The position numbers were made by a program, and so were the translations under genes. From assembly GCF_019891175.1 (NCBI RefSeq), contig NZ_CP072600.1:3162001-3226000 (forward strand): a DNA stretch of 64,000 bases. The letters are read 5' to 3'. This DNA comes from Leptothermofonsia sichuanensis E412 (GTDB lineage: Bacteria > Cyanobacteriota > Cyanobacteriia > Leptolyngbyales > Leptolyngbyaceae). Below the pieces are notes generated by a model. It saw only the letters and a program-made list of their open reading frames with translations. It was not told the DNA's origin and searched no databases. Below, one piece after another: positions 1 to 64,000 of the stretch (the stretch's first letter is position 1; each line of letters starts with the position of its first letter).

Positions 1-1
1 T

Positions 2-3000
2 GGCAATACGGCGAAGTTGAGTGAGCCGTTTATGCAGCAGGTATTTATTCAGCGATCGCCCGATCTGACCGACGACCTGGCCTTTGAACGCAAGCTGTAT
101 GTGATCCGGAAGCGGGCACACAAAATCCGGGCAACGGAGGTCGATCCCTTCTGGTATCCTGCCAGTCTTTCTGCCCGGACGCTGGTGTATAAGGGCATGT
201 TGATGACGATGCAGGTGGGACAGTACTATCCCGACCTGCAAGATCCGGATCTGGAAAGTGCCCTGGCCCTGGTGCATTCCCGCTTCAGTACAAATACCTT
301 TCCCAGTTGGGAGCGATCGCACCCCTACCGCTACATTGCCCACAATGGGGAGATCAACACCTTGCGCGGCAACATTAACTGGATGCACGCCCGCCAGTCG
401 TTGTTTGAGTCGGAGTTATTTGGGGAGGACATTCAAAAAATTCGTCCTGTGATCAATGTTGACGGCAGCGACTCCCTGATTTTCGACAATGCGCTGGAAT
501 TGCTGACTCTGTCGGGGCGCTCCCTGCCCCATGCCGTGATGATGATGATCCCGGAGCCGTGGACAGCGCACGAGTCCATGAGCGATGAGAAGAAGGCGTT
601 TTATGAATACCATTCCTGTCTGATGGAACCCTGGGATGGGCCTGCGTCGATCGCCTTTACCGATGGCACGATGATGGGTGCGGTGTTGGATCGAAATGGG
701 CTGCGTCCCTCCCGCTATTACGTGACAAAGGATGATCTGGTGATCATGGCATCGGAAGCGGGGGTGCTGCCCGTGGAACCGGAACGGGTGGCGTTGAAGG
801 GACGGTTGCAACCCGGACGGATGTTTCTGGTGGACATGGAAGCCGGACGGATTATTGCCGATGAGGAAATTAAATCCCAGATTGCTACGGCCCATCCCTA
901 CCGGGAATGGCTGAATCAGCATCTGGTGGATTTGTCCCAGTTAAAAGAGGCACCCAATCTGCGAGAACTGGAGCCTTCTCCCCTGATTCAGCGGCAAACC
1001 GCCTTTGGTTACACCTTTGAAGAGTTACGGCTCTTACTGACTCCAATGGCACGGGATGGGGTAGAAGCCGTGGGTTCAATGGGGGCAGATACTCCCCTGG
1101 CCGTGTTATCCGATCGCCCCAAACTGCTTTACGACTATTTCCAGCAACTCTTTGCCCAGGTCACCAATCCCCCGATTGACTCCATTCGGGAAGAGATTAT
1201 CACCTCGGCAGAAACCACCATTGGTGCTGAGCGCAACCTGCTGAAGCCAGAACCGGAGAGCTGCCATTTGATTAAGTTAAAGACCCCAATTCTGACCGAT
1301 GAAGATCTGGCAAGGCTGAAATATCTGGATCAGGACGGCTTCAAGTCGATGACGCTACCAATCCTGTTCAATCCTCAGGAGGGTCTGCGGGGACTGGAGC
1401 AAGCCTTTGAACAGATTTGTGCTCAGGCAGACCAGGCGATCGCCGCTGGGGTGAGCATCCTGATTCTGAGCGATCGAGGGGTGAATAAGGACAATGCTCC
1501 GATACCGGCTTTGCTGGCAGTTTCGGGCCTGCACCACCACCTGATTCGAGCAGGCACCCGTACACGGGTTGGGATTGTGCTGGAGTCGGGTGAACCAAGG
1601 GAGGTGCATCACTATGCCACGCTGATTGGCTACGGTTGTGGGGCGATCAATCCCTATCTTGCTTTTGAAACCATCGATGACATGATCCAGCAAAACCTGC
1701 TGGTGAATGTGGACTATAAGACCGCCTGTAAGAACTACATCAAAGCCGCCACCAAAGGGGTGATCAAAGTTGCCTCCAAGATTGGCATCTCGACCCTGCA
1801 AAGCTATCGGGGGGCACAGATTTTTGAGGCGATCGGGCTGAACCGCTCCGTGATTGACAGGTACTTTACCTGGACAGCATCCCGGATTGAAGGGGCTGAT
1901 CTGGAAGTGATTGCTAAAGAAGCAGTCCTGCGTCACAGCCATGCTTTCCCCGACCGGGAGGTGAATGGACACACGCTGGATGTGGGTGGCGAATACCAGT
2001 GGCGCAAGGACGGGGAAGCGCACCTGTTCAACCCGGAAACCATCCATTCTCTGCAAAAGGCAGTCCGCGTTGGTAGCTATGACCTTTATAAAATCTACGC
2101 CCGCCAGGTGAACGAGCAGAACCAGAAGCATTTCACCCTGCGGGGACTGCTGGAATTCAAGCCGCGGGAACCTGTGCCCCTTGAAGAAGTCGAACCCGTT
2201 GAGGCGATCATGAAGCGCTTCAAGACGGGGGCCATGAGTTACGGCTCGATTTCCAAAGAAGCCCATGAGACGCTGGCGATCGCCATGAATCGCATCGGTG
2301 GCAAGTCCAACACGGGGGAAGGCGGCGAAGACCCGGAACGCTACACCTGGACAAACGAACAGGGCGACTCCAAGAACAGTGCGATCAAGCAGGTTGCCTC
2401 TGGTCGCTTTGGTGTGACCAGCCTTTACCTTTCCCAGGCAAAGGAAATTCAAATCAAGATGGCCCAGGGAGCCAAGCCTGGTGAGGGGGGGCAACTTCCT
2501 GGCAAAAAAGTCTATCCCTGGATTGCCAAGGTGCGCCACTCGACTCCTGGTGTAGGACTGATCTCACCGCCACCTCACCACGATATTTACTCGATTGAAG
2601 ACCTGGCAGAACTGATCCATGACCTGAAGAATGCCAACCGGGAGGCTCGCATCAGCGTCAAACTGGTGTCAGAAGTGGGGGTAGGCACGATCGCCGCTGG
2701 CGTCTCTAAGGCACACGCCGATGTGGTGCTGATCTCTGGCTTTGATGGTGGCACCGGAGCATCTCCCCAGACCTCAATCAAGCACGCCGGATTGCCCTGG
2801 GAACTGGGACTGGCGGAAACCCATCAGACGTTAGTGCTGAATAACTTGCGATCGCGGATCGCCGTTGAAACCGATGGTCAGATGAAAACTGGTCGGGATG
2901 TGGTGATTGCGGCGCTACTGGGTGCAGAGGAGTTTGGTTTTTCCACCGCTCCCCTGGTGACCCTGGGTTGCATCATGATGCGCGTCTGCCACCTGAACAC

Positions 3001-4174
3001 CTGTCCAGCCGGGATCGCCACTCAGGATCCCCAACTCCGTAAGGATTTTGTTGGCAAACCGGAACATACGGTCAACTTCATGACCTTCATCGCCCAGGAA
3101 GTACGGGAATTGATGGCGCAACTGGGTTTCCGCACCCTGAATGAAATGATCGGACGCACGGATGTGCTGGAGCCAAAGAAAGCGGTGGATCACTGGAAAG
3201 CAAAGGGCATCGACCTGTCCAAGATCCTTTACCAGCCGGAAGTCGGTCCTGAAGTCGGTCGCTACTGCCAGATTCCTCAGGATCACGGCTTAGACAAATC
3301 CCTGGATATCACCGTCCTGCTGGATCTTTGTAAAGAGGCCATTGAAAACGGCACACCTGTCAAAGCCACCCTCCCAATCAAAAACACCAACCGGGTGGTG
3401 GGCACCATTCTCGGCAACGAAATCACCAAACGCCACTGGGAAGGACTGCCAGAGGATACCGTGCATCTCCACTTCCAGGGCAGTGCCGGTCAGAGCTTCG
3501 GTGCATTTGTACCCAAAGGGGTAACGCTGGAACTGGAAGGGGATGCCAACGATTACCTGGGTAAAGGACTCAGCGGCGGCAAAATCATTGTCTACCCCCC
3601 AGCGGGTTCCACCTTTGTGGCGGAGGAGAACATCATCGCTGGAAACGTTGCTTTCTATGGGGCAACCAGTGGCGAGGCTTACATCAGCGGTATGGCAGGC
3701 GAACGCTTCTGTGTCCGCAACTCCGGGGTCAACGCGGTGGTCGAATCCGTTGGGGATCACGGTTGCGAATACATGACCGGCGGCAAAGTGGTTGTCCTCG
3801 GTCCCACTGGGCGCAACTTTGCTGCCGGGATGAGTGGTGGTATCGCCTACATTCTGGACGAGGCAGGCGATTTTACCACCCGCTGCAACACCCAGATGGC
3901 AGGACTGGAAACCCTGGAGGATGCCGAGGAGATTGCAGAACTGCGCCAGATGATCCAGCGCCATGCCGACTACACCGGGAGCCAGAAGGCGGCGAAGGTG
4001 CTGGCGCACTGGGAGGAGATGGTGCCCAAATTCGTTAAGGTCATGCCACGAGACTACAAGCGCGTCTTACAGGCATTGAAGCAGGCGCTGGAAGATGGTT
4101 TGAGTGGGGACGATGCTCTGACAGCGGCATTTGAAGCCAACGCCAAAGATGTGGCGCGGATTGGGGGTAGCTAA
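2..4174 (+). CDS. gltB: Glutamate synthase large subunit, 5' end outside window
   Basis: Transfers the glutamine amide to 2-oxoglutarate, giving two glutamates, in the GS-GOGAT nitrogen assimilation pathway. The reading frame is open from base 2, and the visible protein starts inside the class II amidotransferase domain, so the N-terminal catalytic Cys lies outside the window; a TTG at 17 is not the true start. In order one sees the rest of the amidotransferase domain ([12 protein letters not shown]), the central domain, the FMN-binding synthase domain, a 3Fe-4S cysteine set of the exact C-x5-C-x4-C form ([13 protein letters not shown] near 2970-3005), and the C-terminal GXGXG beta-helix. About 1390 residues are visible of the usual roughly 1530. 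The nearby gltD suggests the NAD(P)H-dependent enzyme rather than ferredoxin-dependent GlsF. Identification is firm; the cofactor is inferred from context. Confidence 0.95.
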
Positions 4175-4184
4175 TTTCTCAGTC

Positions 4185-4205
4185 AGGGTGGGCATTGCCC
4201 ACCCT
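4185..4205 (+). terminator. Hairpin directly after gltB
   Basis: AGGGTGGGC (4185-4193) and GCCCACCCT (4197-4205) form a perfect 9-bp stem with a 3-base loop, 10 bases after the gltB stop. There is no clear U-tract, so it may be a repeat palindrome or mRNA-stabilising hairpin rather than a strong terminator. Confidence 0.5.
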
Positions 4206-4236
4206 ACCTACTTCAGCTTTTGCGAGAATACGAATA

Positions 4237-4939
4237 TTGTTTGCAGCCTTTTACTATCCCCATGTAACGATGAGCGCAGATTTATTTAAAAACGCTCTTT
4301 TTCTTTGGGACAAAATAGAGTATGTCGTGCCAGATAAAGAATTTAAACCAGAGTATGAGGATGATGAACTAGCGGAGGCGGTAAGATTTTTCGCTAAAAA
4401 GTATGTGCCTTCTCAATTTGGTAACTATTGGTGGTGGAGAACTTGGCAAATTTGATGATGAAAGTGAGTGTCTTGTCACGATTTCCTTAAAGGTGATGGA
4501 CTTTAAAGATGTGAGTCTATCTCGCCTAATTGAAATAAGGCAGAAAGAGAATTCAGCAACCGGAGTATATTTAAGAGAACTACGGCGTAACTATCTTAAA
4601 AAAATTGAAGAGTATGCAGATCAAATCCGACAAGTAAAGCGCGTACAAGACATTGAGGAGATCAAAAGAGTATTTGAACAGAATATGAGAACTGACTTTG
4701 ATCTGTTGCGAGATGAGCTGAAAGATGAAGCACAGAAAGTAATTTTTTCAAATGAGATGGCAGCGGCTGTGGTTGGTTTAGTAGGTAGCGTCTTGCAACC
4801 AGCCATTGCCCCTATTGGCATCGGCACAGGTGCAGCTTTATATAGAAAGCGTGTTGAATATCGTGCTGCTCGAAATAAAACTTTGCGAGGGCATCCCATG
4901 TCGTGGTTGTATTCAATGAAGAAGATACAAATGATATAA
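4237..4939 (+). pseudogene. Decayed DUF6236-like gene (frameshift and internal deletion)
   Basis: Two overlapping frames each hold part of one protein. The first (from TTG 4237 to stop 4455) reads AFYYPHVTMSADLFKNAL and WDKIEYVVPD, like the N-terminus of DUF6236-type proteins. The second (open from about 4403 to 4939) carries the helical C-terminus ending RNKTLRGHPMSWLY, also typical. The frames differ by one and meet near 4410-4455; the two parts together are shorter than the family I remember, so a middle portion seems lost. AT-rich compared with gltB, as is the rest of this insert. Function of the family is unknown. The family name is from memory. Confidence 0.55.
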
Positions 4940-5067
4940 CTGAATTAAATAGTCCAGACAAAGAAGTTGGTTTAACGACAACTTTCAAGGGCTAACACAT
5001 AGTAAACGATTAACTTCATAGCCTAAAGAAATTTACTACCATAGCTAAAAAGGTATAAAGAAAACTC

Positions 5068-5391
5068 ATGAATACATCACTTATTAGAACAAAACAATAC
5101 ATTGAAGAGCAGGAAGGTTGTTACCGTGTCATCGGTAAACGAGTTTCTTTAGATCCAATTGTTTATGCTTTTCTTGCAGGACAATCTCCTGAAAGTATTG
5201 TTCAATCCTTTCCTCTATTGACGTTAGAAGAGGTGTATGGAGCGATCGCTTTTTATCTCGCCAATCGCTCAGCTATTGATGAATACTTAATCGAAGGGGA
5301 GAAAATTTTTGAGACATTGAGACAGCAAGCCAGAGAAAAAAATACTTTGCTTTACCAAAAGCTATATAACGCTCAAGATAGCCATTCATGA
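5068..5391 (+). CDS. DUF433 protein, antitoxin-like
   Basis: A 107-residue protein with the DUF433 pattern (CYRVIGKRVSLDPIVYAFL, then SPESIVQSFPLLTLEEVYGAIAFYL), a short winged-helix-like fold usually found as the antitoxin of a PIN-like toxin. The stop overlaps the start of the next gene in an ATGA junction, the classic translationally coupled arrangement of a toxin-antitoxin pair. It would bind and neutralise the DUF5615 partner and probably autoregulate. The partner carries a stop codon (see the next entry), so this may now be an orphan antitoxin. Confidence 0.8.
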   Translation: MNTSLIRTKQYIEEQEGCYRVIGKRVSLDPIVYAFLAGQSPESIVQSFPLLTLEEVYGAIAFYLANRSAIDEYLIEGEKIFETLRQQAREKNTLLYQKLYNAQDSHS

Positions 5392-5738
5392 AAATTTGCT
5401 TTCAAGCAGATGCAGATCTTAACCAGGCGATCGTAACTGGAGTTTTAAGGCGTGAACCAACCATTGACTTTCAAACATCAAATACATCGAATTTGCTTGG
5501 ATTAAGCGATTTAGAAGTTTTAGCTTTTGCAGCACAGGAGCATAGAGTTCTTGTTTCTCATGATTAAAGAACAATGCCAAAGTATTTCGCAGAGTTTGTT
5601 AGCCATCAAGTAAGTACAGGTGTAATTATTGTGCTACAGAGCCTGCCTGTTGTTGAAGTAATTGCTAATTTAATCAAGATATGGCACACATCAGAAGCAG
5701 AAGATTGGGTTAACCGAATTGCCTACCTACCTCTGTAA
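5388..5738 (+). pseudogene. DUF5615 PIN-like toxin with one nonsense codon
   Basis: Starts at ATG 5388 overlapping the DUF433 stop. It reads MKICFQADADLNQAIVTG, then LLGLSDLEVLAFAAQEHRVL and VSHD, then a TAA stop at 5565-5567, and continues in the same frame as RTMPKYFAEFVSHQVSTG to a proper TAA at 5736-5738. Family members have a residue between SHD and RTMP, so a single change, for example CAA to TAA, explains the break. Full length would be 116 residues, normal for this PIN-like RNase family. The conserved Asp residues of the N-terminal half are present, but the truncated 59-residue product should be inactive. Confidence 0.75.
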
Positions 5739-5819
5739 TTTTAATAATGAATTGATCGTAGAAGCCTTACTACATTTCGCAATCGCCCAAACCTCAAAAA
5801 AATCAGTTAATCAAAAACA

Positions 5820-6473
5820 ATGCTCATGAAAAAACCAGAAACAGTTAAGAGTTTAGAAGAACTGGGGCGGGTTAAACTCTCCAAAAGTTTTTTCATGCGT
5901 GAGTTTTTGTATTCTGAAATTTCTCAAATTGAAAAGATTCCAAATATCCCAGATGATCCAGAATTAGCGATCGCCGCAGGCAAAAACCTTTGTGAACACG
6001 TTCTGGAACCGATTCAGGATGCCCTTGGTAGAATCAGCATTCGTTCTGCCTACCGTTCCTGCGAGGTTAACGCAAAAGGAGCCGAAAATAAGAATCAATA
6101 TAATTGCGCTGCCAATGAGAAAAACTATGCGGGGCATATCTGGGATCGGAAAGATGGTGAATTTATGGGAGCTACTGCCTGTGTGATCGTGACCTCATTT
6201 ATTCCCTACTACGATCGCACCAAAGACTGGACTGCCCTGGCCTGGTGGATACACGATCATATCGAAGCCTATGCAAACATGACTTTCTTCCCCAAATATG
6301 CGGCTTTCAACATCACCTGGCACGAAAACCCAAACTACCCGAAGTACATCTACAGTTATATGGAAGATCCCCATACAGGTAAAAGTAGCGGCTATTTAAC
6401 TAGAGAAGGAATGGACAACTTTTCTGGCTCACACCAGCAGTTTTATCAGGAATTTATCAACCAAATAAAATGA
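5820..6473 (+). CDS. M15-like peptidase-fold protein, hypothetical
   Basis: A 217-residue soluble protein. The segment SFFMREFLYSEISQ followed by AAGKNLCEHVLEPIQDALGR and ISIRSAYRS resembles the N-terminal part of D-Ala-D-Ala carboxypeptidase-like (M15) domains, often phage-derived. The zinc-binding pattern is not classical: GHIWDRKDG and ITWHENP could supply His and Asp ligands, but I cannot align them with certainty. No signal peptide is evident. It sits in the accessory block between gltB and gltD with AT-rich codon use. Start chosen at ATG 5820; an internal ATG two codons later is equally possible. Confidence 0.5.
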   Translation: MLMKKPETVKSLEELGRVKLSKSFFMREFLYSEISQIEKIPNIPDDPELAIAAGKNLCEHVLEPIQDALGRISIRSAYRSCEVNAKGAENKNQYNCAANEKNYAGHIWDRKDGEFMGATACVIVTSFIPYYDRTKDWTALAWWIHDHIEAYANMTFFPKYAAFNITWHENPNYPKYIYSYMEDPHTGKSSGYLTREGMDNFSGSHQQFYQEFINQIK

Positions 6474-6503
6474 CGCTCTTTCTGGTCTTAAAAGCAATCC
6501 CTC

Positions 6504-7061
6504 ATGGTACAAACTTCACCTGAAAAACTGACTCTAGAGGAGTTTCTGAAATTGCCAGAAACAAAACCTGGCAATGAATACATTGATGGCAAGATTTTTC
6601 AGAAGCCAATGCCCACAACACGTCACTCCCGGCTTCAAAGTAAATTGGTCAGTGCTGTGAACGAAGCGGCTGAAGATAAACAAGTCGCCTATGCCTTTCC
6701 TGAACTGCGTTGTACTTTTGGTGGACGCTCAATTATTCCTGATATAACGGTGCTGAAATGGGACCACATTGAATTTGATGAAAGTGGAGAGCTAATTGAT
6801 GATGGCATGATTGCTCCCGATTGGGCGATCGAAATTCTTTCTCCCGATCAAAGCTCCAATCGGGTGACTGGAAATATCCTTCACTGCCTGACCTATGGTT
6901 GCCAATTAGGCTGGATAGTTGATCCCGACGATCGCTCAATTCTTATTTTTCAACCCAATCAACAACCCCGACTATTTCAAAATCAAAATGTCCTGACTGT
7001 ATTGTCTGAAATTGAACTCAACCTGACCGTAGAACAAGTATTTAACTGGTTAAAAATGTGA
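6504..7061 (+). CDS. Uma2-family (DUF820) endonuclease-like protein
   Basis: A 185-residue protein with the full pattern of the Uma2 family, a PD-(D/E)XK nuclease fold expanded in cyanobacteria: LTLEEFLKLPETKPGNEYID at the N-terminus, RCTFGGRSIIPDITVLKW with the catalytic-type Asp, then APDWAIEILSPDQSS with the E-x-x-S core, and YGCQLGWIVDPDDRSILIF. Usual length is 180-200 residues, so it is complete. The substrate of these proteins is not known; many are linked to mobile DNA. It is the last accessory gene before gltD. Confidence 0.85.
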   Translation: MVQTSPEKLTLEEFLKLPETKPGNEYIDGKIFQKPMPTTRHSRLQSKLVSAVNEAAEDKQVAYAFPELRCTFGGRSIIPDITVLKWDHIEFDESGELIDDGMIAPDWAIEILSPDQSSNRVTGNILHCLTYGCQLGWIVDPDDRSILIFQPNQQPRLFQNQNVLTVLSEIELNLTVEQVFNWLKM

Positions 7062-7166
7062 AGATGATGGATCGCTGAAGTCTTCAGGGCGATCGCGCAA
7101 ATTGTAGATCCTTGAAAATTTAATATTGCTTTAGCTAAGGGGAGGATTCTTAAACTTAAATTTTGC

Positions 7167-7445
7167 TTAATTTGCATTCGCTGATAACACCCGGATAATG
7201 GCAATATGTGCGGGACTATAGGTGGAAAGAACTACCACAAAAGCAGTTGTGATGATAACCCTGGTCGCCATCTTCACCATGCCGTCCATATCATTCTGGT
7301 AAATACCAAATCTATAATCTGGTCTGTAGTCTGGCTTTTCAAACTTAAGCTTATGGTTTAACTGGCTTAATTCCTCCCGCACTTGATTTTCCTGCCCACC
7401 CCATAAAAGTTCTGAGTCCACCCTGCTAACCGAGCATAACCCCAA
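7167..7445 (-). CDS. Possible small membrane protein, doubtful
   Basis: An open frame opposite to gltD in the 400-base spacer between the Uma2 gene and gltD. The first part, [13 protein letters not shown], has no features; the C-terminal half contains a hydrophobic segment ([14 protein letters not shown]). I recognise no family. It starts 14 bases upstream of gltD and would overlap its promoter region. It may be a fragment of a lost gene or chance; nothing else was seen in this spacer. Confidence 0.22.
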
Positions 7446-7459
7446 AACCGAGACACACT

Positions 7460-8944
7460 ATGGGAAAACCGACTGGCTTTATTGAGTACCTGCGTGAAGT
7501 CGCATCCGAAACCGCACCCCTCGATCGCATCCGCAACTGGGATGAGTTCCACCTGCCCATGCCAGAAGAGAAACTCCGGATCCAGGGTGCACGCTGTATG
7601 GACTGTGGCACACCCTTCTGTCACACAGGCACCCTGATCAGTGGTATGGCAAGTGGTTGCCCCATCAACAATCTGATCCCGGAATGGAACGACCTGGTCT
7701 ATCGCGGTTTGTGGAAAGAAGCCCTTGATCGCCTGCACAAAACCAACAACTTCCCAGAATTTACCGGGCGAGTCTGTCCTGCTCCCTGTGAAGGTTCCTG
7801 TGTGTTGGGTATCCACAACCCACCTGTGACGATCAAAAACATTGAGTATTCCATTGCCGAAAAAGGCTGGCAGGAAGGCTGGATCACCCCCAATCCGCCA
7901 GTAAAACGGACTGGAAAGAAAATCGCGATCGTGGGTTCCGGTCCCGCTGGACTAGCTGCTGCTGCTCAACTGAACACCGCTGGACACTGGGTAACCGTGT
8001 ACGAACGCGCCGATCGCCCCGGTGGGCTGTTGATGTATGGCATTCCCAATATGAAGCTGGATAAGGAAAAAGTCGTGTTACGGCGGCTGAATGTGCTCGA
8101 AGCAGAGGGAGTGACCTTCGTCTGCAACACGGAAATTGGGAAGGATTTGCCTGTTGAAACGCTGCTGCACAACTTTGATGCCGTTGTGTTGTGTATTGGA
8201 GCCACCCGACCGCGTGATCTCCCAATCGAAGGACGGGATTTGAAGGGCATTCACTTTGCGATGGATTTCCTGACTGCCAACACCCAGGCAATTCTGGACA
8301 AACAGCCTAACGAAAACTTTATCTCGGCAGCAGGCAAGGATGTGGTTATCATTGGCGGTGGGGATACGGGCACCGACTGTGTGGGAACATCCCTGCGCCA
8401 CGGCTGTAACAGCGTGACCCAGCTAGAAATCATGCCCATGCCACCTAAGGAACGTGCCCCAGAGAATCCCTGGCCCGAATATCCCAAAGTCTACAAAATG
8501 GACTACGGACAGGAAGAAGCTGCCGCCAAATTTGGTGAGGATCCCCGTGTTTACACCACGACGGCAACCAGGTTTGAAGGTGATGAAGCCGGCAACGTCA
8601 AAGCCATTCATACCGTCCAGGTCCAGTGGGAGCGAAATGATAAAGGTCAGTTCATCCCCACCCATGTCCCCGGCACCGAACAGGTGATTCCGGCTCAACT
8701 GGTGCTGCTGGCAATGGGTTTCCTGGGTCCCGAACAAATGTTGATCGATGCTCTGGGACTTGATCGCGATCCCCGCAGTAATATCAAAGCCGACTATGGC
8801 AGGTACACCACCCGCATCCCTGGTGTCTTCGCCGCTGGTGATTGCCGCCGGGGTCAAAGCCTGGTTGTCTGGGCATTCAACGAAGGACGGGAAGCCGCCC
8901 GCGAATGCGATCGCTACCTGATGGGCAGCACGGATCTCCCCTGA
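7460..8944 (+). CDS. gltD: Glutamate synthase small subunit
   Basis: A 494-residue flavoprotein that passes electrons from NAD(P)H through FAD and 4Fe-4S clusters to GltB. The N-terminus carries two cysteine groups ([10 protein letters not shown] and CPAPCEGSC) for the 4Fe-4S clusters, then a FAD Rossmann motif ([13 protein letters not shown] near residue 155) and a second nucleotide motif ([12 protein letters not shown] near 295). The C-terminal [18 protein letters not shown] closes the FAD site. Start at ATG 7460 fits the family N-terminus [13 protein letters not shown]. It is the natural partner of gltB, but an accessory insert of about 3.3 kb lies between them, so it probably needs its own promoter. 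Confidence 0.95.
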
Positions 8945-9163
8945 ATAGCTGTCCAGGAGAGGAGTAGGGAGTGAAGGGTGTTTGCCTTTGGCATTCCAGC
9001 AGAATGATATGAGGCATGAAGTAATCTTCAGCTTTCATCTTCATCCTTACCTTCTTCTGGTTTTTCTCCTGTCCTGACACTCAACGCTTCGCTCCTCAAA
9101 CCGTTCTGTGCTCTCTTTGTTCTCTTTCACTTCCTCACTTCTCACTCCTAACACCTTACCCCT

Positions 9164-9376
9164 ATGGACTCTCCTCCCCCCCAGACTGTGTTTGACAATC
9201 TCGAACTGCTGGAGCAGGTAGATATTGTCAAAAGCGCGTTTTATCGGCAACAGGCTCAAGAAGTGCTGGCAGACTCCAGAGTCAGTCTGAGATGGCGACA
9301 GGCGATCGCCGATCGTCTGATCCACGCCAACCATTTACTGGAAATGCAAACGGTTAACGGCGACGATAGCTATTGA
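9164..9376 (+). CDS. Small hypothetical protein
   Basis: A 70-residue, mainly helical, soluble protein starting MDSPPPQTVFDNLELL and containing YRQQAQEVLADSRVSLRWRQ. No family recognised. It lies 219 bases after gltD behind a pyrimidine-rich spacer. GC content and codon use match the core genes around it, which supports it being real, but there is no strong ribosome binding site. Confidence 0.45.
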   Translation: MDSPPPQTVFDNLELLEQVDIVKSAFYRQQAQEVLADSRVSLRWRQAIADRLIHANHLLEMQTVNGDDSY

Positions 9377-9401
9377 TGGATGTGCAGTTATTGATGGGAT
9401 G

Positions 9402-9612
9402 TGCGACAATCCCCAGATCCCTGGTGTCTGGGAGAATGATTCGATCAATTTGACTGGAGTCAAGGAGTCCCTGGAGATCCTGGCTGCCAGAAGTTTTTCA
9501 CCACGAGGCACAAAGGGATACAAAGTTTCTTAGTGCCCGTTTCTTAGTGCGCTTTGTGTCTTCGTGGTTCAACCTAAAACTGGCGCGTTATTTTCGGCAA
9601 CCTGCACTGATG
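9402..9612. repeat. Two dispersed palindromic repeat copies
   Basis: Bases 9402-9488 match 46831-46917 (shared core GTGCGACAATC, CAGATCCC, GGTGTCTG); bases 9551-9612 match 46030-46088 in inverted orientation (shared GTGGTTCAACCT, AAACTGGCG, GTTATTTTCGGCAACCT). Both copies sit in gene-free spacers, here between a small ORF and ycf34. Nothing else is seen in this 298-base spacer. Confidence 0.7.
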
Positions 9613-9674
9613 GACTGTCAGGAATTGTTTTGAGGCTTGAAAGCCCCAAAAGAATACGCCCTTTCCAGTCTGCT

Positions 9675-9923
9675 CTACGTTGGCACCAGTTCGCCAGGGC
9701 GTAGTTTTGCCCACTTACCCATCTCTTCCTTAAAGCTGAGACAACCCACCACATCCCATTCCATCTCAATGATGTCGTCCCGGTGGCGAATGTTGACGTT
9801 GATCGTGGGTTCCGTTGCCTCAAAATCTGGAGTTTCAGTCAGGTGGGGTTGCTGGTGTTGATGCTCGACCGCGTGGTAAGTGGTGCAGCGATCAACATAG
9901 TGACAGTTAACACAAATACACAT
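9675..9923 (-). CDS. ycf34: Ycf34 family Fe-S protein
   Basis: An 82-residue protein starting MCICVNCHYVDRCTTYHAVE and ending KLRPGELVP, the signature of Ycf34, found in cyanobacteria and red-lineage plastids. The N-terminal cysteines (C2, C4, C7, C12) are conserved; Synechocystis Ycf34 has been reported to bind a 4Fe-4S cluster and to affect photosynthetic electron transport. The length is normal. It is transcribed divergently from cca. Confidence 0.92.
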   Translation of the reverse strand: MCICVNCHYVDRCTTYHAVEHQHQQPHLTETPDFEATEPTINVNIRHRDDIIEMEWDVVGCLSFKEEMGKWAKLRPGELVPT

Positions 9924-10226
9924 AACCTATCCCTCAACAGGTGGGACATGAAGTGACGGAAACGGATGCTTTTCTGTTACTCTAGCTCAGATGAGCAAAT
10001 TATTTCAGCCAGCGTCACGAAGATTTTCGTTGCCGTGTGTCGGGAATGGTTGACAACGCCAGGCTGGAGTTGGGAAGGAAAAATGAGGCAATCAGTCCTG
10101 GGCAACGGTTCTTTCCCAGGCAGGGTTGCAGTTTGTCCATTGCCTGTTGTTTCTGTTTATTTCTGTTTGCGATCGCTGAAAAGGACTGGATTGAGTTACA
10201 CCGATTGTCTGCCAAGTGTTTCTGAA

Positions 10227-11621
10227 GTGTCTTCTGCACTGTCTCCCAAGACATGGCCCTTTAGTTTAGAATGGTTGCCTCCTTCAGCCTGTCTGGTAGG
10301 AGGAACGGTTCGAGATGCGCTCCTGGGACGACAGGGTGAGTATCTGGATCTGGATTTTGTGTTGCCACAAGGAGCGGTAGAGACCGCCCAGGCAATTGCT
10401 CGTCATTACAAAGCAGGTTACGTGTTGCTGGATGCAGAACGCCAGATTGCTCGTGTGGTGTTTGAACAGGGGACGGCAGATTTTGCTCAACAGATTGGTG
10501 CGACCCTGAATGCGGATCTGAAGCGGCGCGACTTTACTGTGAATGCGATCGCCTACAATCCCCATACTGACCAGTTGATCGATCCCCTCCAGGGCTATGC
10601 AGACCTGCAAAAGCGTCTGCTACGAATGGTTGCGGCTGAAAACCTGGAAGAAGATCCCCTACGTCTGTTGCGGGCATTTCGGCAGGCAGCCCAGCTTGGG
10701 TTTGCGGTAGAAGACCATACACGGGATGTGATTCGTCAGCTCGCGCCACTGCTGCAACGCATCGCTGCTGAGCGGGTTCAGTCAGAGATTAACTACCTGC
10801 TGGGCACCGCCAGAGGGACGTTCTGGCTGACGGCTGCCTGGCAGGACGGTTTGCTGAAAGCCTGGTTTCCAGATGCCAGCTTGCACAGTATGGAATGGAT
10901 TGCAGGAATTGATCAGGCATTTGTTCGTTTCCAGGAAGTTTTGCCTGAATTTGCGACTGAGCTTTGCGATCGCATTCGCAGTACTTCCCGCAATAACCGT
11001 CCTGGCTCTGGGGGAAACCGCTCAAACCGGGGAGGCACAGCCCCAGAACACACCGACCTGAAAGCATCGGGATCAGCCCGCACCTGGCTGTCAGCCGCCA
11101 AACTTGCCAGTCTCTTGCCCTTTGATTCAGGGGAAGCAGAGACTCAATTGCGCCGCCTGAAATACAGTCGCACGGAAATTCAGGCGGTCAGCACCATTCT
11201 TAAATATCTGCCTCAACTCTGTTCTGCGGTTGGAATGGATATTCTATGCCTTGGGCATGGCTCCTCCCTGCCCCCTTCACTTTCCCTATCGTTGCGGGAG
11301 CAATACGAGTTTTTCCAGGGAGTTGGGGTGACCTTTCCGGCGGTGGCGGTGCTGGCGATCGCCCATGGAATTCCCCAGGAGGTAATGGCTCCTTTAATTC
11401 ATCGGTACCTCAACCCTGACGACCTGGTTGCCCATCCCAGTCCACTGCTGAGTGGACAGAACCTGATGACCGCTCTAAATCTTTCGGCTGGTCCCCAGAT
11501 TGGTCAACTGCTGGCAGCGATTCAACTGGCGCGTGCAGAAGGAAAAATCTCTACCGTTGAAGAAGCGCTGGATCTGGCGGTCAAGTGTATTGAAAGGGGC
11601 AGTAGCGAGGACATCGAGTAA
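10227..11621 (+). CDS. cca: CCA tRNA nucleotidyltransferase / poly(A) polymerase family
   Basis: Adds or repairs the 3' CCA of tRNAs. The nucleotidyltransferase core is clear: CLVGGTVRDALLGRQ, then the metal-binding DLDFVLPQ, then RRDFTVNAIAYNP, followed by the RNA-binding head EEDPLRLLRAFRQAAQLGF. About 464 residues from GTG 10227, which gives the usual short N-terminus before the catalytic motif; the frame is open upstream to 9966, but the extra 87 residues look non-native. A low-complexity stretch near 10985-11070 (PGSGGNRSNRGGTA) interrupts the C-terminal half and is not expected in the family. Divergent from ycf34. Confidence 0.88.
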   Translation: MSSALSPKTWPFSLEWLPPSACLVGGTVRDALLGRQGEYLDLDFVLPQGAVETAQAIARHYKAGYVLLDAERQIARVVFEQGTADFAQQIGATLNADLKRRDFTVNAIAYNPHTDQLIDPLQGYADLQKRLLRMVAAENLEEDPLRLLRAFRQAAQLGFAVEDHTRDVIRQLAPLLQRIAAERVQSEINYLLGTARGTFWLTAAWQDGLLKAWFPDASLHSMEWIAGIDQAFVRFQEVLPEFATELCDRIRSTSRNNRPGSGGNRSNRGGTAPEHTDLKASGSARTWLSAAKLASLLPFDSGEAETQLRRLKYSRTEIQAVSTILKYLPQLCSAVGMDILCLGHGSSLPPSLSLSLREQYEFFQGVGVTFPAVAVLAIAHGIPQEVMAPLIHRYLNPDDLVAHPSPLLSGQNLMTALNLSAGPQIGQLLAAIQLARAEGKISTVEEALDLAVKCIERGSSEDIE

Positions 11622-11804
11622 ATTTGCAGAATTTCACCTGGATTGATGCCCAGAGAAATTTGCGAACTGTGTTAAAGTGATCTTCTTGGGCACTTTTTGG
11701 TCACGTTCTTGAAAAGTTCCGCCGTCAGCCTGGAAACTGGCTGATTCTTGAGGGTAAAAATTTCCCTGCTTCTCTTATCTGATGGTCACAAACAAGGGGT
11801 AGAC

Positions 11805-11990
11805 ATGGCTAAACGCCGCAATCAAAAAAAAGAAAAGGCTCTCCGTAATCAAGCATACGCTCGCAAATTCCGTAAAAAGTCCAACACAGGCCGTTTTGGT
11901 AGAAGGCGGTACGACGGTGGTAATCGGATGGAAGATGCTGAGGGCGATCAGGAAAATGTGGGACGGAGTAGCGAAGGCGCGGCTGATTAA
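11805..11990 (+). CDS. Small basic conserved cyanobacterial protein
   Basis: A 61-residue protein beginning MAKRRNQKKEKALRNQAYAR and KFRKKSNTGRFGRRR, then an acidic tail. Start ATG 11805 is chosen because of the ribosome binding site AAGGGGT at 11795-11800; the frame extends upstream but without such a site. The very basic first half suggests RNA or ribosome binding. I recall similar unnamed proteins in other cyanobacteria; the function is unknown. Confidence 0.7.
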   Translation: MAKRRNQKKEKALRNQAYARKFRKKSNTGRFGRRRYDGGNRMEDAEGDQENVGRSSEGAAD

Positions 11991-12086
11991 CTCGGATTAG
12001 GGCTACCGCAAGCTTGCAATAGTTCTGAATTTGGGGATGGTTTTCAGTTTATTTAATCTACGCTCCTGAGCATCGTTGAACATATT

Positions 12087-12115
12087 CCCCTGAAACCTTG
12101 ATCTGGTTTCAGGGG
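12087..12115 (+). terminator. Strong hairpin, likely terminator
   Basis: CCCCTGAAACC (12087-12097) and GGTTTCAGGGG (12105-12115) form a perfect 11-bp stem with a 7-base loop, about 100 bases downstream of the small basic protein gene, followed by ATTTGTGTG. The U-run is weak. Confidence 0.6.
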
Positions 12116-12185
12116 ATTTGTGTGAGTATGGCTTCCCATAATGGGAGTTGCCGTCAAACCTCCCATCGCCCCAAATCGTGTGCAG

Positions 12186-12600
12186 TCAGGTCACCGCCTG
12201 ACCCATCTGCCGGGTTCGTTGCAGGACTCGCCTGCCCCCTTTGCGTTCCCCAACACTGGCGGCAGGCACCAGCACTCGCAAGGCTACGCCCAAGGTATCG
12301 ACGCTCATGAATCGTTTGCTTCCCTCGATGGGGTTGTCCGTATCGTAACCGACAGCTTCATGCACCATCGGGGCACTTTTGACTTTTGACACTTTGACTA
12401 TCGATGCTGGCTTCTGTAGCTTGCTTCCCCGAAGGTTGGACTTCGAGAGCGCTTCTGCTCCAGGCGGGTAAACTTCCGCTAATGATCATGGATGGAAATC
12501 CAGGTAACGTCTTTGCACCAGTTCCGAAAGTAGGTGTACACCGTTTGCGACGCTGGGAAGTATCCGGGTAAGGCACGCAACGAAACTGCCTCAGCGCAAT
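12186..12600 (-). pseudogene. IS5-family transposase remnant
   Basis: Three reading frames on the minus strand hold successive pieces of one transposase: YFPASQTVYTYFRNWCKD and WISIHDH (near 12500-12560), then ASIDSQSVK (near 12390), then GSKRFMSVDTLGVALRVLV with ASVGERKGG (12190-12320). These match the order in IS5-type DDE transposases, where SIDSQSVK carries the first catalytic Asp and VDTLG the second strand. At least two frameshifts break it and the C-terminal half is missing. It is an old remnant. Confidence 0.75.
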
Positions 12601-12659
12601 TAGCCACCCTTGAAGGAATCGAAGCGTCTGTGCGAGGACATATGTCAATCCTGGGCGCT

Positions 12660-12735
12660 GCTGAATAGCAGTATGAATTGGAACGAAGTTTCAATTCATA
12701 CACGCTTTAATTCATACCCAGATTCAGCAATGCCT
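12660..12735. repeat. Dispersed palindromic repeat, copy 1
   Basis: TGAATTGG...TTCAATTCA forms a hairpin, followed by ACGCTTTAATTCATACC and GCAATGCCT. The same order of blocks recurs at 39311-39381. No coding capacity. Confidence 0.65.
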
Positions 12736-12802
12736 ATGTCAGCCCTGAAATCGGTCATTTTTTATCCCAACGGCAAGCGGCACAAGCAACTGGGGTAGCA
12801 GC

Positions 12803-12913
12803 GTTTCAGTCCCGATGACGGGATTATTTGGGCTGCGACCAATAAATCAAGGATCCCAACACGGTCGCCCAAACAATTTTCCGTCCCAATGACGGGATTA
12901 TTTGGGCTGCGAC
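12803..12913 (+). CRISPR. Two-repeat, one-spacer CRISPR relic
   Basis: Two 37-base repeats at 12803-12839 and 12877-12913 flank a 37-base spacer (12840-12876). The repeats share their last 25 bases exactly (through GGGATTATTTGGGCTGCGAC) and differ at positions 1, 6 and 12. Repeat 1 starts GTTTCAGTCCC and contains the short stem TCCCG/CGGGA, the layout of common 37-base cyanobacterial CRISPR repeats. No cas gene is adjacent; the nearest is the lone cas6 at 25010. With only two repeats it is a remnant or a minimal array. Confidence 0.7.
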
Positions 12914-13159
12914 GGCACCTTCCAGAATGCCCTCGCAGTATAACTTTTAGAGGAACTTTTGGCAAACCTCAAAAAAAAGAAGCATTTCAGCCATTCAAAG
13001 CGACTGATTTTGATTCTCTTTGGTCAGCCTAAAAAATTAAAACTATTGACTTTTGAAGGTTCTGGCGGTTTTGGCAAACCTCCCAGGATTTTGCCCCTTG
13101 CTTCGGTTTGCCAGATTTTTTGCCTTCTCTAGATTATAGCGCGATCGCCTTTTTAGTCC

Positions 13160-13229
13160 AGAACTGTTCGAAAACTTTCTCAGTCTGGGTTTGGGCTTTG
13201 ATAGTTGGGGCTTTTTGGATAGGCTTTTA
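13160..13229 (-). repeat. MITE-like hairpin element, copy 1 (inverted)
   Basis: About 70 bases whose reverse complement matches 46101-46168 and 60881-60950: terminal AAAGCCTATCC..AAAA, internal AGCCCC and CCCAGACTGAG, then AGTTTTCG. This copy has diverged at its right end (CGAACAG instead of CGGATAGG). The rest of the spacer 12914-13322 shows only an AT-rich stretch and the block TGTACCTCACACC, which recurs at about 27588. Confidence 0.75.
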
Positions 13230-13322
13230 CGGCGATCGCCAATTGGCTCTGCCACACCCTGTACCTCACACCCATGCAAAGGGCTATAACATGACCATAA
13301 TGCATACACCGTAGCCTTCCCT

Positions 13323-13832
13323 GTGTCCTGCTTTCCCCCTACCGACAACTCTGAGTACCAGCTTCATCGACATTGGATGGAGCGGGCGATCGCCCTTGCC
13401 CAGGCGGCTGGAGAGGCGGGCGAAGTTCCCATTGGGGCAGTTGTGGTCGGGGCGGATGGGCGGGCGATCGCCGAAGCCACCAATCGTCGGGAGCGCGATC
13501 ATGACCCAACCGCCCATGCGGAGATCCTGGCACTGCGAGCAGCAGGTCGAGCGCTGGGCAACTGGCATCTGAATCAATGTACGCTTTACGTCACTCTCGA
13601 ACCCTGCCCCATGTGTGCAGGGGCGTTGATCCTTGCCCGGTTGGGGCGGCTGGTTTATGGGGCAGATGATCCTAAAACAGGAGCTATACGCACGGTCATA
13701 AACTTACCCGATAGTGCCTGTTCCAACCATCGCTTACAGGTAATTGGTGGTATCCTGGAGTCTTCGTGCCGCCAGCAGTTGCAGTCCTGGTTTCAGCAGC
13801 ACCGCCAGAATCAACCTTCTGGCAGCTCATGA
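13323..13832 (+). CDS. tadA: tRNA-specific adenosine deaminase TadA
   Basis: Deaminates A34 of tRNA-Arg(ACG) to inosine. 169 residues with the zinc deaminase signature: HAEILAL (His ligand and catalytic Glu) and TLEPCPMCAGALI (two Cys ligands), and the downstream VYGADDPKTGAI typical of TadA. The start is GTG 13323, 18 codons before the family-typical HRHWMERAIALAQAA. The next gene, plsC, follows after 100 bases on the same strand. Confidence 0.93.
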   Translation: MSCFPPTDNSEYQLHRHWMERAIALAQAAGEAGEVPIGAVVVGADGRAIAEATNRRERDHDPTAHAEILALRAAGRALGNWHLNQCTLYVTLEPCPMCAGALILARLGRLVYGADDPKTGAIRTVINLPDSACSNHRLQVIGGILESSCRQQLQSWFQQHRQNQPSGSS

Positions 13833-13932
13833 CACCAGGGAAAGTGTCCCTGAGACAGATGGGATTTAGCCTGGTGGTATTTAGGGTAGAGGTAGATAAT
13901 ATCCTCGCATCTTACCAGTCTCCGCTCTCGCC

Positions 13933-14748
13933 ATGAGTTCGTTCGATTCCATGACCCCGCTGGAGTCTGATCTCCAGCCACCTGTTCATTCAGATGTTCA
14001 TGTGCCGTCCCCTTTCCTGGGGGGCTTTTTAAGGCACAACCTGTTGATGCACGCGGCAAAATTCTCGTTTCAGGCGTCTTCCAATGCTGGGGTGCTCCCC
14101 CCCGCTCAGTTTACGCCCTGGTTGGCGTCGCTGGCGTATCCAGTTGGTCGCTATGGCCTGCTCCCGGCTTACTTCAGGGAAATTGAAGTGATTGGGCAGG
14201 AAAATATCCCGCTCTCAGGTCCTGTGATTCTGGCTCCAACCCATCGATCGCGGTGGGATGCCTTTGTCATTCCCTATGCCGCCGGGCACGACATCACGGG
14301 CCGACATCTGCATTTTATGGTTTCAGCCGATGAAGTGGTTGGCTGTCAGGGTTGGCTGATTCGGCATTTGGGTGGCTTCCCAGTGAATACTAAACGCCCG
14401 ACTATTTCCAGTCTCCGCTACGGTATCGAACTACTGCGAAAACACGAAGTACTGGTCATTTTCCCTGAAGGGGACATTTTTCGAGGACGAGATATTCAGC
14501 CGTTGAAACCAGGACTGGCCCGACTTGCGCTCCAAGCAGAAGCGAACCAACCGGATCTGGATACCCGGATTGTGCCCATTCACATCCACTACAACCAACC
14601 CACGGTTCCCTGGAAAAGCCGTGTCAAAATTCAGATTGGAACTCCCTTACGGGTGGCTGACTATAATCTTGGATCGCCTAAAAACGATGCTCAGTTGTTG
14701 ACGTGCGGTTTGTTCCGCTCTCTCAAGAGCCTGGAAGAGCGAGTTTGA
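13933..14748 (+). CDS. plsC: 1-acyl-sn-glycerol-3-phosphate acyltransferase family
   Basis: A 271-residue acyltransferase of the PlsC/LPLAT family, making phosphatidic acid for membrane lipids. The catalytic motif is HRSRWD (H-x4-D) in LAPTHRSRWDAF, followed by a long loop and IFPEGDIFRG, the substrate-binding motif. The 60-residue N-terminal stretch before the domain is polar and lacks a clear membrane helix. Start ATG 13933. Confidence 0.85.
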   Translation: MSSFDSMTPLESDLQPPVHSDVHVPSPFLGGFLRHNLLMHAAKFSFQASSNAGVLPPAQFTPWLASLAYPVGRYGLLPAYFREIEVIGQENIPLSGPVILAPTHRSRWDAFVIPYAAGHDITGRHLHFMVSADEVVGCQGWLIRHLGGFPVNTKRPTISSLRYGIELLRKHEVLVIFPEGDIFRGRDIQPLKPGLARLALQAEANQPDLDTRIVPIHIHYNQPTVPWKSRVKIQIGTPLRVADYNLGSPKNDAQLLTCGLFRSLKSLEERV

Positions 14749-14778
14749 GCCAGTGGGCTGTGCTAAGTGAGGAATGAG

Positions 14779-14895
14779 GATTTCATCATCTGAAACTTCA
14801 TCACAGAGGTATAGAAAGCACAAAGAAATGGCTCTGTGTTTTCTGTGCCTCTGTGGAAGAGTTCTAAATCTTTCGGTTGATTGAATCCACAATTC
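14779..14895. repeat. CACAGAG-type dispersed hairpin repeat, copy 1
   Basis: Reads ATCACAGAGG..GCACAAAG..GGCTCTGTG..TGCCTCTGTGG, then TCGGTTGATTGAATCCACAATTCT. The same block order occurs at 41238-41348 and 52060-52173, with shorter pieces near 24758, 26176 and 58397. The complementary CACAGAGG/CCTCTGTG arms make a long hairpin in the plsC downstream spacer. Confidence 0.75.
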
Positions 14896-15001
14896 TGTCT
14901 TGTTCTTCAGGCTCTATCTGAGAACTTTCTCCGAGAGCTTCTGAAGTGTGATCTCCGGGTTCCTCCTGGGAACAAAATGAGTCCCTCAAAGGCGGATTGT
15001 C

Positions 15002-15220
15002 TTACCTGGAAGATCCTTTATTCTTAAGGATTTTTTCAGCAAAGGCTCCGATAAAAAAGCCTAAAAATAGCAGAAAAACGGTTTCAATCACAGGATTGGC
15101 ACTCAGGAACCAGGAAAGCCCTGCCCCGGACAGCCCAATCAGCAGATAAATCGACAGGGGCGATACAAGTCGTTGCTTTGAGCCTGGTAGCGGCGCACCA
15201 TCCTGACGATCAAATTTCAT
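15002..15220 (-). CDS. Small two-helix membrane protein, hypothetical
   Basis: A 72-residue protein with a polar N-terminus (MKFDRQDGAPLPGSKQRL) and two predicted membrane helices (IYLLIGLSGAGLSWFL and TVFLLFLGFFIGAFA), ending in a basic tail. No family recognised. It is on the minus strand, downstream of the two micro-protein genes. Confidence 0.5.
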   Translation of the reverse strand: MKFDRQDGAPLPGSKQRLVSPLSIYLLIGLSGAGLSWFLSANPVIETVFLLFLGFFIGAFAEKILKNKGSSR

Positions 15221-15453
15221 CGTGAATGCTATTCCCAGACACCCCGGACTTTAAGTCTAAAAAATCCTTATAAAAAGCATTATGAAAGTATACTTATAAA
15301 AGTAACTTACCCATGAAAGTATTTTACGGATGAAAGCAATTTACAGCCCTTTTCAAACAGTTGCCCCACAGCAAATGTCTCTAGATTCAGGCGAAACAGG
15401 AGATTGATGGGGATACACAAATGAAAATTGCCGTAAAGAATAGCTGTCAGTCC

Positions 15454-15549
15454 TCAGCGTACTGGTTTCTGATTGGGATAGTCAATCAAAGAAACAAATA
15501 ACGCGCAGATTAAAGCATAGCCAGTAAGAAAAATTATAACTTCCAGCAT
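15454..15549 (-). CDS. 31-residue membrane micro-protein, second of a tandem pair
   Basis: ATG at 15549 is preceded by a perfect AGGAGG at the normal distance. It encodes MLEVIIFLTGYALICALFVS followed by a short polar tail (LIDYPNQKPVR). One membrane helix fills nearly the whole peptide. It is a paralogue of the next upstream peptide, with which it shares TGYALICALFVS-like sequence. Too short for ordinary gene finding. I cannot match it to any known small photosystem, cytochrome b6f or NDH subunit. Confidence 0.6.
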   Translation of the reverse strand: MLEVIIFLTGYALICALFVSLIDYPNQKPVR

Positions 15550-15585
15550 CTGGTTTTTCCCTCCTGATGTAGCGGACACAGGGTC

Positions 15586-15666
15586 TTAAGTTAAGGGTTT
15601 TACCTGGGACACAAACAGTGCGCAGATCAGGGCATAACCCATTAAGAAAGCGGCAACTTCAAACAT
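15586..15666 (-). CDS. 26-residue membrane micro-protein, first of a tandem pair
   Basis: ATG at 15666, with GGGAG in the preceding bases. It encodes MFEVAAFLMGYALICALFVS and then QVKPLT, a single hydrophobic helix with a short basic tail. It shares GYALICALFVS with the downstream peptide (36 bases between the two genes), while the surrounding DNA differs, which points to selection on the peptide. It may be a small subunit of a membrane complex; the partner is unknown. Confidence 0.6.
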   Translation of the reverse strand: MFEVAAFLMGYALICALFVSQVKPLT

Positions 15667-15876
15667 TAGGATACTCCCTTATCAACAGATAGGAACCTAT
15701 ATTTATAAGGTACAGCGGTAAAATCCCTTTGTGCATCACCCTCACGGGGTCATCCATCTGGATGAGTTGGATACAAAATATGTATTTTTCTACTCCAATT
15801 GGTATAGCAGGGGGCAGGGAACAGGGAACAGGGAATAGGAAATAGGAAATAGGAAATAGGGAAGCAAAGATGGCGG

Positions 15877-17288
15877 GTAATTGCTCAACTGGGGGTTGAC
15901 AAGGCGAGAAAGAACACTAGAGTTAAAGGCATGAAAGAGCTTCCAGACCTCAAGCAACTCACAGACTCTGATAAGGACAGGCTGATCCAGACACTGTGGG
16001 ATGAGCTGCAAAAGTTGCAACAAAAGAAGCCGAAAAAGACATCCAAGAATTCCAGTTTACCCCCTGCTCAAGGATTCAAAGCAGCAGTTAGCGAGCCTTC
16101 TGGCTCCCAAGAGATAAATCGAAGTGCGAGTGTGGGACGCTGTGGTGGTGGGCGTAAGCTGACTCCGAATCCCGACCAAATTATCCGCGCCGAAGTGAAC
16201 AGGTGTAAAACTTGTGGTGTGAGTCTGTCTGGAACCCTTCAGCAATTGCTGCAACGCTATGAAAAAGTGGAGATTCCACCGATTCGCCCGGTTGTGACTC
16301 AAGTGGAACGGTATGGTTGCACCTGTCCGGGTTGTGGAGAAGTTCAATTGGCTCCAGTTCCGGTGGGACTAGAACCCGGCAGTCCCTTCGGCGATGGGGT
16401 GGCGGCCTTAGTCACGACGTTGCGCTACGGTCATGCAATCAGCTATGCGCGGCTGAGTCAACTGATGTCGGAGGTGTTCAATTTAGCGATTTCCGAAGGT
16501 GCTTTGGCAAGTCTCTTTCAACGAGTCAAAACGCAATTAGACCCATCGATTGCGGCGATTGTGCAGCGCTTACGCAGTTCCCGACTGGTCGGCAGCGATG
16601 AAACCAGTGCGCGGCTGAGAGGCAAGACGGTATGGGAATGGGTGTTTCAAAATGCTCAAGTCTGCTTGCATGTGATTCGCCCGTCCCGTGGGGCAGAGGT
16701 GATTGAGCACGTGATGGCAGGGCATCGTCCTGAGATTTGGGTGTCGGATTTGTTCAGCGCTCAAAAGAAACATCCTGCGTCAGATTGGCAAGTCTGCTTA
16801 GCCCATCAGTTGCGCGATTGTCAGTATGGCATTGATGCCGGGGATACGATCTTTTCGCCTCGGATGAAGCGGTTAGTCTTACGCGCTTGTGCTTGGCATC
16901 GACGCTGGGAGCAATTGTCTGCTTCGACGCAATATCAATATCGCTGCCGGATCAACCGAGAATTAGACCAAGCACTCGCCCTGTGTCCGACTCAAGCCGA
17001 TGGCATTCGGCTGCAAACGCGCTACCGAAACTTGCGGGAGCATCTGTTTCTATTTTTGGCAGACACAACGATTGCGCCGACCAATAATGCCAGTGAACAG
17101 GCGCTGCGGATGAGTGTGATTTTTCGCAAGGTGACCAATGGGTTTCGCTCCGAGTGGGGCAAAGATTTGTTCGCCGATATTCGTTCTGTGGTGAATACGG
17201 GTAAGCGTCAAGGGCTTTCTGCTTTTGAGTCCATTTCTGCGGCCTTAAACCCTCACCAATCCCTATTCCCGCTGAGTTGAGCAATTAC
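15877..17288 (+). mobile_element. IS66-family insertion sequence, complete
   Basis: A 1412-base element bounded by 14-base perfect inverted repeats GTAATTGCTCAACT (15877-15890) and its complement (17275-17288). It is flanked by identical 8-base direct repeats GATGGCGG at 15869-15876 and 17289-17296. An 8-base target duplication is the IS66 rule. Intact ends, duplication and ORF indicate a recent insertion into a low-complexity spacer. Confidence 0.93.
15931..17280 (+). CDS. IS66-family transposase, single-ORF type
   Basis: A 449-residue DDE transposase. N-terminal coiled coil (LTDSDKDRLIQTLWDELQKL), a SKNSSLPPAQ segment, a zinc-finger-like CKTCGVSLSG and CTCPGCGEV, then the catalytic core with VGSDETSARL (Asp), and near the C-terminus the IS66 motif NNASEQALRMSVIFRKVTNG (Glu). 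The frame is complete. The accessory TnpA/TnpB of classical IS66 are absent, as in single-gene members. Confidence 0.93.
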   Translation: MKELPDLKQLTDSDKDRLIQTLWDELQKLQQKKPKKTSKNSSLPPAQGFKAAVSEPSGSQEINRSASVGRCGGGRKLTPNPDQIIRAEVNRCKTCGVSLSGTLQQLLQRYEKVEIPPIRPVVTQVERYGCTCPGCGEVQLAPVPVGLEPGSPFGDGVAALVTTLRYGHAISYARLSQLMSEVFNLAISEGALASLFQRVKTQLDPSIAAIVQRLRSSRLVGSDETSARLRGKTVWEWVFQNAQVCLHVIRPSRGAEVIEHVMAGHRPEIWVSDLFSAQKKHPASDWQVCLAHQLRDCQYGIDAGDTIFSPRMKRLVLRACAWHRRWEQLSASTQYQYRCRINRELDQALALCPTQADGIRLQTRYRNLREHLFLFLADTTIAPTNNASEQALRMSVIFRKVTNGFRSEWGKDLFADIRSVVNTGKRQGLSAFESISAALNPHQSLFPLS

Positions 17289-17447
17289 GATGGCGGGATA
17301 AGGTTCTGAGTGTTCGAATTTGTCCCGACCTGGATGGCTCCTGCTATAGAGTCTGGCTTCATATAGAGTCTGGCTTCAGGGTAAAGGTTTGATACCAGCG
17401 GGATGGAGGAGCAGGGGAAAAACTTCAGGTTTCAACCGGGATGAGGG

Positions 17448-19565
17448 TTAAATTCCCAGGATTAATTGCCAGCTTTTGAGGGTGCCGGTGTCGCCAGGGG
17501 CAAAATCAACCACCCGCAACGCCCATTCTCCTCTTGCGGGTTGACCGAGAAATCGGCGCAGACTGGGGGTTGTTTGTAAGGTATAGATGGTTTGCAGGCT
17601 AGTTCTGCGTCCCAGGGTTCGCCCTTGCAGAAGTACCGTTGCACCAGAGGGGGCAATTAACTGGATTTCCAGATCTCCTAAAAAGCTGTGGTCGATCGCC
17701 ACGCCAACCTGGATATCCCGAACCCGATTGGTTTCGGAAAAACGCAGTTGGCTGGTCACCCCATTGGGGTTGTCATCTGGAATAGCCCTGCCAGTGGTGT
17801 CCTGCTGCTGGATGTAACGGGAAGCCGCAATAATAGACTGCTTCTGGCGTTGGGCAGCTGCCTGCACGGCCTTGAACGCATTTACCTTGCCATAGCCAAA
17901 CCAGTCGCAGCGTCCGCCAATTTCGTAAGTCCCCTTATTGAAACCAAACTGCGGATCGGGGCTGGTGTCTACGATTTTGTCGGCAGTCTGTTGCAGAATT
18001 TGCCGCACTTCAGCAGCAGTCAGGTCCGGATTAACCGACAGCACCAGGGCTGCCACCCCTGCAACCAGGGGGCAGGCGCTGGAGGTGCCGCCAAAGTCTG
18101 CCGTGTAGCTACTGGGGTCATACCCCTCCGCACCCACCCGGTCAGCCGTGAAAATGCCCAGTCCAGATAAAGGTCCCCGCACCTCTGGCGGTGTGTAGAT
18201 ATAGCCGGTTTGTTGCAACCAGAAACCTGGTGGGGCGTTGTTGCTGGGTGCACAGACTGAGACTTCTGCGCCCCAATTGCTGTAGGCGGCTTTCTTACCC
18301 AGGCTGGTACTGGCAGACACGGTGATCACATCCGGGTGAACTGTAAACCCGCCCAACCAGGCAGTTTGCCCGCTCAAAACATTGTTGGGCCACCCCCGCT
18401 CGTTGACGGTGCCATTGGTAGGACGGTTGGAATTACCGGCAGCAAACACAATCACACACCCCTTGCCGTTACGTCCTTCGGTGGCCGCGCGAGTCAGGGC
18501 AGCCCGCTGCCGCAGGGAGAGGGGAAAGTAAACAGCGGCAGGTCCCCAGCTACAGGAAATGACGGAGGCACCCCGGGTCATTGCCCAACCAAACAGGTCT
18601 TCGATCGCCCCATCATCCAGAAAACCCGTGGTCCGAATTGGCATCAGGGCGCAACCAGGGGCAATTCCAACGGTACCGACGCCGTTTTCCTCGGCAACCG
18701 CAACTCCGGCACAGGATGTCCCGTGGTTATCGCTGGCATCCACCGGCATGGGCAAAAAGTCCTTATCCTTAAAATCCCTGGGTGCAACCAGTTTGCCCAC
18801 GCCTTGGAAATCGGGATGGCGCAGATCGACGGAGTCATCCATAATCGCCACAACCACAGAACGAATGCCACGGGTAATGTCCCAGGCTTGCTCGGCAGAG
18901 ACATGGGAACCAGCCGCAAGCTGGGAGCCACCACTGTGATTGAGATGCCACTGTTTTGGATAAAGCGGGTCAGAGGGGCGATAGAGGTGTTGGGTGCGGA
19001 CGACGACATCCGGTTCAGCGGTGAGTACCTGCGATCGCTGCATCAGTCGGTTGGCAATTTTGACTGGATTTTCAGTCGCTTCCGGTGTTAGCTCCAGCAC
19101 AAAGGTGTTGGGGATGCCGACTACAGGTTTGACCTGGCGCAGCCCCAGTTCTGACAGGATCTGGGCGATCGCAGCCTGCTCCACGTCCGGTGCAAACTGA
19201 ACCGTAATCTGGTTTTTGACATAAACAACGGCACTGGGGTCATCCTTCAGGTGGTAAACATGGGTGGCATAGTTGACCGCCTCTGCCCCCCGCATTTGCT
19301 GCATTACCCCATTCTGGCGTGTGGGATCAACTATGATCTCAGTCAGTTGATTGGGAACCTGGGCTGGATTCACTTCCACTGGCAATCCCTGCGTCAGTTC
19401 GGATAAAGCGGCTGGATCAGAGGCACTGACCACAAAGCGATCGGGCACTTTTTCCAGCAGGAGTTCCTCTCCCCCTCGCTGCAAAACCCTGCCCATACTG
19501 GATTCAGGCATGGTGGTTCCCTGGGAATTGCCTTCGGCAGAATTGCCTGAGGTCTGGTCAGTCAT
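17448..19565 (-). CDS. Subtilisin-like serine protease with P-domain (PrcA-like)
   Basis: A 705-residue S8 protease. Residues 1-190 form a long propeptide-like region; the catalytic triad is visible as Asp243 (AIMDDSVD), His281 (DNHGTSCAG) and Ser495 (GGTSSACP), with the oxyanion Asn378 (FAAGNSN). From about 600 a proprotein-convertase P-domain follows (FLGDLEIQLIAPSGATVLL, GEWALRVVDFAPGDTGTL). No signal peptide is seen. The layout resembles the calcium-dependent protease PrcA of Anabaena. Substrate unknown. Convergent with the IS66 element, 160 bases away. Confidence 0.88.
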   Translation of the reverse strand: MTDQTSGNSAEGNSQGTTMPESSMGRVLQRGGEELLLEKVPDRFVVSASDPAALSELTQGLPVEVNPAQVPNQLTEIIVDPTRQNGVMQQMRGAEAVNYATHVYHLKDDPSAVVYVKNQITVQFAPDVEQAAIAQILSELGLRQVKPVVGIPNTFVLELTPEATENPVKIANRLMQRSQVLTAEPDVVVRTQHLYRPSDPLYPKQWHLNHSGGSQLAAGSHVSAEQAWDITRGIRSVVVAIMDDSVDLRHPDFQGVGKLVAPRDFKDKDFLPMPVDASDNHGTSCAGVAVAEENGVGTVGIAPGCALMPIRTTGFLDDGAIEDLFGWAMTRGASVISCSWGPAAVYFPLSLRQRAALTRAATEGRNGKGCVIVFAAGNSNRPTNGTVNERGWPNNVLSGQTAWLGGFTVHPDVITVSASTSLGKKAAYSNWGAEVSVCAPSNNAPPGFWLQQTGYIYTPPEVRGPLSGLGIFTADRVGAEGYDPSSYTADFGGTSSACPLVAGVAALVLSVNPDLTAAEVRQILQQTADKIVDTSPDPQFGFNKGTYEIGGRCDWFGYGKVNAFKAVQAAAQRQKQSIIAASRYIQQQDTTGRAIPDDNPNGVTSQLRFSETNRVRDIQVGVAIDHSFLGDLEIQLIAPSGATVLLQGRTLGRRTSLQTIYTLQTTPSLRRFLGQPARGEWALRVVDFAPGDTGTLKSWQLILGI

Positions 19566-19712
19566 ACAAGCACCTCGCTGATCTGAAAAAGTTGCCCAAT
19601 GCCACTATATAAGCTGAGATCCTCATCACAGAGGTACAGAATCGATGGTCAGTGGTAAGATACGTAAGTCTCAATACCTATTCCACTTCTCACACATTCC
19701 AATCTTCCCCTC

Positions 19713-20324
19713 ATGGAACCCTTTGCAATGACTCGTGTTCTTTCTATGGCTGGCTGGCTGGCCGCCGCCGTTCTCGTAACTTCCATACCAGGGCAGCCAT
19801 TGAGCACAATGGCTCAAGAGTTGCCCACAGGTCCAGGGCAGGCGCAACCCATTGATCCGAATGATCCGAATGTTTTGCGTCCAGTCGGACAGGATGATAA
19901 TTTACTCAGTATGTCTGGTGGGAAGCGCCTGATCAATGAAGCCCAAAGAGCAGTATCGGCTCAGAACTATAGCCTTGCTGTTAAAAAGTTGCAAGAGGCA
20001 CGGCAGGTATTTAACCAGTTGTCCAACTTTCATCAAGACCTGGCCGGTAGTTTTTCCGGGATTGACAACCGCATTGCAGACAGCCAGCGCAAGCGGGCAT
20101 TAGAAGCTGCCCAACTGCGGGATGATGCCACCTACCAACTGGCACTGGTACACCGGGCGCAAAACCAGCCTGAACTGGCAGTTCCTTTGCTGGTGCAAAT
20201 TATTCGTAGCCAGCAGCCGACCCGTGATCTGGGTCAAAAAGCTTACCAACAATTGTTTGAACTGGGTTTTGTTGATTCCCCCTATCCGCGCCCTCGGGCT
20301 GAGCAGCCAAGCACTGCCCAGTAA
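19713..20324 (+). CDS. Secreted hypothetical protein with helical repeats
   Basis: 203 residues. An N-terminal signal-like segment (VLSMAGWLAAAVLVTSIPG) leads to a proline-rich linker and a TPR-like helical region (INEAQRAVSAQNYSLAVKKL and QLALVHRAQNQPELAVPLL). Probably periplasmic. No family name can be given. Start ATG 19713; an ATG five codons later would give a more typical signal peptide. Confidence 0.6.
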   Translation: MEPFAMTRVLSMAGWLAAAVLVTSIPGQPLSTMAQELPTGPGQAQPIDPNDPNVLRPVGQDDNLLSMSGGKRLINEAQRAVSAQNYSLAVKKLQEARQVFNQLSNFHQDLAGSFSGIDNRIADSQRKRALEAAQLRDDATYQLALVHRAQNQPELAVPLLVQIIRSQQPTRDLGQKAYQQLFELGFVDSPYPRPRAEQPSTAQ

Positions 20325-20506
20325 CCGGTGTGATAACGGGTTTAACCGTCCTCCCCTTTTCAAACAACCTCCTAGAGGGATAATCTAACAACTAAAAACC
20401 AACAGCTAACTACTGATTGGTTTTTCCCAGGTTGGGACAGCAGTTGAGAACAGTGATAGAACGCTAGACTGGAATTCTAGATGAGTGACTCACATAAGGA
20501 GGGTGA

Positions 20507-20767
20507 ATGGTCAGCCCGGAGCAGGTTGAGGCGATGGTTAAAGCTGCGATACCCGATGCCCAGGTGCAGGTGCAGGATCTGACCGGCGGTGGCGATCATT
20601 ATCAGCTAACCGTCATATCTTCGCTATTTGAGGGAAAAGGACTGGTGCAGCAGCACCAGATGGTCTACGGAGCAGTTCGACAGGCCATGTCTACTGAGGC
20701 CATTCACGCTCTGGCACTCAAGACTTACACCCCCCAAGCCTGGGCGGCAACTGGTCAGGTAGTTTAA
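20507..20767 (+). CDS. bolA: BolA family protein
   Basis: 86 residues with the BolA pattern: MVSPEQVEAMVKAAIPDAQV, then GGGDHYQLTVISSLFEGKGL with the conserved His, then VQQHQMVYGAVRQAM. BolA proteins pair with CGFS glutaredoxins around a shared 2Fe-2S cluster. A strong ribosome binding site (AAGGAGGGTGA) precedes ATG 20507. The glutaredoxin partner follows 89 bases downstream on the same strand, so the two are probably co-transcribed. Confidence 0.93.
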   Translation: MVSPEQVEAMVKAAIPDAQVQVQDLTGGGDHYQLTVISSLFEGKGLVQQHQMVYGAVRQAMSTEAIHALALKTYTPQAWAATGQVV

Positions 20768-20856
20768 GCCCGTTTCTGATTATCATTTTCTTGTCTGACT
20801 TTTCGTCTGACAGCTCTTGTCTGAAAACAATTCACCCAACCCACAGTGTTAAAGCT

Positions 20857-21180
20857 ATGACTCCAGAAACCCAAGAACGGATTGAAACCCTGGTTCAACA
20901 AAATAAAATCATGGTTTTCATGAAGGGCAGTAAGCTGATGCCCCAGTGTGGTTTCTCCAACAACGTAGTGCAAATTCTGAACTCCCTCGGAGTTCCCTTT
21001 GAAACCTGTGATGTTCTGGAGGACTACGAAATCCGTCAGGGCATCAAAGAATTTTCCAACTGGCCCACAATTCCCCAGGTTTACATTGATGGGCAGTTTG
21101 TGGGTGGCTCTGATATTCTGATTGAACTTTATCAAAGTGGCGAACTGCAACAGATGGTTGAGGTCGCCCTAGCCTCCTGA
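20857..21180 (+). CDS. grxD: Monothiol CGFS glutaredoxin
   Basis: 107 residues from ATG 20857, which gives the family start MTPETQERIETLVQQNKI. The active site is MPQCGFSNNVVQ (CGFS), with WPTIPQVYIDGQFVGGSDI forming the glutathione and cluster site. It carries 2Fe-2S clusters and works with BolA in iron sensing or cluster delivery. Its position next to bolA supports this. Confidence 0.95.
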   Translation: MTPETQERIETLVQQNKIMVFMKGSKLMPQCGFSNNVVQILNSLGVPFETCDVLEDYEIRQGIKEFSNWPTIPQVYIDGQFVGGSDILIELYQSGELQQMVEVALAS

Positions 21181-21810
21181 AGGATTGTCACGAGGCATGA
21201 TCCCAATCGCTGAGTATCTCTCGCTGATGCCTGACTGGCCTGGGGTTGCGAGATTGTCGAACCCCTAGCTGATTTATTTGCTCCGGATCCATTCGCTCTG
21301 AGGATGTTGCCTGCTTCGGAAAGCGAGTTTGATCTTTTTTCTTTGGTTTAGCTGTTATAGAACTCACCGGACTGCCCTCCCGCACCACTCATTTAGTGGT
21401 TTGACAATATTATTTGACGATTTACTGGTTTGACTCTATAGATAGTGCCTTTTGTTGTCAATCTAAAAGATTAGCCTCTACATATAGCATGTTTTCTTGA
21501 AATGTCCAGTCCTGGCAGTTCGGGTGCTGGTTTTTACTTCATCCCCGGAGTCTCTCCCAGGATACGCCTGTGGCATAGAAGCAGGTCAGGAGGTAGGCGA
21601 TCGCCGCTACCCCCATCCTGTTATTGCTCGAGAGTATATTGCTACCGCTTTATCTGTGGCTCTTTACCGATGGAGACGTACACCGTGCAATCAATTCCGC
21701 GGAGTTTCTCCAGGCATTCCTGGGGTTGATTTTGCTGCCGATGGGCTTAGCCCTGTTCACTGAACAACGGGCAAAATTCCATGCTCCGGGCGAACGCTGT
21801 AGCCACTACT
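21181..21810 (+). pseudogene. Gene-poor spacer with a transporter-like fragment
   Basis: 630 bases without an intact gene. Between about 21624 and 21760 one frame reads ILLPLYLWLFTDGDVHRAIN and FLQAFLGLILLPMGLALFTE, two membrane helices that remind me of arsenite/bile-acid symporter families; no start or remaining helices are found, so it is at most a decayed fragment. The rest (21181-21500) is AT-rich with no structure I recognise. Confidence 0.3.
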
Positions 21811-22482
21811 TCAATATTCTTCTTGCTCCAGCCCCTGCTGCTGACTGATCACAGCCTGTCGAAAACCCAACACAATCAGGATATTGGACAGGGTAAGAAA
21901 GGACTCGGCACTGCCATGCAACCAGTCAACATCTGCCAGGTTTTGCCCATAGACAACTCTGGCGTAAATCCCTGCCGGAATGGTGACTCCCACAAACACC
22001 AGAGTCATGTAAAACCCGATTAGCGCCAGTCGAGGCATCTGACGGGAGCGGGTAATAAACCAGAGAAATGCCAGATAGGGAAATAGGGAAACAGCAAACA
22101 GGGTATCTTTGGAGATTGCAATGGCTGGGAGCAGGAACAAACCGGGCGCGATCGCCCCTCCCCGGTTCCCTGTACCCGACAACCCATACCCTGTTCCCTG
22201 CCTCCACAATCCCCAGGCTGCAATCATTAAGGTCACATTTCCCACAACTGTCATAGAGGCTTGCAGCGTCACCAACCATAACAGGGACTGTGGATTATCA
22301 AAAAAGTGCCAGGTACAGGCACACATGGCACTCACCAGAGCGGGCAGCATCGCCAGCGAAAACCACCACCAGACCCGATTACCTGTCAATTCGCCATAGC
22401 GCCAGATAAGCCAGATGGCGGCGATCCATTCAATCACACTAGAAGTATGGATAATCCAGGTGGGGATGGAGAGGGCGTGCAT
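21811..22482 (-). CDS. Fused DUF2499 (Ycf49-like) and DUF3593 membrane protein
   Basis: 223 residues. Residues 1-93 are a DUF2499/Ycf49-type domain (MHALSIPTWIIHTSSVIEW, CACTWHFFDN); residues 124-205 are a DUF3593 domain (KDTLFAVSLFPYLAFLWFIT, PAGIYARVVYG, LANVDWLHGSAE-like core). From memory these are usually two adjacent proteins. Here they are joined by a glycine-rich linker (residues 94-123, GTGYGLSGTGNRGGAIAPG) whose DNA is the CCCTGTTCCCTG-type repeat found in spacers. About five membrane helices. Function unknown, conserved in oxygenic phototrophs. Confidence 0.8.
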   Translation of the reverse strand: MHALSIPTWIIHTSSVIEWIAAIWLIWRYGELTGNRVWWWFSLAMLPALVSAMCACTWHFFDNPQSLLWLVTLQASMTVVGNVTLMIAAWGLWRQGTGYGLSGTGNRGGAIAPGLFLLPAIAISKDTLFAVSLFPYLAFLWFITRSRQMPRLALIGFYMTLVFVGVTIPAGIYARVVYGQNLADVDWLHGSAESFLTLSNILIVLGFRQAVISQQQGLEQEEY

Positions 22483-22667
22483 AGGGAAGGTGAGGGGTGA
22501 GGAGTCAGGGGTGAGGGGGTGAGGGGTGAGGGGTGTTCGCTTCTGGCGTTCCCGCAGGGTGGAGGGAGGGATTGTTTGTTGTCAGTGGTTGCCTGCCATC
22601 TTCTTTCCCTGTCCCTCGCCCCCGTCCCCTGCTATAACTTAGAACGCATCACTCAAAACTGAACACT

Positions 22668-23717
22668 ATGGGAACTGTGCGAGCGATTTTGTGTGGATAT
22701 TATGGGCAGGGCAATGGGGGAGATGAGGCATTACTGGCTTCGTTATTGCAGATGTTACCAGAGCATGTGACGCCTCTGGTGCTGTCTGGCAATCCACAGC
22801 AGACGAGCGATCGCTACGGGGTTGATGCCATCAATCGCAAAGATCCCCAGGCACTGTTCCGGGCATTGCGCCAATCCCAGGCATTTATCTGGGGGGGAGG
22901 GAGTTTGATTCAGGATGCCACCAGTGTCCTGAGTCCGTTCTACTACACTGGACTGATGAAGCTGGCTCAACTGTTTGGCTTGAAGACGATCGCCTGGGCG
23001 CAGGGGATTGGTCCCCTGAAGCGCCCATTCACCCGCTGGGCAGCAAAACATACCTTTGCCAGGTGCTCTGTGGTGAGTGTGCGCGATCGCGGCTCGGCTG
23101 AGTTTCTGGCAGATTGGGGCATTCCCTTTACGCTGGCTCCTGACCCTGTCTGGGCAATGGAATCCAGTCCAGTGAGTGGACTGTGGGATCTGCCCGCACC
23201 CAGGGTTGCCGTGAACCTGCGGCCCCATCCTTTACTCACCCCAGCCAGACTGGCAAACCTGATTCAGGCTTTGATTGATTTCCAGAAAGCAACCCGGACC
23301 TGCCTGTTGCTGGTACCGTTTCAAACGAGTCAGGACCTGGCGATCGCCCAGGCAATTCAACCCAGACTTCCCGGTCCCAGCCAGATTATCAGCCTGGAAG
23401 ACCCCCATCAGTTAAAAGGACTGTTTCGCGGCGTCGAGATGGCCATTTCCATGCGCTTCCACGGGTTGATTATGGCCGCCTCTGAAGAGTGCCGCTGCTT
23501 TGCCCTCAGCTATGACCCCAAAGTTCGCCAGCTCATGCATGATTTGTCTCTCCCTGGATGGGAACTGGCAGACCTCCCGGACAATCCCAACCTGATCAGC
23601 AAAACCTGGATTGAACACTACGCCAATGGTTCCCCTCTGTCGAATGACCAGATTCAATTTCTGGTAGACCGTGCCCTGATTCACAGGGAACTGTTGCAGC
23701 AGGTCTTTGCTACCTGA
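22668..23717 (+). CDS. csaB: Polysaccharide pyruvyl transferase CsaB
   Basis: 349 residues starting MGTVRAILCGYYGQGNGGDE, the CsaB N-terminus, followed by FIWGGGSLIQDATS and SMRFHGLIMAASEE. CsaB adds pyruvate ketals to cell-wall-linked polysaccharide, which anchors proteins with SLH domains; an SLH-domain porin is encoded at 33948. The spacer before it (22483-22667) is filled with GGTGAGGGG-type short repeats. A strong hairpin follows the stop. Confidence 0.9.
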   Translation: MGTVRAILCGYYGQGNGGDEALLASLLQMLPEHVTPLVLSGNPQQTSDRYGVDAINRKDPQALFRALRQSQAFIWGGGSLIQDATSVLSPFYYTGLMKLAQLFGLKTIAWAQGIGPLKRPFTRWAAKHTFARCSVVSVRDRGSAEFLADWGIPFTLAPDPVWAMESSPVSGLWDLPAPRVAVNLRPHPLLTPARLANLIQALIDFQKATRTCLLLVPFQTSQDLAIAQAIQPRLPGPSQIISLEDPHQLKGLFRGVEMAISMRFHGLIMAASEECRCFALSYDPKVRQLMHDLSLPGWELADLPDNPNLISKTWIEHYANGSPLSNDQIQFLVDRALIHRELLQQVFAT

Positions 23718-23731
23718 ATTCAAAGCCTCCC

Positions 23732-23765
23732 AGACCTCCGAGGTGTTTGAAAACCTCGGAGGTCT
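23732..23765. terminator. Palindrome after csaB
   Basis: AGACCTCCGAGGT (23732-23744) pairs perfectly with ACCTCGGAGGTCT (23753-23765), 13 bp with an 8-base loop. The same type of palindrome (AGACTTCGGAGG) lies at 44195-44226, so it is also a repeat family. It is followed by a half-copy of the MITE-like end (AAAAGCCTATCCGAAAAC, near 23766). Confidence 0.65.
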
Positions 23766-23810
23766 AAAAGCCTATCCGAAAACAACCCCTCTCCCCTAAC
23801 TCCTCACCCC

Positions 23811-24245
23811 ATGACATATCGCAATCCCGTTCCTGCTGTTGACATCATCATTGAATTAATTGACCGTCCCCACCGTCCCATTGTTTTGATCGAACGGCTC
23901 AATCCTCCCCATGGGTGGGCAATTCCCGGTGGGTTCGTGGATTATGGGGAATCGATAGAAACCGCAGCCCGGCGAGAAGCCCAGGAGGAAACAGGTTTAG
24001 TCGTTGAGCTGATTGAACAGTTTCATGTCTATTCCAATCCAAATCGCGATCCGCGCCAGCACACAGTTGGCATCGTGTTTCTGGCAACTGCCCAGGGCAA
24101 ACCAGCGGCGGGGGATGATGCCAAACACCTGGATGTCTTCAATCCCTGGCAGATTCCTGACAATTTGTGTTTCGACCACGATAAAATTTTGCAGGACTAT
24201 CTCCGCTATCGGTTCTACGGACACCGACCAGGTCTGGAGCCTTAG
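23811..24245 (+). CDS. Nudix hydrolase
   Basis: 144 residues with a complete Nudix box ([20 protein letters not shown] followed by ETGLV), preceded by HGWAIPG. It hydrolyses a nucleoside diphosphate linked to another group; the substrate cannot be told. The sequence [17 protein letters not shown] is of the ADP-ribose/MutT-like type common in cyanobacteria. Start ATG 23811. It is followed by ridA after a repeat-filled spacer. Confidence 0.9.
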
Positions 24246-24251
24246 GCTGTT

Positions 24252-24345
24252 AGTTCCTCACTCCTCACTTCTCACTCCTCACTCCTCACCTCTCATCCCT
24301 CACCCCTCACTTCTCACTCCTCACTCCTCACTCCTCACTCCTCAC
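24252..24345. repeat. Short tandem repeats CTCACTCCTCA
   Basis: Imperfect tandem repeats of CTCACTCCTCA and CTCACTTCTCA fill the spacer between the Nudix gene and ridA. The same motif occurs before priA/queA (about 44250-44310) and at 55520-55550. It is of the short tandem repeat class common in filamentous cyanobacteria. Confidence 0.75.
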
Positions 24346-24351
24346 CTGCTT

Positions 24352-24747
24352 ATGACGCGCAAAATTATTCGCACCGATTCTGCTCCTGCTCCCGTAGGTC
24401 CCTACAATCAGGCGATCGCGGCAAGTGGTCAGTTCATCTTTGTGGCAGGACAGATTCCCCTGAATCCAGTAACCGGTCAAATTGTGGGGGATGGGGACGT
24501 GGCAACGCAGACGGAACAGGCAATCTCCAATTTGAAGGCAATTCTGGAAGCCGGGGGTGCCACCCTGTCGGATGTGGTCAAGACCAGCGTATTTCTGGCA
24601 AATATGAACGACTTCGCCGCCATGAATGCGGTTTATGCCCGGTATTTTGACGAGGAAACTGCCCCTGCCCGTGCCTGTGTCGAGGTTTCCCGTCTACCCA
24701 AGGATGTTCTGGTAGAAATTGAGTGCATTGCGGTGATTGCTGGTTAA
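24352..24747 (+). CDS. ridA: RidA family reactive imine deaminase
   Basis: 131 residues from ATG 24352 ([20 protein letters not shown]), chosen because the family starts here; the frame is open far upstream through repeats. The core is complete: [17 protein letters not shown], and near the end [20 protein letters not shown] with the catalytic Arg. RidA hydrolyses reactive 2-aminoacrylate made by PLP enzymes. No specific operon partner. Confidence 0.93.
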
Positions 24748-25009
24748 AGACCGGAAATTGGGTGGTGCCTCTGTGGTAGAACCTGAAGGTTTTTAATCCA
24801 CGATTCTGAGCTGCTTTTGATTATGCCAGTCAGTCGTGATTGAACTGGAGGAGATTTGACATTTCTAAGTGATGAGAATGTGGCGGAATTGCGTCGATGG
24901 TACAACGCCGCGGATGTAGCAACCCTGCAAGCGGACTTCGCTCTGCTTCCTTCAGGAAAGGAGAGCGCATAATGTTAAAGAACAAACCTGCATCCGGGGG
25001 TATTTTCCC

Positions 25010-26131
25010 ATGCCCTTGTCTACTCGCAAGCGTAGCGCCCCTACTACCCCAAAACTGACCTGGAACCAGGATACCGAACTGGTTGGGCTGCAATTAAGCC
25101 TGCAACCACACCAGGATTTCGTCGTTCCACCTCATTATTCAACAGAACTTCACTCCTGGTTTCTGGATCAGGTCCGCCGACAGGACTTTGCCCTCTCTAC
25201 CTACCTGCACGACGGGCAATCCGAAAAACCCTTCACAATCTCCCAACTCCACGGCCCCCTGCAATCCCAGGGGCGATCGCTGCAATTAACAACCGATCAT
25301 TCCTATCAATGGATCATCACGGCCCTCTCCCACCCTTTAGCCCAGTGGATGAACCAATGGCTCCAGGCTCCCCCCGATGAGATCCATCTACGCAGTGGTT
25401 CCTTCAAAATCACCAATTGGAGCCTTGCCCATCCCCCCACAACCTACGCCCAACTGCTTCAAACCCCCATTCCCGAACCACCCACCCTTACCCTGAGCTT
25501 TTTAACTCCAACCAGCTTTCGTCGCAAAGGCAATCATCTGCCCCTGCCCCTGCCTGTGAATGTCTTCCATAGTTACCTGCGTCGCTGGAATGATTTTTCA
25601 GGCGAAGCGGTTGATCAGGATGACTTTCTAGACTGGGTTGATGAATTTGTGATCATTCTGCGGCATCAGATCCAATCGGCCAAAGTCATGGCGGGCAAAA
25701 GCGGCTCTGTCACAGGCTTCACAGGTTCCGTCCAGTTTGGGCTTGCCGGTAAAGCCAGGGATGATACTGAGTATGTTGAACTGTGGTTTGTCTTAGGACT
25801 ACTTGCCCCTTACTGTGGCACCGGACACAAAACGACCTTTGGTCTGGGGCAAACCACCTCAGGCTGGCTCAATTCCACTGAAACCAGCAGCCCCCCTTCG
25901 ATTCAGGATTTACTGGCTGAACGAATTTCTGAACTGACCGGGTTGTTTACAGCCCAACGCAAACGCCAGGGAGGGAATCGCGCTACCAGTATTGCCGAAA
26001 CCTGGGCCACCATCCTGGCTCGACGAGAACTGGGAGAGTCCTTGCAGGCGATCGCGGCGGATCTGGAAATGTCCTATGAAACCGTGAAAACCTATGCCAA
26101 ACTTGCTCGTCGAGCATTGCAGCAGTCATAG
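25010..26131 (+). CDS. cas6: Cas6-type CRISPR RNA endonuclease with C-terminal helix-turn-helix
   Basis: 373 residues. The C-terminal ferredoxin-like RAMP part shows TGFTGSVQFGLAGKA, then VLGLLAPYCGTGHKTTFGLG with the Gly-rich loop of Cas6, and a candidate catalytic His. The N-terminal half has FRRKGNHLPLP. Residues 305-373 add a segment ending LGESLQAIAADLEMSYETVK, a helix-turn-helix as seen in a cyanobacterial Cas6 subtype. It would cut pre-crRNA at the repeat hairpin. No other cas gene is visible nearby and the only CRISPR-like repeats in the window are the relic at 12803, so it stands alone. Start ATG 25010. Confidence 0.85.
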   Translation: MPLSTRKRSAPTTPKLTWNQDTELVGLQLSLQPHQDFVVPPHYSTELHSWFLDQVRRQDFALSTYLHDGQSEKPFTISQLHGPLQSQGRSLQLTTDHSYQWIITALSHPLAQWMNQWLQAPPDEIHLRSGSFKITNWSLAHPPTTYAQLLQTPIPEPPTLTLSFLTPTSFRRKGNHLPLPLPVNVFHSYLRRWNDFSGEAVDQDDFLDWVDEFVIILRHQIQSAKVMAGKSGSVTGFTGSVQFGLAGKARDDTEYVELWFVLGLLAPYCGTGHKTTFGLGQTTSGWLNSTETSSPPSIQDLLAERISELTGLFTAQRKRQGGNRATSIAETWATILARRELGESLQAIAADLEMSYETVKTYAKLARRALQQS

Positions 26132-26234
26132 CCTGATTTCAAGACCTCTCAGGGCTTTGATATAGCAAGGGAACAGGGAGGAATTGCTCTGTGTTCTCCG
26201 TGCCTCTGTGGTGAAGCTTCAGGTTATGGGCACA

Positions 26235-27506
26235 TCACCCCTGGGGATACACTCTGCCTTTCCATGCGCCACCCTGCCCCTGCCAGTGACGCCGGGCTGA
26301 ATCGAGAGTCATCAGCGTGTAAAGCAAGGCGATCGCGGGCAGGCAGAAGGCAAACCCAGGGGAGCACCGATAAAACTGTACGGTCGGCAAGTATGCCAGG
26401 GTCATTAACAGGTAGGTGAGTAGACCCATCAGGGCGATCGCCCATTCTCCGGTAGCGGCTCCTGTCACCAGAGCGATGGGGGGCACCAGATATACCAGCG
26501 TCATCCCGACCAGGGTGCCCAGGAGCAATAGGGGATTGTAATTCAGTTGGGTATAAGCTGTCCGGGCAACCATCTGCCAGATTGTTTTCAAATCTGGATA
26601 GGGACGCAGACTCCGGGTCAGGTCGCTCAATCCCAGCCAGATTCGACCAGAAACTACGGATTCTTCAACCTGTCCTGTCCCCTGTCCCCTGTCCGCGGGA
26701 TTAATGCCAGCTTTTCTGGTGGACTTAATCCGATTGCTTCCTGCCTCTTTCACGCGCTGCGCCAGCGTGCAATCATCAATCAACGCCTCCCGGATACTGG
26801 CTAATCCGCCAATCCCTGCCAGTGCTGCACGCCGGATCAGGATGCACCCCCCCGCGGCACCAGCCATCTGCCTGGCTGGATCATTTACCCAGCGGAACGG
26901 GTACAGCTTCATAAAGAAGAAGACAAAAGCCGGAATCAAGAGCTTCTCCCATCCACTTTCGCAGCGGAGCCGCACCATCACCGACACCATGTCCAGATCC
27001 TGCCGGATTGCCCGGTCCATCAGACGGCGCAGATTTCCAGATTCATGCTCAATATCCGCATCCGTTAACAGCAGGTAGTCTGGAGAACTGAGCCGGGCAA
27101 GCTGCACCCCCTGATCCATAGCCCATAGCTTGCCTGACCAGCCTGCTGGCAACGGCGCGGCTGAAATCACCTGTAACCGTTCAGGTTTGCCCACGGCATC
27201 CGCCGTTTCCCGGGCCACCCGGGCCGTACCATCCGTACTCTGGTCATCCACCAGGATAATTTGCCAGGGACCTGGATAATCCTGATTGAGGAGCGATCGC
27301 AGGCTGACCGGCAACACATCCGCCTCATTCCGGGCGGGAATCACCACACTGACCGCGGGGTACACGGAGTCCGCTGCCGTCGGACTGCTTTTCCCGTCCT
27401 CCTTCTCTTCCAGCCGCTGATCACATAACCAGAAGCCCCCCCAGCCCAGCAGTAAAACCAGCCAGATGCTGCCAGAGAGAAGCATTAAACCCAGCCCGAT
27501 CGCCAT
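26235..27506 (-). CDS. hpnB: Hopanoid-associated glycosyltransferase HpnB
   Basis: 423-residue family 2 glycosyltransferase with membrane helices at both ends. Motifs: VSVVIPARNEADVLP, ILVDDQSTDGTA, YLLLTDADIEH (DxD) and ALIDDCTLAQRVK, matching HpnB-type proteins. Between RVKEAG and GRIWLGLS, where the family runs straight on, there are about 28 extra residues (around positions 266-295, including NPADRGQGTGQ). Their DNA contains the CCTGTCCCCTGTCC repeat found in spacers, so a repeat seems to have inserted in frame. Whether the enzyme still works is unknown. Confidence 0.85.
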   Translation of the reverse strand: MAIGLGLMLLSGSIWLVLLLGWGGFWLCDQRLEEKEDGKSSPTAADSVYPAVSVVIPARNEADVLPVSLRSLLNQDYPGPWQIILVDDQSTDGTARVARETADAVGKPERLQVISAAPLPAGWSGKLWAMDQGVQLARLSSPDYLLLTDADIEHESGNLRRLMDRAIRQDLDMVSVMVRLRCESGWEKLLIPAFVFFFMKLYPFRWVNDPARQMAGAAGGCILIRRAALAGIGGLASIREALIDDCTLAQRVKEAGSNRIKSTRKAGINPADRGQGTGQVEESVVSGRIWLGLSDLTRSLRPYPDLKTIWQMVARTAYTQLNYNPLLLLGTLVGMTLVYLVPPIALVTGAATGEWAIALMGLLTYLLMTLAYLPTVQFYRCSPGFAFCLPAIALLYTLMTLDSARRHWQGQGGAWKGRVYPQG

Positions 27507-27663
27507 ATTCTGGATACCTTATAGCAGTTCTCAATTGAGTCAGGTACGGAAGTGTGAGGCACAGTGGGGTACTCTGCCCCCTCACTGTACCTCACACCTT
27601 TGGAAAGGGCTACATGCATCATCATCCAGGCTATGACATGCCCACTATGCCGTCACAGGTCTT

Positions 27664-29100
27664 TTACTCTGGCGTGACCCGCATGACGATGAGCGTCATA
27701 TCATCGGCGTTGCGATCGCTGTTGCCCGTAAACGTTTGCACGCGATCGAACAGATACTCCAAAATTTCCTGGGGCGTATGGCAGTGCTGACAGGCCCACC
27801 GAAACGCCTGCGTCAAGTTTTCCTCATCAAACCGATCCCCATTCTGATTGGCGGCATCCGTAAACCCATCGGTGTAATAGATCAGCGTATCCCCCGGCTG
27901 AAGATGGATCTGGGCATCCTGGTAATGGGTGTCTGCATCCAGCCCAATTAACATTCCCAGCGTATCCAGACGCTTGATTGATTGGGTCGCAGCCTGCCAC
28001 AGGAGCGGCGGATTGTGCGCCGCATTGCTGTAAGACAGGATGCGCGTCTGGGGATCGTATTCCGAATAAAACAGGGTGACAAACCGGTTAGAGTTTTCCA
28101 GATCGGCATACATGACCTGGTTCAGGTGCTGCAAAATCCGCGCTGGGGAGTGCCCGTTCAACACCTCTGCCCGCAGCATTCCCCGCGTCATGGTCATAAT
28201 TAACCCGGCGGGTACCCCCTTTCCCATCACATCCCCAATCGCCAGGCTCCAGCGCCCGGACTCGCTGCTTCCATCCTTGCGAGTGCGCATCTTGTCATAA
28301 CTGGCGGGGATAAAGTCGTAGTAATCCCCGCCCACCCGATTGGCCGTCTTACAGCGAGCCGCCAGTTCTACTCCCTGGATTTTGGGGCACTGGCGGGGCA
28401 ATAACCGCAGTTGAATCTCTGCACCAATCTCCAATTCACGATCAAGGCGTTCCTTCTTCCGGAGTTCAACCGTGAGTTCGTCATTTTCAATTGCAACGGC
28501 AGTCTGATCTGCCACCAGCCGCACCAGCTTCTGCCGGGTTTCTGTCCAGGTGTATTGTGGGTCACGACTGAAGACATAAAGCCGCCCCCGCTCATTGTTT
28601 TTCACCAGAATCGCGGTGCCAAACAATTGAATGTCGTGCCCCAGGTTATGGCTGACCTGGTGATCCAGAGCGGCGATCGCCCCTGGCGGCAACGTCAGCG
28701 CTTCCCCCGGTGTGGCTGGAGGTAAAGAAGCCATCACCTGCCGGGCAGCCATTTCCATTGCCCGCCGGATGTCCTGGCACCAGTTACTATCCTGGCAGTG
28801 CAGGCGCTCTAACCGCACCTGACCATTGGGCTTAAACAGCAATAGGGCACCGCCATCTGAGTCAGTCACCCGGCTTGCCATCAGCGGGATCAACTCCAGA
28901 AATTGATTCAGGTTATTAAAACTACGGAGGGCAAATCCCAGGGAACTGAGTAAATCCTGAATTTTGTGCTGCTCCCGATTCAGCCGTGCTACCAGTTCCT
29001 TCAAGGCAAACACCGGCGTCATATCAGGAGAAGCACTACCGCCCGTCGGAGTGCGCTCTGTGGGTTGGGATGGCTGTCGAGGAAGGGGCACAGCAGTCAT
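27664..29100 (-). CDS. GAF-domain PP2C (SpoIIE/RsbU-type) phosphatase
   Basis: 478 residues. Residues about 55-215 form a GAF domain (FLELIPLMASRVTDSDGGAL), then a short coiled coil (KKERLDRELEIGAEIQLRLL) leads to a SpoIIE-type PP2C domain from 240 to 475: NRVGGDYYDF with metal-binding Asp, GDVMGKGVPAGLIM, YTDGFTDAAN and DDMTLIVMRV. Such enzymes dephosphorylate anti-sigma antagonist proteins in partner-switching regulation. The GAF domain presumably senses a small ligand. No anti-sigma factor or antagonist gene lies next to it. Confidence 0.9.
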   Translation of the reverse strand: MTAVPLPRQPSQPTERTPTGGSASPDMTPVFALKELVARLNREQHKIQDLLSSLGFALRSFNNLNQFLELIPLMASRVTDSDGGALLLFKPNGQVRLERLHCQDSNWCQDIRRAMEMAARQVMASLPPATPGEALTLPPGAIAALDHQVSHNLGHDIQLFGTAILVKNNERGRLYVFSRDPQYTWTETRQKLVRLVADQTAVAIENDELTVELRKKERLDRELEIGAEIQLRLLPRQCPKIQGVELAARCKTANRVGGDYYDFIPASYDKMRTRKDGSSESGRWSLAIGDVMGKGVPAGLIMTMTRGMLRAEVLNGHSPARILQHLNQVMYADLENSNRFVTLFYSEYDPQTRILSYSNAAHNPPLLWQAATQSIKRLDTLGMLIGLDADTHYQDAQIHLQPGDTLIYYTDGFTDAANQNGDRFDEENLTQAFRWACQHCHTPQEILEYLFDRVQTFTGNSDRNADDMTLIVMRVTPE

Positions 29101-29685
29101 TGGACAAGCATGATCAGGAGGAAGAAAGCATGACCGGGAGAAAAAGCCGATTCAGGTCGAAAGATGGATCAGCCAGGAACCTGCCAACAAACCAGAGGTA
29201 AACCAGAATTTTGCTAACAGAAGGAGTCCAATAAATTTAACCTACTTCAGGCAGAAGTTGACAATTTTTGCAACAGATTCTAGCGAACAGAGCAGGAGTT
29301 AAAGTATTTCAATTTACCAACCTTAAATTAAGATTCACGCGAAAAGCAGCATAGAAAAGGTTAAAGATCCCCAACTTCTTCGAGAAGGTATAGCAGGAGC
29401 CATCCAGGTCAGGACAACTTAGAAGCCCTAAAACCTGATCCTGTCATCATCATCTCTGTCTTCGTTCCCTGCCCCTGCTATGGGTGATTAGCCTGTGCTC
29501 GTAACCTCGTTCGTTTAACCTCGTTGCAGAACTTTAATAAATCGCTCTATCAGGGTGAAATGACAGGAAAGGGGAAAGCTCCCTGCAAATTGAGCTGTAA
29601 TAATCAGAGCAGGAAAGGTAGGTATTGAAGAATACCGTCCTGGTCAGGCACCAGGGATGGATCAAAGCTGCTCTATGAGGATGAC
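29101..29685. other. Gene-free spacer upstream of the TIR-WD40 gene
   Basis: 585 bases. It contains one dispersed repeat (29389-29414, TATAGCAGGAGCCATCCAGG), present in inverted orientation at 17323-17348 with one mismatch. No ORF, hairpin or clear promoter was recognised; it presumably holds the promoters of the divergent phosphatase and TIR genes. Confidence 0.5.
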
Positions 29686-32600
29686 ATGGCAGATGAGTTT
29701 CAGCATGGATTTATTTCCTATGGGCGGATCGATAGCAAAACCTTTGCGACCAACCTGTATCAACACCTGAGCGACCTGGGATTCCAGATCTGGATTGACC
29801 ATCAAGACATTCCGCTGGCAGTTGACTTTCAAGATCAGATTGAGAACGGCATCGAGCGGTCAGACAACTTTATATTCATCATTTCGCCCCATTCGGTGAA
29901 TTCAATCTATTGCTTGAGAGAAATCGAACATGCGCTGAAGTACCATAAGCGCATCATTCCAATCCTGCACGTTGAGCAAATCAGCCAGGACACCTGGCAG
30001 CAGCGCCACCCCCAGGGAAATGCCTCTGATTGGGATGCCTATCAGGCCCAGGGGCTACATTCCTGCTTTCCAAACATGCATCCGGCGATCGCCCGCATTA
30101 ACTGGATCTACCTGCGGCAAGGGGTCGATGATTTTGAGCAGTCATTCACCGGATTGGTGGAAACCCTGGAACGCCACAAAGCCTACGTGCGCCAGCATAC
30201 CCTTTTCCTGAACCGGGCTTTGGAATGGGAGCGCCACCGTAAAGAAACCCGCTATCTGCTGATTGGAGAAGACCGGCAACAGGCGGAAGCATGGCTCAAG
30301 ACTCGCTTTCACCATGAACAGCCCCCCTGCATCCCCACCGACCTGCACTGCGAGTTCATCACGGAGAGCACCAAAAATGCCCACAACTTGATGACCCAGG
30401 TGTTTCTGGCTCACGCTGAGCAGGACAGCACCACTGCCGACCAGGTGCGCCGCAGTCTCATGCGGGATGGCCTGACGGTCTGGACGAGTCAGACAGACAT
30501 CCAAACCGGAACAGCGTTTCAGGAGGCAATTCAACGGGGCATTGAGGAAGCCGACAATGTGGTCTATCTCCTGTCCCCCGCGGCGCTCCAATCCCAATAC
30601 TGTCAGTTTGAAATTGACTACGCGCTGGCACTGAACAAACGCATCATTCCTGTCCTGGTAAAAGACATTGACCCGATTCAGGTGCCAGAGAGGCTGCGAG
30701 AACTCCAATATATTGATTTGACTGACAATCTGGCAGAGTCTGACTATTTGCATGATGAGAGCCAGTTGCTGCGTATCCTGCGGCAGGATGCTCCCTATTA
30801 CGAAGCGCATAAGATGTGGCTGACCAGAGCATTGAGATGGCAACGGCAGCAACAAAACCCCACGATTCTCCTGAGAGGCTATAACCTGCGCCATGCCGAA
30901 ACCTGGCTCAAGGTGTCCAGACAGCGCCCCCAGCACCCACCCACGGCTCTGATAGAAGCATTTATTGTTGAAAGCCTGCGCCACCCCCCCGGAGGAGCGC
31001 TGGATGTTTTTATCTCCTATTCACGGGCTGACTCAGATTTTGCGCGGCAACTGAATGATGCCTTGCAGTTCCAGGGCAAAAGGACCTGGTTTGACCAGGA
31101 AAGTATTGCCTCTGGTGCGGACTTTCAACAGGAGATTTTTCGCGGCATTGAAGCCTCGGATCACTTCCTGTTTATCATTTCGCCCAGTTCCATTCACTCG
31201 CCTTACTGTGCCGGGGAAGTGGAATATGCCCGCAAGTTGAACAAGCGGATGGTCACTGTTTTACATCGCCCTGTCGATCCAGCCGATCTGCATCCGCTGC
31301 TGGCAGCGGTGCAGTGGATTGACTTTAGCCAGCCCGAAGCAGATTTTTCCACCAATTTCAGTTCCTTAATCCGATCGCTGGATACGGATCGAACCCATCT
31401 CAATGCCCATACCCGCTTACTGATGCGGGCAATTGAATGGGATACTGCTGGTCGCAAAGAGAGTTTGCTGCTGCGGGGAGATGACCTGGAAGGGGCTGAA
31501 ACCTGGCTGGCTCAGAGTGCGTCGAAGGAACCCAAACCAACCGACCTGCACGCCAGTTATATCACCAGCAGTCGAGCGGTAGAAGCGGCAAATCAACGGG
31601 CAACCCAGATTTTGCAGAGGGCGGCGGCTAAGGGAAAGCAGCGGGTGTTGATAGGCACGACTGTGATGGCGATCGGACTGGTAGTGGCAGGTATGGCTGG
31701 TTTTTTTGCCTATCAGGCGAGTGAGCAGGCAAAGGCTGCCGGACACCAGGAAAAGATGGCGAATCAACGGGCAGGGGAGGCGGAAAAACAGGCTCAGATG
31801 GCTCACCGGCAGACCGGGCAGGCAAACCGGCAGTTAGCGCAGGCAGTGTCAGCCCTCCGGCAAGCCAGACAGCAACAAAAAATGGCCGAGCAACAGGTCA
31901 GCCTTGCCGGGCAGCGGCTGCAACTGGCGACTATGAAGACGGCGCAGGCAGAGCAGCAACTTCAGCAGGCACAGCAACAGGTGCAGGTTGCCCAAATCAG
32001 CCTTCAGCAGACGCAGGCGGCAAAAGACAAAGCTCTTGTTGCCCAGAGAGAAGCTCAACAGGGAACCCGGCTGGAGCGGGCAGGGGCGAGTGCTTTGCAG
32101 CAGTTTGAAGTTCAACAACTGGATGGGTTGTTCACCGCAGTAGAGACGGCTGAAGAATTACAGACTACGGTTAAAGCCCGTCCGCTGGCTGACTATCCAG
32201 CGTTTAACCCCATCTTTGCCTTGCAAACGATTCTGGACAATATCCGTGAACGCAATCGGATCTCGGCCCATCAGGGGCAGGTGCTGAGTGTGAGTTTTTT
32301 ACCGGAGGGTCAGCGTCTGGTGACTACCGGGAATGACCAGTTGGTTCGGGTCTGGACACTTGCTGGACACAAACAGGCTGAATTTAGCCTCGGTCAACTG
32401 GAGGTCTGGAGTGTGAGCGTCAGTCCAAATGGTCGGCGAGTTGCCGCCATCGCCAGGAATGGCAACCTCCACCTCTGGACAATCCGTGAGCCTGGCTCCA
32501 GGCTGCTTCCAACAACGCCTCCAGTCAAAGTTGGCGACGGCAGCTTTGCCCAGGTTCGGTTCAGCCCCGATGGCAACCAGGTGGCTACGCTGGGCAGGGA

Positions 32601-33849
32601 TGGCATCTTGCATTGGTGGAACCTGGACGGCACCCATCTGAGAGAGTTGAAAACGGGCGGCACCAATTTTAGCTTCAGCCCGGATGGCAAACAGGTGGCG
32701 ATCGCCAGCCAGGATGGCATCCTGCGCCTCTGGAATCTGGCAACACGAACACCTGAGCGAGAGTTTGAAACCCAACACCAGCCAGTTTTGAGTATTCAGT
32801 TTAATCCCGCTGGAACCCAGATTATGACTGGCGGCAGAGACGGTATGGTCCGCCTCTGGAACCTTGATGGGCAACTCGTAGATGAGTTCAAAACCCGGCA
32901 GGCATTTATTATCAGCCTGGGTTTCAGCCCCGACGGCAACCAACTGGCAACGGCAGACAGTCAGGGTATGGTGCGTCTGTGGACACTCAGAAAACGCCCA
33001 TTCCCTGAATTTGCAACGCAGCAGGCAAGGGTCCTGAGTGTTGGCTTCAGCCCCAGCCAACAATTGCTGACAGCCACAGGCGGTGATCGGATCCAGGTCT
33101 GGAGCCTGACGGGGCAACTGCAACGGGATCTGCGGGTGTCCTCCCATGTGATGACCGTAAGTGCCAGCCCGGATGGGAAAACAATGGCGATCGCCACGGA
33201 TAATGGCCGGGTGCAATTACTGGATCTGTCCGGTAATGCCCTGAGCCAGCCTTTTCAGGCGCACCAGGGAAATATTTTCAGCATTCGCTTTAGCCCGGAT
33301 GGCAGGCAACTGGTGACCGCTGGACTCGATGGCACAGTGCGTCTGTGGTCCCTTGCCGGCCAATCCCTTGCCCAGATTGGGCAACCCCAGTCGGGGGCAT
33401 TCTACAGCGCCAGCTTCAGTCCAGATGGTCAGTCTCTGCTAACGGCAGGTGAAGATGGCATGATCCGCTGGTGGACGATGGCAGGGAAACTCCTGAATGA
33501 ATTTAATGCCCACCAGGGTAATAAGATCTGGAGCGTGGGTATCAGCCCCGATGGGCAGCGGTTTGTTACCGCAAGTCAGGATGGGACTGTCCGCCTCTGG
33601 AGCCTGACTAAACATCTGCTGGCTGAATTCAGGTTTCCTCAACAAACCTTAAGTGTGGAGTTTAGCCCAGATGGAAGACAAATTGCAGCGGGTAGTGAGG
33701 ATGGGCGGGTGCGGTTCATTGCCGTTGAAACCTTAACCGATCTGCTCAGCCGGGGCTGCCACTGGCTGAGCCATTATCTGAATAATCCTGGTCGAGCGGG
33801 CAATCGCCCGGTCTGTCCGGCAATGCCCATCAGGGCTGCGGGAACGTAA
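29686..33849 (+). CDS. Triple-TIR, membrane-anchored WD40 protein
   Basis: 1387 residues. TIR domains lie at about 6-160, 237-365 and 438-565; each begins with FISY/FLAH-type strands and keeps the C-x-x-E NADase glutamate (E79, E309, E511). Each is followed by a copy of a linker module with LLRG/LLIG and AETWL/AEAWL blocks and a T-x-L-x-x-x-F/YI ending, so a unit of about 200 residues is triplicated. A membrane helix (about 654-676, VLIGTTVMAIGLVVAGM), a Gln-rich coiled coil (685-800) and WD40 repeats (about 860-1365, many SPDG and VRLW motifs) follow. It is probably a membrane-anchored sensor whose TIR domains consume NAD or serve as adaptors. Start ATG 29686 with GAGGATGAC before it. Substrate and trigger unknown. 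Confidence 0.88.
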   Translation: MADEFQHGFISYGRIDSKTFATNLYQHLSDLGFQIWIDHQDIPLAVDFQDQIENGIERSDNFIFIISPHSVNSIYCLREIEHALKYHKRIIPILHVEQISQDTWQQRHPQGNASDWDAYQAQGLHSCFPNMHPAIARINWIYLRQGVDDFEQSFTGLVETLERHKAYVRQHTLFLNRALEWERHRKETRYLLIGEDRQQAEAWLKTRFHHEQPPCIPTDLHCEFITESTKNAHNLMTQVFLAHAEQDSTTADQVRRSLMRDGLTVWTSQTDIQTGTAFQEAIQRGIEEADNVVYLLSPAALQSQYCQFEIDYALALNKRIIPVLVKDIDPIQVPERLRELQYIDLTDNLAESDYLHDESQLLRILRQDAPYYEAHKMWLTRALRWQRQQQNPTILLRGYNLRHAETWLKVSRQRPQHPPTALIEAFIVESLRHPPGGALDVFISYSRADSDFARQLNDALQFQGKRTWFDQESIASGADFQQEIFRGIEASDHFLFIISPSSIHSPYCAGEVEYARKLNKRMVTVLHRPVDPADLHPLLAAVQWIDFSQPEADFSTNFSSLIRSLDTDRTHLNAHTRLLMRAIEWDTAGRKESLLLRGDDLEGAETWLAQSASKEPKPTDLHASYITSSRAVEAANQRATQILQRAAAKGKQRVLIGTTVMAIGLVVAGMAGFFAYQASEQAKAAGHQEKMANQRAGEAEKQAQMAHRQTGQANRQLAQAVSALRQARQQQKMAEQQVSLAGQRLQLATMKTAQAEQQLQQAQQQVQVAQISLQQTQAAKDKALVAQREAQQGTRLERAGASALQQFEVQQLDGLFTAVETAEELQTTVKARPLADYPAFNPIFALQTILDNIRERNRISAHQGQVLSVSFLPEGQRLVTTGNDQLVRVWTLAGHKQAEFSLGQLEVWSVSVSPNGRRVAAIARNGNLHLWTIREPGSRLLPTTPPVKVGDGSFAQVRFSPDGNQVATLGRDGILHWWNLDGTHLRELKTGGTNFSFSPDGKQVAIASQDGILRLWNLATRTPEREFETQHQPVLSIQFNPAGTQIMTGGRDGMVRLWNLDGQLVDEFKTRQAFIISLGFSPDGNQLATADSQGMVRLWTLRKRPFPEFATQQARVLSVGFSPSQQLLTATGGDRIQVWSLTGQLQRDLRVSSHVMTVSASPDGKTMAIATDNGRVQLLDLSGNALSQPFQAHQGNIFSIRFSPDGRQLVTAGLDGTVRLWSLAGQSLAQIGQPQSGAFYSASFSPDGQSLLTAGEDGMIRWWTMAGKLLNEFNAHQGNKIWSVGISPDGQRFVTASQDGTVRLWSLTKHLLAEFRFPQQTLSVEFSPDGRQIAAGSEDGRVRFIAVETLTDLLSRGCHWLSHYLNNPGRAGNRPVCPAMPIRAAGT

Positions 33850-33947
33850 AGGCGGCTGGTGCAACGGTCGCCAAATCAGGGCATCTGTAGTAGGCTGGTT
33901 TTCAAATAGTTTTTCCTGGCCGTGGAAAATCAGATTGGCTTCAACCT

Positions 33948-35666
33948 ATGGTCTTCACCTTGCCCCCGCCCCTGCCATTACCAGCTGGTTCCATTCCAGC
34001 GCAGGTCATGCCTGCCGCAACGCATTCGTTGGAAGATCCATCCCTGGCTCAATTTCTGCTCCCAAACCGGGTTGCCGGCCCCCTCAAGTCTGATGGACAT
34101 GACCTGGAGGCTGCCTTCACTTCAGACGATGGGACTGCGGCAGAAACAGCAGAGGGGGTAGAATCTGCCCTCGATCCAATCCCCTCAGTGTCACAACTGG
34201 AGGATGCTCGACCGGGGGACTGGGCATTTCAGGCATTACAGTCCCTGGTTGAGCGCTATGGCTGTATCGTGGGTTATCCAGACCGGACCTTTCGCGGCGA
34301 TCGCATCCTCAGTCGATATGAATTTGCCGCCGGTCTGAACGCCTGTCTTAATCGGCTCAATAAACTGATTGCCGCCGGGACTGCTGATCGGATCAGCCGT
34401 GAAGACAGGCTGGCGGTTCAGAAACTGCAAGAGGAATTTACGGCGGAACTGGCAAGTTTGCGTGGGCGAACCGATGGGCTGGCGGTCAGGACGGCCACCC
34501 TGGAAGCCAGCCAGTTCTCTACAACTGCCATTCTGCGGGGGCAGGTGGTGTTTGGGCTGGTAACCGCTGCCGGGGGCAATCCACCCGGTCTGGGAGAGAC
34601 GAATACCGTTCTGACGAATCTGACCCAACTGCAACTGGTTTCCTCCTTTACGGGCCGCCGCGATCTACTGCGAATTGGTCTGGCGACCAGCAACTTTGGT
34701 GGCGAGGGCTATGCCGGGTTTCCAGCACTCAACACCTACATGGCACTGTTGTCCTACCAGGGAGACTTTGAGAATCGGCTGGCAGTCAATGCCATTGACT
34801 ATCGGTTTGCGATCGGCGATCGGCTGGTGCTGACTCTGCAACCCGTGGGTTTCAGTCTCAGCAGTGTGCTCAGCCCCAACTCTCCCTACAGTGATGCCGG
34901 GTTGGGAGCCATCTCATGCTTTGCTGCTTACAATCCGCTCTTCCGGATTGGAAATCTAGATGCCGGCGTTGGGTTGGACTGGTTGATGGGTGATCGGTGG
35001 CGGCTTCAGGTTGGCTATGGTGCTCGCAGCGGCAACGACCTGACTGAGCGGAATGGCCTGTTCAACTCAGGGCATCAGGCGATCGGTGTTCAGGTGTTGC
35101 ATAAGCCCAATGCCAATACCATTCTGGGATTTTCCTACATCAACGCCTTTTCAGAAGATGGACGGCTAGATACTTTCACCGGCAGCAGCAACGCCGATCT
35201 TTCTGGCGACTTCAATCAACCGGCCAAAATTCATGCCCTCGCCCTATCGATGCAGTGGCGTCTGTCGCCCAAAATTACGCTGGGAGCCTGGGGAGGGGCA
35301 GTTTTGACGGATTCAACCTTTGGTCAGGTGCTTCGCGCCATTACGGATCGTGACCTTGACCTGGCCGATCTGGGGGCCGTGACCCTATCCAGCACGTACC
35401 TGGTCTCTCTGGGGATCCACGAACCGTTTGGGCGTAAGGGCGATCAATTAGTGTTCATGGTTGGTCAACCTCTAAAACTGAATGCCGGTGTTTTAATTGA
35501 ACGTATTGACCGGGGTACGTCCCTGCACTTTGAGGCATTCTATCGGTTTAGACTCAACGATCACCTTGCCATCACCCCTGGGTTCTTTTACGTCACGGAT
35601 CCCGGGCACATCTCAGAAAATAACAATATTTTTGTCGGTACGATCCGGTCCACATTCAGCTTTTAG
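33948..35666 (+). CDS. SLH-domain outer-membrane porin (iron uptake porin type)
   Basis: 572 residues. An SLH domain (DWAFQALQSLVERYGCIVGY, RTFRGDRILSRYEFAAGLN) is followed by a short coiled coil and a beta-barrel of the OprB/cyanobacterial porin type, ending with FVGTIRSTFSF, an aromatic C-terminal residue as required for barrel insertion. Homologues are annotated as iron uptake porins. The N-terminus (MVFTLPPPLPLPAGS) is not a normal signal peptide, so the true start may lie elsewhere or the leader is degraded. It begins 98 bases after the TIR-WD40 gene and may share its transcript. Confidence 0.8.
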   Translation: MVFTLPPPLPLPAGSIPAQVMPAATHSLEDPSLAQFLLPNRVAGPLKSDGHDLEAAFTSDDGTAAETAEGVESALDPIPSVSQLEDARPGDWAFQALQSLVERYGCIVGYPDRTFRGDRILSRYEFAAGLNACLNRLNKLIAAGTADRISREDRLAVQKLQEEFTAELASLRGRTDGLAVRTATLEASQFSTTAILRGQVVFGLVTAAGGNPPGLGETNTVLTNLTQLQLVSSFTGRRDLLRIGLATSNFGGEGYAGFPALNTYMALLSYQGDFENRLAVNAIDYRFAIGDRLVLTLQPVGFSLSSVLSPNSPYSDAGLGAISCFAAYNPLFRIGNLDAGVGLDWLMGDRWRLQVGYGARSGNDLTERNGLFNSGHQAIGVQVLHKPNANTILGFSYINAFSEDGRLDTFTGSSNADLSGDFNQPAKIHALALSMQWRLSPKITLGAWGGAVLTDSTFGQVLRAITDRDLDLADLGAVTLSSTYLVSLGIHEPFGRKGDQLVFMVGQPLKLNAGVLIERIDRGTSLHFEAFYRFRLNDHLAITPGFFYVTDPGHISENNNIFVGTIRSTFSF

Positions 35667-35747
35667 AGAGGGTAGACCGCAAACGGAGAGCAGGTTTTGA
35701 TGGGGACGTGACTCGACTTCGTGAACCATTCACAGCAGGGGGGACAA

Positions 35748-36965
35748 ATGTTGACTAAATTCAAACAAGTCCTGGTTTTGGGTCTGGTTCAGGGCAGGCA
35801 GCCAGATGTCAGGGAGCCAGACGGCAGGGAGCTTGGGGTTGCCTGCCACCAGAACCCCATTTGCCAGGACGCTGACGGCCTTACGAGAGCAGCGAAACAT
35901 GGGTTTAAGCCGTGGTGGGGTGGGTTACTGGTGTTGATCCTGGTTAAAGGGTGCATACTTGCCCCGTTGACCGCTACGGCACAACAAATCCGCCAGGCCA
36001 CAATCCGTGAAATTTTGGATGGTAAGCAGGTTTTCATCCAGGATCGGCAGGCCCAGGAAAACGATGTCAGCACAGAGGGACAGCTCGTGCGCACGATCGC
36101 CGCCCGCGCCGGATTACTGTTTGACGTGGATGCCGGCATTCGACTGGGGCAAAACTCGTCGCTGACCGTTGGCAGTGAATGCATCCAACTGATTCAGGGA
36201 CAGGTTATGGTTGCGGGTACGGTGGGACGCAATGGCTGTGTCGGGACCCTGGAAGTTCGCTCTCTGAGTACGGTCTATATTATGCAACTGGATGCTCAGA
36301 ACCAGGCACTGGTGGTTGTTCTGGAAGGTAGTGTGGAGGTTTTCAGTACGCAGAATCCGGATGTCAAGGTAACCGTTGGGGCGGGGCAGGGAGTCACCAC
36401 AGCGGCGGATGGCACTCTGGCAACAACAGCGACCGGAGATGTGGCGGTCAATCAACTGAGTCAATCCCAGCTTGAAACTATTGCCGCTCCTCTGGTGGAG
36501 GGGTTTCAGGTGCCCCTGCCCAACCTGGAACGGGTTGCGTTTTTGCAACAGCGTAACCGGGGATTTAGACCCACCTTCCTGCAAGATGCGCTGCTGGGTA
36601 GAGAGGGAAGCTTTGAATATTTTGATGGACAGAGGGGACAGTCCAGCGCTTCCATTCGGATTCTTCAATCTACAACTGGGACCTTTATCCGGGATGGGGA
36701 AACCAGCGGAGTCTTTATCCCGGATGATAGCCCGGCGGCAGTGGTTCCCATTTCCGTAGATTTTGACGCGAATACGATCAGCATTGGCGGCACGGAGGGT
36801 ATTGCCAATTCAGTGGGCTTAAGTGGGAATGGTGCTTCAGGTACTGTTGTTCTGAAAAATGGTCAGGTGATTCGGGTGGAAGTGTTTGATGTCGGAAAGA
36901 AGGAACCTGGCATCGGAGTGCCATTTCGGGGCAAACTGATTAACGGCACAATTCGCGATCGCTGA
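35748..36965 (+). CDS. FecR-domain protein
   Basis: 405 residues from ATG 35748, preferred over GTG 35721 because a GGGGGG ribosome-binding stretch precedes it. A hydrophobic segment near residues 60-77 (LLVLILVKGCILAPLTATA) exports or anchors it. The FecR domain follows (VRTIAARAGLLFDVDAGIRL, NSSLTVGSECIQLIQGQVMV, VVVLEGSVEVFS). FecR domains sense or transduce signals across membranes, classically for iron. The C-terminal half has no family I know. It lies just after the porin on the same strand, so porin and FecR protein may work together at the envelope. Confidence 0.8.
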   Translation: MLTKFKQVLVLGLVQGRQPDVREPDGRELGVACHQNPICQDADGLTRAAKHGFKPWWGGLLVLILVKGCILAPLTATAQQIRQATIREILDGKQVFIQDRQAQENDVSTEGQLVRTIAARAGLLFDVDAGIRLGQNSSLTVGSECIQLIQGQVMVAGTVGRNGCVGTLEVRSLSTVYIMQLDAQNQALVVVLEGSVEVFSTQNPDVKVTVGAGQGVTTAADGTLATTATGDVAVNQLSQSQLETIAAPLVEGFQVPLPNLERVAFLQQRNRGFRPTFLQDALLGREGSFEYFDGQRGQSSASIRILQSTTGTFIRDGETSGVFIPDDSPAAVVPISVDFDANTISIGGTEGIANSVGLSGNGASGTVVLKNGQVIRVEVFDVGKKEPGIGVPFRGKLINGTIRDR

Positions 36966-37010
36966 TGGTAGCCGGGGAGAACATCAACCCTTCCCCCTGT
37001 ACTCCCAGGA

Positions 37011-39281
37011 TCAGGGTAAACAGCGACGGACGTGATAGGTAGGGAAGGTGCCATAGTGTTTTGCCCAGGGCATCTGTCCAGCGTAGTCACAGGTAAAGCT
37101 TTTCAGCCCTTCAGAAGCGGCAATGGCAGCAAAAGCCTGACTGGCATAGACCTTGCCGGGAGGGGTGATCGGTTCAATTCGGGCGGCGTGGTTGACATGG
37201 GTACCAATGTAGTTCACCTGTCCGGTAATGGGATCGACGTTGCGATCAACGGGTCCGGCATGGAGGGCAATCCGGAGGTTCAGTTCAGCCGGTAGTCCGT
37301 GGCTGGACCAGTCCACACTTTGCACCAGGTCACAGAGATCAAGGGCAAACTTCCCTGCCTGCCCCACGGTCTGAAAGACAAAGAACAGCGCATCCCCCCA
37401 GGTATTCTTCAGCAAGACCTGGTAAGCTGGCTGGCTGGCCAGATCGGCGATCGCCTTCAGGAAGTGCTGCGCAAACAGTAGATACTGGTTCTCTGTCAAT
37501 TGGCTGTACTGCACAACATCCGCAAATAACAGCGCCCGAATCTGGCGCTCTACCCCTATGGCCTGAGCTGGGACTGGTGCTGGTTGAGGTGGCAGGGGCA
37601 TCTGGCGGCTGGCTTCAGGATTGACTGTGGGAAGTGCCAGTGAGGACTGACGCAGTAAGGAGGTCAGATCAATCACCTCAATATGCTCCGTCCACTGCTT
37701 CCAGAGCAGGACCGTACTGGCCGTTCCCGCCTGTCCATCTCCGGGTTTCCCATCCCAGACAGTCAGGGGCACAAGATCGGTACCCAGTTGATCCGCCCGC
37801 ATCTTTGCCAGTCCATGCAGCAGCCGATTGGAGTATTCGTACACCACATCGCCTGCCTCAAACTTCTGGCTGGAGGCAACAATGACCTCTGTCGCCTGCT
37901 GCAAGAGTTGATCAAACCGCGCCTGCCAGTTGCCCTCTGGGGCAAAGTTAACCGATTCCTGGAGAAACTGTTCCCGGTTATAAGGCAACACAATATGCAG
38001 TTCGCCCTTCAGTTCCCGAATTGCCTCCAGGAATAGAATGTCGGCACCACAGGCAGCGGAAGCATAGCCCAGCCGGGCATCCAATTGGCGCAGGCGATCG
38101 CAAATTGCCCCATAGACGGCTGGTTCTAAGGCTGGCGGAAACCGGGGTTGGGGGCGGGCAGGGTGATCAATCATATGCCCACAAAAGACGACCACGCGGG
38201 GAATTTGAAACCATTGTTGTACCTGTCTGGCATCAATATCCAGATGATTGACCAGTAGCATGGCGTTGCGGCGGCTGGAACTGAGATCGCCAAATCGCCC
38301 CTGCCCCGCTGCCCCGGCCCGCCTGTAGAAGTCTTCCGCCTCTGACCAGGCTTGCAGAATCAGGGCAGCTTCTCCCAGGGTGGCCAGCAACCAGTAATTA
38401 TCGCCCTGGGAACCCGTCTGCAAGTCCTGAAGGCAGCGCTGCCGCACCTCCTGGGCGATCGCCCGTGCCTGCTCTACCTGCCCCCGCACCATTGCCAGCG
38501 TTGCCGCATTGATTCCCGTCCAGACACTACCACTCCGTTGATAAGCCTGCTGGTAGCGTTCTGCCGCCAGGTGCAACTGGCGATCGCGGATCTCCGGGTC
38601 TGTCGCCTGTAGCCACAGGTCTTTGTGGGTGCGCGCCAGCAGTCCCAGGGTTTCTTCGTCCTGTTGACCAGACTGCACCAGCTTGAGCAGCAGGGAATTG
38701 GCCGCCACAGTTGCGCCGCTGCGTGCCAGAGCCAGAGCTAACTGCTGTTGCAGCCGTAAATCGTTAGACCAGTACTTTAACCCTTCCGCCAGAACATCGT
38801 AGGCCATCAACGGTTCCCCCAACTGCAAGATGGATTTGCCCAATGCCTGGTAAATTTCGGGGGTCTGGAGTTGCAGGCGGAAGGTTTTCTGGCGCAGTTG
38901 TAGCAGTGTGGCCAGGGTCAGATCAGAGGAGGCACTCAGCGCTTGCAGAATGGAACCGTACTCAGGCTCATTTCCGGCAGGAACATTAACCTCGACATTT
39001 CCTGCATCTAACCGATAGCCCAGTGCCAGCAGTGTCTTCAGGGTTTCTTGAAGGATCAGGCAGCGGCTCTGTTTGCTGGCCTCTGGCAGTTCATCAAACG
39101 GCACCAGATCCGGATCGGTCCGTCCAGACTGATCATAGCGGATGCCCCAGCCCCAGCCCTGTTCCAGATGCTGTTGCGCCCAAAAATCGTGGATGCTTCT
39201 GGCAAGCAGTTCAGCCAGCTTCAGGTGCTCTGCTGTTAGAGTAATGGCGGTGGTGTTGATTGGCTCTGGCTTGTAGGTCAA
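37011..39281 (-). CDS. RyR / helical-repeat / SLOG-like / class III cyclase protein
   Basis: 756 residues. Residues 17-90 match the ryanodine-receptor RyR domain (LARSIHDFWAQQHLEQGWGW, DPDLVPFDELPE, ETLKTLLALGY). Residues 100-355 are TPR-like helices. Residues 360-545 resemble a SLOG-type nucleotide-binding fold (RVVVFCGHMID, AACGADILFLEAI, LHIVLPYNREQF). Residues 580-745 are a class III nucleotide cyclase with both metal Asp (D588 in LLFADVVQYS, D630 in NTWGDALFF) and the transition-state pair N697/R701 in VNHAARIE. The base-specifying positions appear to be N626 and N690 rather than Lys/Asp or Glu/Cys, so the product is unclear. Cytosolic. Convergent with the FecR gene, 45 bases apart. Confidence 0.8.
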   Translation of the reverse strand: MTYKPEPINTTAITLTAEHLKLAELLARSIHDFWAQQHLEQGWGWGIRYDQSGRTDPDLVPFDELPEASKQSRCLILQETLKTLLALGYRLDAGNVEVNVPAGNEPEYGSILQALSASSDLTLATLLQLRQKTFRLQLQTPEIYQALGKSILQLGEPLMAYDVLAEGLKYWSNDLRLQQQLALALARSGATVAANSLLLKLVQSGQQDEETLGLLARTHKDLWLQATDPEIRDRQLHLAAERYQQAYQRSGSVWTGINAATLAMVRGQVEQARAIAQEVRQRCLQDLQTGSQGDNYWLLATLGEAALILQAWSEAEDFYRRAGAAGQGRFGDLSSSRRNAMLLVNHLDIDARQVQQWFQIPRVVVFCGHMIDHPARPQPRFPPALEPAVYGAICDRLRQLDARLGYASAACGADILFLEAIRELKGELHIVLPYNREQFLQESVNFAPEGNWQARFDQLLQQATEVIVASSQKFEAGDVVYEYSNRLLHGLAKMRADQLGTDLVPLTVWDGKPGDGQAGTASTVLLWKQWTEHIEVIDLTSLLRQSSLALPTVNPEASRQMPLPPQPAPVPAQAIGVERQIRALLFADVVQYSQLTENQYLLFAQHFLKAIADLASQPAYQVLLKNTWGDALFFVFQTVGQAGKFALDLCDLVQSVDWSSHGLPAELNLRIALHAGPVDRNVDPITGQVNYIGTHVNHAARIEPITPPGKVYASQAFAAIAASEGLKSFTCDYAGQMPWAKHYGTFPTYHVRRCLP

Positions 39282-39310
39282 ACCCTTTCCCCTGGGCTAA
39301 ACACGGTGGT

Positions 39311-39381
39311 GCTGAAAGCAGTCTGAATTGAACGGCTTCAATTCAGATAACGCTCAATTCATACCAGAATCCGCAACGCCT
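39311..39381. repeat. Dispersed palindromic repeat, copy 2
   Basis: GCTGAAAGCAGTCTGAATTG, then CTTCAATTCA, ACGCTCAATTCATACCAG and GCAACGCCT: the same blocks as 12660-12735. It lies in the spacer between the RyR-cyclase gene and the sigma factor. Confidence 0.65.
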
Positions 39382-39541
39382 GAACGCTGCTGATGAAATC
39401 TTAGCCTCTGAAGTTTAAGCAGTCAGCCTTTGTAACGTGGCTAAATTGCGGACATGGGTGGTCCCCATCCCCAACCTTTCTTCCACTGGTATTTGAGAGC
39501 GTAGCAGAGGTTGCTGACCACAGCAGTTGCCAATCTCTGAC

Positions 39542-40768
39542 TCATCCCAACCAGCTCTTGAGCCGTTCAGCAATCTGGGGGCGGCGCAGTTTTCGCATGG
39601 CCTTGCTTTGAATCTGGCGCACCCGCTCTCGGGAAAGATTGAATAACCCACCCACTTCTTCCAGGGTGCAGGGCTTACTGGACGCTAACCCGTAACGCAG
39701 AGAAATAATATCCTTTTCTCGTTCGGTCAATACATCGCCCAGCACATCCCAAATTTCCTGGCGCAGCATTGTTTCACTCATTTGCGCCTCTGGAGATTGG
39801 GTATCTCCGTCTTCCAGCAGATCCATCAGTTCGGTGTCTTCCCCTTTGCCAACCCGGTGATTGAGCGAGAGAGACTTGCGCCGGACCTGTTGCAAATTGC
39901 GCAACTGGTCGGCAGGAATATCCAGTGCCTGCGCCAGTTCCAGCTCAGTCGGGTTGCGGTTTAACTCCTTCCGCAGATCGCGGTGGGCCTTTTTGAGCTT
40001 GTTCAGTTTTTCCACAATGTGAATCGGCAGCCGGATGGTGCGGGCATCGTTGGCAATCGTGCGGGTAATGCCCTGGCGAATCCACCAGTAGGCATAGGTG
40101 GAAAATTTGTAGCCCTTGTCGGGGTCAAACTTTTCGGTGGCACGGTTTAAACCCAGCGCACCTTCCTGAATCAGATCCAGGAAAGGAACACCCCGGTTCA
40201 GGTAGCGTTTGGCAATCGATACGACCAGGCGTAAATTGGAGCGGATCATTTTCCGTTTGGCGACCCGACTGCGATGGAATTTGTGTTCCAGTTGCCGTTC
40301 GGTCATACCCTGGGCCGCCGCCAGTTCAGCACGGCTGGGAGGACGCCCCAGTTCCTGGGTCAACTTTGCCTGGAGTTCCTCTACTTCCACCAGGTAGCGT
40401 ACACAGCGGGCCAGTTCTACCTCCTCGCTGGGCTGGAGCAATGGGTAGCGGGCCATTTCTTTGAAGAATGCCCCAACCGCATCATCCGAGAGGGTTTTGC
40501 TGTAGCCAGAGGGGCGGGCTGTGGCAATCTGGTCCAGATCACTTATGGATTCGGGTTCCTCTGAAGCATCCTCGTGCTGAAGGGGGTCAGCCGCGATCGC
40601 CTCAATTTCGTCGTCAATGGGTTTTTCCAGATCAGATTCGACGGGTAAATCTCCTGCGATCGCTTTTTTCAGCACATCCATCGCCGTCAGATCAGCCATT
40701 TCAGGCAATGAATCGAATTCAGTTTGGAAGGAGTCTACGGATTTGGAAGGATGAATCTTTTGATGCAT
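39542..40768 (-). CDS. Group 2 sigma-70 family RNA polymerase sigma factor
   Basis: 408 residues from ATG 40768. Region 1.2 (DDAVGAFFKEMARYPLL), regions 2.1-2.4 (NLRLVVSIAKRYLNRGVPFL, GYKFSTYAYWWIRQGITR), region 3 and region 4.2 (TLEEVGGLFNLSRERVRQIQ) are intact. This is a non-essential SigA-like factor for stress or nutrient response; it looks closest to the SigC type, but I am not sure. The frame stays open to 40993, but that extension looks non-native. The start is uncertain: no clear ribosome binding site precedes either this ATG or a later one (MADLTAMDV). Confidence 0.88.
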   Translation of the reverse strand: MHQKIHPSKSVDSFQTEFDSLPEMADLTAMDVLKKAIAGDLPVESDLEKPIDDEIEAIAADPLQHEDASEEPESISDLDQIATARPSGYSKTLSDDAVGAFFKEMARYPLLQPSEEVELARCVRYLVEVEELQAKLTQELGRPPSRAELAAAQGMTERQLEHKFHRSRVAKRKMIRSNLRLVVSIAKRYLNRGVPFLDLIQEGALGLNRATEKFDPDKGYKFSTYAYWWIRQGITRTIANDARTIRLPIHIVEKLNKLKKAHRDLRKELNRNPTELELAQALDIPADQLRNLQQVRRKSLSLNHRVGKGEDTELMDLLEDGDTQSPEAQMSETMLRQEIWDVLGDVLTEREKDIISLRYGLASSKPCTLEEVGGLFNLSRERVRQIQSKAMRKLRRPQIAERLKSWLG

Positions 40769-41581
40769 ATGAATAAAAGATTTAACAGGGGGCTTTGTAT
40801 CACACGAATACAGTAAAGGAATTTCTAAGGGCAGACAGTTCCCATCGCCCGGTTTCGAGAAGGTTCGAGCCGCGAAGGAACCATGGGCCAGAAATCTATC
40901 CAATCCAGATAGGAAAGCGCCAGTCGAACAAGTAAGGATCATCGGGGCTTTCTGATAAGCTACTGGATGTTGAGTTTTAGATTGTTCGCTCAACTACAGA
41001 AGAGGTTAATCGGCTGATGGTTTCTAGAGGGGAAATCCTCGAAAAAGGTGTTTAAGGACTGGATGGTTTCGGACCTGTATTTTCGAACCTAAGCGTCTCC
41101 CTGCCAGCCGCACAATCGGGCGATTACATCCTCACACCTGGGGTGGGAATTTTGTGTGAATTTTTTGTTTCTCTACCCTACCCTACTTTTTTCAAATCTG
41201 GGGAGAACCCCCTGAAACTTTTCTGGTAAGGAAGCAGGATTTCATAACCTGAAACTCACCACAGAGGGCACAGAGAAATTGTTCTGTGTTCTCCGCGTCT
41301 CTGTGGTACAATAGCGGGCTTTTCCGATTGATTTAATCCACGATTCTAAGGATGGAGAATGGAATAACCTGTAAAGCCCACCCCAAAGGCACAAAGGACA
41401 CAAAGTAACCTCCTGGGTTACCTGATGTCTTTGGGGTTTTGTTGAGGTGGTGAGTGGGTGATCAAAAACAGAAACATTCGTTTACTTCCATTGCACAGTA
41501 GTAGACGGCTTTGCTATAAAAGGCTCTCATATCAGTTCGATGGATGCACTCTACCAATGGACAGAAAGCAAGCTGTAAGGA
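40769..41581. other. Spacer between sigma factor and priA
   Basis: About 800 bases, presumably with the sigma-gene leader and promoter. Bases 41238-41348 are a copy of the CACAGAG-type hairpin repeat (see 14779), ending in TTTAATCCACGATTCTAAGG. At 41385-41455 there is a smaller palindrome (GTAACCTCCTGGGTTAC). No gene is seen. Confidence 0.55.
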
Positions 41582-44128
41582 GTGATGCTCAGGATGTCTA
41601 GCCGGTTTGCTGGCGGGTTGTCTCCGGTTCTGGCAGAACCCGGAGGATGCTACGATTTTTCCCCTGCTCAGGGTCTTTGGGTGGATGCATTGGTGGACTG
41701 TCCAGGGGCGCAGGGGTTGTTTACCTATCGGCTGCCCGCACAGATGACCGTGCAGTCGGGGGATATTCTGAGTGTGCCGTTTGGGTCCCAGCAGGTAGGG
41801 GCGATCGCCATTCGCTGCTATCATTCCCCTCCTCCTGAGCTGGACGCTACCCAACTGCGGGATGTGGAAGCTGTGGTCCATCCGGCTTTTTTCTCTTCCC
41901 GCTACTGGGCATTGCTTCAGCGCGTGGCAGATTACTATTGCACGCCCTTCGTTCAGGTGGTACAGGTTGCCCTCCCTCCAGGGTTGCTGTCCCGTTCCCA
42001 GCGGCGGGTGAAACTCAAAGCACCCTTCTCTCCTCCCTTGCCTCCTCCCCTTTCCCCCCCTGCCCAGCAACTCCTCCAGCTCCTGCACACCAGCAAAACC
42101 GGGAGCTATAGCTGGCAACACCTTCAGCGTCAGGTCAGGGGTGCCCACCGAGGACTTCAGGAACTGCTTCAGCGAGGAGTGGTGGAAAGCTACCTGGAAC
42201 CCCCCACCCCACCCCGCCCGAAACAAAAGCAGGCAGTCACGCTTGTCCCCAATGTCACCTCGCCAGACCTGACCCTTCGCCAGCAGGAAATTGTGACCCT
42301 CCTCCGCCGGCAGGGGGGGGAAATGTGGCTGGCTGAGTTGCTTCAGATGTGTCGTACCAGTTCAACGACGGTGCGAACGCTGGCGGCAAAGGGTTACCTG
42401 GTGATCCAGCCCAGGGAAGTGTTGCGTTCAGACAGCGGAGGCGTTCCGGGTGGCGATCGCCCGCAACCACTGACTCCCGCCCAGGCAGAGGCGCTGAGCC
42501 AGATCCAGGCGCTGACCGGGTATCGGCAGGTATTGCTGCACGGCGTGACCGGATCGGGCAAGACAGAGGTTTATTTGCAGGCGATCGCCCCCATTTTGCA
42601 GCGGGGGCAATCTGCCCTGGTCCTGGTACCTGAAATTGGGCTGACTCCCCAGTTAACGGATCGGTTCCGGGCGCGGTTTGGCGATCGGGTTTGCATTTAC
42701 CACAGCGCCCTGTCCGAAGGTGAACGGTACGATACCTGGCGTCAGATGCTCACGGGCGAGTCACAGGTTGTGATTGGCACCCGCTCTGCGATCTTTGCCC
42801 CCCTTCCCCACCTGGGGTTGATGATTCTGGACGAGGAACACGACTCCAGTTTCAAGCAAGACCATCCCGCTCCCTGCTACCACGCCCGCACCGTTGCACA
42901 GTGGCGCTCCGAGTTAGAAGACTGTCCCCTGGTTCTGGGGTCAGCCACCCCCTCACTGGAAAGCTGGACAGCCGTCAGGGGTTGGGGCAGCGCAGGACCG
43001 GGGACCGGGGTTCCGCTCCCTTCCTCTCCCCTCTCCCCTCTCTATCTCTCCCTGCCCCAGCGTGTCCATGCCCGCGCTTTGCCTCCCATTGAAGTGGTGG
43101 ACATGCGGCAGGAGTTACAGGAAAGAAATCGTTCGATCTTCAGCCGATCGCTTCAAGCCGCGCTCAAAACCCTCCAGGAGCGCCAGCAGCAGGGCATTCT
43201 GTTCATTCATCGGCGGGGGCACAGTACCTTTGTTTCCTGCCGCAGTTGTGGGTATGTCGTCACCTGTCCCAACTGTGATGTTTCCCTGGCATACCACCAG
43301 GTCCATGCGGAGGCGATCCCTCAGCTACGCTGTCACTACTGCAACTACGTCCAGTCTGTGCCCAAAACCTGTCCTGCCTGTGAGTCTATCTACTTCAAAC
43401 AGTTTGGCAGTGGCACCCAGCGGGTGGTGCAGGAACTGGAGCAGCTTTTTCCTGCCCTGCGGATGATTCGATTTGATAGCGACACCACCCGCACCAAAGG
43501 ATCCCACCGGGCGCTGCTCACCCGTTTTGCCCAGGGAGAAGCCGATGTGCTGGTAGGTACCCAGATGTTAACGAAAGGCATTGACCTGCCCCAGGTTACC
43601 CTGGTGGGGATTGTGTCCGCCGATGGGTTGCTGCACCTGAGCGACTATCGGGCCAGCGAACGCACCTTTCAAACGTTGACCCAGGTTGCCGGTCGCTGTG
43701 GGCGGGGAGAGGAGGCGGGTCGGGTCATCTTGCAGACCTATTCGCCAGAACATCCGGTGATTCAGGCGGTGCAGCGTCAGGACTACGAAGCCTTTGCCCG
43801 GGCGGAACTGATGCAGCGGGTCAATCTGAACTATCCCCCCTGGGGGCGGCTGATTCTCCTGCGATTCAGCAGTCTTCATCCCGTTGCCGTGCAGAAAGCC
43901 GCCGAACGGGTTGCGACGGCCCTCAATTCCTTACAGAAAATGCGGGTTGAGCGACTGGGTCCAGCCCCGGCCACCATCTTACGAGTTGCCCGACGATACC
44001 GCTGGCAAATTTTGCTGAAGCTACCCGCCAATGTTGAAGTCCCTCTGCCCGACCTGGAAGAGTTGCGTGCCCTCTGCCCCAGTTCTGTAAGTTTGACCGT
44101 AGACGTAGATCCGGTGAATTTATTGTGA
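41582..44128 (+). CDS. priA: Primosomal replication protein N' (PriA helicase)
   Basis: 848-residue superfamily 2 helicase for replication restart. Walker A is HGVTGSGKTEVYL, the DEAH-type box is LMILDEEHDSSF, and the zinc-binding insert shows CRSCGYVVTCPNCD and CHYCN...CPACES. The helicase C-terminal half (GTQMLTKGIDLPQVTLVGI, VAGRCGRGEEAGRVI) is complete. Between ATPSLESW and LPQRVHAR there is a low-complexity insertion (GPGTGVPLPSSPLSPL) encoded by CCTCTCCCCTCTCCCC-type repeats, which the family does not need. Start ATG 41582; MSS at the fifth codon is an alternative. Confidence 0.95.
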   Translation: MMLRMSSRFAGGLSPVLAEPGGCYDFSPAQGLWVDALVDCPGAQGLFTYRLPAQMTVQSGDILSVPFGSQQVGAIAIRCYHSPPPELDATQLRDVEAVVHPAFFSSRYWALLQRVADYYCTPFVQVVQVALPPGLLSRSQRRVKLKAPFSPPLPPPLSPPAQQLLQLLHTSKTGSYSWQHLQRQVRGAHRGLQELLQRGVVESYLEPPTPPRPKQKQAVTLVPNVTSPDLTLRQQEIVTLLRRQGGEMWLAELLQMCRTSSTTVRTLAAKGYLVIQPREVLRSDSGGVPGGDRPQPLTPAQAEALSQIQALTGYRQVLLHGVTGSGKTEVYLQAIAPILQRGQSALVLVPEIGLTPQLTDRFRARFGDRVCIYHSALSEGERYDTWRQMLTGESQVVIGTRSAIFAPLPHLGLMILDEEHDSSFKQDHPAPCYHARTVAQWRSELEDCPLVLGSATPSLESWTAVRGWGSAGPGTGVPLPSSPLSPLYLSLPQRVHARALPPIEVVDMRQELQERNRSIFSRSLQAALKTLQERQQQGILFIHRRGHSTFVSCRSCGYVVTCPNCDVSLAYHQVHAEAIPQLRCHYCNYVQSVPKTCPACESIYFKQFGSGTQRVVQELEQLFPALRMIRFDSDTTRTKGSHRALLTRFAQGEADVLVGTQMLTKGIDLPQVTLVGIVSADGLLHLSDYRASERTFQTLTQVAGRCGRGEEAGRVILQTYSPEHPVIQAVQRQDYEAFARAELMQRVNLNYPPWGRLILLRFSSLHPVAVQKAAERVATALNSLQKMRVERLGPAPATILRVARRYRWQILLKLPANVEVPLPDLEELRALCPSSVSLTVDVDPVNLL

Positions 44129-44194
44129 GCAAAGCATTGTCAGCAAAGTTTTGTCAGCAAAGTCTTGTCAGCAAAGCCCAATTCCCTCGACTTC

Positions 44195-44226
44195 AGACTT
44201 CGGAGGTTTTCAAACCTCCGAAGTCT
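44195..44226. terminator. Palindrome between priA and queA
   Basis: AGACTTCGGAGGTTT (44195-44209) pairs perfectly with AAACCTCCGAAGTCT (44212-44226): 15-bp stem, 2-base loop. It lies between convergent genes and may terminate both. It belongs to the same palindrome family as 23732-23765. Just upstream, AGCAAAGTCTTGTC-like units repeat three times (44126-44176). Confidence 0.7.
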
Positions 44227-44287
44227 AACCCCATCCACTCGGTATCCCACTTTCACTCCTCCCTTCTCATTTCTCCCTTCTCACTCC

Positions 44288-45367
44288 TCACTTCTCACTT
44301 CTCCCTCCTTTTACCTTTGCTTCTGGCAGAATCAGCATGGCGTCGCCAAAGGAGTAAAACCGATAGCCCGCTGCGATCGCGACCTGATACAAATCCAGCA
44401 ATCGTTGACGACCAATCAGGGCGCTAACCAGCATCAACAGACTGGATTTAGGCAAATGGAAGTTGGTGATCAGCCCATCGACCACACGCCATTGATAGCC
44501 TGGATAGATAAACAGATCGGTTTTGCTCCGCAATGGTTGAAGCGTACCACTCTGGGCGGCAGCTTCCAGCGATCGCACGGTGGTCGTTCCGACGGCAATC
44601 ACTCGACCACCCCTGGCTTTGGTTTGCTGGATTTGTTCAACGGTCTGGGCTGAAACGTCCACCCATTCAGCGTGCATCTGGTGGGCTGTAATCTCCTCCA
44701 CTTCCACCGGACGGAAGGTCCCCACACCTACATGCAGTGTCACAAATGCCTGTTGAATGCCCCGCGCCTGTAACTGTTGCAACAACTCTGGGGTGAAGTG
44801 CAGCCCAGCCGTTGGAGCAGCCACTGCCCCAGCATGTTCAGCATAGACCGTCTGATACTGATCTGGTTGGGCCGGGGGGCGGGTAATGTAGGGCGGCAAC
44901 GGTATCTGCCCCAATTGCTCAATCATGGCCTCCAGAGATGCCCCCGCGGGCACGTCAAATTGCAGAATACGCCCCCCCGTCTCTGGATCGGTAGCCTGCA
45001 CAGTGGCTCTGAGCACCGTCGGCTCCCCAAACCAGATTTGTGCCCCCGTCCTCAGTCGCCGTCCGGGTTTGACCAGGGCTAACCAGCGGTGGGTTTCCGG
45101 TTGGGGTTCCAGCAGTAAAATTTCGACCCGCAACCCACTGGGTTTTCGCCCATAGAGCCGGGCTGGAATTACACGGGTGTTGTTAAGCACCAGTAAATCC
45201 CCTGGGTTCAGCAAATTGGGGAGATCCCGAAAAATTGCATGGCCATGCTGCGCCAGGTCTTTAACGACCAGCAGGCGAGAACTGCCCCGGGGTACTGCCG
45301 GAGTCTGCGCAATTTGCTCAGGGGGCAGCGTGTAATCGTAGGCAGAGAGTAACTGATCCATTTCCAT
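44288..45367 (-). CDS. queA: S-adenosylmethionine:tRNA ribosyltransferase-isomerase
   Basis: Makes epoxyqueuosine in tRNA anticodons, using the ribosyl part of SAM. About 359 residues with family motifs [58 protein letters not shown] and [19 protein letters not shown] 45367 is preferred; GTG 45376 and ATG 45361 are alternatives. Convergent with priA. Confidence 0.95.
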
Positions 45368-45534
45368 AGGAATCACAGATCTGGATTCTAGAGTCTAAAG
45401 TCGTGCAGATACATGGCCAGGCAAAGATTTGGGGGAAAACCCTCAATCAGAACGGGGGCTTTTCCCCTGTTAGAGAGCCGGAAGTTAGTGAACCATAGAG
45501 ATGTAAGCCCTCATCGGGGGTTAAAAGGCTCATT

Positions 45535-45921
45535 ATGGATTACCTCTACTATCTCGCAAATGCCAGTCTGAGCTTAAGGGTTGTGGAATACCTGCATTCG
45601 TCCAACCTGCCGGTTTCATTTGTCACCGTGATTCACCAGATTGAAGGTTGGATTGTCCGTGTAAAGATGAGCCGGTATCTGGAACCGCAACAACATGGTG
45701 ATTTTCGCGCCTACATGAATGAACTGGGTGTTCCCTTTGAGCCAGGAATTCGCATACAGATGGCACTGTGGGGTCTGGAAACTGGACAGTCGCCAATTGA
45801 TGTGATGCATCGTTACCAGGTGGCCGTTGTTTCCCACGGACAGCCTGACCGGGAGGAAATTGAAGAATTTCGTAAGCAATTTGTTCAGGGTCTGGGATAC
45901 TGCCCGGAGACCCTGGCTTGA
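45535..45921 (+). CDS. Conserved hypothetical protein
   Basis: 128 residues, no membrane helix, mixed alpha/beta. It contains FVTVIHQIEGWIVRVKMSRY, DFRAYMNELGVPFEPGIRIQ and MALWGLETGQSPIDVMHRY. Codon use and GC content match core genes. I have an impression of similar proteins in other cyanobacteria but cannot name a family or function. Divergent from queA. Confidence 0.55.
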   Translation: MDYLYYLANASLSLRVVEYLHSSNLPVSFVTVIHQIEGWIVRVKMSRYLEPQQHGDFRAYMNELGVPFEPGIRIQMALWGLETGQSPIDVMHRYQVAVVSHGQPDREEIEEFRKQFVQGLGYCPETLA

Positions 45922-46029
45922 TGACCCGCTGCCCTGTTCCTCCAGGGGTTCGTCAACCTTGAAATTGTGAGTCTGGAATCAGGAAAAGGTCATTATTTTG
46001 GGGGTTTCAATCCACAAACAATGCTTGAC

Positions 46030-46168
46030 AGACCACTGGTGGAGGTTGCCGAAAATAACCCGCCAGTTTCAGGTTGAACCACAAAGACACAAAGCACTAA
46101 GAGCCTATCCGAAAAGCCCCAATGGACAAAGCTCAAATCCAGAGTGAGGAAGTTTTCGGATAGGCTTT
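46030..46168. repeat. Two adjacent dispersed repeats, including MITE-like copy 2
   Basis: 46030-46088 is the inverted counterpart of 9551-9612. 46101-46168 is a MITE-like hairpin: GCCTATCCGAAAA (46103-46115) and its exact complement TTTTCGGATAGGC (46153-46165) bound a 37-base centre. Related copies are at 13160-13229 and 60881-60950. Nothing else was seen in the 345-base spacer 45922-46266. Confidence 0.8.
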
Positions 46169-46266
46169 AAGAAACGTTGTGTCCCTTCGTGCCTTTGGGG
46201 TGAAAAACTTCTGCCGCAATGCACTAGCTCTAAAACACGCCCTAGATTGAGGGATGAGGCAGGAGA

Positions 46267-46752
46267 CTAAAGCATGAAGGCGGATGGAATATAGTCCTGT
46301 AAGACAAAGCAGTATCCATCGGCAATCAGAGCAGCATTGTCGGCTATGGAGGGGGTCGGTTGGGCGATCGCCTGTTCTCTGGTTGAAGACATTCGGCGAC
46401 AGCACACCAGCGCCACATCAAACCGACAGGGAAGGTCTGCCAGCAGGGGATGGTCTGCCAGAAATAGTTGAGCCGTCTTCCAGAGTTTTCGTTGTTTCTG
46501 GTCCGTAATTGCCAGCGCCCCATTGGCATCCCAATTTCCGCTGCTGCGGGTTTTCACCTCCACAAAAGCCAGTGAGAGCAGCCGCGATGGAAGTTGGGGA
46601 TCTACCTGGGCAACCACCAGATCTAACTCTCCCCAACGACAGTGCCAGCGCCGGTGCAAAATCTGCCAGTGCCGCTCCTGGAGCCATCGAGAAACTAACT
46701 CTTCACCCAGAGCACCCAGGTTGGTTGATTTTGGTTGAGGTGAATGGGACAT
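46267..46752 (-). CDS. YraN / UPF0102 family nuclease-like protein
   Basis: 161 residues from ATG 46752 ([20 protein letters not shown]), the family start; the frame extends upstream only through short repeats. The restriction-endonuclease-like core is present: [10 protein letters not shown] and [11 protein letters not shown] (E/D, E-x-K). The role is unknown, thought to be in DNA processing. A slightly long loop separates the two motifs. Confidence 0.85.
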
Positions 46753-47112
46753 GGGACAGGGCAGGGGATAGGGGACAGGGGACAGGGGACAGGGGACAGG
46801 GTGAAGAGGACCATACCTACTAACGCGAAGTGCGACAATCTCCAGATCCCCGGTGTCTGAGGAAGTTAGCCAGTCAATTCGATTGAAGTCTACGAGACAC
46901 CCGGGATCTTGGCTTCCAAGTTGCACATGGCGTTACTAGAGGTGAAGCGGTGACTTACTGTTTCAGTTTGAGTCTTTCAGCAAAGAAGACGAACGGATTC
47001 AGGTAGTATCAGGATGGTATCAACGTTGTCGAATTGTCGGTCAGGATGGGATTATCTGTCTATACCATGGCCGGCTGGTTGGTTAAAATCTACGGTCAGT
47101 GGATAGCTCAGG
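46753..47112. repeat. Spacer of tandem GGGACAG repeats and a dispersed repeat
   Basis: 46753-46805 contains about five copies of GGGACAG/GGGGACA, directly upstream of the yraN start. 46831-46917 matches 9402-9488 and is itself palindromic (CAGATCCCCGGTGTCT against GAGACACCCGGGATCT). The remaining 190 bases presumably carry the promoter of the pentapeptide gene. Confidence 0.65.
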
Positions 47113-47679
47113 ATGAATAAGCGACAAATGGGTGAGTTCCTCAGTCCCCAGCACCGGGATCGGATTACAGGTTGGAGCCGATGGGCGGAAAAGTCCCTGG
47201 CAATTGTGCTCTGCCTGCTGGTATGGGGTGTGGTGTTTCTCGCTGTTGGGTTCACGGGGGGCGGTTCTGCCCTTGCAGATGACTACAATAAAGAGTTTTT
47301 GGTCGGTGCAGATTTTTCAGGACGGGTGCTGACTGATTCTAGCTTTACAAAAGCAAATCTGCGCGGGAGCAACTTCAGTCACGCTGATTTGCAGGGGGTT
47401 AGTTTTTTTGGAGCCAATCTGGAAGGGGCCAATCTGGAGGGAGCCAACCTGACCAACGCCACCCTGGATACGGCCCGCCTTTCATCAGCGAATTTGACCA
47501 ATGCCATCCTGGAAGGAGCCTTTGCCTTTAACGCCAAGTTCGATGGTGCCATCATTGACGGAGCAGACTTTACCGATGTAGAAGTGCGGCAGGATGCCCA
47601 GGCTTTACTCTGTAAAGCGGCCAGGGGAACCAATCCCGTCACCGGGCGTAATACCCGAGATACGTTGAACTGTCCATAA
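47113..47679 (+). CDS. Thylakoid-lumen-type pentapeptide repeat protein
   Basis: 188 residues. An N-terminal membrane or signal segment (SLAIVLCLLVWGVVFLAVGF) is followed by ALADDYN, then about 14 A(D/N)LXX pentapeptides (SNFSHADLQGVSFFGANLEG and onwards) forming a right-handed beta-helix. The C-terminus has a Cys pair (ALLCKAARG, DTLNCP) likely forming a disulfide. This matches the lumenal TL15/TL17-type proteins of cyanobacteria and chloroplasts, of unknown function. Confidence 0.8.
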   Translation: MNKRQMGEFLSPQHRDRITGWSRWAEKSLAIVLCLLVWGVVFLAVGFTGGGSALADDYNKEFLVGADFSGRVLTDSSFTKANLRGSNFSHADLQGVSFFGANLEGANLEGANLTNATLDTARLSSANLTNAILEGAFAFNAKFDGAIIDGADFTDVEVRQDAQALLCKAARGTNPVTGRNTRDTLNCP

Positions 47680-47730
47680 GGCTGGGGGGAATTAGTCATC
47701 CCCAGAATCAGAAGCGCATTACCCACCGGG

Positions 47731-49209
47731 TTACTGGGAGGGGAGCAGAGGGGTTAAGTCCAGGTGTGGCTCAACTGCATCTGCCAGAGTATTCAGCATC
47801 AGCTCTCGCTGCTCACGGTAGTTAGGCACCCCGGTTGGAAGGGACTTCAGCCCCCGCTGCTGACGCAGACGGTTTAACCAGGCGCGTCGCCAGGGACCAT
47901 TATCAAAAATCCCATGCAGGTAAGTTCCCCAAACCGCTTGAGAAGCGTCTACAACGCCCAGGTTGGGGTCGTCAAACAGGGGTTTAGTCTCCTCCGCTTC
48001 TGGTTCCATCGGGCGGGTTCTACCCTGGTGAATCTCATAGCCGGCAACGGGTAGCCCTTCCTGGGGAAAGTTGGAGGTCACCAGCCGCTGACGGGCAATT
48101 TTCTGGCCGGCAATGACGGTTTTCAGGGGCAACAATCCTAAGCCCTTATAGCGTCCTTCCTGTCCCTCAATGCCTTCCGGATCTGCCAGGATTTTGCCCA
48201 GCATCTGGAACCCACCGCAGATACCCAACACCGTGCCCCCGGCTGCCACATAGTTTTGAATCTCCTCTGCCATGCCCGTTTTGTGGAGGACGATCAGATC
48301 GGCGATTGTGGTTTTGGAACCAGGGATGATCAGCGCATCTGGATGTCCTAAGGATTGCTTGGGACTCAGGTATTTGACGGAAACGGTGGGTTCAGCTTCA
48401 AGGGGGTCAAAATCGGTAAAGTTGGAAATCCGGGGCAGCCGCACAACTGAAATATTGATTTCTCCTGTGCTGCTGGCAGATGATCTGTCCAGCAGGCTGA
48501 GGGAATCTTCGGCGGGAAATACCTGGTCGAGCCAGGGAATCACCCCAATGACTGGAATTCCAGTCCGCTCCTGTAACCAATCGATGCCTGATTGCAGTAG
48601 CGATCGCTGCCCGCGAAACTTATTAATCACCACTCCTTTGATCAGCGCCCGTTCCTCTGGCTCCAGCAGTTCCAGGGTGCCAATTACATGGGCAAAGGCC
48701 CCCCCCCGGTCAATATCCACAACCAGCAGGGTGGGGGCATTCAGGTATTTCGCAACCCGCATATTGGTCAGGTCACGGTGCTTGATATTAATCTCCGCTG
48801 GACTGCCTGCCCCTTCACAGATGATCAGGTCAAATTCTTCACCCAGGCGACGCAGGGACTCCTCAATCGCCTGCCAGCCTGCCTCAAAAAATTGGGCGTA
48901 ATAGTCTGCCGCACCAACTTTGCCAGCGACTCTGCCTTTCAGAATGACCTGCGAGGTCATATCCCCCTGGGGTTTCAGCAGAATAGGATTCATCTCCACC
49001 GACGGCATGATTCCGGCTGCCCATGCCTGCACCGCCTGGGCGTGCCCAATTTCTCCACCACTGGGTGTGACATAGGCATTCAGCGCCATGTTTTGCCCCT
49101 TAAAGGGGGCAACGCGCCAACCGCGACGATTCAAAATGCGGCAAATAGCCGTTGTCAGTAACGATTTTCCTGCGTGGGATGTGGTTCCCACAACCATAAT
49201 GGCTTTCAT
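47731..49209 (-). CDS. cobQ: Cobyric acid synthase
   Basis: 492 residues. Amidates four carboxylates of the corrinoid ring in cobalamin synthesis, using glutamine and ATP. The N-terminal P-loop-like domain (MVVGTTSHAGKSLLTTAI) and the class I amidotransferase domain with nucleophile Cys in VLGICGGFQMLG and the His in GTYLHGIFDN are both intact. Length and start (ATG 49209) are normal. Convergent with the pentapeptide gene, 51 bases apart. Confidence 0.95.
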   Translation of the reverse strand: MKAIMVVGTTSHAGKSLLTTAICRILNRRGWRVAPFKGQNMALNAYVTPSGGEIGHAQAVQAWAAGIMPSVEMNPILLKPQGDMTSQVILKGRVAGKVGAADYYAQFFEAGWQAIEESLRRLGEEFDLIICEGAGSPAEINIKHRDLTNMRVAKYLNAPTLLVVDIDRGGAFAHVIGTLELLEPEERALIKGVVINKFRGQRSLLQSGIDWLQERTGIPVIGVIPWLDQVFPAEDSLSLLDRSSASSTGEINISVVRLPRISNFTDFDPLEAEPTVSVKYLSPKQSLGHPDALIIPGSKTTIADLIVLHKTGMAEEIQNYVAAGGTVLGICGGFQMLGKILADPEGIEGQEGRYKGLGLLPLKTVIAGQKIARQRLVTSNFPQEGLPVAGYEIHQGRTRPMEPEAEETKPLFDDPNLGVVDASQAVWGTYLHGIFDNGPWRRAWLNRLRQQRGLKSLPTGVPNYREQRELMLNTLADAVEPHLDLTPLLPSQ

Positions 49210-49300
49210 CAGTAACTCCCATGCCTGAGGCTAAAGGCGGACGAGTGGGGAAAGGCGAAGGGCAAAAGGTTGGGTTTTCCTTTTTCGTTTTTTCTTTTCC

Positions 49301-49720
49301 CTATATCGGTAGTCGTAGCCAGCGATTCAGCGAATTATAGAGGCGATCGCGCAAAGTCGGCGCATAGCCGGTATGGTCTCCCCGGTCCTGCCATTTCTGA
49401 ATGAGTTGTCGTCCCAGGGGCGTTACCCGGAAACTGTCTGTCAAACCCTGCCCATCCACTTCTCTACGCAGCAACCCAACCTGAATCAGCCACAACAGCT
49501 CGTTCTCTACGGTCAATTCAGACAGGGGTTTCATGGTGTACTGGTGTTGGACGCCGGAATTGCCTACGATCGAAGTTAAAGACACACTCTGACTGATCAT
49601 GGCAATGAACATGTTTAGCCGAAAGGGAGCACACCGCATGGCCTGTTCTGCCCGTTTCAGGGTTTGGGGTGGATATTGAGGATATTGAATCGATGGCTGA
49701 GTGCTGTTAGCAGAAGTCAT
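49301..49720 (-). CDS. Npun_F0494-type conserved cyanobacterial protein
   Basis: 139 residues. LKRAEQAMRCAPFRLNMFIA, QSVSLTSIVGN and ENELLWLIQVGLLRREVDGQ and TDSFRVTPLGRQLIQKW look like a winged-helix fold followed by a basic tail (DRLYNSLNRWLRLPI). From memory this fits the cyanobacterial Npun_F0494 family, of unknown function. It lies 91 bases upstream of cobQ on the same strand and may be co-transcribed. Confidence 0.65.
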   Translation of the reverse strand: MTSANSTQPSIQYPQYPPQTLKRAEQAMRCAPFRLNMFIAMISQSVSLTSIVGNSGVQHQYTMKPLSELTVENELLWLIQVGLLRREVDGQGLTDSFRVTPLGRQLIQKWQDRGDHTGYAPTLRDRLYNSLNRWLRLPI

Positions 49721-50195
49721 CTGGGTGAAGTCAGGAATGGAATACTGAGCAAAATGGTCAGGTGATGCCCATGCTCTCTATCTTATGCGCTTTTCCTACG
49801 TACAGATGGGTTTGTTTATCGTGACGGCTGTAGCAATTTTCAAGGGAGGGAAGTGTATCGTTGCACACTGCCCGATCTGACAACAAATCCCTGGCTTATG
49901 TTACATCTGATACAAATCAGGTATCTACTTCTTGTTAGAACTAAATCCTATAGTGTTTCCTTTCTGGACAGGGTACATTTCATCTGTTTAACTCAAGAGT
50001 TCTACGGTTATCCATGCCCCTGACTGGACTCAAAAACGCTATAGAAAGATGGGTAAAAGGATGAAGTTAATAATGAGGATGAGTTTGTTGCCAGAGTAGT
50101 GGTCTGTTGGCAGATCTGTCTGAATTACATAGGCTGATTACCGCAGTCTGATTACACATCTAACTCCTTACACATCTAACTCCACAATTGAGAGG
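49721..50195. other. Promoter region of the guanidine cluster
   Basis: About 475 bases with no ORF and no repeat that I recognise. It must hold the promoter that drives the riboswitch leader. A GTTGCACACTGCCC stretch and an AT-rich block (49900-49960) are visible, but no promoter can be assigned with confidence. Confidence 0.4.
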
Positions 50196-50335
50196 CTTCT
50201 AGGGTTCCGATTTAGTGTTTTCGCTAAATGGCTGGTCCAAGAGAGGCAGGCTATGGCTGGAAACTGTACTGCGATTGGATGCCAATCTGTACTATGTTCA
50301 CCATAGCTACACGGCGGGAGAAAAGCCCGGGAGAG
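50196..50335 (+). promoter_or_regulatory. Guanidine-I (ykkC) riboswitch
   Basis: The conserved blocks of the ykkC/guanidine-I aptamer are present in order: CTAGGGTTCCG (50199-50209), GGTCCAAGAG (50234-50243; consensus GGTCCGAGAG), then ACGGCGGGA (50311-50319) and AAAAGCCCGGGAGA (50321-50334). Guanidinium binding should stabilise the P3 stem made from CGGCGGG and CCCGGG and so prevent the overlapping terminator. The downstream genes are exactly those expected for guanidine uptake and hydrolysis. Confidence 0.92.
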
Positions 50336-50377
50336 ATGGCAATCCCAGATGGGGGTTGCTGCTCTCGCGGGTTTTTT
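50326..50377 (+). terminator. Riboswitch expression-platform terminator
   Basis: CCCGGGAGAG (50326-50335), the 3' side of the aptamer, can pair with CTCTCGCGGG (50362-50371) with one mismatch, enclosing an inner hairpin GCAATCCC/GGGGTTGC and followed by TTTTTT (50372-50377). This is an intrinsic terminator mutually exclusive with the ligand-bound aptamer: ligand means read-through. Confidence 0.85.
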
Positions 50378-50443
50378 GCTGAAATCAGGTCGTGTTTTGT
50401 CCCGGTATTCTGTCGTGGTGAATCGTTCTGTCGTGGTGAATAT

Positions 50444-51637
50444 ATGACTGACAATCCCTTATTTCAAAGTCCAGACTCTACGCCGCCCCCATCCTCTGAG
50501 GCGACCCGCGCTTTGCAGCGAGAAAGCCTGTTGCCATTGACAGGGTGGCAGCAGGAAGTGACTAAGGGGCTGGAGTATGGGCTGGAAGCGGCAGCCAGTA
50601 TTCGCGATCGCTCAATTCCCACCTTTTCTCGGGGTGAACTGCCCCACTTTGCCGGCATCAATACATTTCTGAAAGCATCTTATCTGGAAGATGTGCGTCG
50701 GGTGGGTGAGTATGATGTGGCGATCGTTGGCGTCCCCCACGACTCTGGCACCACCTATCGCCCCGGCACCCGATTCGGTCCCCAGGGAATTCGACGCATC
50801 TCTGCCCTCTACACGCCCTATAACTTTGAACTGGGGGTCGATCTGCGTGAGCAGATCACCCTCTGTGATGTGGGTGACATTTTCACCATCCCGGCCAACA
50901 ACGAGAAGTCCTTCGATCAGATCTCTAAGGGCGTTGCCCATATCTTCGCCTCCGGAGCCTTCCCCATTATTCTGGGGGGCGACCACTCAATTGGGTTCCC
51001 TACGGTCAGGGGAATCTGCCGGCATCTGGGGGACAAAAAAGTCGGCATCATTCATTTCGATCGCCATGCCGACACCCAGGAAACCGACCTGGACGAACGG
51101 ATGCACACCTGCCCCTGGTTTCATGCAACCAACATGGCAAATGCTCCCGCCAAAAACCTGGTGCAGTTGGGCATTGGCGGCTGGCAGGTGCCCCGGCAGG
51201 GCGTGAAGGTATGCCGGGAGCGAATGACCAATATCCTTACCGTGACCGACATTGTGGAGCGGGGACTGGATGCCGCAGCCGACTTTGCCCTGGAACGAGC
51301 ACTGGATGGAACCGACTGCGTCTGGATCAGCTTTGACATTGATTGCATTGATGCCGGATTTGTCCCTGGTACTGGCTGGCCCGAACCGGGCGGTCTGCTG
51401 CCCCGTGAAGCCCTGGGGTTACTGGGCAGAATTGTCCAAAAAGCGCCTGTCTGCGGCATCGAAGTGGTTGAAGTCTCCCCCCCCTACGATGTCAGCGACA
51501 TGACCGCCCTGATGGCAACCCGCGTCATCTGCGACACGATGGCGCACCTCGTTGTTTCAGGACAACTTCCACGCCCGTCAAAACCTGCTTTCATCCACCC
51601 GGAAGCCAACATGCAGGTCGATCAGGCGTGGACTTAA
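50444..51637 (+). CDS. gdmH: Guanidine hydrolase (ureohydrolase family, agmatinase-like)
   Basis: 397 residues from ATG 50444. Ureohydrolase metal motifs: GGDHSIGFPT, HFDRHADTQ and SFDIDCIDAGFVPGTGWPEP. Family context: Synechocystis Sll1077, long called agmatinase, is a Ni-dependent guanidine hydrolase (guanidine to urea and ammonia) encoded with HypA/HypB-like chaperones behind a guanidine riboswitch. The same arrangement here, plus the long N-terminal arm (about 85 residues before YDVAIVGVPHDSG), supports GdmH rather than agmatinase. The frame is open upstream to 50228, but that overlaps the riboswitch. A 16-base direct repeat precedes the start. Confidence 0.88.
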   Translation: MTDNPLFQSPDSTPPPSSEATRALQRESLLPLTGWQQEVTKGLEYGLEAAASIRDRSIPTFSRGELPHFAGINTFLKASYLEDVRRVGEYDVAIVGVPHDSGTTYRPGTRFGPQGIRRISALYTPYNFELGVDLREQITLCDVGDIFTIPANNEKSFDQISKGVAHIFASGAFPIILGGDHSIGFPTVRGICRHLGDKKVGIIHFDRHADTQETDLDERMHTCPWFHATNMANAPAKNLVQLGIGGWQVPRQGVKVCRERMTNILTVTDIVERGLDAAADFALERALDGTDCVWISFDIDCIDAGFVPGTGWPEPGGLLPREALGLLGRIVQKAPVCGIEVVEVSPPYDVSDMTALMATRVICDTMAHLVVSGQLPRPSKPAFIHPEANMQVDQAWT

Positions 51638-51662
51638 ATCAGTCCCCTCTCCCCTCCCTGCC

Positions 51663-52025
51663 ATGCACGAAGTTGACATGACCAGAGCCTTACTCGTTAC
51701 CCTCAAAAACTGGTGGCAGGAGCAGCCAGAGAAGCCCAAAGTTGCTTGTGTTCACCTGATTGTGGGGCAATTTACCTGCGTGGAGCCAGTGAGTTTGCAA
51801 TTTGCCTTTGAGGTACAAACTCGCAATACGTTTCTGGAAGGTGCCAGCCTCCAGATCACAGAAACACCCCTGATTGCCTTTTGCCATTTCTGCCAGCAAG
51901 AATATCACCCTGAAATCGGGATTCAGTATGCCTGCCCCGACTGCCGATCGCCCATGGAAGATATTCGCTCTGGACGAGAACTGAAGATCGATCGGATTGA
52001 GTATGCCGTTGAAGGTGAGGAGTAA
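51663..52025 (+). CDS. HypA-like nickel chaperone for guanidine hydrolase
   Basis: 120 residues from ATG 51663. It begins MHEVDM, the nickel-binding N-terminus of HypA, and has a zinc finger with CHFCQQEY and YACPDCRSP. In place of hydrogenase maturation, the operon position 25 bases after gdmH points to nickel delivery to GdmH (GhaA-type). No hydrogenase genes are in the window. Confidence 0.88.
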   Translation: MHEVDMTRALLVTLKNWWQEQPEKPKVACVHLIVGQFTCVEPVSLQFAFEVQTRNTFLEGASLQITETPLIAFCHFCQQEYHPEIGIQYACPDCRSPMEDIRSGRELKIDRIEYAVEGEE

Positions 52026-52059
52026 GGTCAGTAGTCATTCGTTTTTAGTGCTCAGGAAC

Positions 52060-52173
52060 GGGATTTATGATTTCAAATTTCACCACAGAGACACAGAGGG
52101 CACAGAGGAATTGCTCTGTGTTCTCCGTGCCTCTGTGGTGAAACCTTAAGTTCTTCGGTCGATTTAATCCACC
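52060..52173. repeat. CACAGAG-type dispersed hairpin repeat, copy 3
   Basis: CACCACAGAG (52081-52090) pairs with CTCTGTGGTG (52131-52140), followed by TCGGTCGATTTAATCCAC. It sits between the hypA- and hypB-like genes inside the operon, so the transcript must read through a strong hairpin. Confidence 0.8.
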
Positions 52174-52268
52174 CTCCTTAGAGAATCAACCCAACTGCCA
52201 ACCCCTCTCCCCTCACTCCTCTTTCCTCTTTCCTCTCCCCACTCCCCACCCTCACCCCGGACCCCAAA

Positions 52269-52985
52269 ATGCATCAAACCTTCGACGCTGCCCTCGGTAT
52301 TAACCTGCTCCACGCCAACCAGGAAGGCGCTGACCATAACCGTGCCCACTTTGATGAGTGGGGGATTACCTGTTTGAACCTGATGAGTAGTCCAGGAGCT
52401 GGAAAAACCGCTCTCCTGGAAAAAACCCTGGCGGCTCTGAGTTTCACCCTCAAGATGGCTGTAATTGAAGGAGACATGACCACTGAACTGGATGCCGATC
52501 GCCTCCGCCAGTATGGGGTTCCCGTGATTGCAATTAACACCGGGCGTTCCTGTCACCTGGACTCCAGGATGGTTGCGGGCGGCATCCATCGGCTGGCGCA
52601 TGAATACGACCCTGCCAGTTTTGATCTGGTGCTGGTGGAAAATGTCGGCAATCTGGTTTGTCCTGCGGAGTTTGAGGTGGGTGAACATGCCAAAGTCGCT
52701 CTTCTGAGCGTAACAGAGGGCGAAGACAAACCGCTCAAATACCCCATCATGTTTCGGGAAGCCGATTGTCTGCTGATTACAAAGACGGATCTGGCTCCTT
52801 ACGTGGATGTTGACCTGGACCAGATTGAGGCAAATGTGCGTCAGGTCAATCCCAAGGTCACCCTCTTCCGGGTTTCTACAAAAACCGGTGAGGGATTAGA
52901 CGCCTGGTTTGATTGGGTGCGTTCAATCACAACGGTTCAGAGGGCATTTACCGGGACGGCAAATCCTCTGGATGTCGTGCATTGA
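52269..52985 (+). CDS. HypB-like nickel GTPase for guanidine hydrolase
   Basis: 238 residues. G-domain with P-loop [16 protein letters not shown], the switch region [37 protein letters not shown] with the metal-binding Cys, and TKTDL for guanine recognition. This is a complete SIMIBI GTPase of the HypB type lacking the His-rich N-terminus of some HypB proteins. It would load nickel into GdmH with the HypA-like partner (GhaB-type). The hypA stop and this start are 243 bases apart, filled mostly by a repeat. Confidence 0.9.
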
Positions 52986-53018
52986 AGTTTTGTGGTGTTG
53001 TTTGTGAGTTCAGTTGCT

Positions 53019-54065
53019 ATGAAAATGCGATCGCTGGTATCCTGTGTTTCCCTGTTTCTAATCAGTCTGGTGTTGTCTGTAAGCTGTGCCAATCCAGGCA
53101 GCCAGGTATCGACCCAGACTGGCAGTTCTCCTGCTCCTGGCAGCGAAGTCATCGTTCGTCTGGGGTTTAGCGCCTGGCCCGGCTGGTTTCCCTGGCAGGT
53201 TGCCCAGGAGGAAAAGATTTTTGCTGCCAACAATGTATCCGTTGATTTGAAATGGTTTGATGGCTATCTGGAGTCGATCAATACTCTGGTCGCCGGACAG
53301 ACAGATGCTAACTCCCAGACCCTCAATGACACGATCAGTTCAGTGGCAGGTGGGGCGGACCAGGTGGTGGTGCTGGTGAACGACAATTCCACGGGCAATG
53401 ACAAGATCATTGTTCGAGAAGGCATCAATTCCATTGCCGACTTAAAAGGGAAGCGAATTGCCGCCGAGGAAGGAACCGTTGACCACTTTCTGTTGCTGTT
53501 GGGTCTGAGGAAAGCAGGGTTAGGTCCCCAGGATATTATCTTTGTGCCCCTGGAAACCGGACAGGCTGCCACAGCCTTTGTTGGGGGGCAGGTGGATGCG
53601 GTAGGGGTGTTTGCCCCCTTCACCACCCAGGCGCTCAAACGTCCTGGAAGCAAGGAACTTTTCAGCTCAAAAGAGTTTCCGGGAGCCATCCCCGACCATC
53701 TGGTTTTCAACCGTAAGTTTGTCGAGGCTCATCCAGAGCAGGTACAGGCAATGGTAGATTCCTGGTTTGCCACACTGGATTACATGGAGAAGAATCCAGA
53801 CCGGGCAACGGAAATTATGGCAAAACGGGCAGGCGTCACCGTTGCAGAGTACAAAGAATACGCTGCTGGGACCCGGATTTTCAGTATTGAAGACAATCTC
53901 AAGGCTTTTCAACCTGGAAATAACATGGCATCCCTGTCCTTTGCGGCTCAGGAAATGGCGAAATTTTTAACGGAGGTGGGACTGGCAAAAAAACAACCTG
54001 ATTTGAGCAGGCTATTTGACGATCGCTTTGTCAAAGCCTATGCTGCGAAAGCTAAGAAAACTTAG
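53019..54065 (+). CDS. ABC transporter substrate-binding lipoprotein (guanidine cluster), copy 1
   Basis: 348 residues from ATG 53019. Signal peptide with lipobox ending LVLSVSC|ANPG, then a NitT/TauT-type periplasmic binding fold: GFSAWPGWFPWQVAQEEKIF, FDGYLESINTLVAGQ and NDTISSVAGGADQVVVL. It probably captures guanidine or a related compound for the permease and ATPase encoded downstream, as in the Synechocystis Sll1080-1082 system. It starts 33 bases after the hypB-like gene. A close paralogue follows. Confidence 0.85.
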   Translation: MKMRSLVSCVSLFLISLVLSVSCANPGSQVSTQTGSSPAPGSEVIVRLGFSAWPGWFPWQVAQEEKIFAANNVSVDLKWFDGYLESINTLVAGQTDANSQTLNDTISSVAGGADQVVVLVNDNSTGNDKIIVREGINSIADLKGKRIAAEEGTVDHFLLLLGLRKAGLGPQDIIFVPLETGQAATAFVGGQVDAVGVFAPFTTQALKRPGSKELFSSKEFPGAIPDHLVFNRKFVEAHPEQVQAMVDSWFATLDYMEKNPDRATEIMAKRAGVTVAEYKEYAAGTRIFSIEDNLKAFQPGNNMASLSFAAQEMAKFLTEVGLAKKQPDLSRLFDDRFVKAYAAKAKKT

Positions 54066-54311
54066 GTGGTAGTGTAGCGAAGAAAGCCCAACCTCAGTTT
54101 CTCCCCCCGCCTCCAGCCTCCAAATCCGTGTCACCTATCCTGTCTGGTAGCGGATGTAACAGATTTGCGATCCCTTCATCCGCTACTGATACTGCATGTC
54201 TAGATTGATCGTCTGATACAGCCTGGCAATGCACAGACGGTTTGTTGAAACTGAATTAGCAACCAATAATCGTCTGTAGCAAATAGCAAATCCTGTAATC
54301 CTTATCAGGTA

Positions 54312-55370
54312 ATGGCAATGAAACTACGATCGCTACTCACCTATGTCAGCATTTTTCTAATTGGACTGATCCTGACTGCAAGCTGCACAAATCCTGCTGT
54401 TTACATCAAAACCACCAGCGAAGAGGCGATCGCTACTGCCAGTACGGGCGCTGGAGAAACTCGATTAGGATTCAGTGCCTGGCCCGGCTGGTTTCCCTGG
54501 CAGGTTGCTAAAGAACAGAGAATTTTTGAAGCAAATAATGCATCCGTTTCCTTGAAATGGTTTGATGGCTACCTGGAATCTATCAGTACCCTGACTGCCC
54601 AGCAAATTGAAGCAAACAGCCAGACCCTGAATGACACCATCAGTTCTGTATCAGGAGGGGCAGATCAGGTGGTAGTCCTGGTGAATGACAACTCCACGGG
54701 TAATGACAAAATCATTGTTCGAGAAGGAATTAACAGTATTGCTGATTTGAAAGGCAAGAAAGTTGCCGCCGAAGAAGGAGCCGTCGATCATTTTCTGCTG
54801 CTGTTGGGCTTGAAAAAAGCAGGACTGAGTCAGAATGACCTGCAATTTGTGCCGCTGGAAACGGGCAAAGCTGCCTCTGCTTTTGTGGGTGGGCAGGTCG
54901 ATGCAGTCGCCGTATTTGCGCCCTTCACCACCCAGGCACTCAAACGCCCTGGAAGCAAAGAACTTTTCAGCTCCGCCGACTTTCCAGGTGCGATTCCAGA
55001 CCATCTTGTGGTCACCCGCAAACTGGTAGATGAAAACCCGCAACAGGTGCAGGCACTGGTCGATACCTGGTTTGCCACCCTTGACTACATGAAGAAAAAT
55101 CCAGACCAGGCAACGGAAATTATGGCGAAACGAGCTAACGTCAGCGTTGCCGAATACAACGACTATGCCAGAGGCACCACAATCTTTACCCTTGAAGACA
55201 ACCTGAAAGCCTTCCAACCAGGCAATGATATGAGTTCGTTGATGTACGCCGCCAGCCAAATGACCACCTTCTTAGAAGAAGTTGGGCTTGCCAAAGAGAA
55301 ACCCGATCTCAGCAAGTTGTTCGACGATCGCTTCATCAAGGCATATGCAGAGAGAGAGAAGAAGACTTAG
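54312..55370 (+). CDS. ABC transporter substrate-binding lipoprotein, copy 2
   Basis: 352 residues, a tandem paralogue of the previous gene: lipobox LILTASC|TNPA, GFSAWPGWFPWQVAKEQRIF, FDGYLESISTLTAQQ and GGADQVVVLVNDNSTGNDKI. Long stretches are identical and the mature N-termini differ most (YIKTTSEEAIATAST here). A duplication with later divergence may have given two ligand affinities. 246 bases of unremarkable spacer separate them. The stop codon TAG is already part of the TTAGTTG tandem repeat. Confidence 0.85.
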   Translation: MAMKLRSLLTYVSIFLIGLILTASCTNPAVYIKTTSEEAIATASTGAGETRLGFSAWPGWFPWQVAKEQRIFEANNASVSLKWFDGYLESISTLTAQQIEANSQTLNDTISSVSGGADQVVVLVNDNSTGNDKIIVREGINSIADLKGKKVAAEEGAVDHFLLLLGLKKAGLSQNDLQFVPLETGKAASAFVGGQVDAVAVFAPFTTQALKRPGSKELFSSADFPGAIPDHLVVTRKLVDENPQQVQALVDTWFATLDYMKKNPDQATEIMAKRANVSVAEYNDYARGTTIFTLEDNLKAFQPGNDMSSLMYAASQMTTFLEEVGLAKEKPDLSKLFDDRFIKAYAEREKKT

Positions 55371-55500
55371 TTGTTAGTTGTTAGTTGTTAGTTGTTGGTT
55401 GTTAGTTGTTAGTTGTTAGTTGTTAGTTGTTAGTTGTTAGTTGTTAGTTGTTAGTTGTTAGTTGTTAGTTGTTAGTTGTTAGTTGTTAGTTGTTAGTTGC
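55368..55500. repeat. Heptanucleotide tandem repeat TTAGTTG
   Basis: About 19 copies of TTAGTTG with two variants (TTGGTTG, CTGGTTA at the end) in a head-to-tail array of about 130 bases. It begins at the stop codon of the second binding-protein gene. It is of the short tandem repeat type known from filamentous cyanobacteria and is likely length-variable. Confidence 0.95.
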
Positions 55501-55553
55501 TGGTTATTTCTGCTCCCCTTCCTCCTCACTCCTCACTCCTCCCTCCTCTCCCC

Positions 55554-55598
55554 ATGACCCAAATCCCAGGTATCGAACCTTCTACTCAATCACCAAAG
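55554..55598 (+). pseudogene. 5' fragment of the ABC permease gene, cut by IS1
   Basis: ATG 55554 encodes 15 residues (MTQIPGIEPSTQSPK) before the insertion. Joined to 56465 (SFANVFWRLAEDIPKPLQTT), the frame runs without a break into the permease body at 56525. The intact gene would have encoded about 280 residues. Confidence 0.88.
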
Positions 55599-55643
55599 GG
55601 TAATGTTCTAGGTTTGTTGTTTTCCTTACGAAGAACTGGTTAG

Positions 55644-55964
55644 ATGGAGAAGTCAGTAGTTGCGGGAACTCAAGTTATGGTATTAGAACCAATTCACTGC
55701 CCTGTGTGTGATGGGATTGAGGTGATCAAACACGGCACAACACCAGACGGCAAACAGCGCTACTTTTGTCAAAACTCAGGATGCCATCGGCGCACCTTTA
55801 TTTTGCAATACACCTATCAAGGGTATCTGCCTGAAGTCAAGCAACAAATCAGCGATATGGCAATGAATGGGAGTGGGATTCGAGACACTGCCCGTGTCCT
55901 TCACATTAGTCCAACGACGGTGATTGAGGAATTAAAAAAAAAGATCGTCAACTCAAAGCCGTGA
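55644..55964 (+). CDS. insA: IS1 InsA-type protein
   Basis: 106 residues. Zinc-finger N-terminus (CPVCDGIEVIKHGTTPDGKQ, YFCQNSGCHRRTF) and a helix-turn-helix (GSGIRDTARVLHISPTTVIE), the DNA-binding half of IS1 transposase. Near its end the DNA has a run of nine A (GAATTAAAAAAAAAGATC), the usual kind of slippery site for the frameshift that makes the InsAB' transposase. Confidence 0.9.
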   Translation: MEKSVVAGTQVMVLEPIHCPVCDGIEVIKHGTTPDGKQRYFCQNSGCHRRTFILQYTYQGYLPEVKQQISDMAMNGSGIRDTARVLHISPTTVIEELKKKIVNSKP

Positions 55965-56428
55965 ATGAACTCAAACTGGCTGAGTTGGAACCCGCTCAAA
56001 GCATCGTAAAGCTTTGCCAGTGGGAAGATACAGAGGTAGAAGCCGATGAAATGTGGAGTTTTGTCCAGTCTAAAGCCCAGCAACGTTGGTTATGGCATGC
56101 AATTGACCATCACAGTGGAAAAATATTAGCTTATGTGTTGGCGACGCATCAAGATGAAGCATTCCTCCAACTCAAAGCGTTATTAGAACCGTTTGGAATT
56201 ATGCAGTTTTACACAGATGGTTGGGGAACCTATGAGCGGCAGCTTGACCCAAGTCTTCATACCGTTGGCAAACAGAACACGCAGAAGATTGAGCGTAAGC
56301 ATTTGACTTTACGCACGCGCTTGAAGCGATTAGCTCGCAAAACTATTTGCTTTTCTAAGTCCATTCTGATGCATGACATTGTGATTGGGCTATTTATTAA
56401 CCGTTATGAGTTTGGTTTTGCTATCTAA
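55961..56428 (+). CDS. insB: IS1 InsB-type transposase catalytic part
   Basis: 155 residues. It carries the DDE core: EVEADEMWSFV (first Asp), YTDGWGTYERQL (second Asp), IERKHLTLRTRLKRLARKTI (Glu region). It overlaps insA by four bases in another frame, so the active transposase needs ribosomal frameshifting at the A-run. It appears intact. Confidence 0.9.
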   Translation: MNELKLAELEPAQSIVKLCQWEDTEVEADEMWSFVQSKAQQRWLWHAIDHHSGKILAYVLATHQDEAFLQLKALLEPFGIMQFYTDGWGTYERQLDPSLHTVGKQNTQKIERKHLTLRTRLKRLARKTICFSKSILMHDIVIGLFINRYEFGFAI

Positions 56429-56524
56429 CCTAAAACAACAAGTCTAGAACACGACCCACCAAAGTCTTTTGCAAACGTCTTCTGGCGGCTTGCTGAAGAC
56501 ATCCCCAAGCCCCTGCAAACTACA

Positions 56525-57262
56525 TTGATGATCACATCGATCGGGTTACCTCTGGTGCTCTGGTGGTTGGTGACGACCTTTGGCAATGTTGATCCAAAAT
56601 TCCTACCATCCCCCGCCGATGTGATCAATGCCTTTGGGCGATTGTGGAGCACCCGCGAACTGCTCAAAGATACCGTTGCCAGTTTGTGGCGGGTAGGGGT
56701 TGGATTTCTGTTAGCTGCCATATGTTCCATTCCGGTCGGCGTATTGATGGGAAGTTTTTCCAGCATTCGGGCATTGCTGGAACCGCTGTTTGGTTTGATG
56801 CGCTACATGCCTGCTCCGGCATTTATCCCTCTACTGATCCTGTATCTGGGAATTGGGGAAGAACCCAAAATTATGCTCATCTTCATTGGGGTCTTTTTCT
56901 TTAACTCCCTCATGGTGATGGATACCGTGAAGTTTGTCCCCAAGGATTTGATTGAGGCAACCTATACCCTGGGCGGAAATCGTTTACAGACCTTGCTCCA
57001 GGTCATCTTTCCCTACGTGCTTCCCGGCATTATTGATGCCTGCCGAATTAACCTGGCTGCTGCCTGGCAGTTGGTGATTGTCTCTGAATTGATTGCCGCG
57101 ACCGAAGGTTTGGGACGTCGGATCAGTGTTGCGGGTCGGTTTCTGAAAACAGATGAAATCTTTGTTGGCTTAATTGTGATTGGTGTGATTGGACTGTCAT
57201 TTGACATGCTGTTCCAGTACCTGTTGCGAGTCTCCTGCAAATGGGCATCTCAAAAACGCTAA
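56525..57262 (+). CDS. ABC transporter permease (guanidine cluster), N-terminus lost to IS1
   Basis: The remaining 245 residues hold a full inner-membrane permease domain of the NitT/TauT/SsuC type: first helix ITSIGLPLVLWWLVTTF, the loop to the ATPase (LIEATYTLGGNRLQTLLQVI, the EAA motif) and AAAWQLVIVSELIAATEGLG. The missing 35 residues are cytoplasmic and polar, and TTG 56525 or ATG 56528 could restart translation just before the first helix, so a working permease is possible if a promoter is available. It is preceded by the IS1 right end. An ATPase gene follows. Confidence 0.85.
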   Translation: MMITSIGLPLVLWWLVTTFGNVDPKFLPSPADVINAFGRLWSTRELLKDTVASLWRVGVGFLLAAICSIPVGVLMGSFSSIRALLEPLFGLMRYMPAPAFIPLLILYLGIGEEPKIMLIFIGVFFFNSLMVMDTVKFVPKDLIEATYTLGGNRLQTLLQVIFPYVLPGIIDACRINLAAAWQLVIVSELIAATEGLGRRISVAGRFLKTDEIFVGLIVIGVIGLSFDMLFQYLLRVSCKWASQKR

Positions 57263-57431
57263 TGCATGGCGGCACAGGTTCAGTAGTGGTTTAGGGAAAT
57301 CAGGAGGGAGGAGGGAGGAGGGAGGAGAGAGAAGGGAGGGTGAGGAGGTCAGATTTACGCCAGGGATTACCAGAACGCCGGTACAGAAATCGGATTTCTT
57401 CTGCCGGATACCTATTAACGAGGATCAACCC

Positions 57432-58214
57432 ATGTTTCTAGAAATCAATCACCTGCATAAACACTTCACTACCAGGGAAGGAACTCTGGTAGTTTTGAAA
57501 GACATCAACATGGGAATTCAGCAGGGGGAGTTTATCTGTGCGGTGGGAGCATCAGGTTCAGGGAAGTCAACCCTACTGCGCCAGATTGCGGGGTTGGATA
57601 CTCCAACAATCGGAGAAGTCCGGGTTGATGGTCAACTTGTGACTGCCCCTGGACCGGATCGCGGCATGGTATTTCAGCATTACACGCTCTATCCCTGGAT
57701 GAATGTGCAGGACAACACCGAGTTTGGGTTGAAATTGCAGGGGGTGCCCAGGAAGGAGCGGCGTGAGAAAGCCAGCTATTACCTGGAGGTTGTGGGGTTA
57801 GCCCAATTTGCAAAGGCACTCCCTAAGGAACTGTCCGGAGGGATGAAACAGCGGGTGGCGATCGCCCGTGCCCTGGCGTCGGAACCCAAAGTACTGTTGA
57901 TGGATGAGCCATTCGGTGCCCTGGATATTCATACCAGAGAATCAATGCACGAATTCATGCTGGATCTGTGGCAGCGCACCAACCTGACTGTGTTTATGAT
58001 TACCCATGATGTGGAAGAAGCCGTTTTCCTGTCCAATCGAATTTATGCGCTGGGTGCCCGTCCAGGCACGGTGCGGCGTGAAATGACCATCACCCTGCCG
58101 GAACGCACCCATCATGTGAAGCGCCATGCCACCTTCCATGACTATCGAGATGAGTTAATGGATCTGATGCGGGGCCATGGGAAGGAGGCAAGTGAAGCAA
58201 CGGCGATCGCTTAG
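57432..58214 (+). CDS. ABC transporter ATP-binding protein (guanidine cluster)
   Basis: 260 residues from ATG 57432 (MFLEINHLHKHFTTREGTLV); the frame is open further upstream but without homology. Walker A GASGSGKSTLL, Q-loop VFQHYTLYPWM, signature LSGGMKQRVAIARAL, Walker B VLLMDEPFGALD, H-loop ITHDVEEAVFLS. It pairs with the permease just upstream to energise uptake. The 169-base spacer contains GGGAGGA repeats. Last gene of the cluster. Confidence 0.92.
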   Translation: MFLEINHLHKHFTTREGTLVVLKDINMGIQQGEFICAVGASGSGKSTLLRQIAGLDTPTIGEVRVDGQLVTAPGPDRGMVFQHYTLYPWMNVQDNTEFGLKLQGVPRKERREKASYYLEVVGLAQFAKALPKELSGGMKQRVAIARALASEPKVLLMDEPFGALDIHTRESMHEFMLDLWQRTNLTVFMITHDVEEAVFLSNRIYALGARPGTVRREMTITLPERTHHVKRHATFHDYRDELMDLMRGHGKEASEATAIA

Positions 58215-58474
58215 CCTGGATCATTCACCAACCGCTGAAAACTTGATGATAGAAATGCTTCAAAAAACAGACTGTTTTTCAGGCAAATCGCCAGATAAGT
58301 TTCTCAGCAAGCCTTCCAGAGATTTTCCGAAATTGTCATAAATAATGCAGGCTATTGGTGCCGTCTGCCCAGAGGGTATAGGGCACCAGGAGCGTGCTTT
58401 GTGTCCTTTGTGCCTTCGTGGTTAGTTCTACAGGTGATTAAATCCTCTATCCTGAGAGGATTTCCTTAACACAA

Positions 58475-59917
58475 TTATTCCTGGTTTCTCAACACATACT
58501 CCATCATCAGGGGATGAAGGGAGTAGCGGGAAGAGTCGAGTTCGATCAGCGATCGCCGCAAGAGCGACTGCAAACCCTCCTGCACCTGCATTCGGGGTAA
58601 TGATTCGATCAGGGATTGGATATCATTAACGGCTGCCGGTTCAGGATGGCTGGCCAGACAACGCAGGATCTGTCTTTCCAGATCTGACAGGCGCTCAAAT
58701 TGCTGGTTCAGGACTTCGCACAGTTCTCCAAAAATAGGCGTTTCCTGCTCAATTTCATGCAGAAACCGGGTGACCTCGCCCCCAAACACCTCTCGAACCC
58801 TGGTCGCAATGACATTCAAAGCCAGGGGATTGCCGACATAACGTCGGATCAGGGTGTTCCAGTCCGCTTCGGAGCCTGAAAATGCTCCCTTTGCAAAGAA
58901 AATTTGCCGCCCCCCCAGTTCACCCAACCCCTCCAGCGGGTAAGAACGCACCGGACGGGCTTCCCCTTCCATGCGGGCGACATCCTGCGGCTTCTCGCGG
59001 CTGGTGAGCACAAGACAACTTTGATGGGCACTTCTGCCAACCCACCGCAGCAATTCACCATAGGATTCGTAACCAGCCCGGTAAGAGCCGTAATAAACAC
59101 CACCCTGCAACAAAGCCTCAAACCCATCCAGTACGATCAGACAGGGCTGGTGACTCAAGTAATGCATAAGCTGAGACAGATCACGACCCGTATCTTCCTG
59201 GTTTGAGAAAAACTGGGTCAGATCGGTCACCAATTCATCCAGCAGGGGAGGACGATGGAGGGATTGCCAACGGTGGAGCGATCGCCAGATGACGAAATCG
59301 TATTGATCTCGCATTTGCTGTGCCAGTTTTACGGCCAGGTCCGTTTTGCCAACTCCACCCATGCCACAAATGGTGATCAGCCGACATTCGGCAAGGGTCA
59401 TCCACTGTTTCAACTGTTCCAGTTCGCGACTGCGCCCATAAAACTGTGAGACATCGGGAGCAGAACCCCAGTCCTGCTGGGTGGTGACATCGGGCCAGGG
59501 ACTATCTTCTTCAACCTCAGCGGGGGAAACTGGCGGGGGGGAAACTGGCAGCCATTGCTCACGCTGAATCGTTGTCGGTTGGGCTGGGGCCGGGTCCAGC
59601 CGACCGGATAGTGCCGGCGGTGAACCAGTGGCGACACCGACTGGCAAGAACTGGTGGGACTGCGATCGCTCCACGGGTCCATGCAGCTTTTTCTTGGTCA
59701 CTTCCTCACCCAGTACCTCACTGAGCTGGTTCCACAAACCAGGACCCACATCTTTGGTGATATACCCTAAACTGCACCCCGGACAATCTCGCCGGATTTC
59801 CTTATAACTTTTACCCAACCAGGAACCCCGGAACACAGCTCTTTGCACATCATTCAGCCGTTTTCCCCGCCGGGTAAGCAGCGTTTCAACATACTGGAGC
59901 GCGTCTTCAACATGCAT
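58475..59917 (-). CDS. NB-ARC (STAND) ATPase with N-terminal helix-turn-helix domain
   Basis: 480 residues from ATG 59917. The first 80 residues (MHVEDALQYVETLLTRRGKR, LNDVQRAVFRGSWLGKSYKE) match the vWA-MoxR-associated N-terminal HTH-like module common in cyanobacterial STAND proteins. A proline-rich linker leads to an NB-ARC ATPase: ITICGMGGVGKTDLAVKLAQ (Walker A), CLIVLDGFEALL (Walker B), CLVLTSREKPQ, YVGNPLALNVIA (GxP). It ends with a winged helix and has no WD40 or TPR sensor, so the ligand-sensing part is missing or supplied by another protein. Signalling or defence role is inferred from the fold. Confidence 0.85.
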   Translation of the reverse strand: MHVEDALQYVETLLTRRGKRLNDVQRAVFRGSWLGKSYKEIRRDCPGCSLGYITKDVGPGLWNQLSEVLGEEVTKKKLHGPVERSQSHQFLPVGVATGSPPALSGRLDPAPAQPTTIQREQWLPVSPPPVSPAEVEEDSPWPDVTTQQDWGSAPDVSQFYGRSRELEQLKQWMTLAECRLITICGMGGVGKTDLAVKLAQQMRDQYDFVIWRSLHRWQSLHRPPLLDELVTDLTQFFSNQEDTGRDLSQLMHYLSHQPCLIVLDGFEALLQGGVYYGSYRAGYESYGELLRWVGRSAHQSCLVLTSREKPQDVARMEGEARPVRSYPLEGLGELGGRQIFFAKGAFSGSEADWNTLIRRYVGNPLALNVIATRVREVFGGEVTRFLHEIEQETPIFGELCEVLNQQFERLSDLERQILRCLASHPEPAAVNDIQSLIESLPRMQVQEGLQSLLRRSLIELDSSRYSLHPLMMEYVLRNQE

Positions 59918-60193
59918 GGAAGGAACACAGTAGATGCTTTCCCATAGTTTAAGGCTGAACTTTCCTGAACTTTCCTGAGCTTTCGGAACTTTTCTGATTT
60001 TTCCTTTGAACAAAGGAGCAGAGTTTTTCAGGCCTCCTGTCAGAAAAAACCAGGGATTTCCTGACCTGGCAACAGGTAAAACTTAAAACATCGGTACTTG
60101 AGTGGAATCCACATTTTTCAGGCGTTGCATAAGTTGACCGTCATCGTCTGTATCTACAGATAACCAGTCGCCTTTATTCAAGGAGCGCATTCT

Positions 60194-60538
60194 ATGCTAA
60201 ATCTTCGTCGTTGGTTCGCCAGTGGGTTGTCTACCCCAATGCAGGAATTTGCTACTGTCCCCCCATTCCCCTTCAAGGCGATGCCATCAGTGAATACCTA
60301 TCGGGACGATCGCTTTGAAGCCATTGTGACCCAGTCCATTAATCCAGGCAGAACCGGACAGGTCAAATTTAAGGGATCCTGGTGGAATGCCCGCTGTGGT
60401 CAGGATTTTACCCTGGTGGAGGGGCAGGTCGTCGATGTCGTCGATCGCCGCGGTAATACGCTTTACGTTGAACCAGTCCAACCAGTTCAAAGACTTCCTG
60501 AAAGGAGTCTGGGACTTGACCATTGCCTCGACCGTTAA
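60194..60538 (+). CDS. NfeD-like C-terminal OB-fold domain protein
   Basis: 114 residues. The core NPGRTGQVKFKGSWWNARCG, then EGQVVDVVDRRGNTLYVEP is the soluble OB-fold of NfeD proteins, partners of membrane stomatins/slipins. The protease and membrane parts of full NfeD are absent, as in short cyanobacterial forms. Preceded by AAGGAGCG. No stomatin gene is adjacent. Confidence 0.75.
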   Translation: MLNLRRWFASGLSTPMQEFATVPPFPFKAMPSVNTYRDDRFEAIVTQSINPGRTGQVKFKGSWWNARCGQDFTLVEGQVVDVVDRRGNTLYVEPVQPVQRLPERSLGLDHCLDR

Positions 60539-61011
60539 ACCTGATTGGATAGGCTCCGGGCAGTTGGCTGCGCAGTCATGATTCACGGAGTTCCTTCAAT
60601 CCAGGGAGAGATATTATTGAGATCTCATAAGACTACCCCTGAGGGTAATCGCAAAACCAGAGCCTGGATTGAATGATCAATAACGTGGGGAGTCGATTGG
60701 TAAAGCATTGGTAGCCAGTTATTCAACTTTGAAGATCTGCATTTCACCTGAACGGAGTTTCCGATACCTGAACCCGCTACTTTGTACTTTACTTCTTCAT
60801 TTTGTGGATCTGGGAATGGGTGAGCAGTGATGATTGTTTTTCAATTCACAAAATAAATTTTTGACCAAATAACCCGACTAAAAGCCTATCCGAAAAGCCC
60901 CAATGGACAAAGCCCAAACCCAGACTGAGGAAGTTTTCGGACAGGCTTTAATATCGAAACCCGATTGATTGCCGCAAAGTACAGGGGTTCAGTCTTCCTA
61001 GCAACGAGAGG
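60539..61011. repeat. Spacer with MITE-like hairpin, copy 3
   Basis: Bases 60881-60950 are a MITE-like element: GCCTATCCGAAAA (60884-60896) and TTTTCGGACAGGC (60934-60946; one base off a perfect complement), with the centre AAAGCCCAAACCCAGACTGA shared with the inverted copy at 13160. The rest of this 473-base spacer shows no gene. Confidence 0.75.
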
Positions 61012-61227
61012 ATGCTGATTATGTTTAAATTCGTCACTAAAGCAATCAAGTACTACCTGCTTGGAGTATTTGGATTTACGGTTGCCTGCTGGTTGGCGGG
61101 CATTGTTGGAATCATGCCCTGGATCAACCCGCTTATGCCGATGTTTGGAGAATGGATATTTCGACTGCTGGCACTCATCCTGTGCCTGATGGCAACAGCG
61201 GCGGTTGTAGAGTCGGTGCGCCAGTAA
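61012..61227 (+). CDS. Small two-helix membrane protein
   Basis: 71 residues with two membrane helices (YYLLGVFGFTVACWLAGIVG and FRLLALILCLMATAAVVES) and a basic N-terminus. GAGAGG lies just before ATG 61012; ATG 61021 is an alternative start. No family recognised. 128 bases upstream of leuC on the same strand. Confidence 0.55.
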   Translation: MLIMFKFVTKAIKYYLLGVFGFTVACWLAGIVGIMPWINPLMPMFGEWIFRLLALILCLMATAAVVESVRQ

Positions 61228-61355
61228 CCAGCCAGCCAGCCTCATAACTCAACCATGATTCACCCCTGTTCCCTGTCCCCTGCTACAGGATCGGGATATT
61301 CTCCACGCTCACTTGGTAGAATTGAACCCTTACTGTATATCACACTCAAAAATCT

Positions 61356-62759
61356 ATGAGCAAGGGGACTCTGTTTGACAAAGTTTGGGATGCCCATACC
61401 GTTGGAATTTTACCCTCTGGACAGACCCAACTGTTCATTGGGCTGCATCTGATTCATGAAGTCACCAGTCCCCAGGCATTTTCAATGCTGCGCGATCGCA
61501 ATCTCAGGGTGCTTTTCCCTGAACGGACAATTGCCACCGTCGATCACATTGTGCCAACAACAAACCAGGCGCGCCCGTTCAGGGATGACTTGGCGGAAGA
61601 AATGATGCAGGCACTGGAAAAAAGCTGCCAGGAGCATGGCATCACCTTTTATAACATCGGTTCTGGAAGCCAGGGAATTGTGCATGTGATTGCGCCAGAA
61701 CTGGGGCTGACTCAGCCGGGGATGACCATTGCCTGTGGCGATAGTCACACATCCACCCACGGTGCCTTTGGGGCGATCGCCTTTGGGATTGGCACCAGTC
61801 AGGTGCGGGATGTGCTGGCCTCCCAAACCCTTGCGCTTTCCAAGCTGAAAGTTCGCCGGATTGAGGTTAATGGAACGCTGCGTCCTGGGGTGTATGCCAA
61901 GGATGTGATTTTGCACATTATCCGGAAGTTGGGGGTGAAAGGGGGCGTGGGCTATGCCTACGAGTATGGGGGGAGTGCGATCGCCCAGATGAACATGGAA
62001 GAACGGATGACCATCTGCAACATGTCGATTGAAGGGGGTGCCCGTTGCGGTTATATCAATCCCGATCAGGTCACATTTGACTACCTCAAAGGGCGTGATT
62101 TTGCACCGCAGGGAGCTGATTGGGAGAAAGCTGTCGCATGGTGGCAGAGCATCACCAGCGACCCCGATGCTGAATATGATGATGTGGTGGTCTTTAATGC
62201 GGCTGAAATTGCACCCACCGTTACCTGGGGAATTACGCCAGGGCAGGGAATTGGTGTGGATGAGAAGGTGCCCACCCCAGAGGAACTGCCAGAAGACGAG
62301 CGGGCGATCGCCCAGGAAGCCTATCTCTACATGGATCTGCAACCTGGTGCCCCACTCCAGGGCACCAAAGTGGATGTTTGCTTCATCGGAAGCTGCACCA
62401 ATGGCAGAATTACTGACCTGCGAGAAGCCGCTAAATTTGCTAAAGGCAGACACGTTGCAGAGGGCATCAAAGCCTTTGTTGTGCCTGGTTCTGAGCGGGT
62501 TAAAAAGGAAGCCGAAGCTGAGGGACTGCACGAAATCTTTGAGTCTGCGGGATTTGAATGGCGCGAACCTGGTTGCTCTATGTGCCTTGCCATGAATCCT
62601 GACAAGCTTCAGGGGCGTCAACTCAGTGCTTCTTCTTCCAACCGTAACTTCAAGGGGCGTCAGGGTTCGGCATCCGGGCGCACGCTCCTGATGAGTCCGG
62701 CAATGGTCGTAGCCGCCGCCATCACAGGTCGAGTTACCGATGTGCGGGAATTAATATAA
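61356..62759 (+). CDS. leuC: 3-isopropylmalate dehydratase large subunit
   Basis: 467-residue aconitase-family subunit of leucine biosynthesis; isomerises 2- to 3-isopropylmalate with LeuD. Motifs: [45 protein letters not shown] and [13 protein letters not shown] supply the three Cys ligands of the 4Fe-4S cluster and substrate contacts. Start ATG 61356. In many cyanobacteria leuD follows directly; here a short ORF and a transposase follow, so leuD is elsewhere or displaced. Confidence 0.96.
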
Positions 62760-62780
62760 AAAACTCAGTTTAAAGTCCCG

Positions 62781-63005
62781 ATGGAACGAGGGCGAGGAGC
62801 TAACCGAGAAGACAGAAAAATGGTCGATTCGGTTGCTCAAAGTAAAGGCTTAGACAAGGAGCAGCGCAGGGAGTTTGGAAAGTACATTGAGAAAGTCAAA
62901 CGATTGGAGGGGCGTGGCGGTGCTGATAACTTTACCTACGAGGAGTTGTTGGTATTGGCCTCAGTACAGGACAAAACTTGTCAATTGAGGCACACAGAGG
63001 GTTGA
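62781..63005 (+). CDS. Short ORF, toxin-domain-like fragment
   Basis: 74 residues. EDRKMVDSVAQSKGLDKEQR and FGKYIEKVKRLEGRGGADNF with TYEELLVLAS recall the C-terminal ends of polymorphic-toxin-type proteins, where a similar helix pair precedes the stop. No export domain is attached and it starts 19 bases after leuC. The last dozen residues (KTCQLRHTEG) may be encoded by the end of the following insertion sequence, which would make this a truncated gene. Confidence 0.4.
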   Translation: MERGRGANREDRKMVDSVAQSKGLDKEQRREFGKYIEKVKRLEGRGGADNFTYEELLVLASVQDKTCQLRHTEG

Positions 63006-63059
63006 AAACTTAGGCGGGAAGGGGTTTCCTAGGAATAACAACAAACCAACGAGACCCCC

Positions 63060-64000
63060 ATGCAACAGATTACCGAATTTCGCCAAGTTTTGCAGCCCCT
63101 CCTCGGTTGGCATGGTGCGCGGCTGGCATTTGTGGCTCAATTTCTGATCGCCCTGCTACGAACCCGTACGGTGAATCTGAGCGAATTGGCTGCTAGCTTT
63201 TGTGGTTCCGCCCAAATTCCGTCGAACTACAAGCGTCTCCAGCGCTTCTTTAGCGACTTTGATCTCGATTATGCGGCGATTGCCCGTGCCGTGGTCTGCC
63301 TGATGGGGATCCCGCAGCCTTGGGTGCTCGCCATAGACCGCACCGAATGGAGCTTTGGCGGTAGCGTTTTCAACATTCTCACCCTGGGCATTTGCCATCA
63401 GGGTATTTCCTTTCCGGTGGTGTTTCTGATGCTGGACAACCGCGGCAATTCCAACACCCAAGAGCGCATCGATTTGCTCAACGAATTCTTCACGATTTTT
63501 GGCGAGGATGTCCGCCTGCGGTGCCTGACGAGCGACCGCGAATTTGTTGGGCGGGAGTGGATTGGCTATTTGCTCGAAGATGAGCCAATCCCGTTTCGGG
63601 GGCGGATTCGCGAAACTGAAACGCTCAGTGATGGCAGCAAAGCCCTGAATGGCCGCGTCCTCTTTGCCGATCTCAAAGCGGGTGAAACCAAGATTTTACG
63701 CAAACGCCGTCAAGTGTGGGGACATTGGGTGTATGTCGTTGGTCTGCGGCTTGACACCCAGGAATTACTGATTTTGGTCACCAACCATTCACCCCATTCA
63801 GCCCTCAAAGATTACGCCCTGCGGTGGAATTTAGAAACCCTGTTCGGTGCGTTCAAAACTCGGGGCTTCTGCCTCGAAGCGACCCATTTTATTGATGACT
63901 ACCGAGTCCGCAAGCTCTTTGCGCTCCTCACATTGGCGTTATGTTGGGTGATGCGAACGGGGGTGTGGCGGCAGGCGCACAAAACGATTCAACTCAAGTC
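63060..64000 (+). CDS. IS4-type transposase, 3' end outside window
   Basis: ATG 63060 opens a frame that stays open to the window end (313 codons visible). Motifs: PSNYKRLQRFFSDFDLDYAA, VLAIDRTEWSFGG with the first catalytic Asp, LTSDREFVGREWIGYLL with the second Asp, and ALRWNLETLFGAFKTRGFCL with the Y/W-E-x6-K type Glu. This is the order of IS4-family transposases. Inverted repeats cannot be defined because the right end is missing; the left end must lie in 63006-63059 or within the preceding ORF. Confidence 0.88.
   Translation, partial: MQQITEFRQVLQPLLGWHGARLAFVAQFLIALLRTRTVNLSELAASFCGSAQIPSNYKRLQRFFSDFDLDYAAIARAVVCLMGIPQPWVLAIDRTEWSFGGSVFNILTLGICHQGISFPVVFLMLDNRGNSNTQERIDLLNEFFTIFGEDVRLRCLTSDREFVGREWIGYLLEDEPIPFRGRIRETETLSDGSKALNGRVLFADLKAGETKILRKRRQVWGHWVYVVGLRLDTQELLILVTNHSPHSALKDYALRWNLETLFGAFKTRGFCLEATHFIDDYRVRKLFALLTLALCWVMRTGVWRQAHKTIQLK

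Follow-up and report, generated by a model that had tools for sequence, protein, structure and literature searches.

The genome of the cyanobacterium Leptothermofonsia sichuanensis E412 encodes, close to one another, a protein with three TIR domains and a protein that combines RyR, SLOG-like and class III cyclase domains, which raises the question of whether the two act in one signalling pathway and, if so, in which direction the signal runs. Both genes lie in the window analysed here, a stretch of 64,000 nucleotides (contig NZ_CP072600.1, positions 3,162,001 to 3,226,000). According to the original prediction, made from the window's letters, the TIR protein might produce a signal that, once sensed by the RyR/SLOG protein, would be turned into a cyclic nucleotide, with a porin and a FecR-like protein as envelope components. 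We computed domains, folds, gene linkage and residue conservation for these proteins and their relatives. A link of the TIR and cyclase genes is well supported, and the pairing points to a little-known relay in which an alarm derived from NAD may give rise to a second signal.

Architecture of the locus

The ends of both large reading frames agree exactly with those first predicted (Table 1), and the genes are indeed convergent; two unrelated genes separate them. Pfam and a fold model of the SLOG domain also bear out the predicted domains of both proteins: the TIR protein has three TIR_2 matches (E 1e-81) together with WD40 repeats, and the catalytic-type Glu is kept in all three TIR domains, as had been claimed. 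The whole-protein model of the cyclase protein has a pLDDT of 89.1 and a pTM of 0.82.

The intervening genes fared differently. The porin label stands (NCBIfam iron-uptake porin, E 4e-131), with the SLH domain slightly below the Pfam cut-off. The FecR label found no support in Pfam (E 0.1) or NCBIfam (E 0.01) and therefore rests on reading by eye. Relatives of the porin occur in one of 78 related loci and those of the FecR-like protein in none, so that their proposed role as envelope components is not upheld by conservation, and neither is probably a component of the system.

Table 1. Features of the locus, in window coordinates
Feature	Position	Strand	Basis
TIR-TIR-TIR-TM-coiled coil-WD40 protein, 1387 aa	29686..33849	+	ORF, Pfam, TM prediction; coiled coil by eye
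TIR domain 1, motif Glu79	29710..29976	+	PF13676
TIR domain 2, motif Glu309	30400..30738	+	PF13676
TIR domain 3, motif Glu511	31006..31365	+	PF13676
Predicted transmembrane segment, residues 653-671	31642..31698	+	hydropathy
WD40 propeller region, residues about 862-1344	32269..33717	+	Pfam
SLH/OprB iron-uptake porin, between TIR and cyclase genes	33948..35666	+	NCBIfam
FecR-like protein	35721..36965	+	by eye; no library match
RyR-TPR-S-SLOG-cyclase protein, 756 aa, TTG start	37011..39281	-	ORF, Pfam, structure model
Class III cyclase-like domain, residues 577-753; D588, D630, N697, R701 kept; Asn626 at adenine-Lys position	37023..37553	-	Pfam, alignment, fold
SLOG domain, residues 361-545	37647..38201	-	fold of AlphaFold2 model
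TPR-S sensor, residues 107-363, ASK1 central-region-like	38193..38963	-	Pfam part 165-263; fold match 5ulm_B Z 22.1
RyR (R12-type) domain, residues 3-92; RyDEP H75, W78 kept, H100->D, D117->R	39006..39275	-	Pfam E 4e-25; alignment

Domains of the cyclase protein

Between RyR and SLOG lies a TPR-S domain (PF20308, 79.6 bits against a cut-off of 27.6, E 3e-22), which the first reading had overlooked. The TPR-S match, the fold of the ASK1 central region and the nearby TIR gene resemble the TPR-S/ASK1 signalosome, from which the present protein differs in having a cyclase in place of the kinase output and in the fusion of RyR and SLOG. Burroughs and Aravind, in a 2020 work that PMC8195603 cites, are reported to have predicted TIR in the neighbourhood of TPR-S/ASK1 signalosome genes.

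The SLOG domain has no Pfam match, and a profile search against the PDB also gave none; its fold was therefore tested. The AlphaFold2 model of residues 354-552 (pLDDT 91.6) matched YpsA (Z 18.4), DprA (12.2), LOG (about 10) and TRPM2 (9.8), and the 3'cADPR-bound SLOG domain of BcThsA weakly (Z 6.7, with the tool's caution line at 8), which supports a SLOG-like domain.

Phage RyDEP is an R12-domain glycosidase whose RyR domain is reported to cleave 2'/3'cADPR (PMC13232231, a preprint). Its residues H75, W78, H100 and D117 are retained in 26, 26, 24 and 23, respectively, of 26 aligned RyR domains, and the catalytic dyad of H75 and D117 is complete in 23. The window copy keeps the His and has Arg for D117. 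Of 38 genomes, 18 have a single RyR domain, which lies in a frame of cyclase-protein length in 17 and in a separate frame that overlaps the end of the cyclase gene in one; roughly one family member in three carries RyR, and the sister genes of the window copy lack it. The prediction of an RyR sensor holds for the domain, and the sensor role is doubtful for the window copy: because two of the four RyDEP ligand or catalytic residues are replaced and the sister genes lack the domain, RyR is, judging from sequence, probably not the main sensor there. The domain appears to be degenerating in this clade, with loss in the sister genes, the presumed order being decay and then loss.

The cyclase-like domain (Guanylate_cyc, residues 583-736, E 3e-8) has the fold, the two metal Asp and the Arg that mark class III cyclases. 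Asp588 occupies 80 of the 81 aligned rows, the remaining row having a gap, and Arg701 occupies 79; the transition-state Asn (Asn697) is replaced by Ser in 47 of the 81. Known class III cyclases select their base by a Lys/Asp or a Glu/Cys pair. The corresponding window residues, located by their spacing from the VN motif and the GD turn, are Asn626 and Thr694, which form neither pair. The invariance of the N626-D630 stretch is partly built in, because the family was retrieved with the peptide patterns NTWGDAL[YF] and AK[QGH]YGTFP, by which Asp630 was selected for.

Family distribution and linkage to TIR genes

The (RyR-)TPR-S-SLOG-cyclase family comprises 78 loci from about nine phyla, as labelled by the submitters of what are mostly MAGs. 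These loci were obtained with an alignment query; a contig scan with a single sequence confirmed no relatives. After L147, which has no cyclase frame, was dropped, 77 loci were scored. A TIR gene lies in the flanks of 36 of them against 0.78 expected, an excess of about 46-fold, within 1 kb in 24 loci against 0.10 expected, and within 200 bp in 22, on the same strand in 14 of the 22; some pairs belong to operon-like runs. The expectation is based on a total of 161 TIR_2 domains counted over 232.5 Mb; this background covers 43 genomes, searched out of 45 chosen (G000 and 44 of the 78 loci; L079 was left out). Conversely, when 20 control TIR stretches were taken from 19 genomes of this set, none held a relative of the cyclase family within about 2 kb. 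In L083, L099, L101 and L119, the only TIR_2 match of the genome adjoins the cyclase gene. In the flanks covered, the other 41 loci show no TIR gene, and some of them are cut by contig ends; 37 loci in all extend 7 kb or more in each direction, and 16 of these have none. At RyR-bearing loci, a TIR gene is found in 13 of 25.

Distances among TIR genes correlate with those among cyclase genes (Mantel rho 0.47, with none of 2000 permutations as high; rho 0.25 among distant pairs). Together with the conserved neighbourhood, this upholds the prediction that the two proteins belong together. On the core tree TIR presence switches 21 times or more, and long branches leave some placements there unsure (the core alignment has 81 rows; L131, L143, L145, L146, L034 and L036 were omitted from the tree). 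A scan of viral contigs confirmed none of 35 pattern matches, and spread of the family by viruses was rejected.

The triple-TIR form itself recurs. Three Okeania loci (L072, L097, L123) have a convergent triple-TIR gene and RyR-cyclase gene as in the window, the L123 cyclase gene being split into two frames. In G170 the triple-TIR and cyclase genes are 3.6 kb apart, and in G237 a triple-TIR gene precedes, by 0.3 kb, a related TPR-S-SLOG gene that has no cyclase domain. In the window's class, five genomes have a SLOG relative, and all five also carry the triple-TIR family, which is found in 12 genomes out of 386 (hypergeometric 1e-8, post hoc). These 12 are near-full-length matches counted by hand; any match occurs in 24 of 386. 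The triple-TIR count, of 24 rows, includes the window gene three times and the G237 gene in duplicate. The SLOG relative and the triple-TIR gene are on separate contigs in G060 and G215, and three cyanobacterial relatives outside the window's class (G007, G016, G029) have no triple-TIR gene.

The motif Glu is present in all 38 partner TIRs. A transmembrane segment, counted if it begins more than 60 residues past the TIR start, follows in 31 of 36 partner TIRs versus 10 of 20 TIR proteins outside the pairs (P 0.005); without L130, whose segment falls within the TIR domain, the partner count is 30 of 36 (P 0.013). The parts fused to the partner TIRs scanned are of sensor type (WD40, TPR, CHASE2, NACHT), CHASE2 standing in place of WD40 in one protein. 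Among the neighbours scanned with Pfam, the L091 and L100 TIR proteins were the only ones with SIR2_2.

A candidate relay and its alternatives

On balance, we favour a relay of two proteins. The triple-TIR protein would be a membrane-anchored receptor, with its TIR domains on one side of a single transmembrane helix, probably the cytosolic one, and the WD40 sensor across the membrane from them or at the membrane. Engagement of the sensor would cluster the TIR domains, which would convert NAD+ to an ADP-ribose-type nucleotide; the TPR-S/SLOG core of the second protein would bind this nucleotide, and the class III cyclase-like domain would then be switched on or rearranged, its output being most simply a cyclic mononucleotide. 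RyR would be an accessory RyDEP-type module that binds or destroys cADPR-type signals. Such a relay might have a role in defence.

The cyclase domain could instead be dead or serve as a nucleotide-binding dimer switch, in a protein that acts as an ASK1-like scaffold recruiting or regulating TIR or other effectors, or that clears the TIR signal. This is unlikely but deserves weight, given the Asn at the adenine-Lys position, the Ser for Asn697 in most members, the ASK1-like fold of TPR-S, the cADPR-hydrolase residues in most RyR-bearing members and the cyclase-free G237 protein paired with a triple TIR; retention of Asp588 and Arg701 across great divergence speaks against it.

We consider it improbable that the order is reversed, such that the cyclase protein senses the trigger and makes a cyclic mononucleotide for a NAD-depleting TIR effector. 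In Pycsar (PycC with PycTIR or PycTM) a TIR effector is indeed coupled to a class III cyclase (PMC11224242), and the present locus likewise combines a TIR protein with the class III cyclase fold; the window cyclase domain also retains both metal Asp and the Arg. However, Pfam found no CNB domain on the window TIR protein or on 19 partner TIRs (for four WD40-rich ones, among the 25 families listed), no PADLOC model, PycC included, matches the window cyclase protein (E 0.1), and the sensor-type fusions of the TIR partners, like the nucleotide-sensor-type domains on the cyclase side, fit the reverse order poorly. Nor was a conserved cNMP-binding effector apparent: CNB proteins are close to scattered loci only (L126, L101, L082, L087, L110 and, without a Pfam check, L132), among the matches listed for a query with one locus's CNB proteins, which may miss distant ones. 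That the genes are chance neighbours, as their convergence around the porin and FecR-like genes and the 41 loci with no flanking TIR gene might suggest, is rejected as extremely improbable by the TIR excess in the flanks and the four genomes whose sole TIR_2 match adjoins the cyclase gene.

The favoured relay resembles Thoeris (ThsB TIR with ThsA SIR2-SLOG) in the linkage of a TIR gene to a SLOG-bearing receptor, separated by two genes in the window and adjacent in many relatives, and in the weak similarity of the SLOG model to that of BcThsA. It differs in output, which is class III cyclase-like here and SIR2 or TM-macro in Thoeris (Pfam found neither on the window cyclase protein or that of L085), in the addition of TPR-S and often RyR, and in the large TIR partner with its transmembrane segment. 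Signalling by TIR/NAD-derived messengers and signalling by class III cyclases, each known separately, are united in a recurrent gene pair of several phyla. A search of titles and the beginnings of abstracts found no description of the RyR-TPR-S-SLOG-cyclase/TIR pair; an earlier one is possible, Burroughs and Aravind 2020 and a 2025 preprint on TIR systems lying outside its scope.

We tentatively extend the relay as follows, with considerable doubt about the whole. The transmembrane TIR receptor might make a cADPR-type messenger, and one protein might read it through TPR-S/SLOG, turn it into a cyclic mononucleotide of a new kind, perhaps neither cAMP nor cGMP, and, in most RyR-bearing members, destroy it with a built-in RyDEP-like hydrolase. 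The latter would be a host off-switch and a possible source of phage RyDEP, decayed in the window's clade. The family shares with RyDEP the PF02026 domain and, in most RyR-bearing members, all four residues, but its RyR is fused to a bacterial receptor. RyR is thereby placed inside cellular TIR-linked receptors, beyond phages, and it becomes testable whether bacteria have a terminator of TIR signals of their own and what the output of such receptors is, with the decayed window copy as a natural contrast to those of Okeania and Nostoc.

Linkage of TIR and cyclase-family genes

TIR genes are firmly linked to genes of the (RyR-)TPR-S-SLOG-cyclase family, which bears out the original prediction that the two large genes of the window belong together. 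A wider scan recovered 78 loci of this family; assigned by record titles, the phyla in the group table of the tree are Pseudomonadota, Cyanobacteriota, Acidobacteriota, Thermodesulfobacteriota, Myxococcota, Verrucomicrobiota, Chloroflexota, Planctomycetota and Actinomycetota. A TIR gene is found within the examined flanks of 36 of the 77 scorable loci, as opposed to an expectation of 0.78, calculated from the 161 TIR_2 domains that 43 of these genomes carry in 232.5 Mb. It lies less than 1 kb from the cyclase gene in 24 loci (0.10 expected) and less than 200 bp away in 22, with both genes on one strand in 14 of these. Where no less than 7 kb is available on each side of the cyclase gene (37 loci), a TIR gene is present in 21 and missing from 16. 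At loci L083, L099, L101 and L119 the neighbour is the sole TIR_2 match of the genome, and the genome of L100 also has one match, about 3.3 kb off in the same gene run. As a control, 20 other TIR stretches in 19 of the genomes were examined, and none had a relative of the cyclase protein within about 2 kb. Pfam confirmed TIR_2 in the scanned neighbours among the matches listed.

Three Okeania loci (L072, L097 and L123) share the arrangement of the window, a triple-TIR gene converging on a RyR-cyclase gene (split over two frames in L123), and have no porin or FecR gene between the pair. The porin and the FecR-like protein, originally proposed as envelope components, probably do not belong to the system, with relatives in 1 and 0 of the 78 loci, respectively; the name FecR comes solely from reading by eye. 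Pairwise distances of TIR domains and cyclase cores are correlated (rho 0.47, none of 2000 permutations as high; 38 rows, two of them the window and L033), but rho falls to 0.25 among distant pairs and the core tree requires no fewer than 21 changes in TIR presence, so partners have also been exchanged or lost, or lie beyond a contig end.

Within Cyanobacteriota, by our own count, the triple-TIR family is present at or near full length in 12 of 386 genomes. In the window's class, five genomes have a relative of the SLOG region, and all five are among the 12 (hypergeometric 1e-8, post hoc). Both genes share a contig in G000 (the window's genome, a single 6.43-Mb cyanobacterial contig), G170 and G237, whereas G060 and G215 have them on separate contigs. 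Triple TIR is absent from three relative-bearing genomes outside this class (G007, G016 and G029). Across the phylum, Pfam TPR-S was matched in 14 genomes at E ≤2e-10, five of which overlap with the triple-TIR genomes (P 2e-5, or 3e-5 with one extra genome at E <1e-9). In G170, the triple-TIR protein has CHASE2 in place of WD40, and its gene is divergent from the cyclase gene, about 3.6 kb away with one other large ORF between them.

Sensor and cyclase regions

The ORF call agreed with the predicted ends of both large genes, and Pfam matched the expected three TIR_2 domains and WD40 repeats in the plus-strand protein and RyR and cyclase domains in the minus-strand protein, together with a TPR-S module that had been missed. 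In an AlphaFold2 model of the latter (39 sequences, mean pLDDT 89.1, pTM 0.82), residues 575–756 match nucleotide cyclases (Z 22.6) and residues 107–363 the central regulatory region of ASK1 (Z 22.1, rmsd 3.2, 246 residues). A separate model of residues 354–552 matches YpsA (Z 18.4), DprA (12.2), LOG proteins (about 10), TRPM2 (9.8) and the SLOG domain of ThsA bound to 3'cADPR (6.7, under the tool's caution line of 8); as a set, these matches support the predicted SLOG domain.

Most family members have TPR-S and SLOG stretches, and RyR is found in 25 of 77 loci, 13 of them with TIR. RyR is single-copy in 18 of 38 genomes. In 17 of these it lies in frames of 642–810 codons, which matches the cyclase protein in length; in genome G421 it forms a 129-codon frame overlapping the end of the cyclase gene. 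According to a preprint (PMC13232231), H75, W78, H100 and D117 of phage RyDEP bind 2'/3'cADPR, H75 and D117 being the catalytic dyad, and some homologues cleave the signal while others merely sequester it. Because the same source describes these residues as widespread in R12 domains, their presence is no proof of hydrolysis. Compared with RyDEP (L148), they are kept in 26, 26, 24 and 23 of 26 domains, respectively, a set that contains the window's own. The window's RyR has H100 replaced by D and D117 by R. On its five-row branch (SH-aLRT 99), D117 is K in L077 and L103, and L033 and L076 lack RyR. This RyR therefore looks accessory and decaying, with the TPR-S/SLOG core as the more probable sensor.

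In the core alignment, 80 of 81 rows keep D588 (the other has a gap) and 79 keep R701; at N697, 47 rows have Ser and 21 have Asn, the window among the latter. Asn626 occupies the place of the adenine-specifying Lys and Thr694 that of the second base residue, both located by counting from motifs, unlike in the known base-selecting pairs (Lys/Asp or Glu/Cys). Invariance of N626–D630 is biased, as this stretch was within the search pattern. The domain is therefore either a cyclase that is active but has an atypical base preference, or a non-catalytic switch. Proteins that bind cyclic nucleotides are encoded near only a few loci (L126, L101, L082, L087, L110 and, from relative search alone, L132), in L126 between the cyclase and TIR genes. 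The ~335-aa proteins of L126 and L101 are possible receptors of the output.

TIR partners and known systems

The motif Glu is kept in 38 of 38 partner TIR domains; in the triple family (24 rows, duplicates included) it is present in 24 TIR1, 21 TIR2 and 18 TIR3 domains. In the window, a hydrophobic segment (residues 653–671) separates the TIR_2 domains from the WD40 repeats. Of the 36 partners, 31 (30 without locus L130) have a predicted transmembrane segment after the TIR start; for comparison, 20 further TIR proteins, taken from 19 of the genomes, include 10 such cases (Fisher P 0.005, rising to 0.013 when L130 is omitted; rows not independent). C-terminal parts comprise WD40, TPR, CHASE2, NACHT with many transmembrane segments, or SH3. 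CHASE2 is an extracytoplasmic sensor, which suggests that the partner is a transmembrane receptor with presumably cytosolic TIRs. DUF4062, weakly matched at L078, is a family lately termed TIR-like NADases (PMC13174449).

As in Thoeris (PMC11204291), a SLOG receptor has a TIR gene as its partner, but the window system lacks the ThsA-defining effector domain. Pycsar has the same ingredients (PMC11224242). However, PycC had no match to the window cyclase protein, and no CNB was found on the scanned TIR partners among the matches listed. Burroughs and Aravind reportedly predicted in 2020 that TPR-S senses NAD-derived signals and tied it to ASK1. Their work is cited in PMC8195603 for TIR-made ADP-ribose signals and a bacterial origin of ASK components. 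The TIR/cyclase pair may already have been described; the proposed mechanism, a TIR-made signal sensed by the cyclase protein, is plausible.

Coordinates of features in the window and at scanned loci (L-handles)
Feature	Location	Strand	Remarks
Triple-TIR gene	window 29686–33849	+	1387 aa
Porin gene	window 33948–35666	+
FecR-like gene	window 35721–36965	+
Cyclase gene	window 37011–39281	-	756 aa, TTG start
SpoIIE/RssB-type phosphatase	window 27664–29100	-	NCBIfam matches below cut-off; divergent from triple-TIR gene
cas6	window 25010–26131	+
Two-copy 36-nt repeat	window 12804–12913		38 nt between copies; looks like a CRISPR remnant
Heptamer-type tandem repeats	window 55339–55527; 24242–24353		TTAGTTG and CTCACT-like
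SIR2_2-TIR, nSTAND1, TPR-S-SLOG-cyclase	L091 4737–11836; L100 494–7135		One-strand gene runs; actinobacterium and betaproteobacterium
Adjacent TIR protein	L078 6246–7760	-	Also weak DUF4062 match (E 1e-4)
Cyclase-family gene, then lipoxygenase-like and patatin phospholipase genes	L087 1642–8184		Same strand; phospholipase with two CNB domains
~335-aa proteins, C-terminal cNMP-binding domain	L126 12064–13065; L101 5501–6511	+; -	Visibly alike; adjoin TIR and cyclase genes; two phyla
Separate RyR frame	L132 11772–12158	-	129 codons, overlaps cyclase-family gene end; four RyDEP residues all kept
Second TPR-S then SLOG-relative protein of G000	L037 9888–13193 (2.30 Mb)	-	1101 aa; upstream stretch nucleoside-deoxyribosyltransferase-like by eye; Pfam at E 1e-4 gives TPR-S and a TPR only
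Triple-TIR-WD40, TPR-S-SLOG without cyclase domain (same strand), small membrane-type protein	L038 234–7533 (G237)		Operon-like; small protein DUF4231-like by eye; output domain differs while TIR partner remains
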